Below are positions 1 through 64,000 of a stretch of 64,000 bases of DNA, one piece after another; within the stretch, counting starts at the first letter, position 1, and each line of letters begins with the position of its first letter. This stretch comes from Arenicola marina (taxonomy: Eukaryota > Annelida > Polychaeta > Arenicolidae), in assembly GCA_964019135.1 (NCBI GenBank), contig OZ025260.1:16610254-16674253 (forward strand). Reading direction: 5' to 3'. The position numbers and the translations under genes are program-made. A model generated the notes under the pieces. That model was not told the origin of the DNA, did not search any database, and worked only from the letters and a program-made list of their open reading frames with translations.

Positions 1-300
1 CTTTCTATAGAGCATGCAGTGTTCTATAGCGTTTCTATAGATGTCTTTATAGTGGGTCTATAGGACACAAATATTCTATAGACTTTCTATAGAGTATGCA
101 GTGTTCTATAGTGATTCTATAGATGTCTTTATAGTGTCTGTATAGGACACAAATATTCTATAGACTTTCTATAGAGCATGCAGTGTTCTATAGATGTCTT
201 TATAGTATTTCTATAGGAAAAATATTCTGTAGAATTGCTATGAAACACTGTTCTATATCATTTTTAAGATACGTAAATGGCGTCTCTATAGAACATATTC
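1..300. repeat. CTATAG-rich tandem repeat, left block
   Basis: Units of about 50 bp with TTCTATAGATGTCTTTATAG and ATAGAGCATGCAGTGTTCTA. The hexamer CTATAG is palindromic. Confidence 0.9.
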
Positions 301-1837
301 AATAGAATCTTGTCGATATCGATTCAGACACACTGGTGAATGAAATCCTAAGTAGAGAGACTTCGTACTTTGGGCAGATGAACAAATTTAAAATGGAAGA
401 TATGTCCCCAGTGGGCACACCGCCGTCGTAAACTCGTCGCTAAACGTCGCTAAACATCGAGAACCCGTCAGATGTTCGTCCATAATCCGTTATCATTAGA
501 TCGACGCACCTTGGGTGGGTGCCTAATCATACATTTTTAGTGATTGGATTCAAATAGATGGCGCAGCTATGACAGTTCACTGATTATTAAAGACCTCTTG
601 TCTTTGTCTGATAGGTGTCTATCACCCTATCACGGTATCGCGCGACTTCCTGATAACGTAAAATGCGAACACACAATAATTAAATATATATTCCTTCAGT
701 TCCATACACTACATATATTGTAACACCAAGTTTCAATTACCACCTTTGTGGCAACGTAGCTTTTTTATATGGGTGTTACAGCAGGTCTAAAAGTATAACA
801 CTAGTAGGCCTATTCCCACGCATGTCCTGACACAATTAAGTGATTCAGTACCCCATGCACCCTCGCATCACTCCATCCCAGTATAATTCCTTTTAAAACG
901 GACAGCAACGTTGCAACACCAGTGAGATTTGTAGTGTGACACAGGCGCTCAGATCAGTTAACACAAAAACTACCTGTGCAGCGTGCCAAAGCGCGCGAAG
1001 TACGCGAACCAGAGCATCACCGTGATTGTGCTGCCACCTTGCGGAGATATTGGTTGCAGATCGTACTGCGCATGCGCCAAGTTTAAAAATATTGCGGAAA
1101 GGCAAACCGAATCCAAAGTTACATGTACATATGAGCTACAAATTCACGAATATTTGCTTACATATATAGCTGAAAAGTATTCATTTATAAATATCTCATT
1201 GTGTAGCACCTGAAAAAACCCAGGTTTGAACGTGACATCATAAATTAAGGCCAGAAGAAGATTTTATACATTGTGTTTTGTTTTTTACAAGACTTGCCAC
1301 TTTTTGACTTGGCACTTGCTCATTCGCTCATAGATCTACGCCCTGTACGCATACACTACAGGCTACACCTACTACGCCTAGCCTACTGGCTCCCGGCTGG
1401 CTGTAGCCTACGCTATAGGCTACAGTAAGTATAGTACTGGTGTTTAATGATGCCGACCATGGGACTTCTATTATGAACCAAGCACCTGTATGCAGTCGAG
1501 AAGTGGAAGTGGAAACTCATTTCTCTTAATTTGCAGGTAGGTAAAGCAACTAATTTTTTAAGTCAAGCTTGGGCCGGGGTAGTTGTGATCCTCAGCGTTG
1601 AAATTATTCTTATGCTGAAGATCGCAGCTATGGCTGGGGCTAAAGTCATATTTATACCGTAATTTCTACTGTATAAGTCATAGCTTTTTTTCCTCGCTGC
1701 CAAGGAGTACGACTTATACACCAGTATATGACAGTGTGTCTGCTGCAGCATTAGCATGAAGAAATATTGTTTATATTATAAAAAAAACAGATAAAATGGC
1801 AGCACAATCGTATGTTTTCATATCATCATAGTCTTAT
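301..1837. other. No recognised feature
   Basis: AT-rich single-copy-looking sequence. The frames at 893-1,213 on both strands are short and unrecognised. Confidence 0.5.
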
Positions 1838-2092
1838 ATCACTCAAAATACATTATAGTTTTAGTGAAAACCTATACACGATGGCTAGATCCAAGTTATG
1901 ACTATAATATGACTATTGTTAAGTGATTACAGCAAATATGGGCAGAAACTTCACTCTACAGCATTTCGCTCAAAATACATTAGTTTTAGTGAAAATCTAT
2001 ACACGATGGCTAGATACAAGTTATGACTATAATATGACTGTTGAGTGATTATAGCAAATATGGGCAGAAAATTTACTCTACAGCATTTATGA
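1838..2092. repeat. Tandem duplication of a ~130-bp block
   Basis: The block TTTTAGTGAAAACCTATACA ... GGGCAGAAACTTCACTCTAC occurs twice in direct orientation with few differences. Confidence 0.9.
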
Positions 2093-2210
2093 ATCTGATT
2101 TTGTCATAATTTGGTAATGAGAGTGAAAGGAAACAAATATATATCAATTTTCTGTCCACCAAACAGCATTCAGTTATAGAAGAATGTTTACCTGTCAGAG
2201 AATTGCTATA

Positions 2211-2319
2211 CCGGGTGTAGCCTGAATGTTCAGACCTTACAGTCTTGACACTTGTTCTTGTGACTGTAACAAGAACAAGTGTCAAGACTGTAACGTCTGA
2301 ACATTCAGGCTATACCGGG
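2211..2319. repeat. Near-perfect palindrome, 51-bp arms
   Basis: The left arm 2,211-2,261 is complementary to 2,269-2,319 with about three mismatches and a 7-nt loop (GACTGTA). It would form a long hairpin as single strand or RNA. Confidence 0.95.
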
Positions 2320-2995
2320 TGATGATATCACATGGACAAGTGTAGCTTTCCTGTGTACTACATCATCAAAATGTGCACCTTTCAGTCGTTTTTTACCTAT
2401 AGCATATGCTGTAATTAACTTTTATTTTGAGATGGACAAGGTCAGCAGATATTGTTCAGATTTTGTGAATACTTCACATTTTAGTGCATCATAACAAGCA
2501 TCATGATTCGCAGCTGGCAAAGAAGAAACAAGAAGCTACAATAAGGAGACCATCAGAAGCTGCTGCGCATATTAGGGAATGATCCAGCAGAAGAAAATTG
2601 AGGGTGTATTTTATGTAATCATAATGTTATGACTAATTAATATGTGTGTAAGCTGTAAGTTGCTGAAGACTGTGAGAGTAATATAATTAAGTAAATTGCA
2701 GAATCAATGCCACCAGAATTTGCAGTTGGGGACTATATATTTCATTCATTCGAACACATTCCTGGTATTAACTCTGTATGTAAGATAAAGAATGTCTGAG
2801 CAATTCCCATGGATTTGTATTTACTGTTTTTTATCTGGTTAATTACTAAAATTCATTGCAGTAAGCTGCATCGGTTAGATACTATTTGTGGGTATACATA
2901 AAGGTATATATGTCAGGAAACAATTGGATTTTCTTTCTGGGATGAATATGTACAGGTGCTTTGAATTGTAGTGCACTGAACATGCTGAATATTTT

Positions 2996-3313
2996 ATGTT
3001 GGGTAGGTCAATATTCCTAGAATGTTGTACAGTTCATATTATTGCATTATGTTATTATTCACATTCTGTACCTTGTTTATATAATATATATTTGGAAATG
3101 TGGATAATCTATATTGGATTTCTTATTCTTGTCTTTTTTGCGATTCTTGTCTGCATAGTGGTATACCAACAAAACCGGTCTACTATGCGGATTACACTTT
3201 ACGCACATGAAGGACATATTTATGCAGTACCCGGTAATCCGTATTTTTCGAGATACTCCGGCGTGACCAGTGACAGTGTCACACTCACAGGTGACAGCTT
3301 AGCCTTGGGTTAG
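2996..3313 (+). CDS. Hypothetical small single-pass membrane protein
   Basis: Unrecognised 105-codon open frame. From an internal Met, 'MWIIYIGFLILVFFAILVCI' is a strong membrane segment followed by a ~50-residue soluble tail ('RITLYAHEGHIYAVPGN'). No splice or promoter evidence; AT-rich sequence can yield such frames by chance. Confidence 0.15.
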   Translation: MLGRSIFLECCTVHIIALCYYSHSVPCLYNIYLEMWIIYIGFLILVFFAILVCIVVYQQNRSTMRITLYAHEGHIYAVPGNPYFSRYSGVTSDSVTLTGDSLALG

Positions 3314-3419
3314 GAAGAGATACCTACACATTGACTGAGGACGTTACGAGAACCTACCTCACCTACAACAGTGGCTTCACACACAGGATTACCAGATTCT
3401 GAGGTTCCCAATGATATAG

Positions 3420-3680
3420 TAAAAGGTATACCAATCAGACCCTCGGCTTAGTGGCATGCTTTTTACCCTACCATTGATGTTTTGAGTGGTATACCTTTCA
3501 GTAGCCTATACCATTCAGTCTATTGACAGCCTCAGTGCCAGTGGTATGGTCATAGGCGTAGACCTAGCTTTCGGCATACCATTGGCGACCTGAGTGGTGT
3601 ACCTTTCAGCATACCATCGGGATCGGAGTGGTATACCTGTCAGCATAACATTGGCGACCTCTGAGTCAGTGGTATGTCTT
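3420..3680. repeat. Degenerate ~60-bp repeat with GGTATACC
   Basis: Repeated GTGGTATACCTTTCAGCATA and CCATTGGCGACCTGAGTGGT; the palindrome GGTATACC recurs. Confidence 0.8.
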
Positions 3681-3684
3681 TAGA

Positions 3685-4125
3685 TTGCTATAGACTTGTT
3701 CTAGAGCCTGTTCATAGACTAGCTTCTATAAATGTGTACCTTAGCTTGTCTATAGCTTTCTACAGATGTGTCCTTTAGCTTGTCTATAGCTTTCTATTGA
3801 CTTGTCTCATAGCATGTCTATAGATTTCTATGGCTTTGTCCCATAGCATATCTAGATTTCTATAGCGGTGTCCTATAGCATGCATGTCTATAGCATGTCT
3901 ATAGACGATGTCCTATAGCATGTCTATAGATGGTGTCCTATAGCATGTCTATAGATGGTGTCCTATAGCATGTCTATAGAGTTCTATGGATGCGTCCTAT
4001 AGCATGTCTATAGAGTTCTATAGATGCGTCCTATAGCATGTCTATTGAGTTCTATAGATGGGTCCTATAGCATGTCTATAGAGTTCTATAGATGCGTTCT
4101 ATAGCATGTCTATAGAGTTCTATAC
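3685..4125. repeat. CTATAG-rich tandem repeat, right block
   Basis: Units of about 40 bp with CCTATAGCATGTCTATAGAG; homogenised towards 4,000-4,120. Related to 1-300 through the CTATAG core. Confidence 0.9.
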
Positions 4126-4134
4126 TGTCTTTAC

Positions 4135-4817
4135 AGTGCGAATCTGAGTGCCTGACAGACTGTTAAAATGTTCTTAACAGTATCTAATGAAATATAAGCT
4201 GTGATTCCATTATATAATACAATATGTAAAGCAGATATATCTTGAGCGATTGTTCTGTGAATAACAATGCCACAGAGCCAACCTGTCCCTGACAAAATAA
4301 ACGTTGAAGCCGGGCACCTAAACTTGCACTAAAAAGAGAAAGTATGGTAGAATTCCATCACTTTTCCCCTTTACCCTATTCCCCATTAGCCACTTTCCAT
4401 GTCTTTTTGAAAAATAGCAACTCTCCAATTTCCATGACCGCGAGAACAATGTTACAAGCAATATGTGAGCGCAAACATTAAGTGGAAATTGCATACAAAC
4501 TAGTTCATTTCTAGCCAGTAGCGGCACGTAGCACCGAGCCACATGTTTGCTAGCGCCAAGCCACCTATACTGGGTGATACTATAATAATAATAAGCTTAT
4601 TGGACAAAATATCGCGACTTAGCGGGGTGCTGCACTGTTGTTGTCGGACGCCATTTTGTAATGAAGAAATGAAGCTTCGAATGCAGAGAGCTCGTGCAAG
4701 TCTCGTTTCAAGTGGCGAGAACAGGACGACGTTTATTCGTTGCCGCCGTACGTGTTAGAAGCTTTCATCAAATTCGCGTAATATCCAGAAACCTTTATAT
4801 CAATTTCTTCGCAATTT
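4135..4817. other. No recognised feature
   Basis: Short frames on both strands (4,318-4,542, 4,543-4,758), no domain or splice pattern recognised. Lies just outside the duplicated unit. Confidence 0.5.
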
Positions 4818-5455
4818 GTAATATAAATACTAATACAAATAATAAATAATATATAAACCAATACAAATAATAAATTATGTCAATACTAATACAGATAATA
4901 AATAATATAAATACTAATACTAATTCAAACAATAAATAGTATAAATACTAATACAAATAATAAGTAATATAAATACTAATACTAATTCAAACAATAAATA
5001 GTATAAATACTAATACAAATAATAAATAATATAAATACTAATACTAATTCAAACAATAAATAGTATAAATACTAATACAAATAATAAGTAATATAAATAC
5101 TAATACTAATAATAAATGATATAAATACTAATACAATAATAAATAATATAAATACTAATACTAATTCAAACAATAAATAGTATAAATACTAATACAAATA
5201 ATAAGTAATATAAATACTAATACTAATAATAAATGATATAAATACTAATACTAATACAAATAATAAAGAATATAAATACTAATACAAATAATAAGTAATA
5301 TAAATACTAATAATAAATGATATAAATACTAATACAATAATAAATAATATAAACACTAATACAAATAATAAATTATATAAATACTAATACTAATAATAAA
5401 TAGTATAAATACAAATAATAAACTACTATTAATACTAATATGAATAGTATCCGTA
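4818..5455. repeat. AT-rich minisatellite (ATAAATACTAATACAAATAA type)
   Basis: Interspersed short units ATAAATACTAATAC, AAATAATAAATAAT and TAATTCAAACAATA repeat for about 640 bp downstream of fucosyltransferase copy A. Confidence 0.95.
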
Positions 5456-5804
5456 TTTGCCAAAATTCATCGTTAATTTCCCTATCAAATAATGCAAGGA
5501 TTGTTCCTAAATTTCTTAAATATGAGAAAATATCATAACAATTGATATCTTCTTGATTTTTTCAATTCCTTAAACTTCTGGGGCTATCAAAAAAGACATT
5601 TAATTTCCATAAGATGTGGAAAACACAGTCCTGTGTAATAATGTATTGGATAAAATACCGGTGACGGGGATTCTGTTTCAATCGCATTTGCAGGTCTTAG
5701 GCATTTATTTTCCCATAGAAGCATTGAATATTGAAACCTAAACCGACAATATCTGGACTTAGTATTCACTTTGCACTTGATAGACATGTCATTGTAAGCC
5801 AATT

Positions 5805-7151
5805 TTATTCATTGGTCGACGTCTCAACTGGAAGTCCCAATTTTCTCGCCTGTATATGAACCGGGGTACAGAATGATTGTGTTGTCCACCATTTATGTGC
5901 ATCAAAATTAGTTCTGAAAGGATATTTTTTCTCGTGTAATATCTGACACAAGTGACATAGGGCAGTCGCTTTCCCAGTGCCTATACTCGATGGCTGATAG
6001 AAACGCTTCCACTCAAAGTACTTCAAGTATTCTTCATCGTTCTCGCTGAGAAAGAGGAGATAGTCAGCCAGATGTTTGGGTGACTCGAAGTCGATCAGTC
6101 TGATCACTGACTTGTCAGGTAATTTGTGGCCGTAGTCCAGTCCCCCGTGGACAATGGGAATGACATTGCGAGCCAGAGCCTTGTACAGCTTCTCAGTCAC
6201 GTAGTCTTTACAGTCGCTGTTCTCCAGTGATAAATAAAATCTGTATTGCTGCTCCGCTTTGGTCATGCATAGGTCTGTCCCGCCTCCTCCCGAGGGACAC
6301 CCCGACTTGCCACACGCCCCAAAGATCTCAACATCGATGTACTTGGACAGTTCTTGCACATACGCCCACCGATTGGAACCTGCCTTGTCGCAGTGAGAAA
6401 TGATCCACATGATACTTTGCGTCTTTCCCGCCATGTCAGCTGCCGTCGGTGGCACGTAAGGTTCCGAGGCCGGCCTGGGCCAGAGGGTCACGTGTCTTAC
6501 CGGAATATCCGAGTCCAGTCTGTAGGTCATCGTCAAGTTGAAGACATCGTTGTAGGGCTTCAGCAAATCTTTTATACGAATAGCTGCCTCGATGTTGTAA
6601 AATACCAAGATCTGTTTCCGGTGCGCGTGATATGGAAAGTTTTCGGTATCCTTTAGGACTGGTACATTTCTAGTGTTTATGATCACCGCATCGGCAGTTT
6701 TGACCAAGTCTCTGTCCATTGTCACGCGGCAACTTTGCTCAAATTGAGGGCAACGGGAAAGATAATTTGGCGTGGCGTCAGTCCATACAAGCAGCGTCTT
6801 GATGTCATCGGTCGCGGGCAGCCCTGTAACGGACATCCCATTTGTTCTACTGACGTCATCATCTAGTCCGTCGAATTTATCCTTCTGATAGGGTACCGAC
6901 TGAATCACGTGGTAGCCTCTAACTTTGGTCTTCGGGGCAGCGGGACATGTTTAGAGGTGACCGTCGTCCGTCTGTCCACATGGGACCTCTGGCGTGTCGA
7001 CTGGATTGAACTGCCGCGCGTCCAGATCGGCTTCCGGCCTCAGGGACGCGAGCATCGTTTTCGTCAGGGCGTTCCTTACGTATAACACTGACATGAGGAC
7101 CAAGATCACAGTGATGACAAAAATGGCGCTCGTCTTCCGAGACTGGACCAT
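5805..7151 (-). pseudogene. Alpha-1,3-fucosyltransferase, GT10 (copy A, one nonsense codon)
   Basis: Same length, start and stop as copy B, and about 97% identical in protein (roughly a dozen differences). Codon 67 is TAA (6,953-6,951) where copy B has CAA (Gln), and the preceding Pro is Leu. No frameshift or other stop is present, so the loss is recent, or it could be an allelic, assembly or readthrough matter. The next in-frame ATG (6,908) could give a 367-aa protein that keeps the whole GT10 domain, including 'ENSDCKDYVTEKL', but lacks the membrane anchor and so would not be expected to reach the Golgi. Nearby substitutions (V332I, D340G, E342K in copy B numbering) fall in the region after the motif. 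Confidence 0.88.
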
Positions 7152-7163
7152 CTTGAATTTCAC

Positions 7164-8057
7164 TTAATAAAAGGGATTGAAACTATGTAACACGGCATCC
7201 GCTTGCACACGAATCGTAGTCAGATCTTCTCACTGCTATTGGTCTCAGTGTAGTCTCTCATCAGAGTAATTCGTAAATCAATTTCTTTTATTGATTTGTT
7301 TGATGCAAACGAATCACTTGATATTCAACTATTCATTGACCGACGGTGACAAATGTCGTAGGATAGTGTACAATTGGTATCAATGACTGCTTCATTCACT
7401 CGATGAAAGGGAAGGCCCTCTAGAAATCGTTACTGTGAAAGGTTGGTACGGACCTGTAATTAGGTTTGCGGATGCGGCATTCGTTGACGATTCATATGAC
7501 GTTGTACCATGATTTAATAAATTTCTGGTAAAGGATCCAGCATTGCAAAAAAGGTGGGCCGGACAATTTGAAGGAGTACGGCAGTGCACGTGTCCTTATT
7601 AAACAGCTGGGAGAAGGGGGGGGGGCAGATTAACCAGGTTAATCAAGTTAAGTTGTTGGGTTGTACCATTTAATTACCAGATGACTAGGTTGATTTCCAT
7701 AATGAACATTCTATGCAAAATATAAACAAGCAAGTTTCAGAACAAGAGATCCTCTGGGGATCAGTTCACTATAAGAGTCCATCTGCAATAAACAACAAAA
7801 TTTGTTCTTGACAAATTGCTCCGCCATTTTAGTTCGTCTTCTGTTAAGAGGTTCTCAGAATGGAGAGAATTTGTGTAAACTCTTATTGCTTATAATTGAA
7901 ATTTTCAACAGCGAATATAAGGCAACATGCAAGCTATACTGGGCCAAACAATGGTGGCTGAGACATGGTCCTGATGCATCCATACACTTAAGAATCTATA
8001 TCCGCTGAAAGTGTTTCAACAAAAGTACAAAAAACGTTTTTATTCTAGAAAATCACT
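7164..8057. other. Upstream region of fucosyltransferase copy A
   Basis: No gene. Conserved with 15,803-16,980, except that copy B has extra segments at about 15,903-15,985 and 16,215-16,290. No clear TATA box was found. Confidence 0.5.
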
Positions 8058-8282
8058 TTAAAAAAATGCGTTAGGCAAAGTAGCAAAGCTGAGGTCATGC
8101 GGGTTCTTTTTTGTTAGAGCATTGCATCTGAGCATTATTTCGAACTTCCCCAATGAATCACAGGATTGACAGGTGAACTTTGATGCAGTGCGTAAGCATC
8201 TGTCGCCTATCGTTTGCGTGGTAACTTTAGCCCACTGAGCCCCTTGTTGGCTAAACTGCGTTCGTGAAGCCACTGTTGTCGA

Positions 8283-8360
8283 GGGCGTGTATTGTTCTGG
8301 TTCAAGTTCAAGTTCAAGTTCAAGTTCAAGTTCAAGTTCAAGTTCAAGTTCAAGTTCAAG
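8283..8360. repeat. AAGTTC hexamer microsatellite, copy A
   Basis: About 11 units of CAAGTT. On the minus strand it reads as alternating Leu-Glu in a long open frame. Copy B (17,046-17,090) has fewer units. Confidence 0.9.
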
Positions 8361-9334
8361 CCAAAGAATCCGGGCCTTGTGTGAAAGCACTGAAAGCGTC
8401 TGTATGTCCCTTTGACGTTTGAAGAATTTAAATCGGTAGGTGCGAAAGTAAGTGGAAATATTATCCCCTTCTACTATTTTGGTCATTATAACTCCGGAAT
8501 ATAAGGGAGGAAACACAGAAGAATAATATGACCTGAAGTTGTTGTGGCGTGGCACCAACTGTTGCAGTGTCAGGTCTTCGTCATGGCCTGTCTTTGCGTA
8601 CGAAACAAAATAGCCTTACCTGCGCTGACTCTACCAATTATTAGGGTGAGTTCAGGTTGAGCGGAGTAATCGGAATGCATAACCGAACGCGAAGATTGTG
8701 GTCTGATAGCGCAGTCACGTGGTACATTTTACTCCGATACCTTACTCCCTACCCAGATGAGGATCACCAGGATTTCCAGCATGGCAAACAGGCTCCATAA
8801 TATGCTAAATACATATAACGTAGTATTTCGACCTGTAAAAAATTTATGAAACATATTATAGCAAAGATAATAAAATATATAACGCAACACGTATCCGTTG
8901 ATTTATTGCTTAACGATATTCGCGATTTGTGCAATTCAACAAGTGCAACATTCACGCGAACCGCGAATTTTGCTTTCGGTTTATGTTGACCCGAACAAGA
9001 GCGGAAAGTATGAGTGCGCATGCTCCAAATATCTGCGCCGACAATTCACCCTTAGATTTCAGAGTAGTACATATATATATATATATATATCCTCATTGAT
9101 CCTAGCGTCCTATATATAGGATGTCCAAGTTTAACATTCGTGCTAAAATGCAACACGTGTACAACCCGTCATTTCTAGTTATCATGTTCAAACAGGCTCT
9201 TCTGGATATCCCTAGCAAAGAACGCGATTTTGTATTGATCAGAAATTTGCCAATTGTTACGGGACCTTTGACATTCAATGCTGTACCGTGGCCTTCCATT
9301 TGCAAGAATGTAACCAACAACTTAACTTAGCATG

Positions 9335-9580
9335 TAGTAATAGCCATAGCCCGCCCCCGGAGCCATACTCCAGCGCACTGAGCCATAGCCCGCATCCGGA
9401 GCAATAGGTCGCGCCAGGAGCTAGGGGCCTGGAGGAATAGTCCAGTGCACCAAGCAATAGTTCAGCGCAGGACCCATAGCCCGCACTCTGAGCCATAGCC
9501 TGCGCCCAGAGCAATAGCCCGGAGAGATAGCGCGCGCCAGGAGCCATAGTCCGCATCCGGTACGTGCGCTAGTCACCACA
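9335..9580. repeat. Minisatellite, GAGCCATAGCCCGC type (copy A)
   Basis: Imperfect units of about 22-26 bp built on 'AGCCATAGCCCGC' and 'GAGCAATAG'. Copy B counterpart: 18,063-18,285. Confidence 0.85.
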
Positions 9581-9735
9581 TTCAAATGGGAAGTGGGTTT
9601 GTTTTTCCATTTTTCATTTGCGTTTTGCAATAGGAAATGGGTCCGCATCCGGTACGTGCGCTAGTCACCACATTCAAATGGGAAGTGGGTTTGTTGTTCC
9701 ATTTTTCATTTGCGTTTTGCAATAGGAAATGGGTG
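9558..9735. repeat. Tandem duplication of an ~88 bp block, copy A only
   Basis: The block from GCATCCGGTACGTGCGCTAG to AATAGGAAATGGGT occurs twice in copy A and once in copy B (about 18,280-18,367). Confidence 0.9.
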
Positions 9736-10139
9736 AAGGAAAGATTGTATCTTTAACCCATTACCGGCCATTTGATACAGGTAAAAGGAAACAGAGAGAC
9801 ACGTCCTTTTCCGATTACCCATTTAATTGAAACGGGTAAACAAAAATCGCTTTTTGAATGGGAAACGACTGTAAAAGCTAAAACTTTCTTTATGATAATA
9901 GACCGCAGTTTTTTTAACTTTGACGACGCTGTCTATGCCTGGGCATTAATGGGTTAAGGACCTGAGGTGGCTAGGCAAGAGGGACCTACCTACTGTACGT
10001 AGCACAAGGCATGGTCTGGGCATCTGACTTCTAAGAAGAGTAATTTGAGTATTTGACCTACAAGTAGAGTTGTGTTGTCCGTTTGTAACATCTGTAGGAC
10101 TACTCTGCTTGCTTGAGAATGAAGCAGATCGGTGACCCC

Positions 10140-10450
10140 CCGGCGTTATATTGAAGCTGTAGTCCCTCTGCTACCCGGTAGATGGCGTTTTTTGACATTG
10201 TAGTCCCTCTGCCACCCGGCAGATGGCGTTATATTGACGCTGTAGTCCTTCTGCCCCACCCGGCCGATGGCGTCATATTGATGCTGTTTTCTTTCTGTCC
10301 CCCACCAGATGGCGCTATATTGATGCTGTTTGCCCTCTGTCCCCCACCAGATGGCGCTATATTGACGCTGTAGTCCCTCTGCCCCCCACCAGATTGCGTT
10401 GTATTGACGCTTTAGTCCCTCTGCTCCCCGGCACATGGCGTTATATTGAC
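10140..10450. repeat. ~40-bp minisatellite, ATATTGACGCTGTAGTCCCT type (copy A)
   Basis: About eight units, each ending in 'CAGATGGCG'. Copy B (18,785-18,900) has only about three, so the array has expanded or contracted since duplication. Confidence 0.9.
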
Positions 10451-10825
10451 GCTGTAGTTTCTCTGGCCCGCGTAAAGATTACAAGTTAGCTCTGAAAATG
10501 TATCCTCCCTAAGCGAAACTTGAGCGTGCTTTTAATTGAATGACTAGCCGTAAAATTGCGCGGCCAATGTTCCACTGATACCAATTAATGCGCCACTGAT
10601 ATCATTCACTGTGCTACTGTGCTAGCAATCCACCCATAGGTATTTTCTTTTTATAACTTTGAGCACATAAGATTTGTACATAAAGTGGCACATAAAATTA
10701 GATATTCAAACCGATGGAACATCTCAAACTGTGGCCCTATTATTTCGGTCATACAAGTCTGTTTTATATGTTCAACACGGCCAAAACTGTCAGAAATTAA
10801 CTGTAATGAACGTTTGGTCGACAAT

Positions 10826-11823
10826 AGGGCTATGAAGTCTCGTTCGCTTAGACTTCCGGTTTACTCATTTTGGGGACAAACAAACGAAGCACGTGTTCGG
10901 AACGAGTTTAGAATCTCTGCGCACACTGGTATCCTGACTATCTGTGACGTAGGGGTGATGTGTATGTTGAGCAAAGAGAGAGAGTGGGAACCAGACTACC
11001 TGCGCAAAAGCCAGGCGCCGAGGGGTGGGTCCATTGCGGAAGGCCTAGCGCTATGATTAATAATATTTAAGAAATATAGCTTCACAAAACGGATAGAAGA
11101 AATATTTTTTATTCGTTTGCGCCATAATAATGACGAATATTTGTTACGACGGGACAATACGACTGAGAAAAGATTTTTTTTTTGCATTTCCTACGAAAAC
11201 GAGGCATTATGACGTCACACGGATTCTTCCCGGTGACAACGTTGGCACGACCCTTCAAACGGAAAACTTGCAAAAATGAAGAAACTTGGTCTTTTTGTGA
11301 TCCAAAAGCGATACGAAAACATCCAACTGGTCTTATTTTATCTTTACCATGTAGTTTAATGACGCACCCGTGTGTTGTTACTCCATGCATTGCACATTTT
11401 GACAGCGGAATGGTTAAGTCGATCACTTGCTCTCGCCATTTTTGTTACCGCGGAGGCACGCGAAACTCGTGTGGTGAACTTGCGAAAGCCCGGGTGCAGG
11501 GCTAAATTTAGAACGTTATTTTTAGCTTTCGAAACTTGCGAAAGCCCGGGTGCAGGGCTAAATTTAGAACGTTATTTTTAGCTTTCGAGTGTTTTGAAGA
11601 CGGATTTTTCCTTGTATATTCCCAAAGTTCTGCGCTTCATCGCCTCCAAATATTTTAACGTATATCTCCCATAGCCATGTTTGGTGAAATGGTACTCATA
11701 GTCTTTAGAATAAACCTGGAAAAAATTGATTTATAACTGCCTATACTTTAACATGGAGCACGTGTGTTTGTTTGTCCCCAAAACGGAAGTCTCGCGGCCC
11801 GATCGCGAGAACTGTATAGCCCT
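10826..11823. mobile_element. ~1 kb terminal-inverted-repeat element inserted in copy A
   Basis: Ends AGGGCTATGAAGTCTCG and, inverted, AGGGCTATACAGTTCTCG, with a further shared stretch 'TTTTGGGGACAAACAAAC'. It is flanked by AT on both sides, and the empty site is preserved in copy B (CAATAGCTATG near 19,257). No transposase is seen, so it is non-autonomous. It contains an internal ~52-bp tandem duplication at about 11,482-11,587. A second copy lies at 62,351-63,310. The superfamily is uncertain; a 2-bp TA/AT target would suit Tc1/mariner-like enzymes. Confidence 0.85.
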
Positions 11824-11900
11824 ATAGCTATGTATGTCATGTGGGGAAGTTCGGTAGGGCTTCATAATACCCAAGCTGAGTGGGGATTGTTATAAGCCTG

Positions 11901-12164
11901 GGGCCGTATTCATAATCGCCACTTAGGCTACGCTGCTGGACTTAGCGCTAAGTGGAAGATTTCTCGAGCGATTATCGGGTTCAAAATACATAAGTAGTCA
12001 CCCAAGAAGTGTATTTTCTGAATAAAGAACGTGCTAAAATTATATTGATTATATATGATTATATATGATTTCCTTATAATGAGCACTGCCACAACCAGCT
12101 GGTGAAGCTAAGACGAAAATGCACCTTTCGTGCGTAACTTACGAGGGGATTATGAATACGGCCC
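11901..12164. mobile_element. 264-bp MITE in copy A (GGGCCGTATTCATAATC ends)
   Basis: Perfect inverted ends GGGCCGTATTCATAATC. Flanked by CTG on each side; copy B keeps the uninterrupted AAGCCTGAGCT. A 3-bp duplication with G-rich ends suggests a PIF/Harbinger-like origin (inference). Truncated relative at 45,252-45,385. Confidence 0.85.
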
Positions 12165-13383
12165 CTGAGCTATAATTACTCATGTAGCAATGTGACCTTT
12201 TCAACTACATTTATACGCCTACCGCTCTACCGCAAAACTAACCGTGCTAATGGCTTTCGCGCAACCTAATCGATAATAATGAAGATAGATACCACAGTAT
12301 ATAGCGCTTGCGTGTCAATTTGCCGTTTATCTGTTAAAGGTCGGTGATGCCAGTCAAGTCACGTTGCCTCGCTTGGTAGAATCAACTAAATGTTTCCAAT
12401 AACACCACAATCCATACCAGGAGTGGTGATCTGCCGTCTACTTTTTGCAGTACAACCCCACATACATACGGGACACCAAATGTTACCGAAATCATTTCGA
12501 AAACAAAAAGGGTACAAAAAGTACGAACTAATCGCCGTGCGAAGATTGATCCTTACATAAAAACTATCGAGACATTTTTCCAGGTGAAAAGATTTTTTTT
12601 TAATGATTTTTAGTTAAGTGAGCACCGAGAGGTCACCGTTAGGTGCAAACAGTGGCGTACGAACCATAGCTGGGGAGAGGTACACAAGTGGCGTCATCTA
12701 TTAATCTATGCAATGTTAAAAGAAAATACCCGGCGGCTGCAATGTGGCATAAAACATAAACTCGGTATACAATTTATTTGCCGGTAATCGTTTTGTTCAA
12801 AAAGAAATCATTATCGATAAATGGTGTATCAACGGTATAAATCACTGAGTTTCGCCCATCAGGCGGGTGTCGACATGTTCTGAACATGTGACCAGAGTTA
12901 GCCAATCACCAGAGTTAACAAAAAATGTGCTTACATGCGAGCAGCGGTGCCTGTCTGGAACATTGGGCCGTCAGCTTAACATGTGCATAATCGCTTTGAT
13001 ATTATAGCTTCCGGTGGTAGTAGTTGTCTAAACCTATTGGTCGCTTCATCGCCGGTGCAGCGCGCTCAGGCGGGTGCCCATGGAAAATTGGGTGGTTGTG
13101 CAAAAGTGCTTGAAACTTCACTAATGATTAAAAAAGTTTATTTAGTTAATTCCCTATAGTTTAACTGGAAATGATATGGGCCTGGCATTTATCTTTAAAG
13201 TTGGCAGATAGTGGATCCACATCGTTCGGTCAAAGCCGATGGTGTATTAACACATTATTCACACAGATTTTACGTGGCAGAATTCAGTCGGTGGGGTGAG
13301 TGTATGGTGTTATTGGTTACGTAAGCCGCGATTTACGGTTAAACATCGGTGCAACCGACATGACAGTTGCAGTGCCCTTTAGA

Positions 13384-14075
13384 ACTCAAATAATAACTAA
13401 CTAAATAATATAAATACTAATACAACTAATAAATAATATAAATACTAATACAACTAATAAATAATATAAATACTAATACTAATTCAAACAATGAATAGTA
13501 TAAATACTAATACAAATAATGAATAATATGAATACTAATACAAATAATAAATAATATAAATACTAATACAAATAATAAGTAATATAAATACTAATACTAA
13601 TAATAAATAATGTAAATACTAATACAAGTAATAAATAATATAAACACTAATACAAATAATAAATCATATAAATACTAATACTAATTCAAACAATGAATAG
13701 TATAAATACTAATACAAATAATGAATAATATGAATACTAATACAAATAATAAATAATATAAATACTAATACAAATAATAAGTAATATAAATACTAATACT
13801 AATAATAAATAATGTAAATACTAATACTAATTCAAACAATGAATAGTATAAATACTAATACAAATAATGAATAATATGAATACTAATACAAATAATAAAT
13901 AATATAAATACTAATACAAATAATAAGTAATATAAATACTAATACTAATAATAAATAATGTAAATACTAATACAAGTAATAAATAATATAAACACTAATA
14001 CAAATAATAAATCATATAAATACTAATAATAATAATAAATAATATAAATACAAATAATAAACTACTAAAAATACT
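13384..14075. repeat. AT-rich minisatellite, copy B
   Basis: Same units as 4,818-5,455, about 690 bp, with a different higher-order arrangement. It lies exactly at the junction of the two duplicated segments, so it may have mediated unequal exchange. Confidence 0.95.
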
Positions 14076-14442
14076 AGTATGAATAGTATCCGTATTTGCC
14101 AAAATTCATCGTTAATTTCCCTATCAACTAATGCAAGGATTGTTCCTAAATTTCTTAAATATGAGAAAATATCATAGCAATTGATATCTTCTTGATTCCT
14201 TCAATTCCTTAAACCTCTGGGACTATCAAAAAAGATATTTAATTTCCATAAGATGTGGAAAAGACAGTCCTGTGGAATAATGTATTGGATAAAATACCTG
14301 TGACGCGGATTCTGTTTCAATCGCATTTGCAGGTCTTAGGCATTTATTTTCCCATAGAAGCATTGAATATTGAAACCTAAACCGACAATATCTGGACTTA
14401 GTGCTCACTTTGCACTTGATAGACATGCCATTGTAAGCCAAT

Positions 14443-14448
14443 TTTATT
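14443..14448 (-). promoter_or_regulatory. AATAAA overlapping the fucosyltransferase stop codon (copy B)
   Basis: The coding end ...AAT GAA TAA A contains AATAAA spanning the stop. Copy A has the same at 5,804-5,809. If used, the 3' UTR would be only about 10-30 nt. Other candidate signals exist in the AT-rich sequence downstream. Confidence 0.4.
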
Positions 14449-15790
14449 CATTGGTCGACGTCTCAACTGGAAGTCCCAATTTTCGCGCCTGTATATGAAC
14501 CGGGGTACAGAATGATTGTGTTGTCCACCATTTATGTGCATCAAAATTAGTTCTGAAAGGATATTTTTTCTCGTGTAATATCTGACACAAGTGACATAGG
14601 GCAGTCGCTTTCCCAGTGCCTATACTCGATGGCTGATAGAAACGCTTCCACTCAAAGTACTTCAAGTATTCTTCATCGTTCTCGCTGAGAAAAAGGAGAT
14701 AGTCAGCCAAATGTTTGGGTGACTCGAAGTCGATCAGTCTGATCACTGACTTGTCGGGTAATTCGTGGTCGTAGTCCAGCCCCCCGTGGACAACGGGAAT
14801 GACATTGCGAGCCAGAGCCTTGTACAGTTTCTCAGTAACGTAGTCTTTACAGTCGCTGTTTTCCAGTGATAAATAAAATTTGTATTGCTGCTCCGCTTTG
14901 GTCATGCATAGGTCTGTCCCCCCTCCCCCAGGTGGACACCCCGACTTGCCACACGCCCCAAAGATCTCAACATCGATGTACTTGGACAGTTCTTGCACAT
15001 ACGCCCACCGATTGGAACCTGCCTTGTCGCAGTGAGAAATAATCCACATGATACTTTGCGTCTTTCCCGCCATGTCAGCTGCCGTCGGTGGCACGTAGGG
15101 TTCCGAGGCCGGCCTGGGCCAGAGGGTCACGTGTCTTACCGGAATATCCGAGTCCAGTCTGTAGGTCATCGTCAAGTTGAACACATCGTTGTAGGGCTTC
15201 AGCAAATCTTTTATACGAATAGCTGCCTCGATGTTGTAAAATACCAAGATCTGTTTCCGGTGCGCGTGATATGGAAAGTTTTCGGTATCCTTTAGGACTG
15301 GTACATTTCTAGTGTTTATGATCACCGCATCGGCAGTTTTGACCAAGTCTCTGTCCATTGTCACGCGGCAACGTTGCTCAAATTGAGGGCAACGGGAAAG
15401 ATAATTTGGCGTGGTGTCAGTCCATACAAGCAGCGTCTTGATGTCATCGGTCGCGGGCAGCCCTGTAACGGACATCCCATTTGTTCTGCTGACGTCATCG
15501 TCTAGTCCGTCGAATTTATCCTCCTGATAGGGTACCGACTGAATCACGTGGTAGCCTCTAACTTTGGTCTTCGGGGCAGCGGGACATGTTTGGGGGTGAC
15601 CGTCGTCCGTCTGTCCACATGGGACCTCTGGCGTGTCGTCTGGATTGAACTGCCGCGCGTCCAGATCGGCTTCCGGCCTCAGGGACGCGAGCATCGTTTT
15701 CGTCAGGGCGTTCCTTACGTATAACAGTGACATGAGGACCAAGATCACAGTGATGACAAAAATGGCGCTCGTCTTCCGAGACTGGACCAT
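14444..15790 (-). CDS. Alpha-1,3-fucosyltransferase, GT10 family (copy B, intact)
   Basis: Intronless 448-aa type II Golgi glycosyltransferase. There is a short cytosolic tail (MVQSRKT), a signal-anchor membrane segment at about residues 8-25, a stem to about 110, then the GT10 N-terminal and catalytic domains. The GT10 donor-binding motif is seen as 'ENSDCKDYVTEKL' (about 310-322), followed by 'NVIPVVHGG'. 'FNLTMTYRLDSDIPV' (about 204-218) is the conserved acceptor-side block and includes an N-glycosylation sequon. By family, it transfers fucose from GDP-fucose to GlcNAc in N-glycans or Lewis-type antennae; the exact linkage cannot be told. The start ATG has a strong context (CAAGATGG) and an in-frame TAA 15 nt upstream. 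The stop codon overlaps an AATAAA. It is a paralogue of copy A 8.6 kb away. Confidence 0.93.
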   Translation of the reverse strand: MVQSRKTSAIFVITVILVLMSLLYVRNALTKTMLASLRPEADLDARQFNPDDTPEVPCGQTDDGHPQTCPAAPKTKVRGYHVIQSVPYQEDKFDGLDDDVSRTNGMSVTGLPATDDIKTLLVWTDTTPNYLSRCPQFEQRCRVTMDRDLVKTADAVIINTRNVPVLKDTENFPYHAHRKQILVFYNIEAAIRIKDLLKPYNDVFNLTMTYRLDSDIPVRHVTLWPRPASEPYVPPTAADMAGKTQSIMWIISHCDKAGSNRWAYVQELSKYIDVEIFGACGKSGCPPGGGGTDLCMTKAEQQYKFYLSLENSDCKDYVTEKLYKALARNVIPVVHGGLDYDHELPDKSVIRLIDFESPKHLADYLLFLSENDEEYLKYFEWKRFYQPSSIGTGKATALCHLCQILHEKKYPFRTNFDAHKWWTTQSFCTPVHIQARKLGLPVETSTNE

Positions 15791-16980
15791 CTTGAATTTC
15801 ACTTAATTAAAAGGATTGAAACTATGTAACACGGCATCCGCTTGCACACGAATCGTAGTCAGATCTTCTCTCTGCTATTGGTCTCAGTGTAGTCTCTCAT
15901 CTGAGTAATGTCGTAGGAGTTTTAATATGATAGGAGTCGCTTGGGTTAGCATTTTATCCCCGATCACGAGAAAACAATAGTGGAAATCAATTTCTTTTAT
16001 TGATTTGTTTGATGCAAATGAATCACTTGATATTCAACTATTCATTGACCGACGGTGACAAATGTCGTAGGATAGTGTACAATTGGTATCAATGACTGCT
16101 TCATTCACTCGATGAAAGGGAAGGCCCTCTAGAAATCGTTACTGTGAAAGGTTGGTACGGACCTGTAATTAGGTTTGCGGATGCGGCATTCGTTGACGAT
16201 TCATATGGCGTTGTACAATGATTTCCGATAAACGTGTTACATGGAAACTATTAAATAGCTTCACATATCAAATCAACATCCAAATAAATTTATGGTAAAG
16301 GATCCAGCATTGCAAAAAAGGTGGGCCGGACAATTTGAAGGAGTACGGCAGTGCACGTGTCCTTGTTAAGCAGCTGGGAGAAGTGGGGGGGGCAGTTAAG
16401 TTGTTGGGTTGTACCATTTAATTACCAGATGACTAGATTGATTTCCATAATGAACATTCTATGCAAAATATAAACAAGCAAGTTTCAGAACAAGAGATCC
16501 TCTGGGGATCAGTTCACTATAAGAGTCCATCTGCAAGAAACAACACAATTTGTTCTTGACAAATTGCTCCGCCATTTTAGTTCGTCTTCTGTTAAGAGGT
16601 TCTCAGAATGGAGAGAATTTGTGTAAACTCTTATTGATTATAATTGAAATTTTCAACAGCGAATATAAGACAACATGCAAGCTATACTGAGCCAAAAAAA
16701 AAGGTGACTGAAACATGGTCCTAATGCATCCATACACTTAAAAATCTATATCCGCTGAAAGTGTTTCAACAGAAGTACAAAAAACGTTTTTATTCTACAA
16801 AATCACTATAAATGCGTTAGGCAAAGTAGCAAAGCTGAGGTCATGCGGGGTATTTTTTGTTGGAGCATTGCATCTGAGCATTATTTCGAACTTCCCCAAT
16901 GAATCACAGGATTGACAGGTGAACTTTGATGCAAAGCGTAAGCATCTGTCGCCTATCGTTTACGTGGTAACTTTAGCCCA

Positions 16981-17750
16981 CTAAGCCCCTTGTTGGCTAA
17001 ACTGCGTTCGTGAAGCCACTGTTGTCGAGGGCGTGTATTGTTCTGGTTCAAGTTCAAGTTCAAGTTCAAGTTCAAGTTCAAGTTCAAGCCAAAGCATCCG
17101 GGCCTCGTGTGAAAGCACTGAAAGCGTCTGTATGTCTTTTTGACGTTTGAAGAATTTAAATCGGTAGGTGCGAAAATAAGTGGAAATATTATCCCCTTCT
17201 ACTATTTTGGTCATTATGACTCCGGAATATAAGGAAGGAAACACAGAAGAATAATATGATCTGAAGTTGTTGTGGCGTGGCACCAACTGTTGCAGTGTCA
17301 GGTCTTCGTCATGGCCTGTCTTTGCGTACGAAACAAAATAGCCTTACCTGTGCTGACTCTACCACTTATTAGGGTGAGTTCGGGTTGAGCGGAGTAATTG
17401 GAATGCATAACCGAACCCGAAGATTGTGGTCTGATAGCGCGGTCACGTGGTACGTTTTACTCCGATACCTTACTCCCTACCCAGAGGAGGATCACCAGGA
17501 TTTCCAGCATGGCAAACAGGCCCCATAATATGCTAAATATATATAACGTAGTATTTCGACCTGTAAACAAATCTATGAAACATATTATAGCCACGATAAT
17601 AAAATATATAACGCAACACGTCTCCGTTGATTTATTGCTTAACGATATTCGCGATTTGTGCAATTCAACAAGTGCAACATTCACGTGAACCGCGAATTTT
17701 GCTTTCGGTTCATGTTGACCCGCACAAAGTCGGAAAGTATGAGTGCGCAT
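16981..17750 (-). CDS. Hypothetical two-exon membrane protein locus (copy B)
   Basis: Not recognised. An open frame of up to 97 aa on the minus strand (17,750-17,457) has two hydrophobic segments, 'CCVIYFIIVAIICFIDLF' and 'LYIFSILWGLFAMLEILVIL'. It could splice at GGGA|gtaagg (about 17,475) into a second open frame starting about 17,345 ('YFVSYAKTGHDEDLTLQQ'), which contains 'FRSYYSSVFPSLYSG' and the Leu-Glu repeat and ends at 16,981; the phases fit. The acceptor is poor and no homology is recognised. In copy A (8,058-9,021) the first frame is shifted by a small indel between the two hydrophobic segments. Differences between copies are not clearly biased to synonymous sites, so coding status is doubtful. 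Confidence 0.25.
17046..17090. repeat. AAGTTC hexamer microsatellite, copy B
   Basis: About 7 units, shorter than the copy A array, so length has changed since duplication. Confidence 0.9.
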
Positions 17751-18062
17751 GCTCCAAATATCTGCGCCGACAATTCACCCTTAGATTTCAGAGTAGTACA
17801 TATATATATATATATCCTCATTGATCCTAGCGTCCTATATATAGGATGTCCAAGTTTAACATTCGTGCTGAAATGCAACACGTGTACAACCCGTCATTTC
17901 TAGTTATCATGTTCAAACAGGCTCTTCTGGATATCCCTAGCAAAGAACGCGATTTTGTATTGATCAGAAATTTGGAAATTGTTACGGGACCTTTGACATT
18001 CATTGCTGTACCGTGGCCTTCCATTTGCAAGAATGTAACCAACAACATAACTTAGCATGTAG

Positions 18063-18285
18063 TAATAGCCATAGCCCGCCCCCGGGAGCCATACTCCAGC
18101 GCACTGAGCCATAGCCCGCATCCGGAGCAATAGGTCGCGCCAGGAGCTAGGGGTCTGGAGCAATAGTCCAGAGCACCAAGCAATAGTTCAGCGCAGAACC
18201 CATAGCTCGCACCCTGAGCCATAGCCTGCGCCCAGAGCAATAGCCCGGAGAGATAGCCCGCGCCAGGAGCCATAGTCCGCACCCG
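18063..18285. repeat. Minisatellite, GAGCCATAGCCCGC type (copy B)
   Basis: Counterpart of 9,335-9,580, with small substitutions and about the same number of units. Confidence 0.85.
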
Positions 18286-20229
18286 GTACGTGCGCTAGTC
18301 ACCACATTCAAATGGGAAGTGGGTTTGTTTTTCCATTTTTCATTTGCGTTTTGCAATAGGAAATGGGTGAAGGAAAGATGTATCTTTAACCCATTACCGG
18401 CCATTTGATACAGGTAAAAGGAAACAGAGAGACACGTCCTTTTCCGATTACCCATTTAATTGAAACGGGTAAACGAAAATAAGTCAACGTATCGCTTTTT
18501 GAATGGGAAATGACTGTACAAGCTAAAGCTTTCTTTATGATAATAGACCGCAGTTTTTTTTACTTTGACGACGCTGTCTATGCCTGGGCATTAATGGGCT
18601 AAGGACCAGAGGTGGCTAGGCAAGAGGGACCTACCTACTGTACGTAACACAAGGCATGGTCTGGGCATCTGACTTCTAAGAAGAGTAATTTGAGTATTTG
18701 ACCTACAAGTAGAGTTGTGTTGTCCGTTTGTAGCATCTGTAGGACTACTGTGCTTGCCGAGAATGAAGCAGATCGGTGACCCCGCGGATGGCGTTATATT
18801 GATGCTGTTTGCCCTCTGTCCCCCACCAGATGGCGCTACATTGACGCTGTAGTCCCTCTTCTCCCCGGCAGATGGTGTTATATTGACGCTGCTAGTTCCT
18901 CTGCCCCACGTACAGATTACAAGTTAGCTATGAAAATGTATCCTTCCTGAGCGAAATTTGAGCGTGCTTTTAATCGAATGACTAGCCGTAAATTGCGCGG
19001 CCAATGTTCCACTGATACCAATTAATGCGCCACTGATATCATTCACTGTGCTGTGCTAGCAATCCACACATAGGTACTTCCTTTTTATAACTTTGAGCAC
19101 ATACGATTTGTACATAAAATGGCACATAACATTAGATATTCAAACCGATGGAAAACCTCAAACTGTGGCCCTATTATTTCGGTCATACATGTCTGTTTTA
19201 TATGTTCAGCACGGCCAAAACTGTCAGAGATTAACTGTAATGAACGTTTTGTCGACAATAGCTATGTATGTCATGCGGGGAAGTCCGATGGGGCCTCATA
19301 ATACCCAAGCTGAGTGGGGATTGCTATAAGCCTGAGCTATAATGACTCACGTAGCGATGTGACACCTTCAACTACATTTATACACCTACCGCTCGACCTC
19401 AAAACTAACCGTGCTGATGGCTTTCGCGCAACCTAATCGATAATAATGAAAATAGATACCACAGTATATAGCGTTTGCGTGTCAATTTGCCGTTTATCTG
19501 TTAAAGGTCGGTGATACATAAGTCACGTTGCTTCGCTTCGCAGAATCAACTAAATGTTTCCAATAACACCACAATCCATACCAGGCGTTGTGATCTGCCG
19601 TCTCCTTTTTGCAGTACAACCCCACATACATACGGGACACCAAATGTTACCGAAATCATTTCGAAAACAAAAAGGGTACAAAAGGTACGAACTAATCGCC
19701 GTGCAAACATTGATCCTTACATAGAAACTATCGAGACATTTTTCCCGCTTAAACGGATTTTTTTAATGATTATTAGGTAAGGGAGCACCGAGAGGTAACC
19801 GTTAGGTGCAAACAGTGGCGTACGAACCATAGCTGGGGAGAGGCACACAAGTGGCGTGATCTAATAATCTGTGCAATGTTATAAGAAAATACCCGGCGGC
19901 TACAATGTAATATAAAATATAAACTCGGTATACAATTTATTTGCCGTTAATCGTTTTGTTCAAGAAAGAAATCATTATCGATAAATGGTGTATCAACGGT
20001 ATAAAACACTGAGTTTCGCCCATCAGGCGGGGGTCGACATGTTCTGAACATGTGACCAGAGTTAGCCAATCACCAGAGTTAACCAAAAATGTGTTTACAT
20101 GCGGGCAGCGTTGCGTGTCTGGAACAAGCCGTCAGCTTAACATGTGCATAATCGCTTCGATATTATAGCTTCCGGTGGTAGTAGTCGTCTAAACCTATTG
20201 GTCGCTTCATCGCTGGTGCAATTATCCTC

Positions 20230-21660
20230 GGGCGTATTCGATTGGGAGCGTTCGAGAACAGGAACATCGAGATGCCCCGAGGGTTTTGTTCCAAGAACAG
20301 CGCGGCCAATCGAATGCGTTATGTTCTTCAGAATATTAATGGCGGATGGCGATTCGCCGGGAACCAGCCTGTCTGTGATTACACCCACACCAGCCAAGGA
20401 TGCCGTCGGACAAACTAGCTCTCTAATTACATGCTCAGCGAGGAACTCTTGAAGGAAGCTGTTGCTGATAATGAGAAGATGCGCGAATTTTAAATCTGAA
20501 GTAATCTATTTCTTGAGACATTATTGACGGACCATTTGATATCCACGGGGGGCGGGGGGGGGGCACAATGTGTTTCTTCTAAGAAACAGACTGCGGGGAG
20601 TTCTCCATTTAATTTATCGTGATCTGGGAATAAAGATTTCTTTCTGTGCGATTTGGGACCACGACCCCATTGCCCCCCCTCCCTTTTTTGGCACCAAAAA
20701 CAGGTGTTTTTCACGCATATGTTTGTGAAACCTTGTCACACCTTAGAAACAATGCCTCGACTGTTATTGCGCTCTATAGTACTTGTGATTGCAGAGACAG
20801 GGTAAGTTGCCGTATATGGAACTTTGGAAGACCTAACGATGATCTCTGGGTTGACGTGCTCGAGGGCAGCAGCAAATAATCTAATCAGCCATCAGCTGCT
20901 GCCTTGTATGCGCTTGTAAATTAGCAGCACTGTCGTTTGAAGCCCGGACTCGTTTGAAGCAAATCCCCGGCGTTGAATTTGGCCCATGAATTCCATATAT
21001 GGGCACTTCAGTGCAAGATTATCCTACCCGCCGTAAAAGTGTGAAAGTGTGACAGTGCAGTGTCATGTGTAACCCGCTACATTAACAATCAACATGCGGG
21101 ATTTTTTTTTCTGACAGTAGAAGATGGCAAGTAATTTGTTTTACTGTACCTTTGCGGACATCCGCAAACATAACTTGTAGTGTCTAAAAACATACATGGA
21201 ATACTTGGAAACTGATAATAACGACATGTAAGCCATTATAAATAATACATTCTTTTACATGGTGTATTATGCCAACTAAATATGTCTAAACAAATATGTG
21301 TATTATGTGTATGAACCTAATTTATCATCACTAAAATAAGCTGACTATAGCTAGTCTCGTGAGATATAAATTGCTTACTAGTATGCCTAAAATAATATGT
21401 CTAATATGCCCCAAGACACCCGTGCCCTGTACTGCGCGGCACCTTCTGCTTGTAAGGTTTATCTCTGCGCGATACCCAAGGCCCGGTTAGTGCAGGTCGT
21501 AGGATACTCTGTCGCCATTTTTTCCGTGTTCTTGATTACTGTTCTATTTCGAGAGAGGAGTATGCTCTGGTAGTTTTAGAACTGGAACAGGTACCAATCG
21601 AACGCGCGGAGTGGCCTTGTCTGATTCTAGAACTGCAGAACAGGTACAATCGAATAGGCC
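20230..21660. mobile_element. 1,431-bp insertion in copy B with GGGCGTATTCGATTG-type ends
   Basis: Absent from copy A. The left end GGGCGTATTCGATTGG pairs with a right end reading GGCCTATTCGATTGTACC inverted, and CTC flanks both. Several ORFs of 74-102 codons occur on both strands, none recognisable. Interpreted as a non-autonomous DNA transposon; related ends occur in the MITE at 49,351-49,679. Confidence 0.6.
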
Positions 21661-21909
21661 CTCTGAGCACGCTGATGCGGGTACCCACGGCAAATTGGGT
21701 GGTTGTGCAAACGTGCTTGAAACTTCAATAATGATTACAAAAAAAATTTATAATGTTTAGTTATAACTCCCTACAGTTTAACTGGAAATGATATTGGCCC
21801 GGCATTTATCTTTAAAGTTGGCAGATAGTGGATCCACATCGTTCGGTCACAGCCGATGGTGTATTAACACATTATTCACACAGATTTTACGTGGCAGAAT
21901 TCAGAATTT

Positions 21910-22725
21910 ACCCTGTCGTGACCCTGTCGTGGCTCCATCCCCCACGGCGCACACGAAAAACAAAAGGCTCCACATTACAGTCGCAGTGTCCTTTAGAGCG
22001 CCAGAGAGGAAGCTCCAGGAGCCGTATTCAAAAACCATCGCAGCACTGTTGTGGCCCTGTCGTGAACCTGTCGTGACCTGTCCTAACCGTATATATAGTG
22101 GCCATGTCGTGGCGCTGTCGCGGCCTTCTCGCGGCCCTGTCTTGACCTTGTCGTGACCTTTGTCGTGATCCTGTCGCGGCCTTGTCGTGGCCCTGTCGTG
22201 AACCTGTCGTGACCTTGTCGTGACCCTGTCGTGGCCCTGTCGTGGCCTTGTCGTGGCCCTGTCGTGACCTTGTCGTGACCCTGTCGTGGCCCTGTCGCGG
22301 CCCTGTCGTGACCATGTCGTTACCCTGCCGTGACAATGTCGCCTTGTCGTGACTGTCGTGGCCCTGTCGTGGTCCTGTCGTGGCCCTGTCGTGACTATGT
22401 TGTAGCCCTGTCGTGACCCTATCGTGACCCTGTCGTGACCCTGTCGTTACCATGTCGTGGCCCTATCGTGACCCTGTCGTTACCATGTCGTGGCCCTGTC
22501 GTGGCCCTGTCGTGACTATGTCGTGGTCTTGTCGTGGCCCTGTCGTGACCTTGTTGTCACCTTGTTGTCACCTTGTCGTGACCCTGTTGTGGCCCTGTCG
22601 TGACCCTATCTTGACCCTGTCGTGACCATGTCGGGGCCCTGTCGTAGGCCTGTCGTGACCATGTCGTGACCATGTCTTTACCCTGTCGTGACCTTGTCAT
22701 GACCTTGTCGTGACCCTGTCGTGGC
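21910..22725. repeat. 11-bp minisatellite, TGTCGTGACCC type
   Basis: About 65 units of TGTCGTGGCCC / TGTCGTGACCT. Flanked on both sides by CACACGAAAAACAAAAGGC-like sequence (21,955 and 22,740), so a flank was also duplicated. Confidence 0.95.
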
Positions 22726-22775
22726 CCATCCCCTACGATGCACACGAAAAACAAAAAAACAAAAGGCACCACAAA

Positions 22776-24280
22776 GGCCATGCTCATGAGACATGACTCC
22801 CAAAGTGAAGCCACTGCGAAATCTAGTGATTGCTTTTATTGATCTGAAAGTTGCCTTTCTTTATCATTATTCTAACATTAATGTCAACATAGATGATTTC
22901 AAAGGACAACCAAATATCACGAACAAGTGACGGCAATGTATCACCACATACTGCATATAATATCTGCCCTAGGGTATCATGGTAAGAGCGGTGCGGTCGG
23001 TGACATTTCGGCGAATAGATATCTAAATGTCACGTATTTTGAAAGCACTATTTATTATTGACCAAGCCAGAGCTGCACTCTTGAGATACAACATACCGTA
23101 TAGATATCAGGTATGTATTATCCGTCCAGTGGAAGTAGGTGGTCGTACATTAGGGTATTTAGTTTCTTCTAAACTATTCCTATAGCTGGTGTATTGCACC
23201 TGACCCATCCTACGAATAGATAACATACTTATTGATGCGCATCCACGTGGGGGGTGTGGGGTGTAGGGAGTCTGCCCCTCCCCCTTTTTGATTGATGTTG
23301 CTGGTAAGCGCCCGTTATCACGTGGATATCCCCTAGCTTTTTGTACTGAACTCTATATTAGCCCTTCCCCGCCCCCCCCCCCCCCCTCCACCCCCCTCCT
23401 GGTTGTACAATTTGCCACCGGTCGTAAAATATTCACTGATAACGCAAGAACTAACAACCCAAAATGCCCCCCGCCCCCCCCCCCCCCCCCCCCACATCAC
23501 TTTCTGGATCCCAGCCTGCCTTACAGCTGCGTTTAAGTATCGCTGTCACCAACATTGGATTTAAGGTCAATTCCCTACATGGTGTCGGGCTACGGACTCC
23601 TACTATTGAAATTGAAATAAATTGAAATATCCGATGTAGTTATATTATGCTGAGAGAATGAGCAATTCTGAGAGAACTTTAATGGAGTCAAACACGAACA
23701 ATATCTCCATCCAGTGAACAGGATCGCGTAGAGACAGAATCGTATTATAAACCCAGATAATGATGCATCTGATGAATCCATCGTGTTTGCATCGCATACG
23801 CCCTAAACAACAAATGAAGCCACGGATGAAAAATGTGATGCGTAAAATAGCCCACGAAGGCCTTATGGGTCCAGGTTTGCGCACAATATGTGGCACCTAG
23901 TCTGACTGTATAAATGTAACTTTCATGAGAAATAGATCCGTCATCGCATGAGTGAAAGGGATAAAACTGCCGCAATGTGCAATATTTCGATGACGTAGTA
24001 CACAAGAAAACCACATTTTTTCACATGGGATGCACTAATTTTGCCAAAAAAAGAGACTTAAGCATATCTGGATTTTTATTGCATACAATAGGTGAACTTC
24101 TATGCTAAGAATAAAAGGACATCATTTCCAATCAAAATAGTTTTTACATTTTTCAAGAAAAATATTGCTAGATGAGTAACTTTAAAAACTAAATAAGTAA
24201 TATTGATCAAACGACAATACAGATAAGTAAATCATTTTGGTTACAATGATGGAATAATCGATATAGCGATTGATGGTGAA
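22776..24280. other. No recognised gene; poly-C tracts
   Basis: Two long C-runs (about 23,370-23,390 and 23,465-23,493) and AT-rich flanks. Frames are short. Confidence 0.5.
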
Positions 24281-24419
24281 CCCTAAGCATCGACTAACTG
24301 CCAGAAGACGACATTAACTGACCATTCATATCTGAAATCAATAGATAACGACCGAATGCGGAGCGACTTAGAGCTGCTACTATAACGCTACTTGAAAAAA
24401 CGTTATGTTGGGAATTGGA

Positions 24420-25410
24420 CGAAATCTCCCTGAAGCACATATTTAAGTAACAAAATCCAGAACCCATTTTGGAAAGTTTTTTATGCATGGTATAGACATA
24501 AATTGGTATTATCAAAGCAAACCATACCAGAATATCCACTATGGAATTCTAGTTTTATTACATCTTCGAAATATACTGTTTCACGAAAACGTGTATTTAC
24601 CGAACATGGTGTATTATATTTTAGCGACTTATTAGATGACAAGGGTTCTTTCCTAACTTGGTCACACTTCCAAAAGGACTTCATATATCTATGAACTTCT
24701 TAGATTACGAAACTCTCATACGAAGTGTACCACTGCCAGTAGGTTCAATGTCTAAAAGTAATAAACAAGGTTATGATTGTCTAAAGTCAATTATGAGGGC
24801 GCCCAAAGTATGTGTTTTCGCGTACCAACACCGTATACGAACTAATCCATTTAAGTGCAATAATGAGCAAAAGTTGGAACAAGTTTTAAACAGAACTGAT
24901 ATCAACTGGAAGAAAATGTATAAACTGCCGTATCTATGTTGAATAGAAAGTAAATTGAGAAGTTTTCAATATCTTATACTGACTAGAATACAGATAACGA
25001 AACTATGGCTTAAGAAATGTAACATCTTAGATGATGATTCCTGCACTTTTTGCGCTGATAAACCAGAGACAATTTTACATCTCGTCTGGGAGTGTCCTGT
25101 AACACAAGATGTATGGACTGCCCTTAGTAGACTGCTTAATTCGGTTTGTAATGTTGACATCGATTCAACTGGAGCAAATGTCTTACTTGGAGATTTAGCA
25201 CCCACTGGGAACAAAATATTGCGAAACCATATTATTTTAATTGTCAAGAGATACATATACATTAGCAAATGCTGTAACACCAGAATGTATCAAAGCCAAG
25301 TGGAATCCCGTACAACGTTTATTGATATCTACATAAGCTTATTTACGATTTATACCACTTTTTATGCCTTGCATGTACTTGGATTATCTATTTTAAGATT
25401 GAAATAAGAA
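24420..25410 (+). mobile_element. LINE retrotransposon fragment, C-terminal end of reverse-transcriptase ORF
   Basis: Broken reading frames give 'NPFWKVFYAWYRHKLV', 'KGSFLTWSHFQKDF', 'LRSFQYLILTRI' and 'CTFCADKPETILHLVWECPV'. The CxxC...HxxxxC pattern is the zinc-knuckle-like region following reverse transcriptase in L1/Tx1-type and related LINEs. Interrupted by stops and frameshifts; ends in an A-run at 25,408. 5'-truncated and dead. Confidence 0.8.
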
Positions 25411-26185
25411 AAAAAAAATTGGCGATATCTCCGTGTCTTTAAAGTATAGTATAGTACAGTAAAATATTAAAGTAAACTATAGTGCAATTTTATGGTTCAC
25501 CCTGAAATTTAAGATTTCTGTCCCGTATATGGCAAAAACAGTTTAGCTTCTCGTAAACCGGATGGCGTTAATTCACTTCCTTGTGCGATTTGTCAAGTCT
25601 TACGTTCATTCGATTTTGAATAATTTGAGGCCACAACTCTTTTGAAATGTTTTCGTGTTCAAATTCAGGTTAAATGCGTAAAGTGAAATTTCATGGTGAT
25701 CGTATGGCAGCGAAATGGCATCAAATTATGGATCAAAAATACACAATACAACCTAAACAACCCTCTAAAACCTTTCGTGACCTTAGCATCGGTGAGGTCA
25801 CCCATCTTTTCTGTTTTTTTTCTTTTTTTTTTAGCAAATAAGCCTCGGTAAAGCATTTATGTACTATCCATGGCAATAAAGATTCTTATCTGAGGTTGGC
25901 GGTTTCGTGGGGTAGAGGTGACGTGAGGCACGAGCTCCCTCTGCTGGCAGAGCCGGCTACGCCTTGTGCCAATGAAATGCCCCTTGAGAATCAGCCACCA
26001 TCTTCTCCTGAATGCCCGTGCTATATAGGATAAAATCCACAATGCCGAATGCATGCGTGCGCACCCGACGGGTTGAAAGAAGTGTAGGGGGGTATACCAA
26101 TGCGGATTGTGAATATTCGGTCCACCTTGGGGATACCCAGGCTACCAAAGAAATACCCCCCCCCCCCCCCGATTCAATTTAGATG

Positions 26186-26446
26186 GTTGGTTGGTTGTAT
26201 ATTCAGGACGCTTCAACCACTTTTGTTCATATCGCGTCAAGGAGAGAAGGAAGGGAGATTGGAGCCATGGCCCCGGGGGTAACCCTCTACTCTTTGCGAA
26301 GACGGACATGGGATCTTTATCTTGCGACCACACAGACATGGCCACAGCGGGGCTCGAACCATCGGTTCACTTGCCGTTAGGCTCTCAGGTGACCGGAACA
26401 CTCAAGGCGAGGGCTCTAACCCACTGAACTACCTGGCCCGCCGCTG
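26186..26446 (-). mobile_element. tRNA-derived SINE
   Basis: Full length, with target-site repeats CAATTTAGATG / CAATCTAGATG. Intergenic, downstream of a LINE fragment. Confidence 0.9.
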
Positions 26447-26457
26447 CAATCTAGATG

Positions 26458-27779
26458 ACGTCACGCGCTTCCTACTGCCATGCTGTGCCTTGGTGCTGTG
26501 CCATTATGATCGTTAGTCCATTCCATTTGGTTCATGCAGATGGCGTGAAGTAAGCCACGTTAGCATAACGTTATTGCATTTACGGAAGTAGGAACACGAT
26601 AAAAGATATGCTCTTTTCAGCTATTCGTGAATGTCAGAGACAACGTTCGTGAATGTCAGAGACAACGTTGATTAAAACGTTTCGCACGCAGCTAATGGCA
26701 AATATGACGATCGATGAATTAATAAACGTATTTTTTGGGATCACATCGATGCACATGATAAGTAGTTGCTGTTGTGAATTGTTCAAGTTTTATGTACGGA
26801 GATTGGTAACTGGTAACAACGATTAGCATCGACCCCCTCTGCGACGTCATTAAACCTGCGTCAATACTGTATCACAGTTACTCTGACGCCTTTATCCGAC
26901 GCATTCGGTTACACTCGAAGTGATGTCAGATAACAAATATATCTATTATAACGGGTAGTTGTACCCGATAAAAGGGTTTAACGGGTGATCCGATGTCGGA
27001 TTGATGAGTTCTGACTGTACATGCTTGTAACTAACACCCAACTAATACCCAGCAATACCCCAACTAGAATTTGTCAAGCATAGCTTGAGAGGAAAGACGA
27101 AAATCGGGGGATAGGTGCAACTGACCATGAGCCGATAACTATGAAAGGTCACAGATAAAGGGGCCGCATTCATAATCCCGCTTATAACATAGCTGGAAGA
27201 TAGCGAGAATATATGAATCTCCAAAAAGTCTCTAAAGAATACTCTGAAACAAACCGCGGATATATACCCAATATTACCCAATGTGGACCTGTTTCGTTGT
27301 GGTGCGAGATATAAAGATCGAGACGGGCGGATGTTGTGCTTCGGTCGAGCCTATGGAAGACCGAGGGCAGGATTTCGTATGAAATATGACTGATCGAGCG
27401 GGTTTGGGGACTTCTGAAACAGTAGCATATACGTACAACGCGGCACTTTGGCGTAGTGGATAGCGGGCGTCAGTTTTTGAACATAGAATTGCAAAGGGCT
27501 AGTGACAATATTGGGTTATATAGGCCGAAACGTCTCGATCCGTCTTCAAGTGGCGGAATCGAGTCTTTATAATGGGATAATATTTCTTTGCGTTCAAACT
27601 ACTGGTTCGATTTCCATGGCATTTGGCACACATGATGTTAGTAATATTGGTACATATTCCACCACATGTAGGTAATCTACCTGCATGCATGTGGTCACCG
27701 CAATTTTGTATAATTTTTCTTGGGTTACAATTGATCATCCAACTCAAAAACTATAAATGTGAGGTGAAATCCGAAGGCA
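26458..27779. other. No recognised gene
   Basis: Contains a short tandem GTGAATGTCAGAGACAACGT (26,627-26,668) and a fragment of the GGGGCCGCATTCATAATC MITE end (27,161). Confidence 0.5.
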
Positions 27780-28795
27780 CATAACTTTCGCGCCTGTCTC
27801 TGAAGAATACTTTGAAACAAACCGCGGATCTCTAGACCCAATATTAACTGAGTTACGCGGGAAAACATGTTTCATGACCATGACCTTGCCGTGACCTTGA
27901 CCTTGGAAGCGTAACCTTGATCAATATAGTACTTTCCGCCCAAATACTACTGTCATGTTTCACGCAAGGTGTTGTTTGTCTGAGATGTCCCCTTCATGGA
28001 GAAATTGGGGAGGTCATTTTCCCGCCAAAATGCTTCCGTAGGGTCCCATGTTAAACTTTGGGAATTTTTAGCGGGAAAACTATGCGTGATAGGCAAAATG
28101 TGAAGGCGGTTTCCATATCCAAGTCGACGTTTGCCCGTCGTTTGCAACTAATCCCGACTCTCTAGCGTCGCTATTAAGCGAACGGCGGCCATCGCAACCC
28201 CGAAAGAGTGCCGGTCCATATCGCCGTTGACTCATAATGGGAGCGTCGGCATGGAGGGGGGTGCACCTCTTGTGAGCGCTCTAACGGCCAAACTAAGCGT
28301 CCTAGAGCATTTCTGAGGTGTTTTTCATAAGTCTAGCTCACATTTCTCTCTCCATTCATGCCAAATCTGGGCTCCCTATCTCAAATATTAACCGAGTTAT
28401 GGCCTTGCAAAGTTTAAAACGCCACTTGACACGTACGCTGAATATAGATTGGCCGATTACTCGAAAATCGTTCAGTATCCGGAAACATTTGAGCCAGTCA
28501 TGCGTGTCCGCCTCTCTCCGCAGAATACTCTCCAACAAACAACGAATCTCTAGACGCGATATTAACCAAGTTACGCGGGAACACATGTTTCGTGTCCTTG
28601 ACCTTGCTGCGACCTTGACCTTGGAAGCGTGACCTTGACCAATGTAGTTATTCGTGCCCAATTACTAATGTCATGTATCACGCCAGGTGACGTTTGTCTC
28701 ACTTGTGCCCTTCACGGAGAAATTGAGACCACTTTCCCGCCAAAATGCTGCCGTAGGATCCCATGTTAAACTTTGGGAATTTTTAGCGGCAAAAC
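27780..28795. repeat. Two copies of a ~290-bp TGACCTTGACC-rich element
   Basis: 27,795-28,080 and 28,510-28,795 are diverged direct copies sharing ATTAACTGAGTTACGCGGGA-like, TGACCTTGACCTTGGAAGCG and CCCATGTTAAACTTTGGGAA. More TGACCTTGACCTTTGA motifs lie at 28,965 and 29,175, and the region ends in a 29-bp palindrome at 29,336-29,364. Confidence 0.85.
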
Positions 28796-29364
28796 TTTTC
28801 GGGCGATTTTTACAATTTTGAGACGATATATAACGTACCTATGAGCCCAATAACAGAAATAATGGTGAGCGTCATTAGATGAAAACTAAGACAGTAGTAG
28901 TGATTTTTCCGATTTTTGGTCCTATCTTTCAATGGTTAAGCGAAATGTGAAAAATTCCTGTGACCTTGACCTTTGACCTAGATTGCCCATCTACAAACTT
29001 GGTCTGACGGTAGGCCGTGGCATTATCTATGCAGAAGGAGAAGTCGATATCTCAAACTTTGTAAAAAAAAAAAAAAAATCCAAAGTTGTCAATTTTCAAG
29101 AGCCCGTGGCGCGAAAACTACAATATTAAGAGAGCTAGAGCGGAAAATGTGTTTTGAACGTATGACGTCATCGTGACGTTGACCTTTGAGTTATATTGCC
29201 CATCTACGAACTTGACCTGTCGATTGGCTGCCGGAATGTTTTGGTAAAAGAAGAGAACGATATCTTTAGTCATTCGACAGATAATGCTCCGACAGACAGA
29301 CACACACACACACAGACAAACCGAACACACCGACATAAGACGAAAATCGTAGATTTTCGTCTTA

Positions 29365-30970
29365 ATAATCATTAATGTCGTCAGGATGACAGTGGATAGC
29401 GCTACGCCCTCATGCCACCTGGCCTTGTGCGGCAGTTCGGACCACGGCCTAGTTCCACGTCGCGCGCCACCACCGCGAACAATTTTGGTCATTCCGAACT
29501 CGCTATTAAAACCAAATTGGTCACATCGAAGTATGTTCATTTGTTGCGGGGATATCCACTAAATAATTATCCTTATTGGAAATAGAAGCTCAATCTAAAT
29601 AGTATAAAATATTAAAAAAATCAAGGATAGATTTCCATAATTTCATAGCAGCACAATCTAAATAGTGTAAACTATTTAATGTTTATGTTTTATTTTTAGC
29701 GATGATGATCTTTTTCAAAATTATGACATCTACCTTGTGAATCCTCCCCCCCCCCCCCGATGTATACTGGACCCCCCCCCCCATATTATTTTTTGTGGAC
29801 TCTCTGTTACCCCCATCATGCTTCCATGTTACTTGTTGTGGGCTGTGGACCATCTGTTTACCCCACTCCCCACACCTCTCCCTCAGTAGTAAAATTTTCC
29901 TACCCCCAGGTACGGTCATAAGAATTTCGAAACCAAAGTTGTCTTCCGTCTTTTCAAAGTTCTGGGGCTGCGTCTCGTCACGAGAGGCGACCTGTGTCCA
30001 CAGGAAGCGTAACAAATAAAATACAAATCTTGAAGATATGGCGGATTCACACTATCGTCAGAGAGACGCATCAATGTAAATAGTTGAGGGTTATGGTTAC
30101 GACGCGCCCGCTCATTGTGGAAAGGAAGGCAACTACAATGAATCTAGGCCGACCCAACGAGCAGGATGAATCCCCTTTTTTTCGAATCATGGATCCACAC
30201 CTGCTCCTCACCCCTCTCCCTCTTAGGTGCATACATCATATCTTTCAGATTTCGAAATCATGAAGGTGTAAGTCGGGCCAAGAAATCTCCCGGGGCAATC
30301 GATCATTAAATTGAGTAATACGTGGGCTATGCGTCAACAATGATTCGCGATAGAGTTATTTAGCTAACAAGATCGACAGGGGGATATAACGCCAGACATA
30401 TTTATTGTTATACCGTGTATTTAAACACACTTTTTATTCACAGCGAATGTCGCACATGGTTTCGTAAATAAGTATACTCATAAATATAACAAGGAATGAC
30501 AAAAGTGGGACGAAGTATGGAACCACTGATCTGGTCGCTCAGTAGTGGGAGACAGGCTTACATGCAGCGCGTTAGCTCAAGCAGTCCACTGGACCAGTAA
30601 GCTGTCGAAACCGATATATATATATAAGTCTTGTGCCTTATCTGAATATCATATTCTTTGGTGTAATGACGTCAAATCCAGGCGAGGCAGACAGTTTAGC
30701 AACTATGATGTCATATTTGACGTCACTGCCAAACGCACGACCTGGCTATCTTGGCAGTGACAAATAAACTGAATGTCTGTCACAATGATCGGCTATTATG
30801 ACAGTCGCAGTGTGTTCTTTGACTGGGTAAAGCATTAGCCTCTGCTTGACATCCAGGCGGTGGTGTCGTACACACGACACCCCTTCCAGGCCAGGTTCCC
30901 ACTCGGTGGTGGGTGGGGAGGGGGGGGGGGGTTGTTTGCAGGTGTTTTACACATCCGACGATGTCCGTGC
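29365..30970. other. No recognised gene
   Basis: AT-rich sequence, C-runs at about 29,744 and 29,772, and G-runs at 30,910-30,935. Downstream flank of MICAL. Confidence 0.5.
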
Positions 30971-31072
30971 TTTGCTTTATTAGGTTAGTTCAAGAAGGCC
31001 CACAGGTCTGACAGCCGGTCACAGTGGCGGATCTAGGAGTTTGCAAAATGGGGGGAGCGGGAAAATGTGATT

Positions 31073-31078
31073 TTATTT
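31073..31078 (-). promoter_or_regulatory. Candidate MICAL polyadenylation signal AATAAA
   Basis: AATAAA on the minus strand about 225 bp downstream of the stop. A second AATAAA lies at 30,976-30,981. Which one is used cannot be told from sequence. Confidence 0.4.
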
Positions 31079-31214
31079 ATGTTAAAGACCTTGATACGAT
31101 ATTTAGAAAAACATGGACACGTGCCTTAATATCATCTATTTCCCAGCAAATGGGGGGTAACGTGCCTGTTGTGCACCCCCCCCCCCGCCCCCCCATTCCT
31201 GAAACCGCCTGTGG

Positions 31215-31300
31215 GATTTCCTGGCCCGGTCTGGACTTCTTCAGGAAGGTCTGCAAGTCTTACAGCTGTACGGTTTGCCCTACGAGGTCACCATCAAGAC
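31215..31300 (-). pseudogene. Decayed duplicate of the MICAL terminal exon
   Basis: Downstream of the stop, the block encoding '[11 protein letters not shown]' recurs (shared GGCCCGGTCTGGA and TTCAGGAAGGTCTGCA on the + strand), followed by unrelated residues and a stop. A third, more degraded piece lies at about 30,985-31,025. Probably tandem partial duplications now lying in the 3' UTR. Confidence 0.7.
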
Positions 31301-31303
31301 ACA

Positions 31304-31470
31304 TCAGACAGTTCCCTGGCCCGGTCTGGATTTCTTCAGGAAGGTCTGCAGGTCTCGCAGCTGGTCAGCCAGCTCTATCAGGTCATCCTGTAACACGTCA
31401 TCCTCCATCCGGGTAGTTTCGGCGTCCATGGCAGCCACTTCCTCAACCATAGCCTCTGCTTGCTCTTTCT
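31304..31470 (-). CDS. MICAL: MICAL exon 25 (terminal, bMERB end and stop)
   Basis: Acceptor cacgcag|AGAAAG completes a Glu codon split G|AG. Encodes '[16 protein letters not shown]', '[13 protein letters not shown]' and '[14 protein letters not shown]', then TGA at 31,306-31,304. Confidence 0.9.
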
Positions 31471-34400
31471 CTGCGTGACCGGATTAAAGGTGGTGGGTAT
31501 AAGAACATACGAAACTGAGGATTGGCATCACTACTATTAAACTGGGACGTCGTACGCCGCAAGTGGTAGTGAAGTAATGCAAGCACGAGATTTTTCGAGA
31601 ACAGGTAGGGGAGGTTTACATATATATATATATATATATGTAGGTATATGTTTTCTATCCAGTGGCTGATTTCCCGAACGCAGTTTAGCCGACTACGGGG
31701 CTTGGTCGACCATGTAAATGATGGGCGATTTAGCTGACTAAGCCCCGTAGCCGGCTAAACTATGTTCGGGAAATAGCCCACGTACTGATCTATCGTCGTC
31801 ATGCCGTGCTCTACTCCGTGCACCGAATTAGCTATTATCCATGACCTATCTGGAAAAATGCCTCATTGCAACAGCGCCAAGATATATTTTACTAAACTAC
31901 TGGTAACAAGGCAAATAGGTCTCTTTCAAATACACCGTACCCCAATGCTGCCCATTGTGGCAAGTATTTTGTCAATGTCGAATTCTACTCCTATCGGTTT
32001 GTAATTACCAAGTTTTCTTATTGGTAAATAAAAAAAACAGTTGTAATTGTTTAATGCTACCCTAGCACCCCGTACAGCTATCCTAAATGAACACCGTGAC
32101 ACTGAAGCAATGTGTACCTGCTGAAGCCGCCAACATCCCCAGTAGAAGCTGGAGGCGGGTCTGTCGCTCCTGAAGCTCCATCATCTTCACCCTGAAGTAT
32201 AGGACTGATTACCTACCGGTCACTAGGGCATTATCCCATGATGCATGAAGAGTTACGTTTCATTATTTCATTTTATTTCATTATAAGTTTTCGTTATTGG
32301 TAGCCTGTAATTAACTAGGCTATATCGAGCGCCATACATTTAATAAATTGCAACTTGATCTATATGCAATGAAGGTCTCTGTCAAGACTATTCTTTGTTC
32401 GCATACGAAACAATACTGGCTTCACCTTCCTCCCGCTGACTCTGTACCAGTATTACTCAGGATAAAAGATACACAATTATTGCATAGCATTATTCTTGAT
32501 CGGACCCCGGGAATCATACTTCTTCAGTTTACAAATCACCCGTTAAAGATGAGAGGTGGCTTGACAAGAGGGGCCTCAGTGTCATCATATCTGTATCTAG
32601 CATAAAGCAAGGTGTGAGCATCTTACTGTAGCATCAATCGCGACTCTTTCTCCACCAACTGTCTCTTCTTGCGGAAGACACCAAGCCAGTCATTGAGCAG
32701 AGCGTCATCGGTTTCATTGGCGCCTGTCAGAGAGAATTTTTGATGGCATATTTGCTTCGTACTTTTTAGTTTCGTACTTTGCAGCCCGTAGTATTGCTTG
32801 GGGCAAAATGGAACACAATAAAAAAAAAACAGCTACGGACAACGGTTACGTTATGAATACATAGTCCTAATTACCAGTTTCGAAGAGGTTTGATGATACA
32901 TGGCATTTATTTTATAGAAATATCATCCATGACGAATTGGACTTAATATCTTAATCGAATATTGGGTTGCGGTGGTTCGCTTTAGAACGTACAATACATA
33001 TAATTAAGTTGCACATATGGATAATAACAAAACTGACGGCGAACCGTTTTCAAGTGAGATTTAATTAATTTGTTATCGTTAATTGGCGACCATAACAACT
33101 AGATTGATAGATGGGAGGGGTGGGTGGGGTGCTGAATGAGGGTGGATACCTTTCTTTGTTTCTCCCCGGATCGCCTTCTCCAGTTCCAGACCCTCTCGCT
33201 CCAGAGCATCCTTTTCCTCCTCAATGTCCTCGAAGTCTCGCTGAATCTCATCCTGGGCGAGAAGTTGAAGACTAGTGTCTGTGGTATCGCTCGAGGCATC
33301 ATCTGTTAATGAAATATACGGTTAACAATTCAATTATTCATTGATAAACTTATCTGATATCAAGAAGTTGTTATGATAAGAATAATAACTGTTTATGATC
33401 AATAATGGAGGAATAAGGTTTGCCACAGGATATGCTATCAGTGCATGTTATACATAGGGCTGTGGAGGAAATGGAAATATATCGTTTATCATTTTGATAT
33501 ATAACATCATAATCGCATGTGCGTTATAAGCAATATTGAATTTTATTTTTCCACTTTTTCGCCGGCAGTTATTGTCGTGATGCTAGTGAAAAGACCTTTT
33601 CACAGATGTCTCATAACAGCAAACAACATATTAAAGAGTTATTCAGTTTATGAAAGGCTGACCAAACTTAAGTTACCTTAGAGCCTAATGCCCCAAATTC
33701 ATCTCGTAAATAGCTCATGTGGATAAATAACAGCCGATTCCTACCAGGTTCCGCTTTATCTGATCGTTTGGCTTTTCTCTCCAGGGTAGCGATGACGTCA
33801 CGGTATTCGAGCCCCTTGATAGCGGCAGTCAGTGCAGCCGCCGTCTTGGAGGGAGCCCCCTTCTCCCCCTCCTCCTCACCCTCTGTGTCCTCACCCTCTG
33901 TATCCTCGCCCTCTGTGTCCTCGTCGGATCCTCTGCAAATGAGAATGGTTTGCCCTTCAATATCTCTCATGGGCATGGGTGAAAGATCGTAAAGTCCACA
34001 ATTAAATGCATAGATAACCTTTTAGGCTTTCATTGTAATTTGGAAGATAAGCTGTCTACTATGCATCCAACAGAAACGTTAAGCGAGTTTCCAGAAATTA
34101 TGAATATCGTACCGATTTACATTGGCAACCACTATTTTGGTGGGGTTTAAAGAGAGCGCATTACAATGGAACATTAATCAGGATTGTTGTTAGCTGAACT
34201 TGACAAGAATTTTAGTCATGTTCTGCAGGATCACTCACAGCCACTGCCTAATCTCGTCCTCCGTCAACGGCGCCAGTGTGTCAGATCCCGTATTAGACAG
34301 CATGGTGTCGCCATCTAGCGGACAATAACAACTGTATGTCAGAACTCCTAGTCACGTCAGTAGTCAAGGTGTGGATGACACTATACACAAAGCGGGACAT

Positions 34401-36256
34401 CAGTGTAAGCAGGCGGACTCATCCGATACATATATGACCAAAGCAAAAAGTTCTTGCAGACTACTTATTTTGATGATTATAATACAATACAAAATAATAA
34501 TAACAATACCGCGAGGTAATTTTACATCAAACTTCAATGGGAGAAGGGAGAAAGAATGAAGCCATGTCCCCGGGGGTAACCCCCTACTCTTTGCCAAGAA
34601 AGACATGGGATCTTTATCCTACGACCACACAGACATGGCCACAGCGGGGCTCGAAACATCGATCCTCTCAGATGGCCAGATCACTCAAGGCGAGCGCTCT
34701 AACCCACTGAGCTATCGGGCCGTCCCCCACGGCTTAGCTGGAGACTGTCAACCCCAACTCGTCCCTACAGACGTTACGTAGGCCTACCCCTGGTTAGCGT
34801 ATCCGTTTCACTGGTCAAGGTCCCGGATTTTGTCAGCGTTCCGGACGTTGTCAGCGTTCCCGATCTGGACCCCGAATCAGATTTGTTCTGGTTCAGGTCT
34901 AAAAGTTTAAAGTAAACTCCTGATGATCAGCGACTACAGTACTTTTAGACCTTTAGACAATAATAAAAGAATGGAAAATTTATTTTGGCAACTCTTATAA
35001 GATACGTAAACGCACAGTGAACAACACACTAATGGGCTAGATGCTTTATTTGTACTTACCAGTTTTGTCACCAATCTGTGGAGAGTTAAGAAAATATAAA
35101 AATATTACTTCAACTCAAGTAGAACAGTTTAGTTCACATCCTCAACTCAATTATCTATAGTCCTAAACGTTAGTTATTACGATACTACAAACTTGTAGCT
35201 CACACTCCTATATCTCCGCATTGGCAACCCGTAATTATCATATTTATTACAAGGTAAATTTCCCCATAATGTAACAATATCACAAGCTTACAGGTCATAA
35301 CTCACTCAAGTAAAATGTCCCACTCACCCCTTAGATTCACGTCAGGGTGTTGAGTGTGTGTGAAAGCTCCAAGATAAATATTTATAATATTAACAAACGT
35401 AGTTTTGTCCACGTAACTACTTGCAGAGTGATTATTATAAGATTACAGGAACAAACATTGTCTTTCTGGTGTCGTAATCATTAAATATCATATCTGTCGT
35501 CGTTTGAGAAAGAACGACGAGTCATAGAGCCGGCAGTGCCTTCAAGTCGTTCTTCAACGCCATAGCATTTCATCACACAGAAGGACAGACATTTCTATTT
35601 TAGCGTTCAGATCATTTTATGTTACTCAGATGCCTAACGGATATGGAAAAGGCTAAGTACATAAAGCGGTGTATACACACCTTCTCCCGCGTCTTCATCA
35701 GGGTGGAGGAGGCAGAGTCAAAGTAGCCCAGGTAACAGGCGTGAGCGAAGCAATAGAAGGCGGCTGAAAGATCCCAAAGACATGCGATAAAATCAATCAT
35801 GTTAAAGTTACTATTGCAACAAAACGTGAGACGAGCGAGGGCTGCACATACTTCTATAGACAGGGTAGTTACATTACCATTAATACAATTATATATGAAG
35901 GACTCCTCATGCAGTACTACGTCCCGTCAATCCGCAATGCCCTCCCGGAAAAACCCACGCAAAAATGCCACCCCCCTCTCCCACAACCTATCAAGTGACA
36001 GACAACCTCATAAACGTCAGCGATTTATAACTGTGTTATATTTAATGATTGTGGTGTTTCACATTCAATGTTCACTCTTTATTGCCTGAACTCACTGTGT
36101 GACGTAGTACTTAATATATATATTATGATCTATCATATGACATAATTTAATGATTCATCTAGTCACCGCAGTGGTAAGCCAAGTAATTTTCTGTTGAGGT
36201 GACCCTGTTCGATGAGAATCGCTTTCAGGGGGACCTCGTGTATAAATGATGTTTAG

Positions 36257-36289
<33 letters not shown>

Positions 36290-39200
36290 TAATAATAATA
36301 ATAAAAACCGACATCGACACAGATTTTTGAAAAACCGACATCAACACAGATTATTGAAACAATTTAGCCAAAAAGCGACACAGAAAGTCGTGAAAAATCG
36401 ACATTCGACACTGAAAATTTTGAAAAATCGACACTGTACATTGGACCCCCCCCCCCTCCTTCTAGACCCCTAGTATACTGAAAACGAAAAAATGTAATCT
36501 CACGTTGTTCGTCCTTGTCTTTCATGAGGACGGAGTTGCCAGTGCGCAGGCGCGTGTTGCAGTAGCCGCACCGGAAGCAGGCCCGGTGGAAGGCGAGGCC
36601 GTGCGCCGAGTCCCGGTCAGTCAGGTACAAGCGACGCTTGCACAGCACACAGAAGTCACCGGACTGCGGGTCGTAGCCGGCTGGTGCCGCCGCCTGGTGT
36701 CGGAGATGAGGTGGTGAGGTCAGTGGTGGGGTATGGGTGGTGGCGGGTGCGGTGGGGTGTGGGTGGTGTGGGTGGTGGGGGGTGCGGTGGGGTGTGTTGT
36801 GTGTGGTGGTGTCGGTAGTGTGGTGCCGAGATCAATGTGGGTTATGGGTGGTTTGGGTGCGGTGGGGTGTGTGGGTGGTGTGGTGAGTGGGGTGTGGGTG
36901 GTGTGGGGTGCGGTGGGGTGTGGGTGGTGCGGTGTGTGGTGTGTGGGGTGTGTGGGTGGTGTGGGTGGTGAGGTCAATGGTGGGGTATGGGTGGTGGGGG
37001 GTGAGGTGGAGTTTGGGGTGTGTGGGTAGTGTGGGGTGGGTGGTGTGTGGGGTGTGTCGGTGGTGTGGGTGGTGTGGATGGTGTGGGGTGGGTGGTGTGT
37101 GGGGTGTGTCGGTGGTGTGGGTGGTGTGGGGTGGGTGGTGTGTGGGGTGTGTCGGTGGTGTGGGTGGTGTGGGTGGTGTGGGGTGGGTGGTGTGTGGGGT
37201 GTGTCGGTGGTGTGGGTGGTGTGGGTGGTGTGGGGTGGGTGGTGTGTGGGGTGTGTCGGTGGTGTGGGTGGTGTGGGTGGTGTGGGGTGGGTGGTGTGTG
37301 GGGTGTGTCGGTGGTGTGGGAGGTGTGGGTGGTGTGGTGTGGGTGGTGTGGATGGAGAGAAAGATCAAATGATAACAACAATTAAAGATAAAACCAACAG
37401 AAGCACCCGTGAGCTACAATACCAATATGAAGTAGAGCCTTACTTATAATAATAGTAAAAACATCTACTAACAAATCAATACCATAAAAAGACGACCTGC
37501 TTTAGTCCAGCAAATTGTTAATATTGAAATATCTTAAATCATATTAACTGTGCGTACATCACGCTGGCGGCATACGCATAATGATCACACCAACACACAT
37601 ACGGCATTAACGGTTAGTACTTGATGTACACAAACTACACACAAAAATAGGGGTTTCACGAAGCATCTCAGTGACCGTACCTTTCTGGCTTCTATGATCT
37701 TTAACTGACGTTGGTCCAACTTGGCCGCCATGTCGGAGACTGGCGTCCTTGTGGAACCCTCCTGGTCATCCCACATGCCCTTCCCGCCATCTCCTCCCCG
37801 CTTCGTCTCTTCGAAGTTGAAGACGCCGTGTCTGTTGGGGGATCCCCGGGGGGAGCCCCGGGGGGACACTTGGGGGGAGCGCCGTAGGTGGGGGCTGGCT
37901 GGCCGTCTCATGGCGCTAGCCTCTCCGTCCTGTTGGCGTCAACGATATGGCGAAATGGTTACAGACTAACATGATACGCCGACCACCAGCTCTGATCTAC
38001 AATACATTTTGTTTTATTATTTGTAATATTTCATCACAGAACAGTACATAACAACGCCACAACGACGGCAAATTCGAAACGTCAAAAAAACACAAAAAAA
38101 CAAGCACGGAGCACAGTCATGACGTCATAAGGACAAAGATAAAGCTATTTCACCTTTCGAAATGGAATTTTAAACTGTGCCGTTGTTTTGCCACCAGATC
38201 TACAACTCGGTCGGATTCAGGAGGGCGCATTAATCTAAGTAGGTTAATCGCGGCATTGGTCAAGGTATAGAGAAACCAGGCGATCGAAAGTAACCTCCCG
38301 CCCCACCCCCCACCCCCTACTCATGAAAACATGTCATTTTCAATCATGAACAACGTATCATTTGCAGATATAGGACTTTGGATATTATAATAGCAGGTAG
38401 TCTCAGTTTGCAGTGACCAGGCCTAATTAAACTTAGACTCACATACCTGTTGGAATAGTTTGATCCGGTTTCCGGCGACTCCATGGCAGGCTTGTCTGGA
38501 CAGAGACATCATCTTTAGAGCCATGTCTTGGTCCAGACCCTGTAGAATAGCGGTACACGTTGATGTACACTGTAGGGACCCATTGATAGGCGAGATAGCC
38601 GTATGCCGCTGTTGCCCCCGCCCCCTCTTCCCACCCTCACACCCCATGAAATAAATCAGGGTTATTCCCTGTAACAAACACTGTCGTGCTATTATCATTG
38701 TTTGACCAAAGGGAATGAATACTGTTTCCACCTCACAAAGCTAACAAACTAACTATACTTAGTTTAGAACTTTCATATACTCTTATTCCAGAGTGCTTCA
38801 GGCAAGAACCCCGCACCCCCCTCTTTTTCCTCCCTCGTCATGGTTCTGGTAAAGGGGATCCAGTTAATCTGGTCTAATTTTCAATATAAATTACAAATTA
38901 GACCTCATAGTTCAGTGGGAGGAGTATGAACAATGTGAAACCCCGTAATGGTTCTGGTCTTCTGGTTGGCAGCGTATCTTGTCCGCAGTGACACACATTT
39001 GCCAGACAGCTAGCCGACAGCGGACCGGCCAAGACCTCCGATGACGTACCTGTGACTGATCGGAGATCCCGTCACTGGTTTTGGTTCCTTGAGCAAAGCT
39101 TACGCCTTTCTGGAAAACAAAACATATCAAGCTATGGTAAGACAGACAACCGCGGACTACTGGAGGGGTTGCTGCGGACGTGGGCTTTGACTGCCGTGTT

Positions 39201-42200
39201 ACAGGGTACTGGCTGTGACTTGATCACTAAACTAGCCCGAAACAGCGGCACATCAGTGCTAACGTAGATAGAACGGCTGCGGCATAGAGTTTGCAGCGCA
39301 GTAGGCCATCTTACTGGCCCGATATCATCAATCTTATGCTTTGTTAATATGTATTATTAGTGTCATTATTAAAAGAAGTAAGACGAAAAACTATAATTAA
39401 CAATCTGTGGTTCGTCCACGCTGCGCTGCGGGGACGTTATGACCCATTAGCGAGAGGGGCGCGTCATGATTTGCGTGTGTTATTTCGTTATTTCACACTG
39501 GGCCCCATTGGACCTTACTTACCGATGTTAGGGGCTCCCTGGGGGGCACGCGAGGCGCCTCCTCGCCGCCCCTCTCTAGTGACCGCCGCGGGGCCGGCAC
39601 CGGGGGTTGGACCCCATTGGCGGCGGGTCGCGCGGTCCCACCGCCTGACGAGGGGGCAGGGGCAGGGGACGAGGGTGACCCCATCATCATCAGCGCGTCC
39701 AGGAACTTATTACCGGCCATCGTCGGCTGTGTACCACCCTCCCCGGACGGTGCGGCGGCGGCAGCGGCGGTGGCGGCGGCCTTCACCTTGGCCCCGGACC
39801 CGGACCCGGATCCTGTGCGCCTGGACTCCCGGACGGACACGGTCTTCCGAACTGCGGCGTGGAGCCTCCGTTTGTTGTGGCGATCCAAGGTCGACGTCTT
39901 CAGGAAAAAGTTGAGTCCCGCGCCGGAGGTTTTGGACCGGAGCAGCCGCGACAGGTCAAGACTCTGGAGCAGGTCGGCGTCCTTCTTCAGGGACTTCAGC
40001 AACGTCTGGACACGAGAGGGACGAAACAGTCAGTAACTAGAGAGAACAGGAGGAGGAGGAGGAGGAAGGAGAGGAGGAGGGGGAGGAGGAGACAGTCGGT
40101 AACTAGAGGGAACAGGAGGAGGAGGAGGGAGAGGAGGAGGGGGAGGAGGAGACAGTCAGTAACTAGAGAGAACAGGAGGAGGAGGAAGGAGAGGAGGAGG
40201 GGGAGGAGGAGACAGTCGGTAACTAGAGGGAACAGGAGGAGGAGGAGGGAGAGGAGGAAGGGGAGGAGGAGACAGTCAGTAACTAGAGGGAACAGGAGGA
40301 CGAGGAGGGAGAGGAGGAGGGGGAGGAGGAGACAGTCAGTAACTAGAGGGAATACGAGGAGGAGGAGGGAGAGGAGGAGGGGGAGGAGGAGACAGTCAGT
40401 AACTAGAGGGAACAGGAGGAGGAGGAGGAAGAGGAGGAGGGGGAGGAGGAGACAGTCAGTAACTAGAGGGAACAGGAGGAGGAGGAAGGAGAAGAGGAGG
40501 GGGAGGAGGAGACAGTCAGTAACTAGAGGGAACAGGAGAAGGAGGAGGGAGAGGAGGAGGGGGAGGAGGAGACAGTCAGTAACTAGAGGGAACAGGAGGA
40601 GGAGGAAGGAGAAGAGGAGGGAGAGGAGGAGACAGTCAGTAACTAGAGGGAACAGGAGAAGGAGGAGGGAGAGGAGGAGGGGGAGGAGGAGACAGTCAGT
40701 AACTAGAGGGAACAGTAGGAGGAGGGAGAGGAGGAGGGGGAGGAGGAGACAGTCAGTAACTAGAGGGAACAGTAGGAGGAGGGAGAGGAGGAGGGGGAGG
40801 AGGAGACAGTCAGTAACTAGAGGGAACAGTAGGAGGAGGGAGAGGAGGAGGGGGAGGAGGAGACAGTCAGTAACTAGAGGGAACAGGAGAAGGAGGAGGG
40901 AGAGGAGGAGGGGGAGGAGGAGACAGTCAGTAACTAGAGGGAACAGTAGGAGGAGGGAGAGGAGGAGGTGGAGGAGGAGACAGTCAGTAACTAGAGGGAA
41001 CAGGAGGAGGAGGAGGGAGAGGAGGAGGGGGAGGAGGAGACAGTCAGTAACTAGAGGGAACAGTAGGAGGAGGGAGAGGAGGAGCGGGAGGAGGAGACAG
41101 TCAGTAACTAGAGGGAACAGGAGAAGGAGGAGGGAGAGGAGGAGGGGGAGGAGGAGACAGTCAGTAACTAGAGGGAACAGTAGGAGGAGGGAGAGGAGGA
41201 GGTGGAGGAGGAGACAGTCAGTAGCTAGAGGGAACAGGAGGAGGAGGAGGGAGAGGAGGAGGGGGAGGAGGAGACAGTCAGTAACTAGAGGGAACAGTAG
41301 GAGGAGGGAGAGGAGGAGGGGGAGGAGGAGACAGTCAGTAACTAGAGGGAACAGTAGGAGGAGGGAGAGGAGGAGGGGGAGGAGGAGACAGTCAGTAACT
41401 AGAGGGAACAGGAGAAGGAGGAGGGAGAGGAAGAGGGGGAGGAGGAGACAGTCAGTAACTAGAGGGAACAGTAGGAGGAGGGAGAGGAGGAGGGGGAGGA
41501 GACAGTCAGTAACTAGAGGGAACAGGAGGAGGAGGAGGGAGAGGAGGAGGGGGAGGAGGAGACAGTCAGTAACTAGAGGGAACAGGAGGACGAGGAGGGA
41601 GAGGAGGAGGGGGAGGAGGAGACAGTCAGTAACTAGAGGGAACAGTAGGAGGAGGGAGAGGAGGAGGTGGAGGAGGAGACAGTCAGTAGCTAGAGGGAAC
41701 AGGAGGACGAGGAGGGAGAGGAGGAGGGGGAGGAGGAGACAGTCAGTAACTAGAGGGAACAGTAGGAGGAGGGAGAGGAGGAGGGGGAGGAGGAGACAGT
41801 CAGTAACTAGAGGGAACAGTAGGAGGAGGGAGAGGAGGAGGGGGAGGAGGAGACAGTCAGTAACTAGAGGGAACAGGAGAAGGAGGAGGGAGAGGAAGAG
41901 GGGGAGGAGGAGACAGTCAGTAACTAGAGGGAACAGTAGGAGGAGGGAGAGGAGGAGGGGAGGAGACAGTCAGTAACTAGAGGGAACAGGAGGAGGAGGA
42001 GGGAGAGGAGGAGGGGGAGGAGGAGACAGTCAGTAACTAGAGGGAACAGGAGGAGGAGGAGGGAGAGGAGGAGGGGGAGGAGGAGACAGTCAGTAACTAG
42101 AGGGAACAGGAGGAGGAGGAGGGAGAGGAGGAGGGGGAGGAGGAGACAGTCAGTAACTAGAGGGAACAGGAGGAGGAGGGAGAGGAGGAGGGGGAGGAGG

Positions 42201-45200
42201 AGACAGTCAGTAACTAGAGGGAACAGGAGGACGAGGAGGGAGAGGAGGAGGGGGAGGAGGAGACAGTCAGTAACTAGAGGGAACAGGAGGAGGAGGAGGG
42301 AGAGGAGGAGGGGGAGGAGGAGACAGTCAGTAACTAGAGGGAACAGTAGGAGGAGAGAGAGGGGGAGGGGGAGGAGGAGACAGTCAGTAACTAGAGGGAA
42401 CAGTAGGAGGAGGGAGAGGAGGAGCGGGAGGAGGAGACAGTCAGTAACTAGAGGGAACAGTAGGAGGAGGGAGAGGAGGAGCGGGAGGAGGAGACAGTCA
42501 GTAACTAGAGGGAACAGGAGGAGGAGGAGGGAGAGGAGGAGGGGGAGGAGGAGACAGTCAGTAACTAGAGGGAACAGGAGAAGGAGGAGGGAGAGGAGGA
42601 GGGGGAGGAGGAGACAGTCAGTAACTAGAGGGAACAGGAGGACGAGGAGGGAGAGGAGGAGGGGGAGGAGGAGACAGTCAGTAACTAGAGGGAACAGGAG
42701 GACGAGGAGGGAGAGGAGGAGGGGGAGGAGGAGACAGTCAGTAACTAGAGGGAACAGGAGGAGGAGGAGGGAGAGGAGGAGGGGGAGGAGGAGACAGTCA
42801 GTAACTAGAGGGAACAGGAGGATGAGGGGGAGGAGGCAGTCTGTAATTACAGGGAACAGGAGGAGGAAGAGAAGAAGGAGACAGTAAGTAATTAATGGAG
42901 ACAAGAGGAGGAGGAGGAGGAGTCGCTTTTCCGTGAGGCAGTTACTAGTAACGAAGTCCGCAACGCTCTTGTATCCCTGAAGAACAGCTCACCAGGATGG
43001 AATTCGCTAATTAGAAACCAAAATGATTAAAACGGTTATAGATTCCCTAACACAACCCTTAGCTCTTATAGCAAAGAATACAGTCAATCTCTCATTTAGT
43101 CACTAACCCCCTGCCCCTACACCCACCCCCTTGCTTCCCCCCATCCCTGCATACACGCACTCATGCCCCCGACTCCGCCCCCACTAACGTCCCCCCGATC
43201 CCTGCATACACACTCATGCCCCCACTCTCCACACACACACCCTAATGTGCCCCCCCATCCCTGCATACACGCACTCATGTCCCCCACCTCCTGACCCCCC
43301 CCCCCCCCACACACACACAACACTCACCCCTGTGGAGTTGACCCTCCTGAGCTTGGAGAAGGCCGCCATCGGGATGTCTTCTCCAGTCAAGTCCATCGCC
43401 TCAGGGGCCAACATGTCTAAAACACCCAACCACAGAGTGGGTCCTTGTATAATATATAGATATATATTATATATCGCAGTAATAATCACTGGGTAACGAA
43501 TGCGGCCTTGACGAACTAACACTCAACGACATAACAACGTATAGCACTCAACGACTTAACAACATCGCACTCCACGACACTGAGGGAGGCCGGGGAGAGA
43601 CAAAACTCGAAACCACTGGCGTACATTGGCCACCACTGGCGTACACTGGCCGCCACGGGCGTACACTGGCCGCCACCGGCGTACATTGGCTGCCACCGGC
43701 GTACATTGGCCGCCACCGGCGTACATTGGCCACCACTGGCGTACATTGGCCGCCACCGGCGTACATTGGCCACCACTGGCGTACATTGGCCACCACTGGC
43801 GTACACTGGCCACCACTGGCGTACACTGGCCACCACTGGCGTACATTGGCCCCCACTGGCGTACAATGGCCACCACTCGCAGCCACGCGACGACAATCGC
43901 AATGACTTCCAGGCTAATGTGAGGCTTCTCCCACAGGCAGTCTGGACTTGGAGCAATTTGGGAGCAATTTGGGACTCGTATAAAATATATATGCGACTAG
44001 TCTAAATACCAGACGCGATATTTTACTTTTCTTCTTCTCTAATTCTTCCTTCGTGCAACCACAAACGTCTATAGTCTCTAGTTGGTTGTATATCTAGGAC
44101 GCTTTAACCACTTTTGGTCATATCACATCAATGGGAGAAGGAAGGGAGGGTGGAGCCATGTTCCTGGGGGTAACCCCCTACTCTTTGCAAAGAAGGACAT
44201 GGGATCTTTATCCTGCGACCCCACAGACATGGCCACAGCGGGGCTCGAAACATCGATCCACGTGCCGTTAGACACTCAGGGGGGCAGAGCACTCAAGGCG
44301 AGCGCCCCAACCCACTGAGCTATCGGCCCCCTCTACTCAGTATTGATTCGCAAATTTCGTTCTTTAACAATTTGACAATTTGTCAAGACACCCGGCCATA
44401 CCTATGTTGGACTCGTTTTCGATCCTCTCGTAGATGTAGTACAGGTAGGACATCATGGAGAGGCGCACTGTGGCGTTGGGGTTTTGGTTACCGGCCAGCT
44501 GGTCTACAGACAGCATCGGCAACACGTCCATCTCTCGGTCCAACAACTCGAAGGCCTGGTGAGGGGGGGGGGGGAGGAGAAGCCAACACTAGTGTCACAA
44601 AGTCACTTGTTTTATCTAAAAGTTGACATATATTAATACTTTCAGGGTTTCAGTATTTACTCTTGTTTGATTTAAACTCAACTTACTCTTTATGGCACGA
44701 TATAGCCTTAGAGGCTGAAAGTGCCGTCAGAACCCAATCAAATCAAATCAAATCAAATCACAAAGCCAAGGGTCCATTCTCTCCGAATCAGTGGAACATA
44801 AACATCGCTCCAATATCTAACCATTGATTTGTTTGCTCTGTGTCACCCATGCGCCTGGTTTATAGACTGTTATATATGGGAGTTTATCAACCACTCGTAC
44901 ATCTAAGACACAGGCAGTATGCATGCTAGCAGGAACGAGGTGATTTCCCAAATAACGCAGGAAGATTGCTCCCACAAATTCAGCTTGTTGGTAAACAATT
45001 CTGAATGCTGACGTCACAAATGCAGTTAGCCCCAGTTATTTGTCTGTCGAACGGACAACAATGGACGGAGGGACACGGGCCAGGTTCGGTTTTTGCCGGT
45101 CCTACAGCCACAGAACTGGGGTTAAAATGCAGTATGGCAGCAGAGATGCAGTATGTTGGCATATCTGCAAAAGTTATCCTGGTAAAGGGATGAAGTTAAT

Positions 45201-48200
45201 GGGCGTAAATTAGGCGCTGATCGCAACACAGACCGTCTTCGTGCTACGGTTCAGGGGCCGTATTCATAATCGCCACTAAGGGTACGCCACTAGACTTAGC
45301 GCTAAGTGAAAGATTTCTCGAGCAATTATGGGCTTCAAGAACATAAGTATTCACGCAAGAAGTGGATTTCTGAATTAAGGAATCCCCCCTTCGCATACAC
45401 ATAGGTGCAGCATTACTGTTCCGCGACTCACCAGTTTAAGGTTGCCTCGAGCATCATTCTTGTTCAACTCATTCAGTTTCCTGGAGAAACAACACACGCA
45501 TCTGAACAACCTATTGCCGTATAATGACGAATTTCGAGGTGTTATATACCTTAACGTAACCTCAAGACCCTCAAGACCAGCTATTGAAATTTAGAAATGC
45601 AATGAACGAAAAAATATACCTGCCTTGGTTTAAAAAGATGCTTAAAAGACAAAATAAACTAGGATAAATATAATTCCACTATTACAATAAAAACAATAAC
45701 ATGTAATTGGAAGTTTTATCGCTCAGAGTAACACCGGGGACCACCTTTCGTCAACAAGTGTATTGGGACCCACACACGTTACAAAGATGTGGGGCCTATT
45801 TTCACAATATAATTCAGCCTTAATAATGGAATACTCTACCCTAAACGCTAAAGAGTAACACCAAGGGGACACTTGGTATGTTGTGTACACAGAGCGAGGT
45901 GTACACCTGGGACAGAAAGTTGGTTGTATATTCAGGACGCTTTAACCACTTTTGGTCATATCGCGTCAATGGGATAAAGAAGGGAGAGCGGAGCCATGTC
46001 CCCGGGGGTAACCCCCTACTCTTTACGAAGAAGGACGTGGGATCTTTATCCTGCGACCACACAGACATGGCCACAGCGGGGTGCGAACCACCGATGCACG
46101 CGCCGTTAGGCTCTCAGGTGGCCAGAGCACTCAAGGCGAGCGCTCTAACCCACTGAGCTATCGGGCCGGCCCTGGGACGGAAGGTCAATAGCATGGTGCC
46201 GTACACGGTGTTAGGTCTGTAGATCTCCACCAAGGCACACAGCCCGAGGCCGTCGTTCCACGACTTGGCCAGGTCTGTGATGTGCACCAGGCCGCTGTAG
46301 GGGCGGAGCTTCTCCTTGAACCACCCCAGAAGTCTGTGGGTGTCAATGGAACCACCTGGCGGTGAAAAAGATAACTAAATTCTGAATTAGGGTAAAACTA
46401 GTTCCATATAATGTAACGTAGTCCGCTCCGATATGGGGCCCGTTAGCGGTAGCCACAGCGGCTTCCTCGCAAGACAACGGTAAAACATACATTAGACAAT
46501 AGGACTTTATTTGGAGTTACTTGTAAACAGTATCTGGATATATCTGTTAAGATAAAATAGTTTGAAAATGATAGTTTAAGTGGTACCTACTATTAGTACA
46601 TCACTATTACAGCCATATAATTATTCATTTATATAAATTTATTAGATCATATTGAATTTAACCGCGACAACTTAGTAAGCAGTACTTTGTATCGGTAAAT
46701 GTCTTCAAGTTAACAGAAAGCTAGTTGGTTAGCATTGAAACAGCCAGACGGAGGGGTGGGGTGGGGCGGGGGGACTTGCCTCTGACTAACTGTCGCTTGT
46801 AACCCTGGGGTGGAGGCTCAGTTCCACGTGATGCAGTCAGCGTTTCAGTGTCCTTGACGTCGTCCTTGCTATAAAGGTGAGAGACGTCCTTGGCGCTGAC
46901 GGCGTTTGTACCAAGTCTTGTCCCAAGCTTCATGCCTTGGTACCTGTACAAGGCAGAACAACACCCACGTGAACCATCTCAATATATGTTCGTGTTTGAA
47001 GAGCTTAGGCCGAAGCGTGCTTAAGGCGAAAAGCTAAATATAACAGTCAGTATAGCATGTGGCAGGATCCCAAACGAATATAGCACCTCAACATATCCAT
47101 ATATACAACTACATAAGGTATATCACACAGAGAGTGATCCGATCTCCTCACGACGAGCAATGCACTTCCGATATTCATAAGATCACAAGTTATCATCACA
47201 ACAAGAGTTCTTGATATCAGAAAATTTATCTCTTGTATATGAACAGTTTAGATTTTCATATCAACCATTTACTTTCGACATCCTTGTTTAAGTTTCATAT
47301 CAACTCCAAATCCCCGAAATCAACAACTTGCGTCTTAATATTTACAATTCAGTTCTTGTTACCAGCAAATCAGGTCTTCTGTCAACGTTTATCAAGTCAC
47401 TCACGTCTTCATGAAATGAGCAAACTTACATGTGTCTAACCCCCATTCTATGATACAAAAGTCCTATATCGGGCTACATCAATATTTCAGGAGTACATAT
47501 AGTGATGGCTTTCCATTGTGTGGTTGCCACGGACCTGGTTGCCGGGTCGAGGGTACACGGCCTGTTCCGCTTGTGCATGTCCGGAGCGGTCTGTGAGAGG
47601 ACTCGCAGGGTGCTCTCCCTCTCCGCCAGGACCTCCAGGGGATCCCGATCACCCAGACACCAGTTCCGGACCAGCCAGGCTGCATCCAGTACCCCCAGAA
47701 ACCCCCGCGCGATTCCTGAGCCTGTAGGCCAAAACGGCTGAAACAAGACAAAAAATAGAAATGACTGAGTTTCGACGTCAGTTAAGAATAGGGTCAAGCA
47801 CGGGAGAAACTCTATAATAAATTAAAAACAGTTATTCAAATCATATAAATGAAATTGTGGTCAAGGTTCTTCCAGGTTAATGTGAACCATTGTTACGCCA
47901 TAGCTCATACCAACAGACAATTGCCCACAATGCTCACCTCCAACAGACAATCGCCCACAATGCTCACCTCCAAGAGACTGTCGCCCACAATGCTAACCTA
48001 CAGCACTGTCACCCACAATGCTCACCTACAACACTGTCGCCCACAATGCTCACCTAGAGCAGACTGTCGCCCACAATGCTCACCTCCAGCACTGTCGCCC
48101 ACAATGCTCCCCTCCAACAGACTGTCGCCCACAATGCTCACCTCCAACGGACAATCGCCCAGAATGCTCACCTCCAACACTGTCCCCCACAATGCTCACC

Positions 48201-51200
48201 TACAACACTGTCGCCCACAATGCTCACCTCCAACCGACAATCGCCCACAATGATCACCTCCAACAGGCAATAGCCCACAATACTTACCTCCAACAGACTG
48301 TCGCCCACAATGCTCACCTCCAACAGGCAATCGCCCACAATGCTCACCTCCAACAGGCTGTCGCCCACAATGCTCACCTCCAACAGGCAATCGCCCACAA
48401 TGCTCACCTCCAACAGGCTGTCGCCCACAATGCTCACCCCCAACAGGCAATCGCCCACAATGCTCACCTCCAACAGGCAATCGCCCACAATGCACGACAG
48501 CAGACGTTTTCCGTTGACCTCGCGCCCCAGGCACCCGCTCTCAGCTTGGTGCAGCGCCGCGAAGTCAAAGATGGCGACGTCCTCGTTACCATGGTGATCG
48601 ATGGCGAATTCTATCTCTGGGAACTTGGACAGGGACGAGTTTTCGACCTCCCAGGCCGTGCGCGCTATCTGCTTGACGCTCGCCAGGAGGCGGGGGCGGT
48701 CCACGTTATCGGGGGCGAACAGCTGACGGGTGTCCACGTGGTCCTAAGGGGCGAAAATACACATTAAACTGGGGCGGATCCAGGAATTTGAAAAGAGGGG
48801 GGAGGGGCGAACAAAATTGCGACCGGGGGATCCACCAATTTTTTGACGACCGGGAGGGGGGGGGGGGGAGGGGGGTCCACGCTGCCTCAAATAGCGTTCT
48901 TTGCCCAAAAGGGGAGGGGGTCCACGCCCGAGATGGCCTAAATTTCGCATTGAAAAAAGGCATTGTTCCTCAAAAAGGGGGATGTCCGGACCCCTGGACC
49001 CCCCTGGATCCGCCATTGTCATTAAAACCACTGTACAAACACGTCATGCTCGTCTGATCAATACTCCAACTGAGCATGATGTCACATATTTCAGTATAGT
49101 AGAAACGGGCCCTGGAATACGGTCCAATATTGACAAGATTTCGATTTACTCAGGGTTCGAATTAAGCAGGTTCTCTCGAGTAAGGTAAAATATGGGGGTT
49201 TCTCGATAGATTTTCTCAGCATCCAAGATAGGTGTCCCATGTGATATAAATTGAACCATCCATTTAACCTTCCAAAAATATTTGAAGTGTTTTTTCATAA
49301 ACTACCTTTAAGTAAGCAATAGTAAGAATTAATATAGTATTAGACACTAAGGGCGTGTTCGATTTACATGAAACCAGAACCGGTTTGCCGAACTGACTGT
49401 TTGACAGAAGAACCGAAACTGGTTTGCACGAAATCGTGAAACTACAGAGAGAGCTGGTTTCACGGTTCGGTTTCGAGGGTAGAAAATGAAACAGACGGAA
49501 TTTTATAATGCTGGCACAATCTCATAAGCACAATATCAGGACCCATTCCATTGCCTAAATACATGTTGAAACTGTAAACAAATGAAACCATGCGTTCGCC
49601 TGCATGTGGGCAAACCGTTGAAACCAGTTTCAAAAGCGGTTTCGGTTTCCCGTCGGTTTCCGCTAAATCGAACACGCCTTAAAATTTAATATGTTGAGTC
49701 GTTGCTGATTTCACTAGCACCCGATGAACTCACCCGCTTTAAGATGCCCGCCTGGATGAGTCCTTTCTTCTTCGCAGTCATAACAAAGTAGTGCGTCTCG
49801 TCCTTGAAATAGACGAAGTTTTCGAACTCGAGGCCCGTCAACCTCTGCAGCTCGCCGAAGAGATCTGGTCGCTTGATGGGGATGACCCCGGGGATCTCCG
49901 CCAGCACACTGTCCGCCCGACCCCCCTGTCGCTTCAGGTTAGCCGTGATGGCAATGGACAGCTTGCCCCGCATGCACTTCCGGGCAAATCCTGCGACGCG
50001 CAATAAATAAGAAATCAAATCAAAATAATGATTGATTGGTTGGTTGTATCTGCAGGACACTTTAACCACTTTTGGTCATATCGCGTCAATAGGAGAAGGA
50101 AGGGAGTGTGGAGTCATATCCCCGGGGGTAACCCCCTACCCTTCGCGAAGAAGGGCGTGGGATCTTTATCCTGCGACCACACAGACATGGCCACAGCGGG
50201 CCGCGAACAACCAACCTACGTGTCGTTAGGCTCTCAGGTGGCCAGAGCACTCAAGGCGAGCGCTCTAACCCACTGAGCTACCAGGCAAAATAATGAATGC
50301 GTCACGAAAGATTGCAGAAAATAGACACTGACCTTATTTGATTCGGGAGAAAAGGATATATGTTCGTGTTCATAAGGGGGCTATGGCTGATCCTGCCCCT
50401 CACCCACCCATATTTTAGTTAAATCTACCCTCCCCAACCCCACTGGCCCTCTCCCAGAGGCCTACGTTGTGGGAGATTGATTTATTTATTTATGTAGGAT
50501 GACTTGTTTGAATGGGAAGGTCAAGGTAGTGAGGAGCTGTGTCTCCGGGAGTAACCCCCTACTCTTGGTGAAGAAAGACATCGGATCTTTATCCGGTATG
50601 ACTGGCCTAGCAGAGCACACTCGACAATATCCGAACGCGCTACCAACTAGGGCATGGGGTCCCACCACGCACGTTTTGGAACAGCAAGTGACGAGAACAA
50701 CAGTTTTGTCAAAACAAAATTCTCAGTATCGAATATCGATTTTTCACGACGTTCCGTGTCGCTTTTTTTTCTAAAATGCCACTATCTGTGTCGATGTCGC
50801 TTTTCCAGATCCTCGGTGTTGCAATTTGGGGGTCAATGTCCCATGTCGACTTTTTCAAATATGCCTGTGTCGCGTGTCGCCATTTACCCCTTCCACACCC
50901 CAAGATGCACATCAAAGGACAACGCCGAAGTCCGTCCTAAAAGAGTGTCTCCTGTGAAGCTACTTAACATGTTTTTATGTGGTGTGAAGGGCTCAATGAC
51001 CCTACGTCCAAGTGCGTCTTGTATTTCCCATCGATTACGCACTTGAAGCCCACTTGGGTCGGTCAGTTCCGCGTTAGACACTTACACCAGAGGTAAATGT
51101 GATTCTCCGGATTATAGGAGACGATCGATGTCATGACATTCCGGCTAATTCCAGTCAGATGTTGGCGGTGACAGACAGACATCGCGAAGGGTAAATGGAG

Positions 51201-54200
51201 GACCCAACGCAGTGACTCAACCAAGAACACCTACTGGTGACGACTTATACAGCTCTCATACAAAGTTGCACACCCGAAACTAATAAATCAATGGGGTGCA
51301 TAATGAAATAATACCAACTGGATATATATAATAACTTCATTAAACATAATCGTATATGTATCTTTACGTAACTTTATATTACATTTATTATATACTATAC
51401 TATTATAGTCATTTATTTCCATACCTAAACTATTTCTCGTGCCATCAGCTCCGACTATGACGTCCACATTCATGTCGTGTACTTCCTGTATCACGGGACT
51501 CGTCTGCACCCTCCAGCCTGACCCTGAAATAACAGAATAATGAAACCTGTGATGCCAATACTGTATGCTTATTACTCATGGCCAACGTCTTTAAATAAGC
51601 ACATAACTTAGGTATTTGACTTCATTATCAACCCTTTTGATGTCAAGCACCGTATTTACTTCCGGTGTGTGCGGTTCACACATATACCCGTAGTTTAACT
51701 GCACAGTGACATGAAATCAATATCTTTATTGTCGGAGAGACAGCAACTTATAATAGACCTCTAGATTAAGGTTTATGTTGGTACATTATATTGTAAATAA
51801 TCATGTCATACCTGTGGAGGCATTGGGCGGCAAAAGCTTATCAAATTTTACAGGCGTCTGGATTTGAACCCCGAGTATCAGCGCCACCTTCAGGAGAATG
51901 AGTTGCAGACGTCGAATACCTGCAGAGTGAAAACGAGTCATGTAATATAACATAAGAGTCGTTTAATCTCTGAGGAATTAGGATAAACATTGCTTAATTT
52001 CGTCACCAAGATTTATACAGAAAACGTTCGATCTGTATCACAGAAATGTTTAGCCCTGTTTTTCTCACGGTTAAATTCGTTCCAATCGTTTGCATGTTAT
52101 TGTTTGCATTTGGTGATCTGTATTTTGCAGACAGACCTGGTGCCTAAAGTTATGTATATATCTATAATACTTGGAGAGTAAACAATTACATGACATGTAA
52201 TACCAAGAACAAGGACACGATATCTCCCAAATTGTGTACGGGGAAAACCATCGTTCAGATGATGCGTGAAAGTCGTCAATGAGGAAAAGGTCACGCCCAT
52301 GAGTAATAGGAAGTGTTATCGTCTGCATAGGGGATGGGACAAACCCATACGCGATTTTATGACCGGTAGGTTTTGTCGGGTGGATAGAGCATGCTCTAGT
52401 CGCTAGGCGTTAAACCTTCGCATCATAAAAGCCACTGACCAATCAATGCATGCCTTTCTATCACGCGATACAAGCTGAATCAGGTGATTGGGTAATAAGG
52501 AAATAACCTTAGAATAATCCCATCGTGTGTACTGTGAAAAGCCAATGGGGGGACTTACAGGAAAAACCTCTCGTCTAGACCGGGCTTAAGGACAACAGAT
52601 ACATATCAGACGTGGCGGCTTCGCTCAATTAATACACTAACCCCCATTGTTTATTCACTATTGTTAACTGTACCTGTTGAACGAGAGAGAGATCATCACA
52701 ATATGGTTGTAGACTCATCGATAACAGTCAAAGTATCGCTTTCAATTTAGGTTGGACGCTTCAACCTGTCTACAGGTCATATCGCTACAAAATAGAAAGA
52801 GGATCCGGCCACGTCTCCGCGAATAATCTTTATCCTGCATGCACAAACATTGCACAGGTGCCTAGCAGCGTACATTCGACAATAGTCCGACGCGATACTT
52901 ACTATATGTCTATAGGCCAAGGGGGTGAATACTCACGTTACCCATTGATTCAGTGGCAGTTTTCAGCGGCTGGCTGCAAGCCCTATATATATACTTACTG
53001 ACGTGGTGTAAAGCGCCGGTGCAGAACTTGGGGTGGAATATCTTGGCCCCGATGGCTCTGAGGTCATCTATGGCGAACGGCCAAAGGTGAAGGACGTTGT
53101 TTCTGGCGATGTAGTCCCTCATCTCCAGGACGACCACGTGGGCTCCCAGCAGGGCACACTCGATGGCCATTCTCAACCCGCAGGGTCCGCCGCCCACTAT
53201 CACCACCTATCGGAGACATCGCGCAACAACACATGCATGCAATGGCATATTGTTTGAACAAATAATATCGCATTGCAATATACTTTTTGTTTCGTACCAT
53301 TTCGAATGATTAATTTGAACAGCATATATTCATTTACGATATAGCCTACCTTTCGTATGATTCGTATGAACAAGGTATATCGGATGGGGTATGTGGAGTT
53401 GGGGAACTGCCTATGAATATTCATGAGAGTCATTGAGTGCTGATTAATTTTGTTATATTCTTCTTACAGTCACTGATAAGCCACGAGGGACCGGGTGAGG
53501 AAGGACTTCAGTGTACATCACAGGTGACATTAAAATAAGCCGTGACAAGGAATCAGGGACAATATATACTACTAAACTGTGTGGGAATTCAGTATTACGC
53601 TTATGGCATTAAATGTAATTGTTACCTGTATGATACGTGAGCGCTGAACTAGGTTTCGGCAATAGGTCCGTCAGTTTAATCAGTTGATAATATGTCCACC
53701 AGGATAAACCAGCAATACGTGCATCTGACTCATCAGGTAATGTGTCTAACCGACTAACCCGGCAATACTTTATGGCTCCGATAATACGTGTACCCGACTA
53801 ACCCGGCAATACGTTATGGCTCTGATAATATGTCTAACCGACTAACCCGGCAATACTTTACGGCTCCGATAATATGTCTAATCGACTAACCCTGCAAAAC
53901 TTTATGGCTCCGATAATATGTCTAACCGACTAACCCGGCAATACTGTATGGTTCCGATAATATGTCTAACCGACTAGCCCGGCAATACTTTATGGCTCCG
54001 ATAATATGTCTAACCGACTAACCCGGCAATACTGTATGGTTCCGATAATATGTCTAACCGACTAGCCCGGCAATACTTTATGGCTCCGATAATATGTCTA
54101 ACCGACTAACCCGGCAATACTCAATCGGATACTCCGGTAATACGTCTAACCGACTAAGATCTAGTAATATGTACACGCCTCTCCTCCTACTACATTGTAC

Positions 54201-54584
54201 AATATATACTACCCAACATTCCAAGGCTTATGCACATTGTCTAGTTATTGCCTGAGTGCTACTCACATTGTTGCCCCTGCAGATGGCGCCCTCGCGGTAC
54301 ACCCCTGGGGTGGCCGCTCGCTGGTCCAACAGCTTCCACAGCCCATCAGCCTCGTTACTGCGAAGACGAGACTTGATGTTCTGGTAGAATTGTCCCTCGC
54401 TCTTAGCGGGATCCACTCCCAGCGACACACAGAGTTCAGCGAAGGTCCGTCTCACATTTTGAAAGGTATCCGCCTTAACGAGGTCCCTGAAGACCTCTTC
54501 TGGATATTTCATGTTCGCCCGATCGCCTGGGTGAGGAATGCGAAATGCGTCAAATATCGTCCTGCGGCCATATCCGCGATTCAT
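31304..54584 (-). CDS. MICAL: MICAL, F-actin-oxidising flavin monooxygenase (25 coding exons)
   Basis: Complete gene rebuilt by hand. The 25 exons total 4,005 nt, every junction keeps phase, and the product is 1,334 aa. Domains in order: FAD monooxygenase (about 1-490), with the Rossmann motif GGGPCG at 111-116, 'GADG' at 236-239 and the second FAD motif 'VGDCLLE' at 416-422 followed by [10 protein letters not shown] domain (about 545-655); Ala/Ser/Pro-rich linker (693-990); LIM domain with ligands C1002, C1005, H1023, C1026, C1029, C1032, C1055, H1058; acidic stretch; bMERB coiled coil (1172-1334). By family knowledge, MICALs use NADPH and FAD to oxidise actin methionines and disassemble F-actin downstream of semaphorin/plexin, and bMERB binds Rab GTPases. 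The ATG has A at -3 and an in-frame TAA 6 nt upstream. Introns hold SINEs, MITEs and minisatellites. Family assignment is very secure; exon 8, 9 and 15 boundaries are the least certain. Confidence 0.95.
31664..31778. repeat. Foldback element in a MICAL intron
   Basis: Two ~39-bp arms (GGCTGATTTCCCGAACGCAG on the left and its near-complement on the right) around a ~36-bp loop. Part of one arm also occurs at 61,797-61,840. Lies between exons 24 and 25. Confidence 0.85.
32118..32191 (-). CDS. MICAL: MICAL exon 24 (bMERB)
   Basis: Acceptor tacttcag|GGTGAA, donor CAGCAG|gtacac. Encodes '[20 protein letters not shown]', a coiled-coil helix in phase with both neighbours. Confidence 0.88.
32627..32723 (-). 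CDS. MICAL: MICAL exon 23 (bMERB)
   Basis: Acceptor ctgacag|GCGCCA, donor CTACA|gtaaga. Encodes '[20 protein letters not shown]', matching the family's LLxxWFxLVxxKNxLVRxEsxL segment. Confidence 0.92.
33150..33302 (-). CDS. MICAL: MICAL exon 22 (bMERB start)
   Basis: Acceptor attaacag|ATGATG, donor AAAG|gtatcc. Encodes '[13 protein letters not shown]' and '[14 protein letters not shown]', the first bMERB (DUF3585) helix, with the family's LExxGxxLEkxiR pattern. Confidence 0.92.
33745..33932 (-). CDS. MICAL: MICAL exon 21 (acidic repeats)
   Basis: Acceptor tttgcag|AGGATC, donor CCTG|gtagga. Encodes three imperfect 'EDTEGE' repeats, then '[20 protein letters not shown]'. The repeats reflect a short CCCTCTGTGTCCTCG tandem in the + strand. 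Confidence 0.85.
34239..34314 (-). CDS. MICAL: MICAL exon 20
   Basis: Acceptor ccgctag|ATGGCG, donor TGGCT|gtgagt. Encodes '[19 protein letters not shown]' and 'EIRQWL', ahead of the acidic exon. Confidence 0.82.
34533..34725 (-). mobile_element. tRNA-derived SINE, truncated tail
   Basis: Same family. The tRNA head is intact apart from a deletion between the boxes, and the distal ~60 bp of the body is missing. In the MICAL intron between exons 19 and 20. Confidence 0.85.
35060..35075 (-). CDS. MICAL: MICAL exon 19 (16-nt microexon)
   Basis: Sequence ATTGGTGACAAAACTG (IGDKT plus one base) lies between acceptor ctccacag and a perfect donor gtaagt. Exon 18 ends in phase 0 and exon 20 starts needing one base, so 16 nt is exactly what the frame requires. 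Confidence 0.8.
35681..35763 (-). CDS. MICAL: MICAL exon 18 (LIM domain, last two ligands)
   Basis: Acceptor atctttcag|CCGCCT completes a Pro codon split C|CC. Donor is GAGAAG|gtgtgt. Encodes '[20 protein letters not shown]', supplying the last C and H ligands as CxxH. Confidence 0.92.
36305..36440. repeat. Degenerate GAAAAATCGACA repeat
   Basis: ~35-bp imperfect units GAAAAATCGACATTCGACAC. An inverted relative lies at 50,700-50,880 (TGTCGATGTCGC type). Both are in MICAL introns. Confidence 0.75.
36504..36693 (-). CDS. MICAL: MICAL exon 17 (LIM domain, first zinc finger)
   Basis: Acceptor gacaccag|GCGGCG, donor CAAC|gtgaga. Encodes six of eight LIM zinc ligands: CVLC, then H and C in 'FHRAC', then 'FRCGYC'. 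The spacing C-x2-C-x17-H-x2-C-x2-C-x2-C is canonical. Confidence 0.95.
36720..37360. repeat. GGTGTGGGTGGT minisatellite upstream of MICAL exon 17
   Basis: G/T-only array on the + strand; higher-order units are built from GGTGTGGGTGGT and GTGTGTGGGGTGTGTCGGT. It begins 27 bp upstream of the exon 17 acceptor. Confidence 0.97.
37681..37929 (-). CDS. MICAL: MICAL exon 16 (Pro/Ser/Arg linker)
   Basis: Acceptor gccaacag|GACGGA, donor AGAAAG|gtacgg. Encodes '[20 protein letters not shown]', likely disordered and rich in SP sites, ending '[13 protein letters not shown]'. Confidence 0.85.
38447..38539 (-). CDS. MICAL: MICAL exon 15 (linker)
   Basis: Donor CAACAG|gtatgt. Acceptor ttctacag|GGTCTG is preferred; ccctacag|TGTACA, 36 bp upstream, is an in-frame alternative. 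Encodes '[20 protein letters not shown]'. Symmetric exon. Confidence 0.75.
39050..39109 (-). CDS. MICAL: MICAL exon 14 (linker, 60 nt)
   Basis: Acceptor gttttccag|AAAGGC, donor TCACAG|gtacgt. Encodes '[20 protein letters not shown]'. It is symmetric (phase 0/0), so it could be skipped without breaking the frame. Confidence 0.82.
39523..40005 (-). CDS. MICAL: MICAL exon 13 (483 nt low-complexity linker)
   Basis: Acceptor cgtgtccag|ACGTTG, donor ACATCG|gtaagt. Encodes residues 693-853: '[20 protein letters not shown]', then (GS)n, a poly-Ala run, and Pro/Ser-rich sequence with 'VPAPRRS', an SH3-ligand-like motif. The upstream intron is a purine-rich minisatellite on the + strand that begins beside this acceptor. 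Confidence 0.85.
40022..42905. repeat. ~57-bp purine-rich minisatellite upstream of MICAL exon 13
   Basis: About 50 units of 54-60 bp: GACAGTCAGTAACTAGAGGG, AACAGGAGGAGGAGG, then GGAGGA-type runs. In the MICAL sense each unit reads TTACTGACTG, a ~45-nt pyrimidine tract and CCCTCTAG. Unit lengths are multiples of three, which keeps long spurious frames open. Confidence 0.97.
43110..43322. repeat. C-rich tandem repeat beside the MICAL exon 12 donor
   Basis: Three to four units of about 60-70 bp containing CCATCCCTGCATACACGCAC and TCATGCCCCC. G-rich in the MICAL sense, directly downstream of the exon 12 donor. Confidence 0.85.
43328..43416 (-). CDS. MICAL: MICAL exon 12 (linker)
   Basis: Acceptor tgttttag|ACATGT completes an Asp codon split G|AC. 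Donor is CAGGG|gtgagt. Encodes '[14 protein letters not shown]' and '[11 protein letters not shown]', a linker without a named domain. A G-rich repeat on the transcript strand starts within a few bases of the donor. Confidence 0.85.
43618..43885. repeat. 20-bp minisatellite, GTACATTGGCCACCACTGGC type
   Basis: About 13 units in the MICAL intron between exons 11 and 12; two main variants (CCACCACTGGC, CGCCACCGGC) alternate. Confidence 0.95.
44081..44330 (-). mobile_element. tRNA-derived SINE
   Basis: Same family; A and B boxes present at the right end. Target repeats are not clear. In the MICAL intron between exons 11 and 12. Confidence 0.88.
44402..44555 (-). CDS. MICAL: MICAL exon 11 (CH domain, C-terminal part)
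   Basis: Acceptor cctcaccag|GCCTTC, donor ACATAG|gtatgg. Encodes '[16 protein letters not shown]' and '[16 protein letters not shown]', the final CH helices. Confidence 0.92.
45252..45385. mobile_element. Truncated MITE related to 11,901-12,164
   Basis: Shares GGGGCCGTATTCATAATCGC and 'GACTTAGCGCTAAGTG'; the right half is missing. Lies in the MICAL intron between exons 10 and 11, beside the exon 10 donor. Confidence 0.8.
45432..45480 (-). CDS. MICAL: MICAL exon 10 (CH domain, 49 nt)
   Basis: Acceptor tttctccag|GAAACT, donor AACTG|gtgagt. Encodes '[16 protein letters not shown]', the CH helix preceding 'AFELLDRE'. Confidence 0.9.
45920..46170 (-). mobile_element. tRNA-derived SINE (full length, TSD present)
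   Basis: On the minus strand it starts GGCCCGATAGCTCAGTGGGT, with A box TAGCTCAGTGGG and B box GGTTCGnnCCC-like (here GGTTCGCACCC), then a ~150-bp tRNA-unrelated body. Flanked by 14-bp repeats CCTGGGACAGAAAG / CCTGGGACGGAAGG. Inserted 34 bp downstream of the MICAL exon 9 donor. Confidence 0.9.
46205..46355 (-). CDS. MICAL: MICAL exon 9 (CH domain, first half)
   Basis: Acceptor caccgccag|GTGGTT. Encodes '[15 protein letters not shown]', '[15 protein letters not shown]' and 'YRPN', typical of a calponin-homology domain. Donor ACCGT|gtacgg is weak, but it is in phase and gives the usual family spacing to exon 10. A SINE lies 34 bp into the following intron. Confidence 0.85.
46780..46943 (-). 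CDS. MICAL: MICAL exon 8 (probable GC donor)
   Basis: Acceptor tgtacag|GTACCA. Encodes 'VSHLYSKDD', matching the family's VxxLYD segment between the monooxygenase and CH domains. The only good donor in phase is AGAG|gcaagt, the consensus of rare GC-AG introns. A weaker alternative in the same phase is CAGG|gttaca. Confidence 0.8.
47535..47737 (-). CDS. MICAL: MICAL exon 7
   Basis: Acceptor tgtttcag|CCGTTT, donor ACCAG|gtccgt. Encodes '[15 protein letters not shown]' and '[10 protein letters not shown]', then 'LDPATR', closing the monooxygenase core. Confidence 0.93.
47915..48490. repeat. 30-bp minisatellite carrying the MICAL exon 6 donor
   Basis: About 20 units of 30 bp, some 28 bp, built on CCAACAGGCAATCGCCCACA plus ATGCTCACCT (+ strand). 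Each unit repeats, on the minus strand, codons 'IVGDCLLE' followed by gtgagc. It runs across exon 6's 3' end into the intron. Confidence 0.95.
48468..48743 (-). CDS. MICAL: MICAL exon 6 (second FAD motif; donor lies in a minisatellite)
   Basis: Acceptor ccccttag|GACCAC. The shortest donor, GGAG|gtgagc, gives phase 0 and joins 'VGDCLLE' directly to 'PFWPTGSG' of exon 7, exactly as in other MICALs. The last eight codons and the donor form the first unit of a 30-bp minisatellite, so longer in-frame forms are possible, for example to 48,288. Confidence 0.9.
48769..49018. mobile_element. 250-bp hAT-like MITE in a MICAL intron
   Basis: Inverted ends around GGCGGATCCAGG, flanked by 8-bp direct repeats ACATTAAA / TCATTAAA (one mismatch), as in hAT transposons. 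The interior is rich in G runs. It begins 26 bp upstream of MICAL exon 6. End-like fragments also occur near 31,024 and 60,760. Confidence 0.78.
49351..49679. mobile_element. 329-bp Harbinger-like MITE in a MICAL intron
   Basis: Ends GGGCGTGTTCGATTTA and, inverted, AGGCGTGTTCGATTTA, flanked by TAA on both sides, the TWA-type target of PIF/Harbinger. Internal sequence holds imperfect palindromes around 'GAAACCAG' and 'CGGTTTCG'. Lies between exons 5 and 6. Confidence 0.82.
49734..49990 (-). CDS. MICAL: MICAL exon 5
   Basis: Acceptor gtcgcag|GATTTG, donor AGCGG|gtgagt. Encodes '[11 protein letters not shown]' and '[20 protein letters not shown]', the most conserved core block of the MICAL monooxygenase. 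Confidence 0.95.
50035..50286 (-). mobile_element. tRNA-derived SINE
   Basis: Same family and orientation as 45,920-46,170. Target-site repeats AAAATAATGATTG / AAAATAATGAATG. Lies 44 bp upstream of the MICAL exon 5 acceptor. Confidence 0.9.
50490..50670 (-). mobile_element. Diverged SINE related to the main family
   Basis: Keeps 'GAGTAACCCCCTACTCTT' and 'GGATCTTTATCC' of the family body but has a different head. In the MICAL intron between exons 4 and 5. Further relics at 52,745-52,905 and 61,035-61,100. Confidence 0.65.
51425..51523 (-). CDS. MICAL: MICAL exon 4 (DG motif)
   Basis: Acceptor atttcag|GGTCAG, donor TTTAG|gtatgg. Encodes '[15 protein letters not shown]'. The 'GADG' segment corresponds to the DG motif that contacts FAD and NADPH in this hydroxylase fold. 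Confidence 0.93.
51812..51919 (-). CDS. MICAL: MICAL exon 3
   Basis: Acceptor ctgcag|GTATTC completes a Ser codon split A|GT with exon 2. Donor is ACAG|gtatga. Encodes '[18 protein letters not shown]', matching the conserved monooxygenase helix. Confidence 0.93.
52999..53206 (-). CDS. MICAL: MICAL exon 2 (FAD Rossmann motif)
   Basis: Acceptor ccgatag|GTGGTG, donor GTCA|gtaagt. Encodes '[14 protein letters not shown]', the GxGxxG dinucleotide-binding motif, followed by 'NVLHLWPF' and '[10 protein letters not shown]', both MICAL hallmarks. Confidence 0.95.
53690..54150. repeat. ~44-bp minisatellite in MICAL intron 1
   Basis: About ten units of AATATGTCTAACCGACTAAC, CCGGCAATACTTTATGGCTC, CGAT. 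Alternate units differ at ACTTTATGG/ACTGTATGG, a higher-order pattern. Confidence 0.93.
54267..54584 (-). CDS. MICAL: MICAL exon 1 (start codon, residues 1-106)
   Basis: The ATG at 54,584-54,582 is preceded by in-frame TAA. Donor is AAT|gtgagt. It encodes the N-terminal part of the monooxygenase, including '[13 protein letters not shown]', ending just before the Rossmann motif. A 5' non-coding exon further upstream is possible and was not identified. Confidence 0.92.
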
Positions 54585-55155
54585 GTTTTAACGTTAGCTG
54601 TGTTATTACTACCACTACTAGACACTTGGATTAAATTAACGTCAGTTTCTTTGCACCAAGAGTGTTAGTTCGCCAAGTGTTCGCCAAAGCAGTCACAACA
54701 GTCGGGATGCACACACGGGTTCCCACATGTTGTGATGGTTAGTCCGTGTCACATGTAAGTGAATACGACGACTGGTGGGATGGTGTAGATACTGATCTGA
54801 TAGCGATTGAACGTGAGGCGAACAAAGTCACTCCCGTTGGGTAGCATCCTTTTATTATAGGCACGACGCCTCCTTTGAACCTCTTCACATTACCAGTGAC
54901 ATCAGAATTGAGTGGTTTTATTACAGATAAGCTGGGTGGGTGGGTGGCTGGGGGGTGGGGGGGGGGTGTCAGTGGGAAGCGTATAGATTACGGTGGAGAT
55001 TTCTGACTCCTCTTTTTGTTACAGCTGCCAGATGACAGACAGACAGACAGCCCGACGGAGCGCTGTCGCTGGTTGGCTGGCTGGCTGGCCGACTGGCCGC
55101 CTGGCTTTCCCGTTGTGCTATCTTGTAAACACGATGCTCAAGAATATGAAAACAT

Positions 55156-55160
<5 letters not shown>
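54585..55160. other. Region upstream of the MICAL start codon
   Basis: Should contain the 5' UTR or the acceptor of a leader exon; neither a core promoter motif nor a CpG-rich block could be recognised. Confidence 0.4.

Positions 55161-55187
<27 letters not shown>
55160..55187. repeat. (AT)n microsatellite
   Basis: About 14 AT units about 580 bp upstream of the MICAL start. Other TA runs: 9,070-9,090, 17,800-17,816, 31,620-31,640. Confidence 0.95.
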
Positions 55188-55191
<4 letters not shown>

Positions 55192-55496
55192 GGAGGGTGG
55201 CCGATGGCACTCAGCTAACCAAACACATGCCACATACCGCAGTCACTAATAAGTGCGGTGAGAACAAAGCATTTGGCAGGAGAGAAATCTCCCAGCGCAT
55301 CTCAGTCACTTCGCAGTTGACTTTGACGCCTTGCCAAGACATCGACGAGTGCATGGTCATAACAGTACCTTTATCTTCAGATAGATGCGGTTCCCAGGGA
55401 TGGGTAAATATATCGGAAAGTGCTGAGGCTTTTAAAAGGTCGCTAAATTTCACACGAAGGCTAAATATGTCGAAGAAACCTCCCATGGAAGAATGA

Positions 55497-55640
55497 AATG
55501 GGGCTGGATGAGATTTACCACAGTCGCAGGTGTCGAACCCACGACCAGTTAATCTGCAGCTCAACCCGCTTTCCGACTACGTGTCTCCCGGGTATACCGA
55601 CAGAAAGGGAGAAGGGCTGCGAAAAAGCGGTTGCCGCCCA
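55497..55640 (-). mobile_element. Second SINE family, copy
   Basis: Shares 'GAGCTGCAGATTAAC' and GGTCGTGGGTTCGA with 56,745-56,890. Confidence 0.65.
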
Positions 55641-55861
55641 TGTGAAACACTATGAGGCATATACTGAACAAATATCGGGACTTGTCAGAGGAGTCCCTGT
55701 CCAACCTCCGCGATCTGTGTAAACAAGGCCTCTCACCGAGAGCTGCAGCATCAAACGTCAAGGGCCTAGTTGGTAGGGCCCAGCCTATGTTTGGTTACCA
55801 TGTGACCTGTGTGCCTCCTTTGTTGGTTACCATGTGCCTCCTACACCCGTATGCAATCTCA

Positions 55862-56000
55862 GCTTAGGGCGGTATTAATAATATTTTCGTCGGTTACCAA
55901 CGAAACACCTGTGCGTCATGGCCTAGTTGGCAGTCGAGGTGGTAGAATTCAGAATGAAACCTCCCTGTAATTGTAAAAATGTTTTTTTTTGCCAAGAAAT
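55862..56000. repeat. Dispersed repeat, inverted relative at 59,870-60,000
   Basis: Shares TTCTGAATTCTAC and CAGGTGTTTCGTTGGTAAC in opposite orientation with 59,870-60,000. Probably a mobile-element relic. Confidence 0.7.
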
Positions 56001-56744
56001 TTCAATTTTGTTTTACTTAGTGCTATAATAACGTTTGCGTGGCACTAAGTGGTTTATGTCTAGTGTGTAGCCGCTGTTCGGCAAAGTCAAGAAGAATAAG
56101 TTTGGAAACGGAGAATGGCAAGCATATGCCGTGTACAAACTAAATTCATGGGCTAAAAACGGGCCGCTCTAAAACTGATTTATTCTTGCAATTACCTTGT
56201 AACCCCCCCCCCCCCCCCCCCCTTCTCCCCCCGGAATCAAAGAGTATCTCCCTGGGTATCGTGTGCAGGCAAAAACCGGTTCACACAGAAACAGGCCTTT
56301 ATCTATCGTGGTGATAGGAGGGGACTAAACAACCGTTGGGAAAAGTACTTCCCCTGAATGTTAGAAACTGCAGCTAATGTTAGCCCTCAGCTTGTGGGGC
56401 GTTCACATCGGACCTTGTTCCCTCGCTCGGATAAGCCGGTGTGTTTGGCTCACGTGTGCAGAAAAACAGCACAGACATGAATCCATTTATCCTTTTTTTG
56501 AGGTGGAGGCAGATACTTGTAGCTATGAGATACTTACAATCGAAACCTAAGGTAATGCTGCAGCACCGTATCTTTACTGTATGTCCCTACTACAGGTAGC
56601 AGCGGTGGAGTGTACCGGAGTATACAGTCCCCGCCCACACCAATTCCGGTGTGGAACCCTTCTCCTCAGAGAGAGCATGAGTTCAACCAGGCAGGCCTAC
56701 AGATTTAGCCACTTGCATGTGTGCATAAAATGAAATGACGCTAA

Positions 56745-56890
56745 ATTAAGCCAGAAAGTCTACCCTGGTCAATAAAATGGGGTAGGATAAAACTTGCCCT
56801 AGATGCAAGAGACAAGGCGCGAACCCACGACCTGTTGATCTGCGACTCAGCCTGCCTACCCATTGAGCCAGGGAGGCTCTTTACTCTCTC
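56745..56890 (-). mobile_element. Second tRNA-derived SINE family
   Basis: Minus strand: CTGGCTCAATGGGTAGGCAG (A box), then 'GCAGATCAACAGGTCGTGGG' running into TTCG (B box). Relatives at 55,497-55,640 (minus) and 60,200-60,330 (plus). Not tRNA genes: no acceptor-stem pairing. Confidence 0.7.
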
Positions 56891-57059
56891 CACCCGAGAG
56901 TGCGAATGTTGTTTGCAAATACAGCCGCAAGATGGCGACATGGTAGGCGTATGGCCCCATGTCCACTCATCCGCTGAGCGAGGCCATGTTATGATAACCC
57001 TATAATACGGATTCATGACACCACTGTAATATGGTTTCTCATGCAGAGACAGGGCCACC

Positions 57060-57739
57060 TATACGTATGGATAGATCGAATGCAGCACCTGAGAGACCAT
57101 TTGATCCATTTTCCATGTTAAAACCTACGAAATGGAGTATTGTAGTAAATGGTAGGCGTGAGTAATACATGACACAATGATATATATGCAAGAACAATCA
57201 AGAGGGCCACAACTCTGCCCAGACCGACAGTGCACCTTCCACTCTACACAGTCATCTATTCACAATACGACAAGTGCCGGAAAGCTAATAACAATAAACC
57301 TGCCAGGGCATTATGGGCTGACTCCGAAATGGGACCGGTCCGATATCACGACCACCATCTGGGGGGTGGGGGGGGGGGGGGGTGGGGGCGGATATAGGCC
57401 ATCGCGGGCCATCCACTCCAAGAGACCAACATGGACGTAGGGCATTTTAAAGGTGTCGTCTGCCGGGGGGTCCGGGTCGGTGTGCCGACACATAATCACC
57501 TGAATCATCCTCCACGTAGATACACCAGGGATAGTGTATGATACACTATACTTGGGTACATCGCATGGTCGGCACGCTCAAGTTGTCACGAACAGGAGTG
57601 AGATGTTTGGATAACATTGGCCGCAATGTGTACCGTGTCTCACATATGACGACAAAGCGCGTCACGGGTGCTAGCATCTCGTGACATCGGATGCAAGTAT
57701 ACATCATATAATGTAGTTAAGTACAGATCGGCGCTGGCA
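57060..57739. other. No recognised gene
   Basis: Unique-looking sequence with a long G-run at about 57,360-57,388. Frames under 90 codons on both strands. Confidence 0.45.
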
Positions 57740-58135
57740 AGGTTCAGGTGTTCGGCTCACAGATATGCAATTGAGTCTGGTCGATATGAAAATGTTCCTA
57801 GGGAGATGCGTCTTTAAAAATACTGCGTGAGTCGAGGTTTACATTCCATAGAAGATGAATTTCATGTTATTTGTCAATGCCCATTGTATGATAAGTTAAG
57901 AAAATCATATATAGATGAAACTTACGGATCGAATAACTCTTCACAACTTTTTGTAAAACTAATAAAATCACACAATAAGCAAGAAATACTGAACTTATCT
58001 ATTTATTTATTCAAGGCAGAGATATTGCACCAAACAAACGTTGAAATTTAACCTGTATATACCTTGTTACACCGTATTTTATTATGTTATACCCTGTATG
58101 TACTATGGGCCTGATGGCCTCTTATACTAAATAAA
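57740..58135 (+). mobile_element. LINE 3' end fragment (second family)
   Basis: Reads 'RFRCSAHRYAIESGRYENVP', a stop, then 'IEDEFHVICQCPLYDKLRKS', the typical C-terminus of an animal LINE polymerase, ending 'QTNVEI' then stop. A short AT-rich 3' tail with AATAAA follows. Inactive. Confidence 0.78.
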
Positions 58136-58803
58136 CTTACTTGGTTTCTTATATCATTTATGTCCACATAAAAGGGTACAGTGAACCGCAAAAATATCCC
58201 ACAGCAGAAAGAAAAAGAAAGGGTAAATGAAACGAGCTTGGCAGTGCAGAGGTGCGTGACTGACTGACATGTTGCTCCCGCAGCTCAGCATGTGTAGGAA
58301 CTGAACCACACAATAACAAATTTCGTTTGAGGGTACATAGAAACCGCCCTGGAAATAGAGGGTCGTGATTACTCGATCGACTGTCTCATCCTCATCCAAC
58401 TTTATTCGATCTAGTGGTGGATATCCACAACCGTTTTTGTAACACACAATACAGGACTGGAATTAACCCTAATTAAAAGAACTCTATTTAACTTAAGGCT
58501 AAATTGTGATAGAGCATACTGTATACTTTATATCCTCTACTTGCTGAAGATTTGAGGAAATATATATTAAATTACACATAAATAAATAAATCAAACTAAC
58601 ACCAAAAAGCAAAAAATGCACTCGTACTGTTGCACTCTGATAATATCTGCGAAAGGCTTCACTCGGTTGCTCGTAAACGCATCGTCAGTCGTTAACTTAG
58701 CATGGAAAATATAGTTAACTCTTAGTGAAACATTAATTCAATAGCTCGGTGATCGCGGCTAGAAAGATGGAGCCTGCCATGACATTTCGTTAATGAGAAC
58801 AAG

Positions 58804-59004
58804 TTGGTTGGTTGGTTGTGTATTCAGGACGCTTTTAACCACTTTTTGTCATATCGCGTCAATGGGAGAATGAAAAGAGAGTGGAGCCATGTCCCTGGGG
58901 GTAACCCCCTACTCTTTGCGAAGAAGGACATGGGATCTTTATCTTGCGACTACATAGACATGGCCACAGCGGGGAATGTCCCATCGATCCACGTGCTCAG
59001 GTGG
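58804..59004 (-). mobile_element. tRNA-derived SINE, head deleted
   Basis: Same body as the others; it breaks off near the B box, so the promoter is lost. Confidence 0.82.
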
Positions 59005-59869
59005 AGTTCAGTGAATCTAATAATAACACTTACGTGTTAGTGTCAGTTATTCTTATTGCAAGACTTATTGCAAGTAGGCCTATCACTTGATCTTCGCACA
59101 CTTCGGTATCTTGGAGGACTTGAGAAAACACACCTGAAGTATAGGTTCGTGTTTATTTGTGGGTGAGCAATCAGTGACTTAGTGGTACTCACACCCGGAT
59201 CTACCGCCTTGACACACTGGCGGGCAGTATGTCCTGCCGTGCCAGCCTCGACTATCTCACTCCTTGACGGGAAGCGCCATGGGGACGCGGAACTCGGACT
59301 CGTGTACTCGCTTGAGTAGCCGGTTCAGCCAGGTATCAACAACGTCAGAATGACAGGCGGTGAGTCTCCATCACGGGCTAAGCCTCTCGGTTTTATGTCC
59401 ATGAAGTCACGTGACGTGTCTGCACGCGTCAAGTGCCATCTCAGCCACTCGTGGTCAGTGACTCAAACATGGAACCGCGTGAGTGGATCATTATGCACGA
59501 GACGTTACCGACTGAGCGGAAAAGCAAGAGCCCTTCGGCTAAAAAATTGTGTCGCTCGGCTTGCACACGATATCAGTGTGTTAAGCTGGACGTTAAGATT
59601 TGGGGCGGGGGGGGGGCGGAGGGTACAATGTAAATACAAAAACAAATAATTTTAGAGCGTTGTAGAGCGGTTCGCCAATAGCTCATGGACTTTGTTTCTG
59701 CAAAAAGCTGTCATCCACATTTTCAAAAATTGTTTGCTTCGACCAGCGGCTGCACACCAGGGGGCGTATGCATAAACCTACCTAGGGTTACCTACCTGCC
59801 ATGTACCACGCAAACTAGTTTTTTCACTACGGAGCAAAGTTGAAAACGGTTTTCTCGACGCAAAAAACC
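59005..59869. other. No recognised gene
   Basis: Frames of up to 99 codons at 59,350-59,649 do not resemble a known family. Poly-G at 59,604-59,620. Confidence 0.45.
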
Positions 59870-60199
59870 CATATTGACGCATTTTTAGAATTAGGGCAGG
59901 GTCGTTCTGAATTCTACTACCACGACCGCCAGAGGCGTGACGAGCAGGTGTTTTCGTTGGTAACTGACGAGATAACTAAGAATGCCGCTCCGCCCAGGCA
60001 TTGCTTACGGAGGTAACTCACTAAATGAAAGCATTATCTGCGAACTATTAATGGTGATGACCGATGAAGTACTACCCATGACCGTTTTTGGTGATAACTT
60101 CCGCAATACTATTCGGAAGTGATAACGTTGCGGGTAACGACCACTGTGGCCATTGCAATAATATTCCCCCCATCGATCAGCCCACTACTCCATAGTTCA

Positions 60200-60330
60200 G
60201 TTACCGAGTTCCGAGGCTGAGCTGCAGATCAACAGGTGGTGGGTTCGAACCCAGACCAAAGCATCTGGGACATCAGTATTTCATTCCACCATGTCTCATA
60301 GACCCTGGAGGTTTCCTCCGCCCAATTTAG
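60200..60330 (+). mobile_element. Second SINE family, copy
   Basis: 'GCTGAGCTGCAGATCAACAG' then GTGGGTTCGAACCC (B box), in the opposite orientation to the other two copies. Confidence 0.65.
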
Positions 60331-62230
60331 CCACAAAAGACATCAGCATTTCATTCGGTTAAGCCTACGGGAGAAATATCCAATGACCTGAGCTCTTCCT
60401 CAACGACATCACGTCACCTGGTCACACTAGAGCTACCATGACATCATGCTAGGCTGCACGAAATAGATTACTGTGGGGGGGGGGGGCACATATAAAATCG
60501 TGGGTAGGGCAGATGTCCCACTCTCTACCACCTCCCTTGGCCTGAATTGAATTGGGTGAAGCAGGCTGGGTGCAGACGCTCCTGCAGGGTCGGATCGAGA
60601 GGGGAGGGGTGGGGGGGGGGGGGCGGTAGCGGGGTTGAAGTCGAAACTTCTACACCATTGTGAAAATTGTGAAAAGACAATCATTTTCACTTCCCCGCAT
60701 TTTTACCCCACCCCCGGTCGCGCAGCACCCCCGCCCCCCTCCCTTTCCAAATTCCTAGATCCGCCCTCTCTCTGAGATATCGATGATTGGCACGATAAGA
60801 AAGGACACAGGGCGTGGGAGATACCCCTCAACCAAGGTGCCCCCCCCTCCCCTCCCCCCTACTACTTGACCGTATCTCAGGTATAGCATCACTCTTCACG
60901 CCTAGTGTGGCCGGCTACCGTCGAAGGGGGGCGGAGTGACGCATCAGACAAACGACAGGGGATTCGAAGCGGATTAGTGAAACACAATAGGACGGTTTTT
61001 GCTGGTTGGGTATATTGCTGGTTTCCTTATTAACTAATATGAGAGTAACCCCCTATTCTTTGCGAAGACAATGCATGGGTTCTCCTTCTCTACCAGACAC
61101 CCACGCGTTCTGTATACTGCCCTAATATAGACATTAGTTGAGTGAGGCGCAAACCCCCAAATTCTGGCTGGCCTGGCAGAGCCATAAGGTCTTTATCTTA
61201 TGTAACTATCTATACAGTAGTGGCAACGTACTCTACCGGTCTCTCTCAGAGAATTCTTGGCACGCAGCATATAGAGAACTTTAATCATGTGTACATGTTC
61301 CGACCACACCATGATAGCTGGGATCAGAAAGTAATATAACTGCAGATGGTGGCATGGCAAAGACAGTGGGTGTAAGAGTGTTCTTCAAACTCAGACCGGA
61401 CCTTAAGATCAGCATGTCCCACGTATCACTCACGCATACATGTCGCATACCGCACACATAGGCGATACAAAGCGGTGCTATATACAAAGTAAACCTACCG
61501 ACAACTCTTTCTTCGATCTGGTCGTCGTCAGCTCCAGCTGCTAACCTGGTCTCTATGAAGCCTCACCACAACGCTCTGTCCTTATCACATACGTCGTCGG
61601 AGACAAACAAGCTCTTGCAAACATTTTCTGCATGAGCACACACATGATGCACCTGACGGGACGGCTCTAAGAATAGCCAGGCCAGAACACAATTGTGTCA
61701 GCTCTATGCCAGCCAAAAAACAGGAGAAGCGATAAAACATTCGTGTCCTATGTCCTAGGCATAGGTTTTTTACGAGAACACGCAGGGAGGGTCAGGTAAG
61801 GCCGTAGTCGGCTAAACTGCGTTCGTGAAATCCGCCACTACAAGTGAAATAGACCACTGAGCTGATGTAACGGCTGCGGGGGGGGGGGGGGCAATCAGCA
61901 TGTACATACGCTGATTATCGTCACCCATGGGGTCTCACAGGCAAATGGCATGCATATAAAGGTGAAATCAGCCCCGATGTATAACATGATATCGATCGTC
62001 TTCGTAAGGGGGAGGGGGAGGGTGGGGGGGGGGGGGCTATAGATCAGAGACAGGACAGAATCCGGGAACTCGCCGTTCGATAAACTGAAACCGAAAGTTT
62101 TCCTGCTCCGACAGATGGGGCTACCTGGTGGTGCACCCAGGCTCCCAGAAACTGGCCGTTCCCTGGAAACCCTAAAGGTCGCGGCTTCGGAAAATGTATT
62201 ACTCACACCTGTACATGGCAGTTAGACCGC
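60331..62230. other. No recognised gene; repeat fragments and G/C runs
   Basis: C- or G-runs at 60,475, 60,610, 60,840, 61,878 and 62,022. SINE relic at 61,035, foldback-arm relic at 61,797-61,840, and at 61,350-61,466 a duplicate of 62,230-62,350. Confidence 0.5.
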
Positions 62231-62350
62231 AGATTGTGGCATGGCAAAGACAGTGGGTGTCAGATTGTTCAAACTCAGACCGGACCTTTAGATCAGCATG
62301 ACCCACGTGTTACTCAAGCCTACATGTCGCATACCGCACACATAGGCGAT

Positions 62351-63310
62351 AGGGCTATAAAGTCTCGTTCGCTTAGACTTCCGGTTTACTCATTTTGGGG
62401 ACAAACAAACGAAGCACGTGTTCGGAACGAGTTTAGAAGCTCTGCGCACACTGGTATGCTGACTATCTGTGACGTAGGCGTGACGTGTATGTTACGCAAA
62501 GAGAGAGACCGGGAACCAGACTACCTGCGCAAGAGTCAGGCGCCGAGGGGTGGGTCCATTGCGGAAGGCCTAGCGATATGATTCAGAATATTTAAGAAAT
62601 ATAGCTTAACAAAACGGATAGACGACATATTTTTTATTCGTTCGCGCCATCACAATGACGAATATTTGTTACTACGGGACAATACGACTGAGAAACTAAC
62701 GTTTTTTTGCATTTCCTACGAAAACGAGGCATTATGACGTCACACGGATTCTCCCCGAGTGACAACGTTGGCGCAACGCTTCAAACAGAAAACTTACAGA
62801 AATGAAGAAACTTGGTCTTTTCGTGATCCAAAAGTGATACGAAAACATTCAACTGGTCTTGTTTTATCTTTACCATGTGGTTTAATGACGCATCCGTGTG
62901 CTGTTACTCCATGCACTGCACATTTTGACAGCGGAATGGTTAAGTCGATCACTTGCTCTCGCCATTTTTGTTACCGCGGAGGCACGCGAAACTCTGTGAC
63001 GTCACTCGCTGTGTGGTGAACTTGCGAAAGCCCGGGTGCAGGGCTAAATTTAGAACGTTATTTTTAGCTTTCGAGTATTTTGAAGACGGATTTTTCCTTG
63101 TATATTCCCAAAGTTCTGCGCTTCATCGCCTCCAAATATTTTAACGTATATCTCTCATAGCCATGTTTAGTGAAATGGTACTCATGGTCTTTAGAATAAA
63201 CCTGGAAAGAAATTGACTTATAGCTGCCTATACTTCAACATGGAGCACGTGTGTTTGTTTGTCCCCAAAACTGAAGTCTCGCGGCCCGATCGCGAGAACT
63301 GTATAGCCCT
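62351..63310. mobile_element. Second copy of the ~1 kb terminal-inverted-repeat element
   Basis: 960 bp, colinear with 10,826-11,823, same ends, flanked by AT on both sides. It lacks the internal 52-bp duplication. Its left flank (62,230-62,350) is itself a duplicate of 61,350-61,466. Confidence 0.85.
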
Positions 63311-63739
63311 ATTGACCATCCAGTCTGAAGGAATAGAGCATAAGGTAAAAGGCAAAACGAGAAGATTATTTTGCAACTGTCATTGGTCTTATCTTTGAAA
63401 AAACATGGGCTTGTCTTCTTGAACCTTTGGTGACTTGGTTACTTTGTTACGGCCTGTTACCGAGCGGCCAGGAAGGCTCTCGCTACGTTGTGAACCAGTC
63501 ACAACCTCTGGAGCCCTATTGTTCTCCTCCAGGCGAGACTTATGGCAAGCCATGTGTATCATATTGCTTTGAAAAGCAGCATTTCTCGTTGAATCTATGG
63601 CTGCAGAGTTTCTCGTCTAGCAATCTACGCTTAAATGCCGAATATCTGTTTTTTGAATTTAGATACATTAAGTAGTTTGCCATCGATCTAATGTCTTCAT
63701 ACATTGATTGGCCTAGACAGTCGCCATGATGAATGATGC
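63311..63739. other. No recognised gene
   Basis: A frame of 82 codons (63,427-63,675) is unrecognised. Confidence 0.4.
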
Positions 63740-63830
63740 ATTCAGACCCAGATTTGGGGATTCGAACCCTGGACCACTTTTAATTGATCAGCGGCCCAGT
63801 GCGCTAGTCATTGCGCCAAGTGTGCAACCG
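63740..63830 (-). mobile_element. tRNA-like SINE head or tRNA relic
   Basis: On the minus strand, 'GCGCACTGGGCCGCTGATC' and B box GGTTCGAATCC, ~40 bp apart. No closed cloverleaf could be drawn, so not a functional tRNA. Confidence 0.4.
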
Positions 63831-64000
63831 AGGGGAGGGGGAGTGGAGGAGGAGGGGGGAGGGGGGGGGGTAAGTAAACCTCCACTTTTGTTGAAGCGAG
63901 AGAGGCTACTCGAATGGTATGTTGATAAGAGCGTCCTCATTGTCTTTGAATCTTTGTCTTTGAGAACCCCTGTCCTCTCTCGAAAAGAGTAGGATGTTAC

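Follow-up and report, generated by a model that had tools for sequence, protein, structure and literature searches.

The MICAL gene and the array at its sixth exon

The window, that is, the whole stretch of 64,000 nucleotides that was analysed (contig OZ025260.1 of the Arenicola marina assembly GCA_964019135.1), carries a MICAL gene on its minus strand. All coordinates given here are positions within the window, and the features are collected in Table 1. The exons follow one another in the expected order and encode the FAD monooxygenase, with its VGD(S/C)L(L/V)EPFWP block, and the start of the CH domain; when joined, they match PDB 6ici (MICAL3) with E=4.3e-132. The exon ends in this model are the ends of the matches, and the match at 54506-54264 was found with four of the seven homologues used. 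A CH-like piece was also seen near 44588, as an open reading frame only.

Table 1. Features of the MICAL locus and its array (window positions).
Feature	Positions	Strand	Basis
Mapped MICAL region	46204..54506	-	tblastn; FAD monooxygenase and start of CH domain
MICAL exon matches	54506-54264, 53206-52997, 51917-51816, 51536-51426	-	tblastn, 7 homologues
MICAL exon matches	49997-49740, 48743-48468, 47737-47534, 46344-46204	-	tblastn, 7 homologues
MICAL exon, sixth found in the gene model	48468..48743	-	tblastn with 7 homologues; PDB MICAL3 6ici
Next MICAL exon, PFWPTG at its start, after acceptor ttgtttcag	47534..47737	-	sequence and tblastn
Mirage minisatellite (28-30 bp units, 19 complete and one partial)	47910..48493	-	TRF and unit lists
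Array part continuing the open frame of the exon (donors +30 to +240)	48228..48467	-	sequence
Distal, more diverged array part with 28-bp units, frame lost	47910..48227	-	unit lists
First 5' splice donor gtgagc, putatively used	48462..48467	-	sequence; U1 duplex; homologue join
Strongest later donor, an in-frame gtaagt at +180 nt	48282..48287	-	U1 duplex -12.6 kcal/mol; accessibility

The sixth exon of the model is 276 nt long, has phase 0 and ends in IVGDCLLE. Its terminal 24 nt belong to the first unit of a tandem array that is almost wholly intronic. TRF reports a period of 30 with 19.8 copies and 87% match, and splitting the minus strand downwards from 48491 gives 14 units of 30 bp and five of 28 bp, followed by the partial one. 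The 30-bp unit consists of the 24 terminal coding nucleotides of the exon (IVGDCLLE) and the six initial nucleotides of the intron (gtgagc), and it thus spans the exon-intron boundary, the exon end being set by the 120 listed homologues. There are 15 distinct sequences among the 19 complete units. Unit 1, which is mostly coding, has the same sequence as units 4 and 6. GDS is encoded in 11 of the 20 array units and the exon itself reads GDC; GDS is also present in 114 of the 120 MICAL homologues listed, which are the best of 482 matches and include that of the annelid Paralvinella, itself with GDS.

The array is real, as the first-pass annotation had described it, namely a minisatellite that repeats a MICAL exon end together with its 5' splice donor. 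The likeness that it drew to the 'mirage' minisatellites of amphioxus also points to the right phenomenon, since the unit spans the boundary and the donor is repeated; the unit lengths are inside the range reported for mirages. The host itself is not amphioxus but an annelid, as seen from its mitochondrial code, its annelid mitochondrial gene order and its COX1, which is closest to that of the phyllodocid worm Pilargis (91%). A DNA search of the genome found the array locus only once at high identity, together with 11 weaker matches of 66-80% identity. Three of the latter were inspected (L005, L006 and L007); all are minisatellites, and no exon was placed there.

Serial donors and the reading frame

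The first donor reads GAG|GTGAGC, with the G of the intron at 48467, and gives the join VGDCLLE|PFWPTG. The pattern [VI]GD.L.EPFWP is gapless in all of the 120 listed homologues (best 120 of 482), none of which has an insertion at this join, and PDB 6ici agrees as well, so that the join is indeed the standard one of the family, as had been proposed. Donors were scored by their matches to the general donor consensus MAGGTRAGT. At least seven of nine positions match in 15 array units; the donors do lie in series as claimed, although the number of about 20 that had been given for them is generous.

The donors at +30, +60 and so on up to +240 keep the frame open, and the frame is lost beyond them, from the first 28-bp unit. 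The GTAAGT at 48287-48282 lies at +180 nt, which corresponds to exactly 60 extra codons with the frame kept. Its U1 duplex energy is lower than the -9.7 kcal mol−1 of the first donor; these energies refer to the standard 5' end of U1, which the U1 genes of this genome share. The predicted accessibility is 0.181 for the +180 donor, the highest of the 17 sites computed, compared to 0.028 for the first. That the later donor is the stronger one and, by this prediction, six times more accessible speaks against use of the exon-nearest donor. The first-pass annotation was correct in that the nearest units, if their donors were used, would add multiples of ten residues, in that a gtaagt better than the first donor follows after six extra units, and in that 28-bp units break the frame further out.

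We have also considered how well the donor bases are kept. Across the 14 full 30-bp units, 80 of the 84 column cells of the donor hexamer are conserved. The other columns score 308 of 336, or 285 of 294 if the three by which two unit types differ are omitted. There is a slight excess by the first count, and no clear one. In the in-frame units 2-9, the differences from unit 1 amount to seven non-synonymous and six synonymous codon changes, the former with an L-to-R change and, within the GD motif, a D-to-Y change. These are too few, and not independent, for selection on the in-frame units to be read from them.

Exon boundaries elsewhere in the genome

The survey covered 95 other exon loci, from myosin and kinesin heads, that were not picked for repeats; P450 matches were left out. 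The exon end with its donor is repeated into the intron at 13 of them, and the exon start with its acceptor at four (L089, L110, L114 and L073), which gives boundary repeats at 17 of the 95. On the donor side, 12 cases were detected by TRF and then read, and the remaining one (L090) is a duplication with two copies that came from a word search; in all, there are 16 TRF-detected boundary arrays, some with about two copies only, in addition to L090. The comparison of 13 with four is one within a small sample, in which single loci from the word search were itemised on the donor side only. At L054, L020, L039, L065 and L074 the array is intronic only, and at L042 the boundary is unclear; these were not counted as mirages.

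When a 16-mer is taken from 20 bases before the end of the exon match, it is found again downstream at 11 of 93 loci; words taken from 80-120 bases before that end recur in 0/86 to 0/94 loci. These results suggest that copied exon ends are common in the genome of Arenicola marina, which means that the correct copy has to be selected by the splicing machinery again and again.

At none of the 13 donor-side loci is the next donor in frame and open, owing to a frame break or a stop (L092 was judged from its 28-bp period, as the script found no later copy). For a working gene, the next copy must therefore be passed over there. The nearest upstream acceptor copy likewise brings a frame shift or a stop at all four acceptor-side loci, and at three donor-array exons the match of the following exon continues the profile directly (90|91, 243|244 and 374|375), which leaves no room for extra residues. 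Two of the 13 have a third copy that would give an open, in-frame extension (L032, +69; L064, +195). MICAL is the sole case among the 14 donor-side loci where the next donor keeps the frame open, and it may differ from the others in this respect.

Choice of donor and relation to known arrays

We consider it probable that the MICAL array is a mirage minisatellite derived from the exon-intron boundary, and that the donor used is the exon-nearest one at 48467, selected by exon definition. The array would have grown from a short stretch straddling the boundary, with the 24 coding and six intronic nucleotides seen in the unit. The spliceosome would most likely take the donor closest to the exon and discard the other copies, exon definition picking the acceptor and the donor that are nearest each other across the exon. 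Such an innermost-pair choice would explain why downstream donor copies and upstream acceptor copies are tolerated alike. The exon copy itself probably shares in the turnover of the array, because the mostly coding unit 1 equals units 4 and 6. We infer that the in-frame period at MICAL is a matter of luck. It is important to note that, where donors are duplicated, splicing in cell extracts often prefers the acceptor-nearest copy, which would predict the opposite choice; a literature search for this gave no match.

The main alternative, which we find unlikely, is that the later donors are used in a regulated manner, giving MICAL isoforms with 10 to 80 additional residues, as repeats of a ten-residue segment, beside the FAD-binding GD motif, and chiefly the isoform with 60 via gtaagt. 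The open frame from +30 to +240, the strength and predicted lack of structure of the +180 donor compared to the other sites computed, and the in-frame third copies at two of the 13 loci are consistent with this, as is human IFI6, where two downstream units are reported to be used as donors, yielding three mRNAs (PMC4526556). However, an insertion would break up a block of constant spacing that none of the 120 listed homologues (best 120 of 482) interrupts, the next donor could not work in this way at the 13 other donor-side cases, and the seven non-synonymous and six synonymous changes in units 2-9, with D to Y among them, indicate no clear coding constraint.

Another option is that U1 bound to the intronic copies aids exon definition without splicing taking place there. 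With 15 good U1 sites in about 530 nt, and with a downstream 5' site carrying U1 described as able to act as an exonic enhancer (PMC8724738), the slightly better conservation of the donor bases could be read in this way. That excess disappears without the three type-specific columns, however, and the arrays at other exons have many unit lengths and quite different first donors, as a neutral process predicts, which makes this option distinctly improbable. An assembly artefact or collapsed repeat is very hard to credit: the array length comes from one assembly and one haplotype, but the units differ from each other, the locus is single at high identity, and the same design recurs at the boundary arrays of other exons.

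Returning to the mirage reading, the amphioxus cases described are Adh3, the globins BflGb6 and BflGb9, TnC and PGBD5 (PMC3087553, PMC3902484), with units of 10-72 bp in Adh3 and 150-160 bp in the globins (PMC3087553). According to these reports, 5' and 3' boundaries are both affected, and regular splicing is said to be undisturbed (PMC3087553, PMC3902484). Instability of array length is also reported in amphioxus. The annelid arrays resemble these descriptions in that tandem, boundary-spanning units repeat a splice signal, on the donor and the acceptor side, and they differ in occurring in a MICAL gene and at 17 of 95 sampled exon loci. The homologues, and the frame-breaking arrays elsewhere, suggest that regular splicing would be undisturbed in the annelid, too.

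The repeat length of human IFI6 (6-16) keeps the reading frame, as is also the case in the MICAL array from +30 to +240, before the first 28-bp unit. The likeness to IFI6 as reported is that units downstream of the exon supply serial donors; the difference is that two of those units are used there (PMC4526556), whereas the later MICAL donors are putative. Human segmental duplications carry internal tandem repeats at exon-intron boundaries that are similarly minisatellite-sized, with units of about 30 bp on average, and these are described as tied to alternative transcripts and new introns in primate paralogues of recent origin (PMC2812944); the annelid MICAL gene is, in contrast, conserved, with a family-standard join. 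Two further candidates are not parallels as described, namely the minisatellites of earthworm metallothionein, presented as first-intron repeats and not as exon-boundary arrays (PMC12783039), and human TERT VNTR6-1, a VNTR in intron 6, where the 38-bp INS1 extension lies in intron 4 (PMC11830802).

What is new here is the frequency of mirage arrays in an annelid genome, the kind itself being already known from amphioxus. If the sample is representative, mirages are not a speciality of cephalochordates, and coding exon ends can share in minisatellite turnover. One can speculate further, and only tentatively, that in this annelid lineage exon ends are amplified genome-wide because innermost-pair exon definition makes the copies invisible to splicing, that the arrays exchange sequence with the exon and rewrite its coding end, as may have happened with the GDC of the MICAL exon beside units with GDS, and that occasional in-frame leakage could give rise to new protein segments on which selection might act. 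To our knowledge, the choice of the spliceosome among identical serial donors has mostly been studied with built minigenes, and the annelid genome offers natural cases. At L025, 23 of the 24 later donors match the first in U1 pairing, and a shift to the next copy there would disrupt the frame of a motor protein.

MICAL array and its serial donors

A MICAL gene is encoded on the window's minus strand, from ca 54506 downwards. With seven MICAL homologues as tblastn queries, eight exon matches could be placed, and the joined exons match the PDB entry of MICAL3, 6ici, with E=4.3e-132. The end of one of these exons and its donor are repeated into the following intron as a minisatellite, called the MICAL array (see table). 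Its first unit consists of the exon's final 24 coding bases and the first donor, gtgagc (intron bases 1–6). Array lengths are those of one assembly: among the 19 complete units, 14 measure 30 bp and the other 5 measure 28 bp. TRF gives 19.8 copies with 87% match. At high identity, a DNA search finds the locus as a single copy in the 867-Mb assembly; there are also 11 weaker matches elsewhere in the genome (66–80% identity), of which three were inspected, all of them other minisatellites.

Features of the MICAL region (window coordinates) and of the boundary-array loci (L-numbers are loci of this genome, G000; C-numbers are its contigs)
Feature	Location	Strand	Description
MICAL exon	48743-48468	minus	ends in IVGDCLLE
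First donor	48467-48462	minus	gtgagc
+180 donor	48287-48282	minus	gtaagt, +180 nt from the first donor
MICAL array	48491 down to 47910	minus	19 complete units and a last partial one
Next MICAL exon	starts 47737	minus	begins with PFWPTG; preceded by acceptor ttgtttcag
L025	G000:C12:10142802-10145975		donor-side; myosin exon end ...NNYLLEK/gtaggc; 62-bp unit, ca 25 copies, continuing past the stretch examined
L080	G000:C11:42554764-42555415		donor-side; 85-bp array of exon end; donor apparently GC (CAG/GCAAGT)
L090			donor-side; two copies
L092			donor-side; unit with only ca 4 exon bases
L032, L045, L046, L058, L064, L078, L091, L095, L101			donor-side
L089, L110, L114			acceptor-side
L073			acceptor-side; degenerate

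The consensus MAGGTRAGT is matched at at least seven of nine positions at fifteen sites in the array. The first-pass annotation had proposed that such donors, lying in series, could insert multiples of 10 residues, and 60 at the +180 donor. This arithmetic holds: donors +30 to +240 are in frame and stop-free, the frame then being shifted by the 28-bp units, and gtaagt indeed lies at +180 nt and has the best U1 pairing, −12.6 vs −9.7 kcal/mol for the first donor. The duplexes were formed with the U1 5' end ATACTTACCTG, which is the same in this genome's U1 genes. Among 17 sites, the +180 donor is also predicted to have the least structure (accessibility 0.181 vs 0.028 for the first donor). The U1 snRNA genes themselves occur in tandem at G000:C12:556678-593202, with 41 equal-scoring matches that are mostly 616 bp apart.

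At the protein level, the block [VI]GD.L.EPFWP is unbroken in all 120 listed MICAL homologues (the best 120 of 482), many of which are vertebrate and some mutually close, while insects and the annelid Paralvinella are also included. The position after GD is Ser in 114 of these 120 and Cys in 6. The exon encodes GDC, and 11 of the 20 array units encode GDS; near the exon, units of the GATTGC type (Cys) alternate with units of the GACAGC type (Ser). Several units are identical, namely 1, 4 and 6, 3 and 5, and 10 and 16; the identity of unit 1, which holds the exon end, to units 4 and 6 suggests that the exon copy shares in the turnover of the array. Two origins of the GDC/GDS pattern can be envisaged: array sequence may have replaced the end of the exon, or the array may have acquired its Ser codons by chance.

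Boundary arrays in myosin and kinesin exons

To see whether the MICAL array is exceptional, we surveyed exon loci of this genome that match the Pfam profiles of the myosin or kinesin head. There are 77 and 133 such matches, respectively, and DNA was surveyed for the first 70 of the former and for 30 of the latter. L048 was dropped as an incomplete locus, and L049, L051, L052 and L057 as stop-ridden matches on small contigs; TRF finds no boundary array in these four. The final set of 95 comprises 70 myosin loci and 25 kinesin loci; it is dominated by myosin genes and represents ca 34 gene regions in our own grouping by coordinates. The small contigs G000:C390, C504 and C536 carry kinesin-like matches with several stops, which may be pseudogenes or foreign sequence.

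At 13 of the 95 loci, a figure for this genome alone, copies of the exon end together with its donor follow downstream. At 4 of 95, copies of the exon start together with its acceptor precede the exon. The 17 loci are spread over 13 of the ca 34 gene regions; L042, where the boundary is ambiguous, was left out of both counts. The repeats have ca 2 to ca 25 copies within the DNA examined, these numbers being limited by the flanks taken (260 bases for 40 loci).

A measure independent of the exact exon boundary agrees with this count. A 16-base word from 20 bases before the end of the exon match recurs within 170 bases downstream at 11 of 93 loci (one being L042), and control words from 80–120 bases before the end recur downstream at 0/86 to 0/94. 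On the acceptor side, upstream recurrence is seen at 4 of 93 loci for a word that starts 10 bases into the match, and at none for words that start at least 60 bases into it. Tandem repeats make up ca 24% of the bases in the first 60 survey loci (TRF score ≥40) and 14% of the window (TRF score ≥50). A 60-bp array with ca 48 copies and 93% match is found at 40019-42832 of the window, and two of the weaker DNA matches, the minisatellites at L005 (C12:38.2 Mb) and L007 (C12:12.4 Mb), have a donor-like core, GGTGAGCATTGTG and GGTGAGCACTGTGG, in common with the MICAL array.

Choice among repeated splice sites

At all 13 donor-side survey loci the next donor would shift the frame or meet a stop (for L092 as judged from its 28-bp period); two spacings are divisible by three (42 and 81 bp), both with a stop. 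A third donor copy would be in frame and open at L032 (+69) and L064 (+195). The nearest upstream acceptor copy would fail likewise at all 4 acceptor-side loci. MICAL is the only one of 14 donor-side cases in which the next donor would keep the frame open.

Donor strength alone cannot explain the choice, since in U1 pairing later donors often equal the first (e.g. 23/24 at L025, 13/14 at L045, 14/16 at L064) and in a few cases surpass it (3/9 at L032 and one each at L046, L064 and MICAL). At three loci the match of the next exon begins at the next profile position: 90/91 (L032), 243/244 (L058) and 374/375 (L095). The simplest account of these sequences would be that the site nearest to the exon wins at both boundaries, an outcome expected from exon definition by the nearest acceptor–donor pair. 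The first MICAL donor would then be the one used, we infer, and the in-frame 30-bp unit would be an accident of length.

Known systems and other contigs

Mirages, that is, minisatellites whose unit spans an exon–intron boundary and repeats the splice signal, are described at donor and acceptor boundaries of amphioxus genes, where they reportedly leave splicing undisturbed (PMC3087553, PMC3902484); their design is the same as that of the MICAL array. In human, two downstream repeat units are reported to serve as donors in IFI6 (PMC4526556), and boundary repeats in segmental duplications to be able to create new introns (PMC2812944). The MICAL array is therefore a further example of an already known kind. 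No report of annelid mirages was found in the literature searched, but novelty is only weakly supported, because few subscription papers were covered and the judgement was made from listings and passages. What is surprising, provided the sample is representative, is how often boundary arrays occur in this genome.

In the same assembly, contig C762 (15,942 bp) is a mitochondrial genome. The COX1 motif YSTNHKDIG shows that AAA encodes lysine, and the order of tRNAs and genes is one common in annelids. Among 120 listed matches, COX1 is closest to that of the phyllodocid polychaete Pilargis wolfi (91% identical), and many of the next named ones are also phyllodocids. Finally, P450 matches form a run at G000:C18:9.3-10.3 Mb; their near-equal scores and spans and the lack of stop codons suggest a possible recent local expansion.
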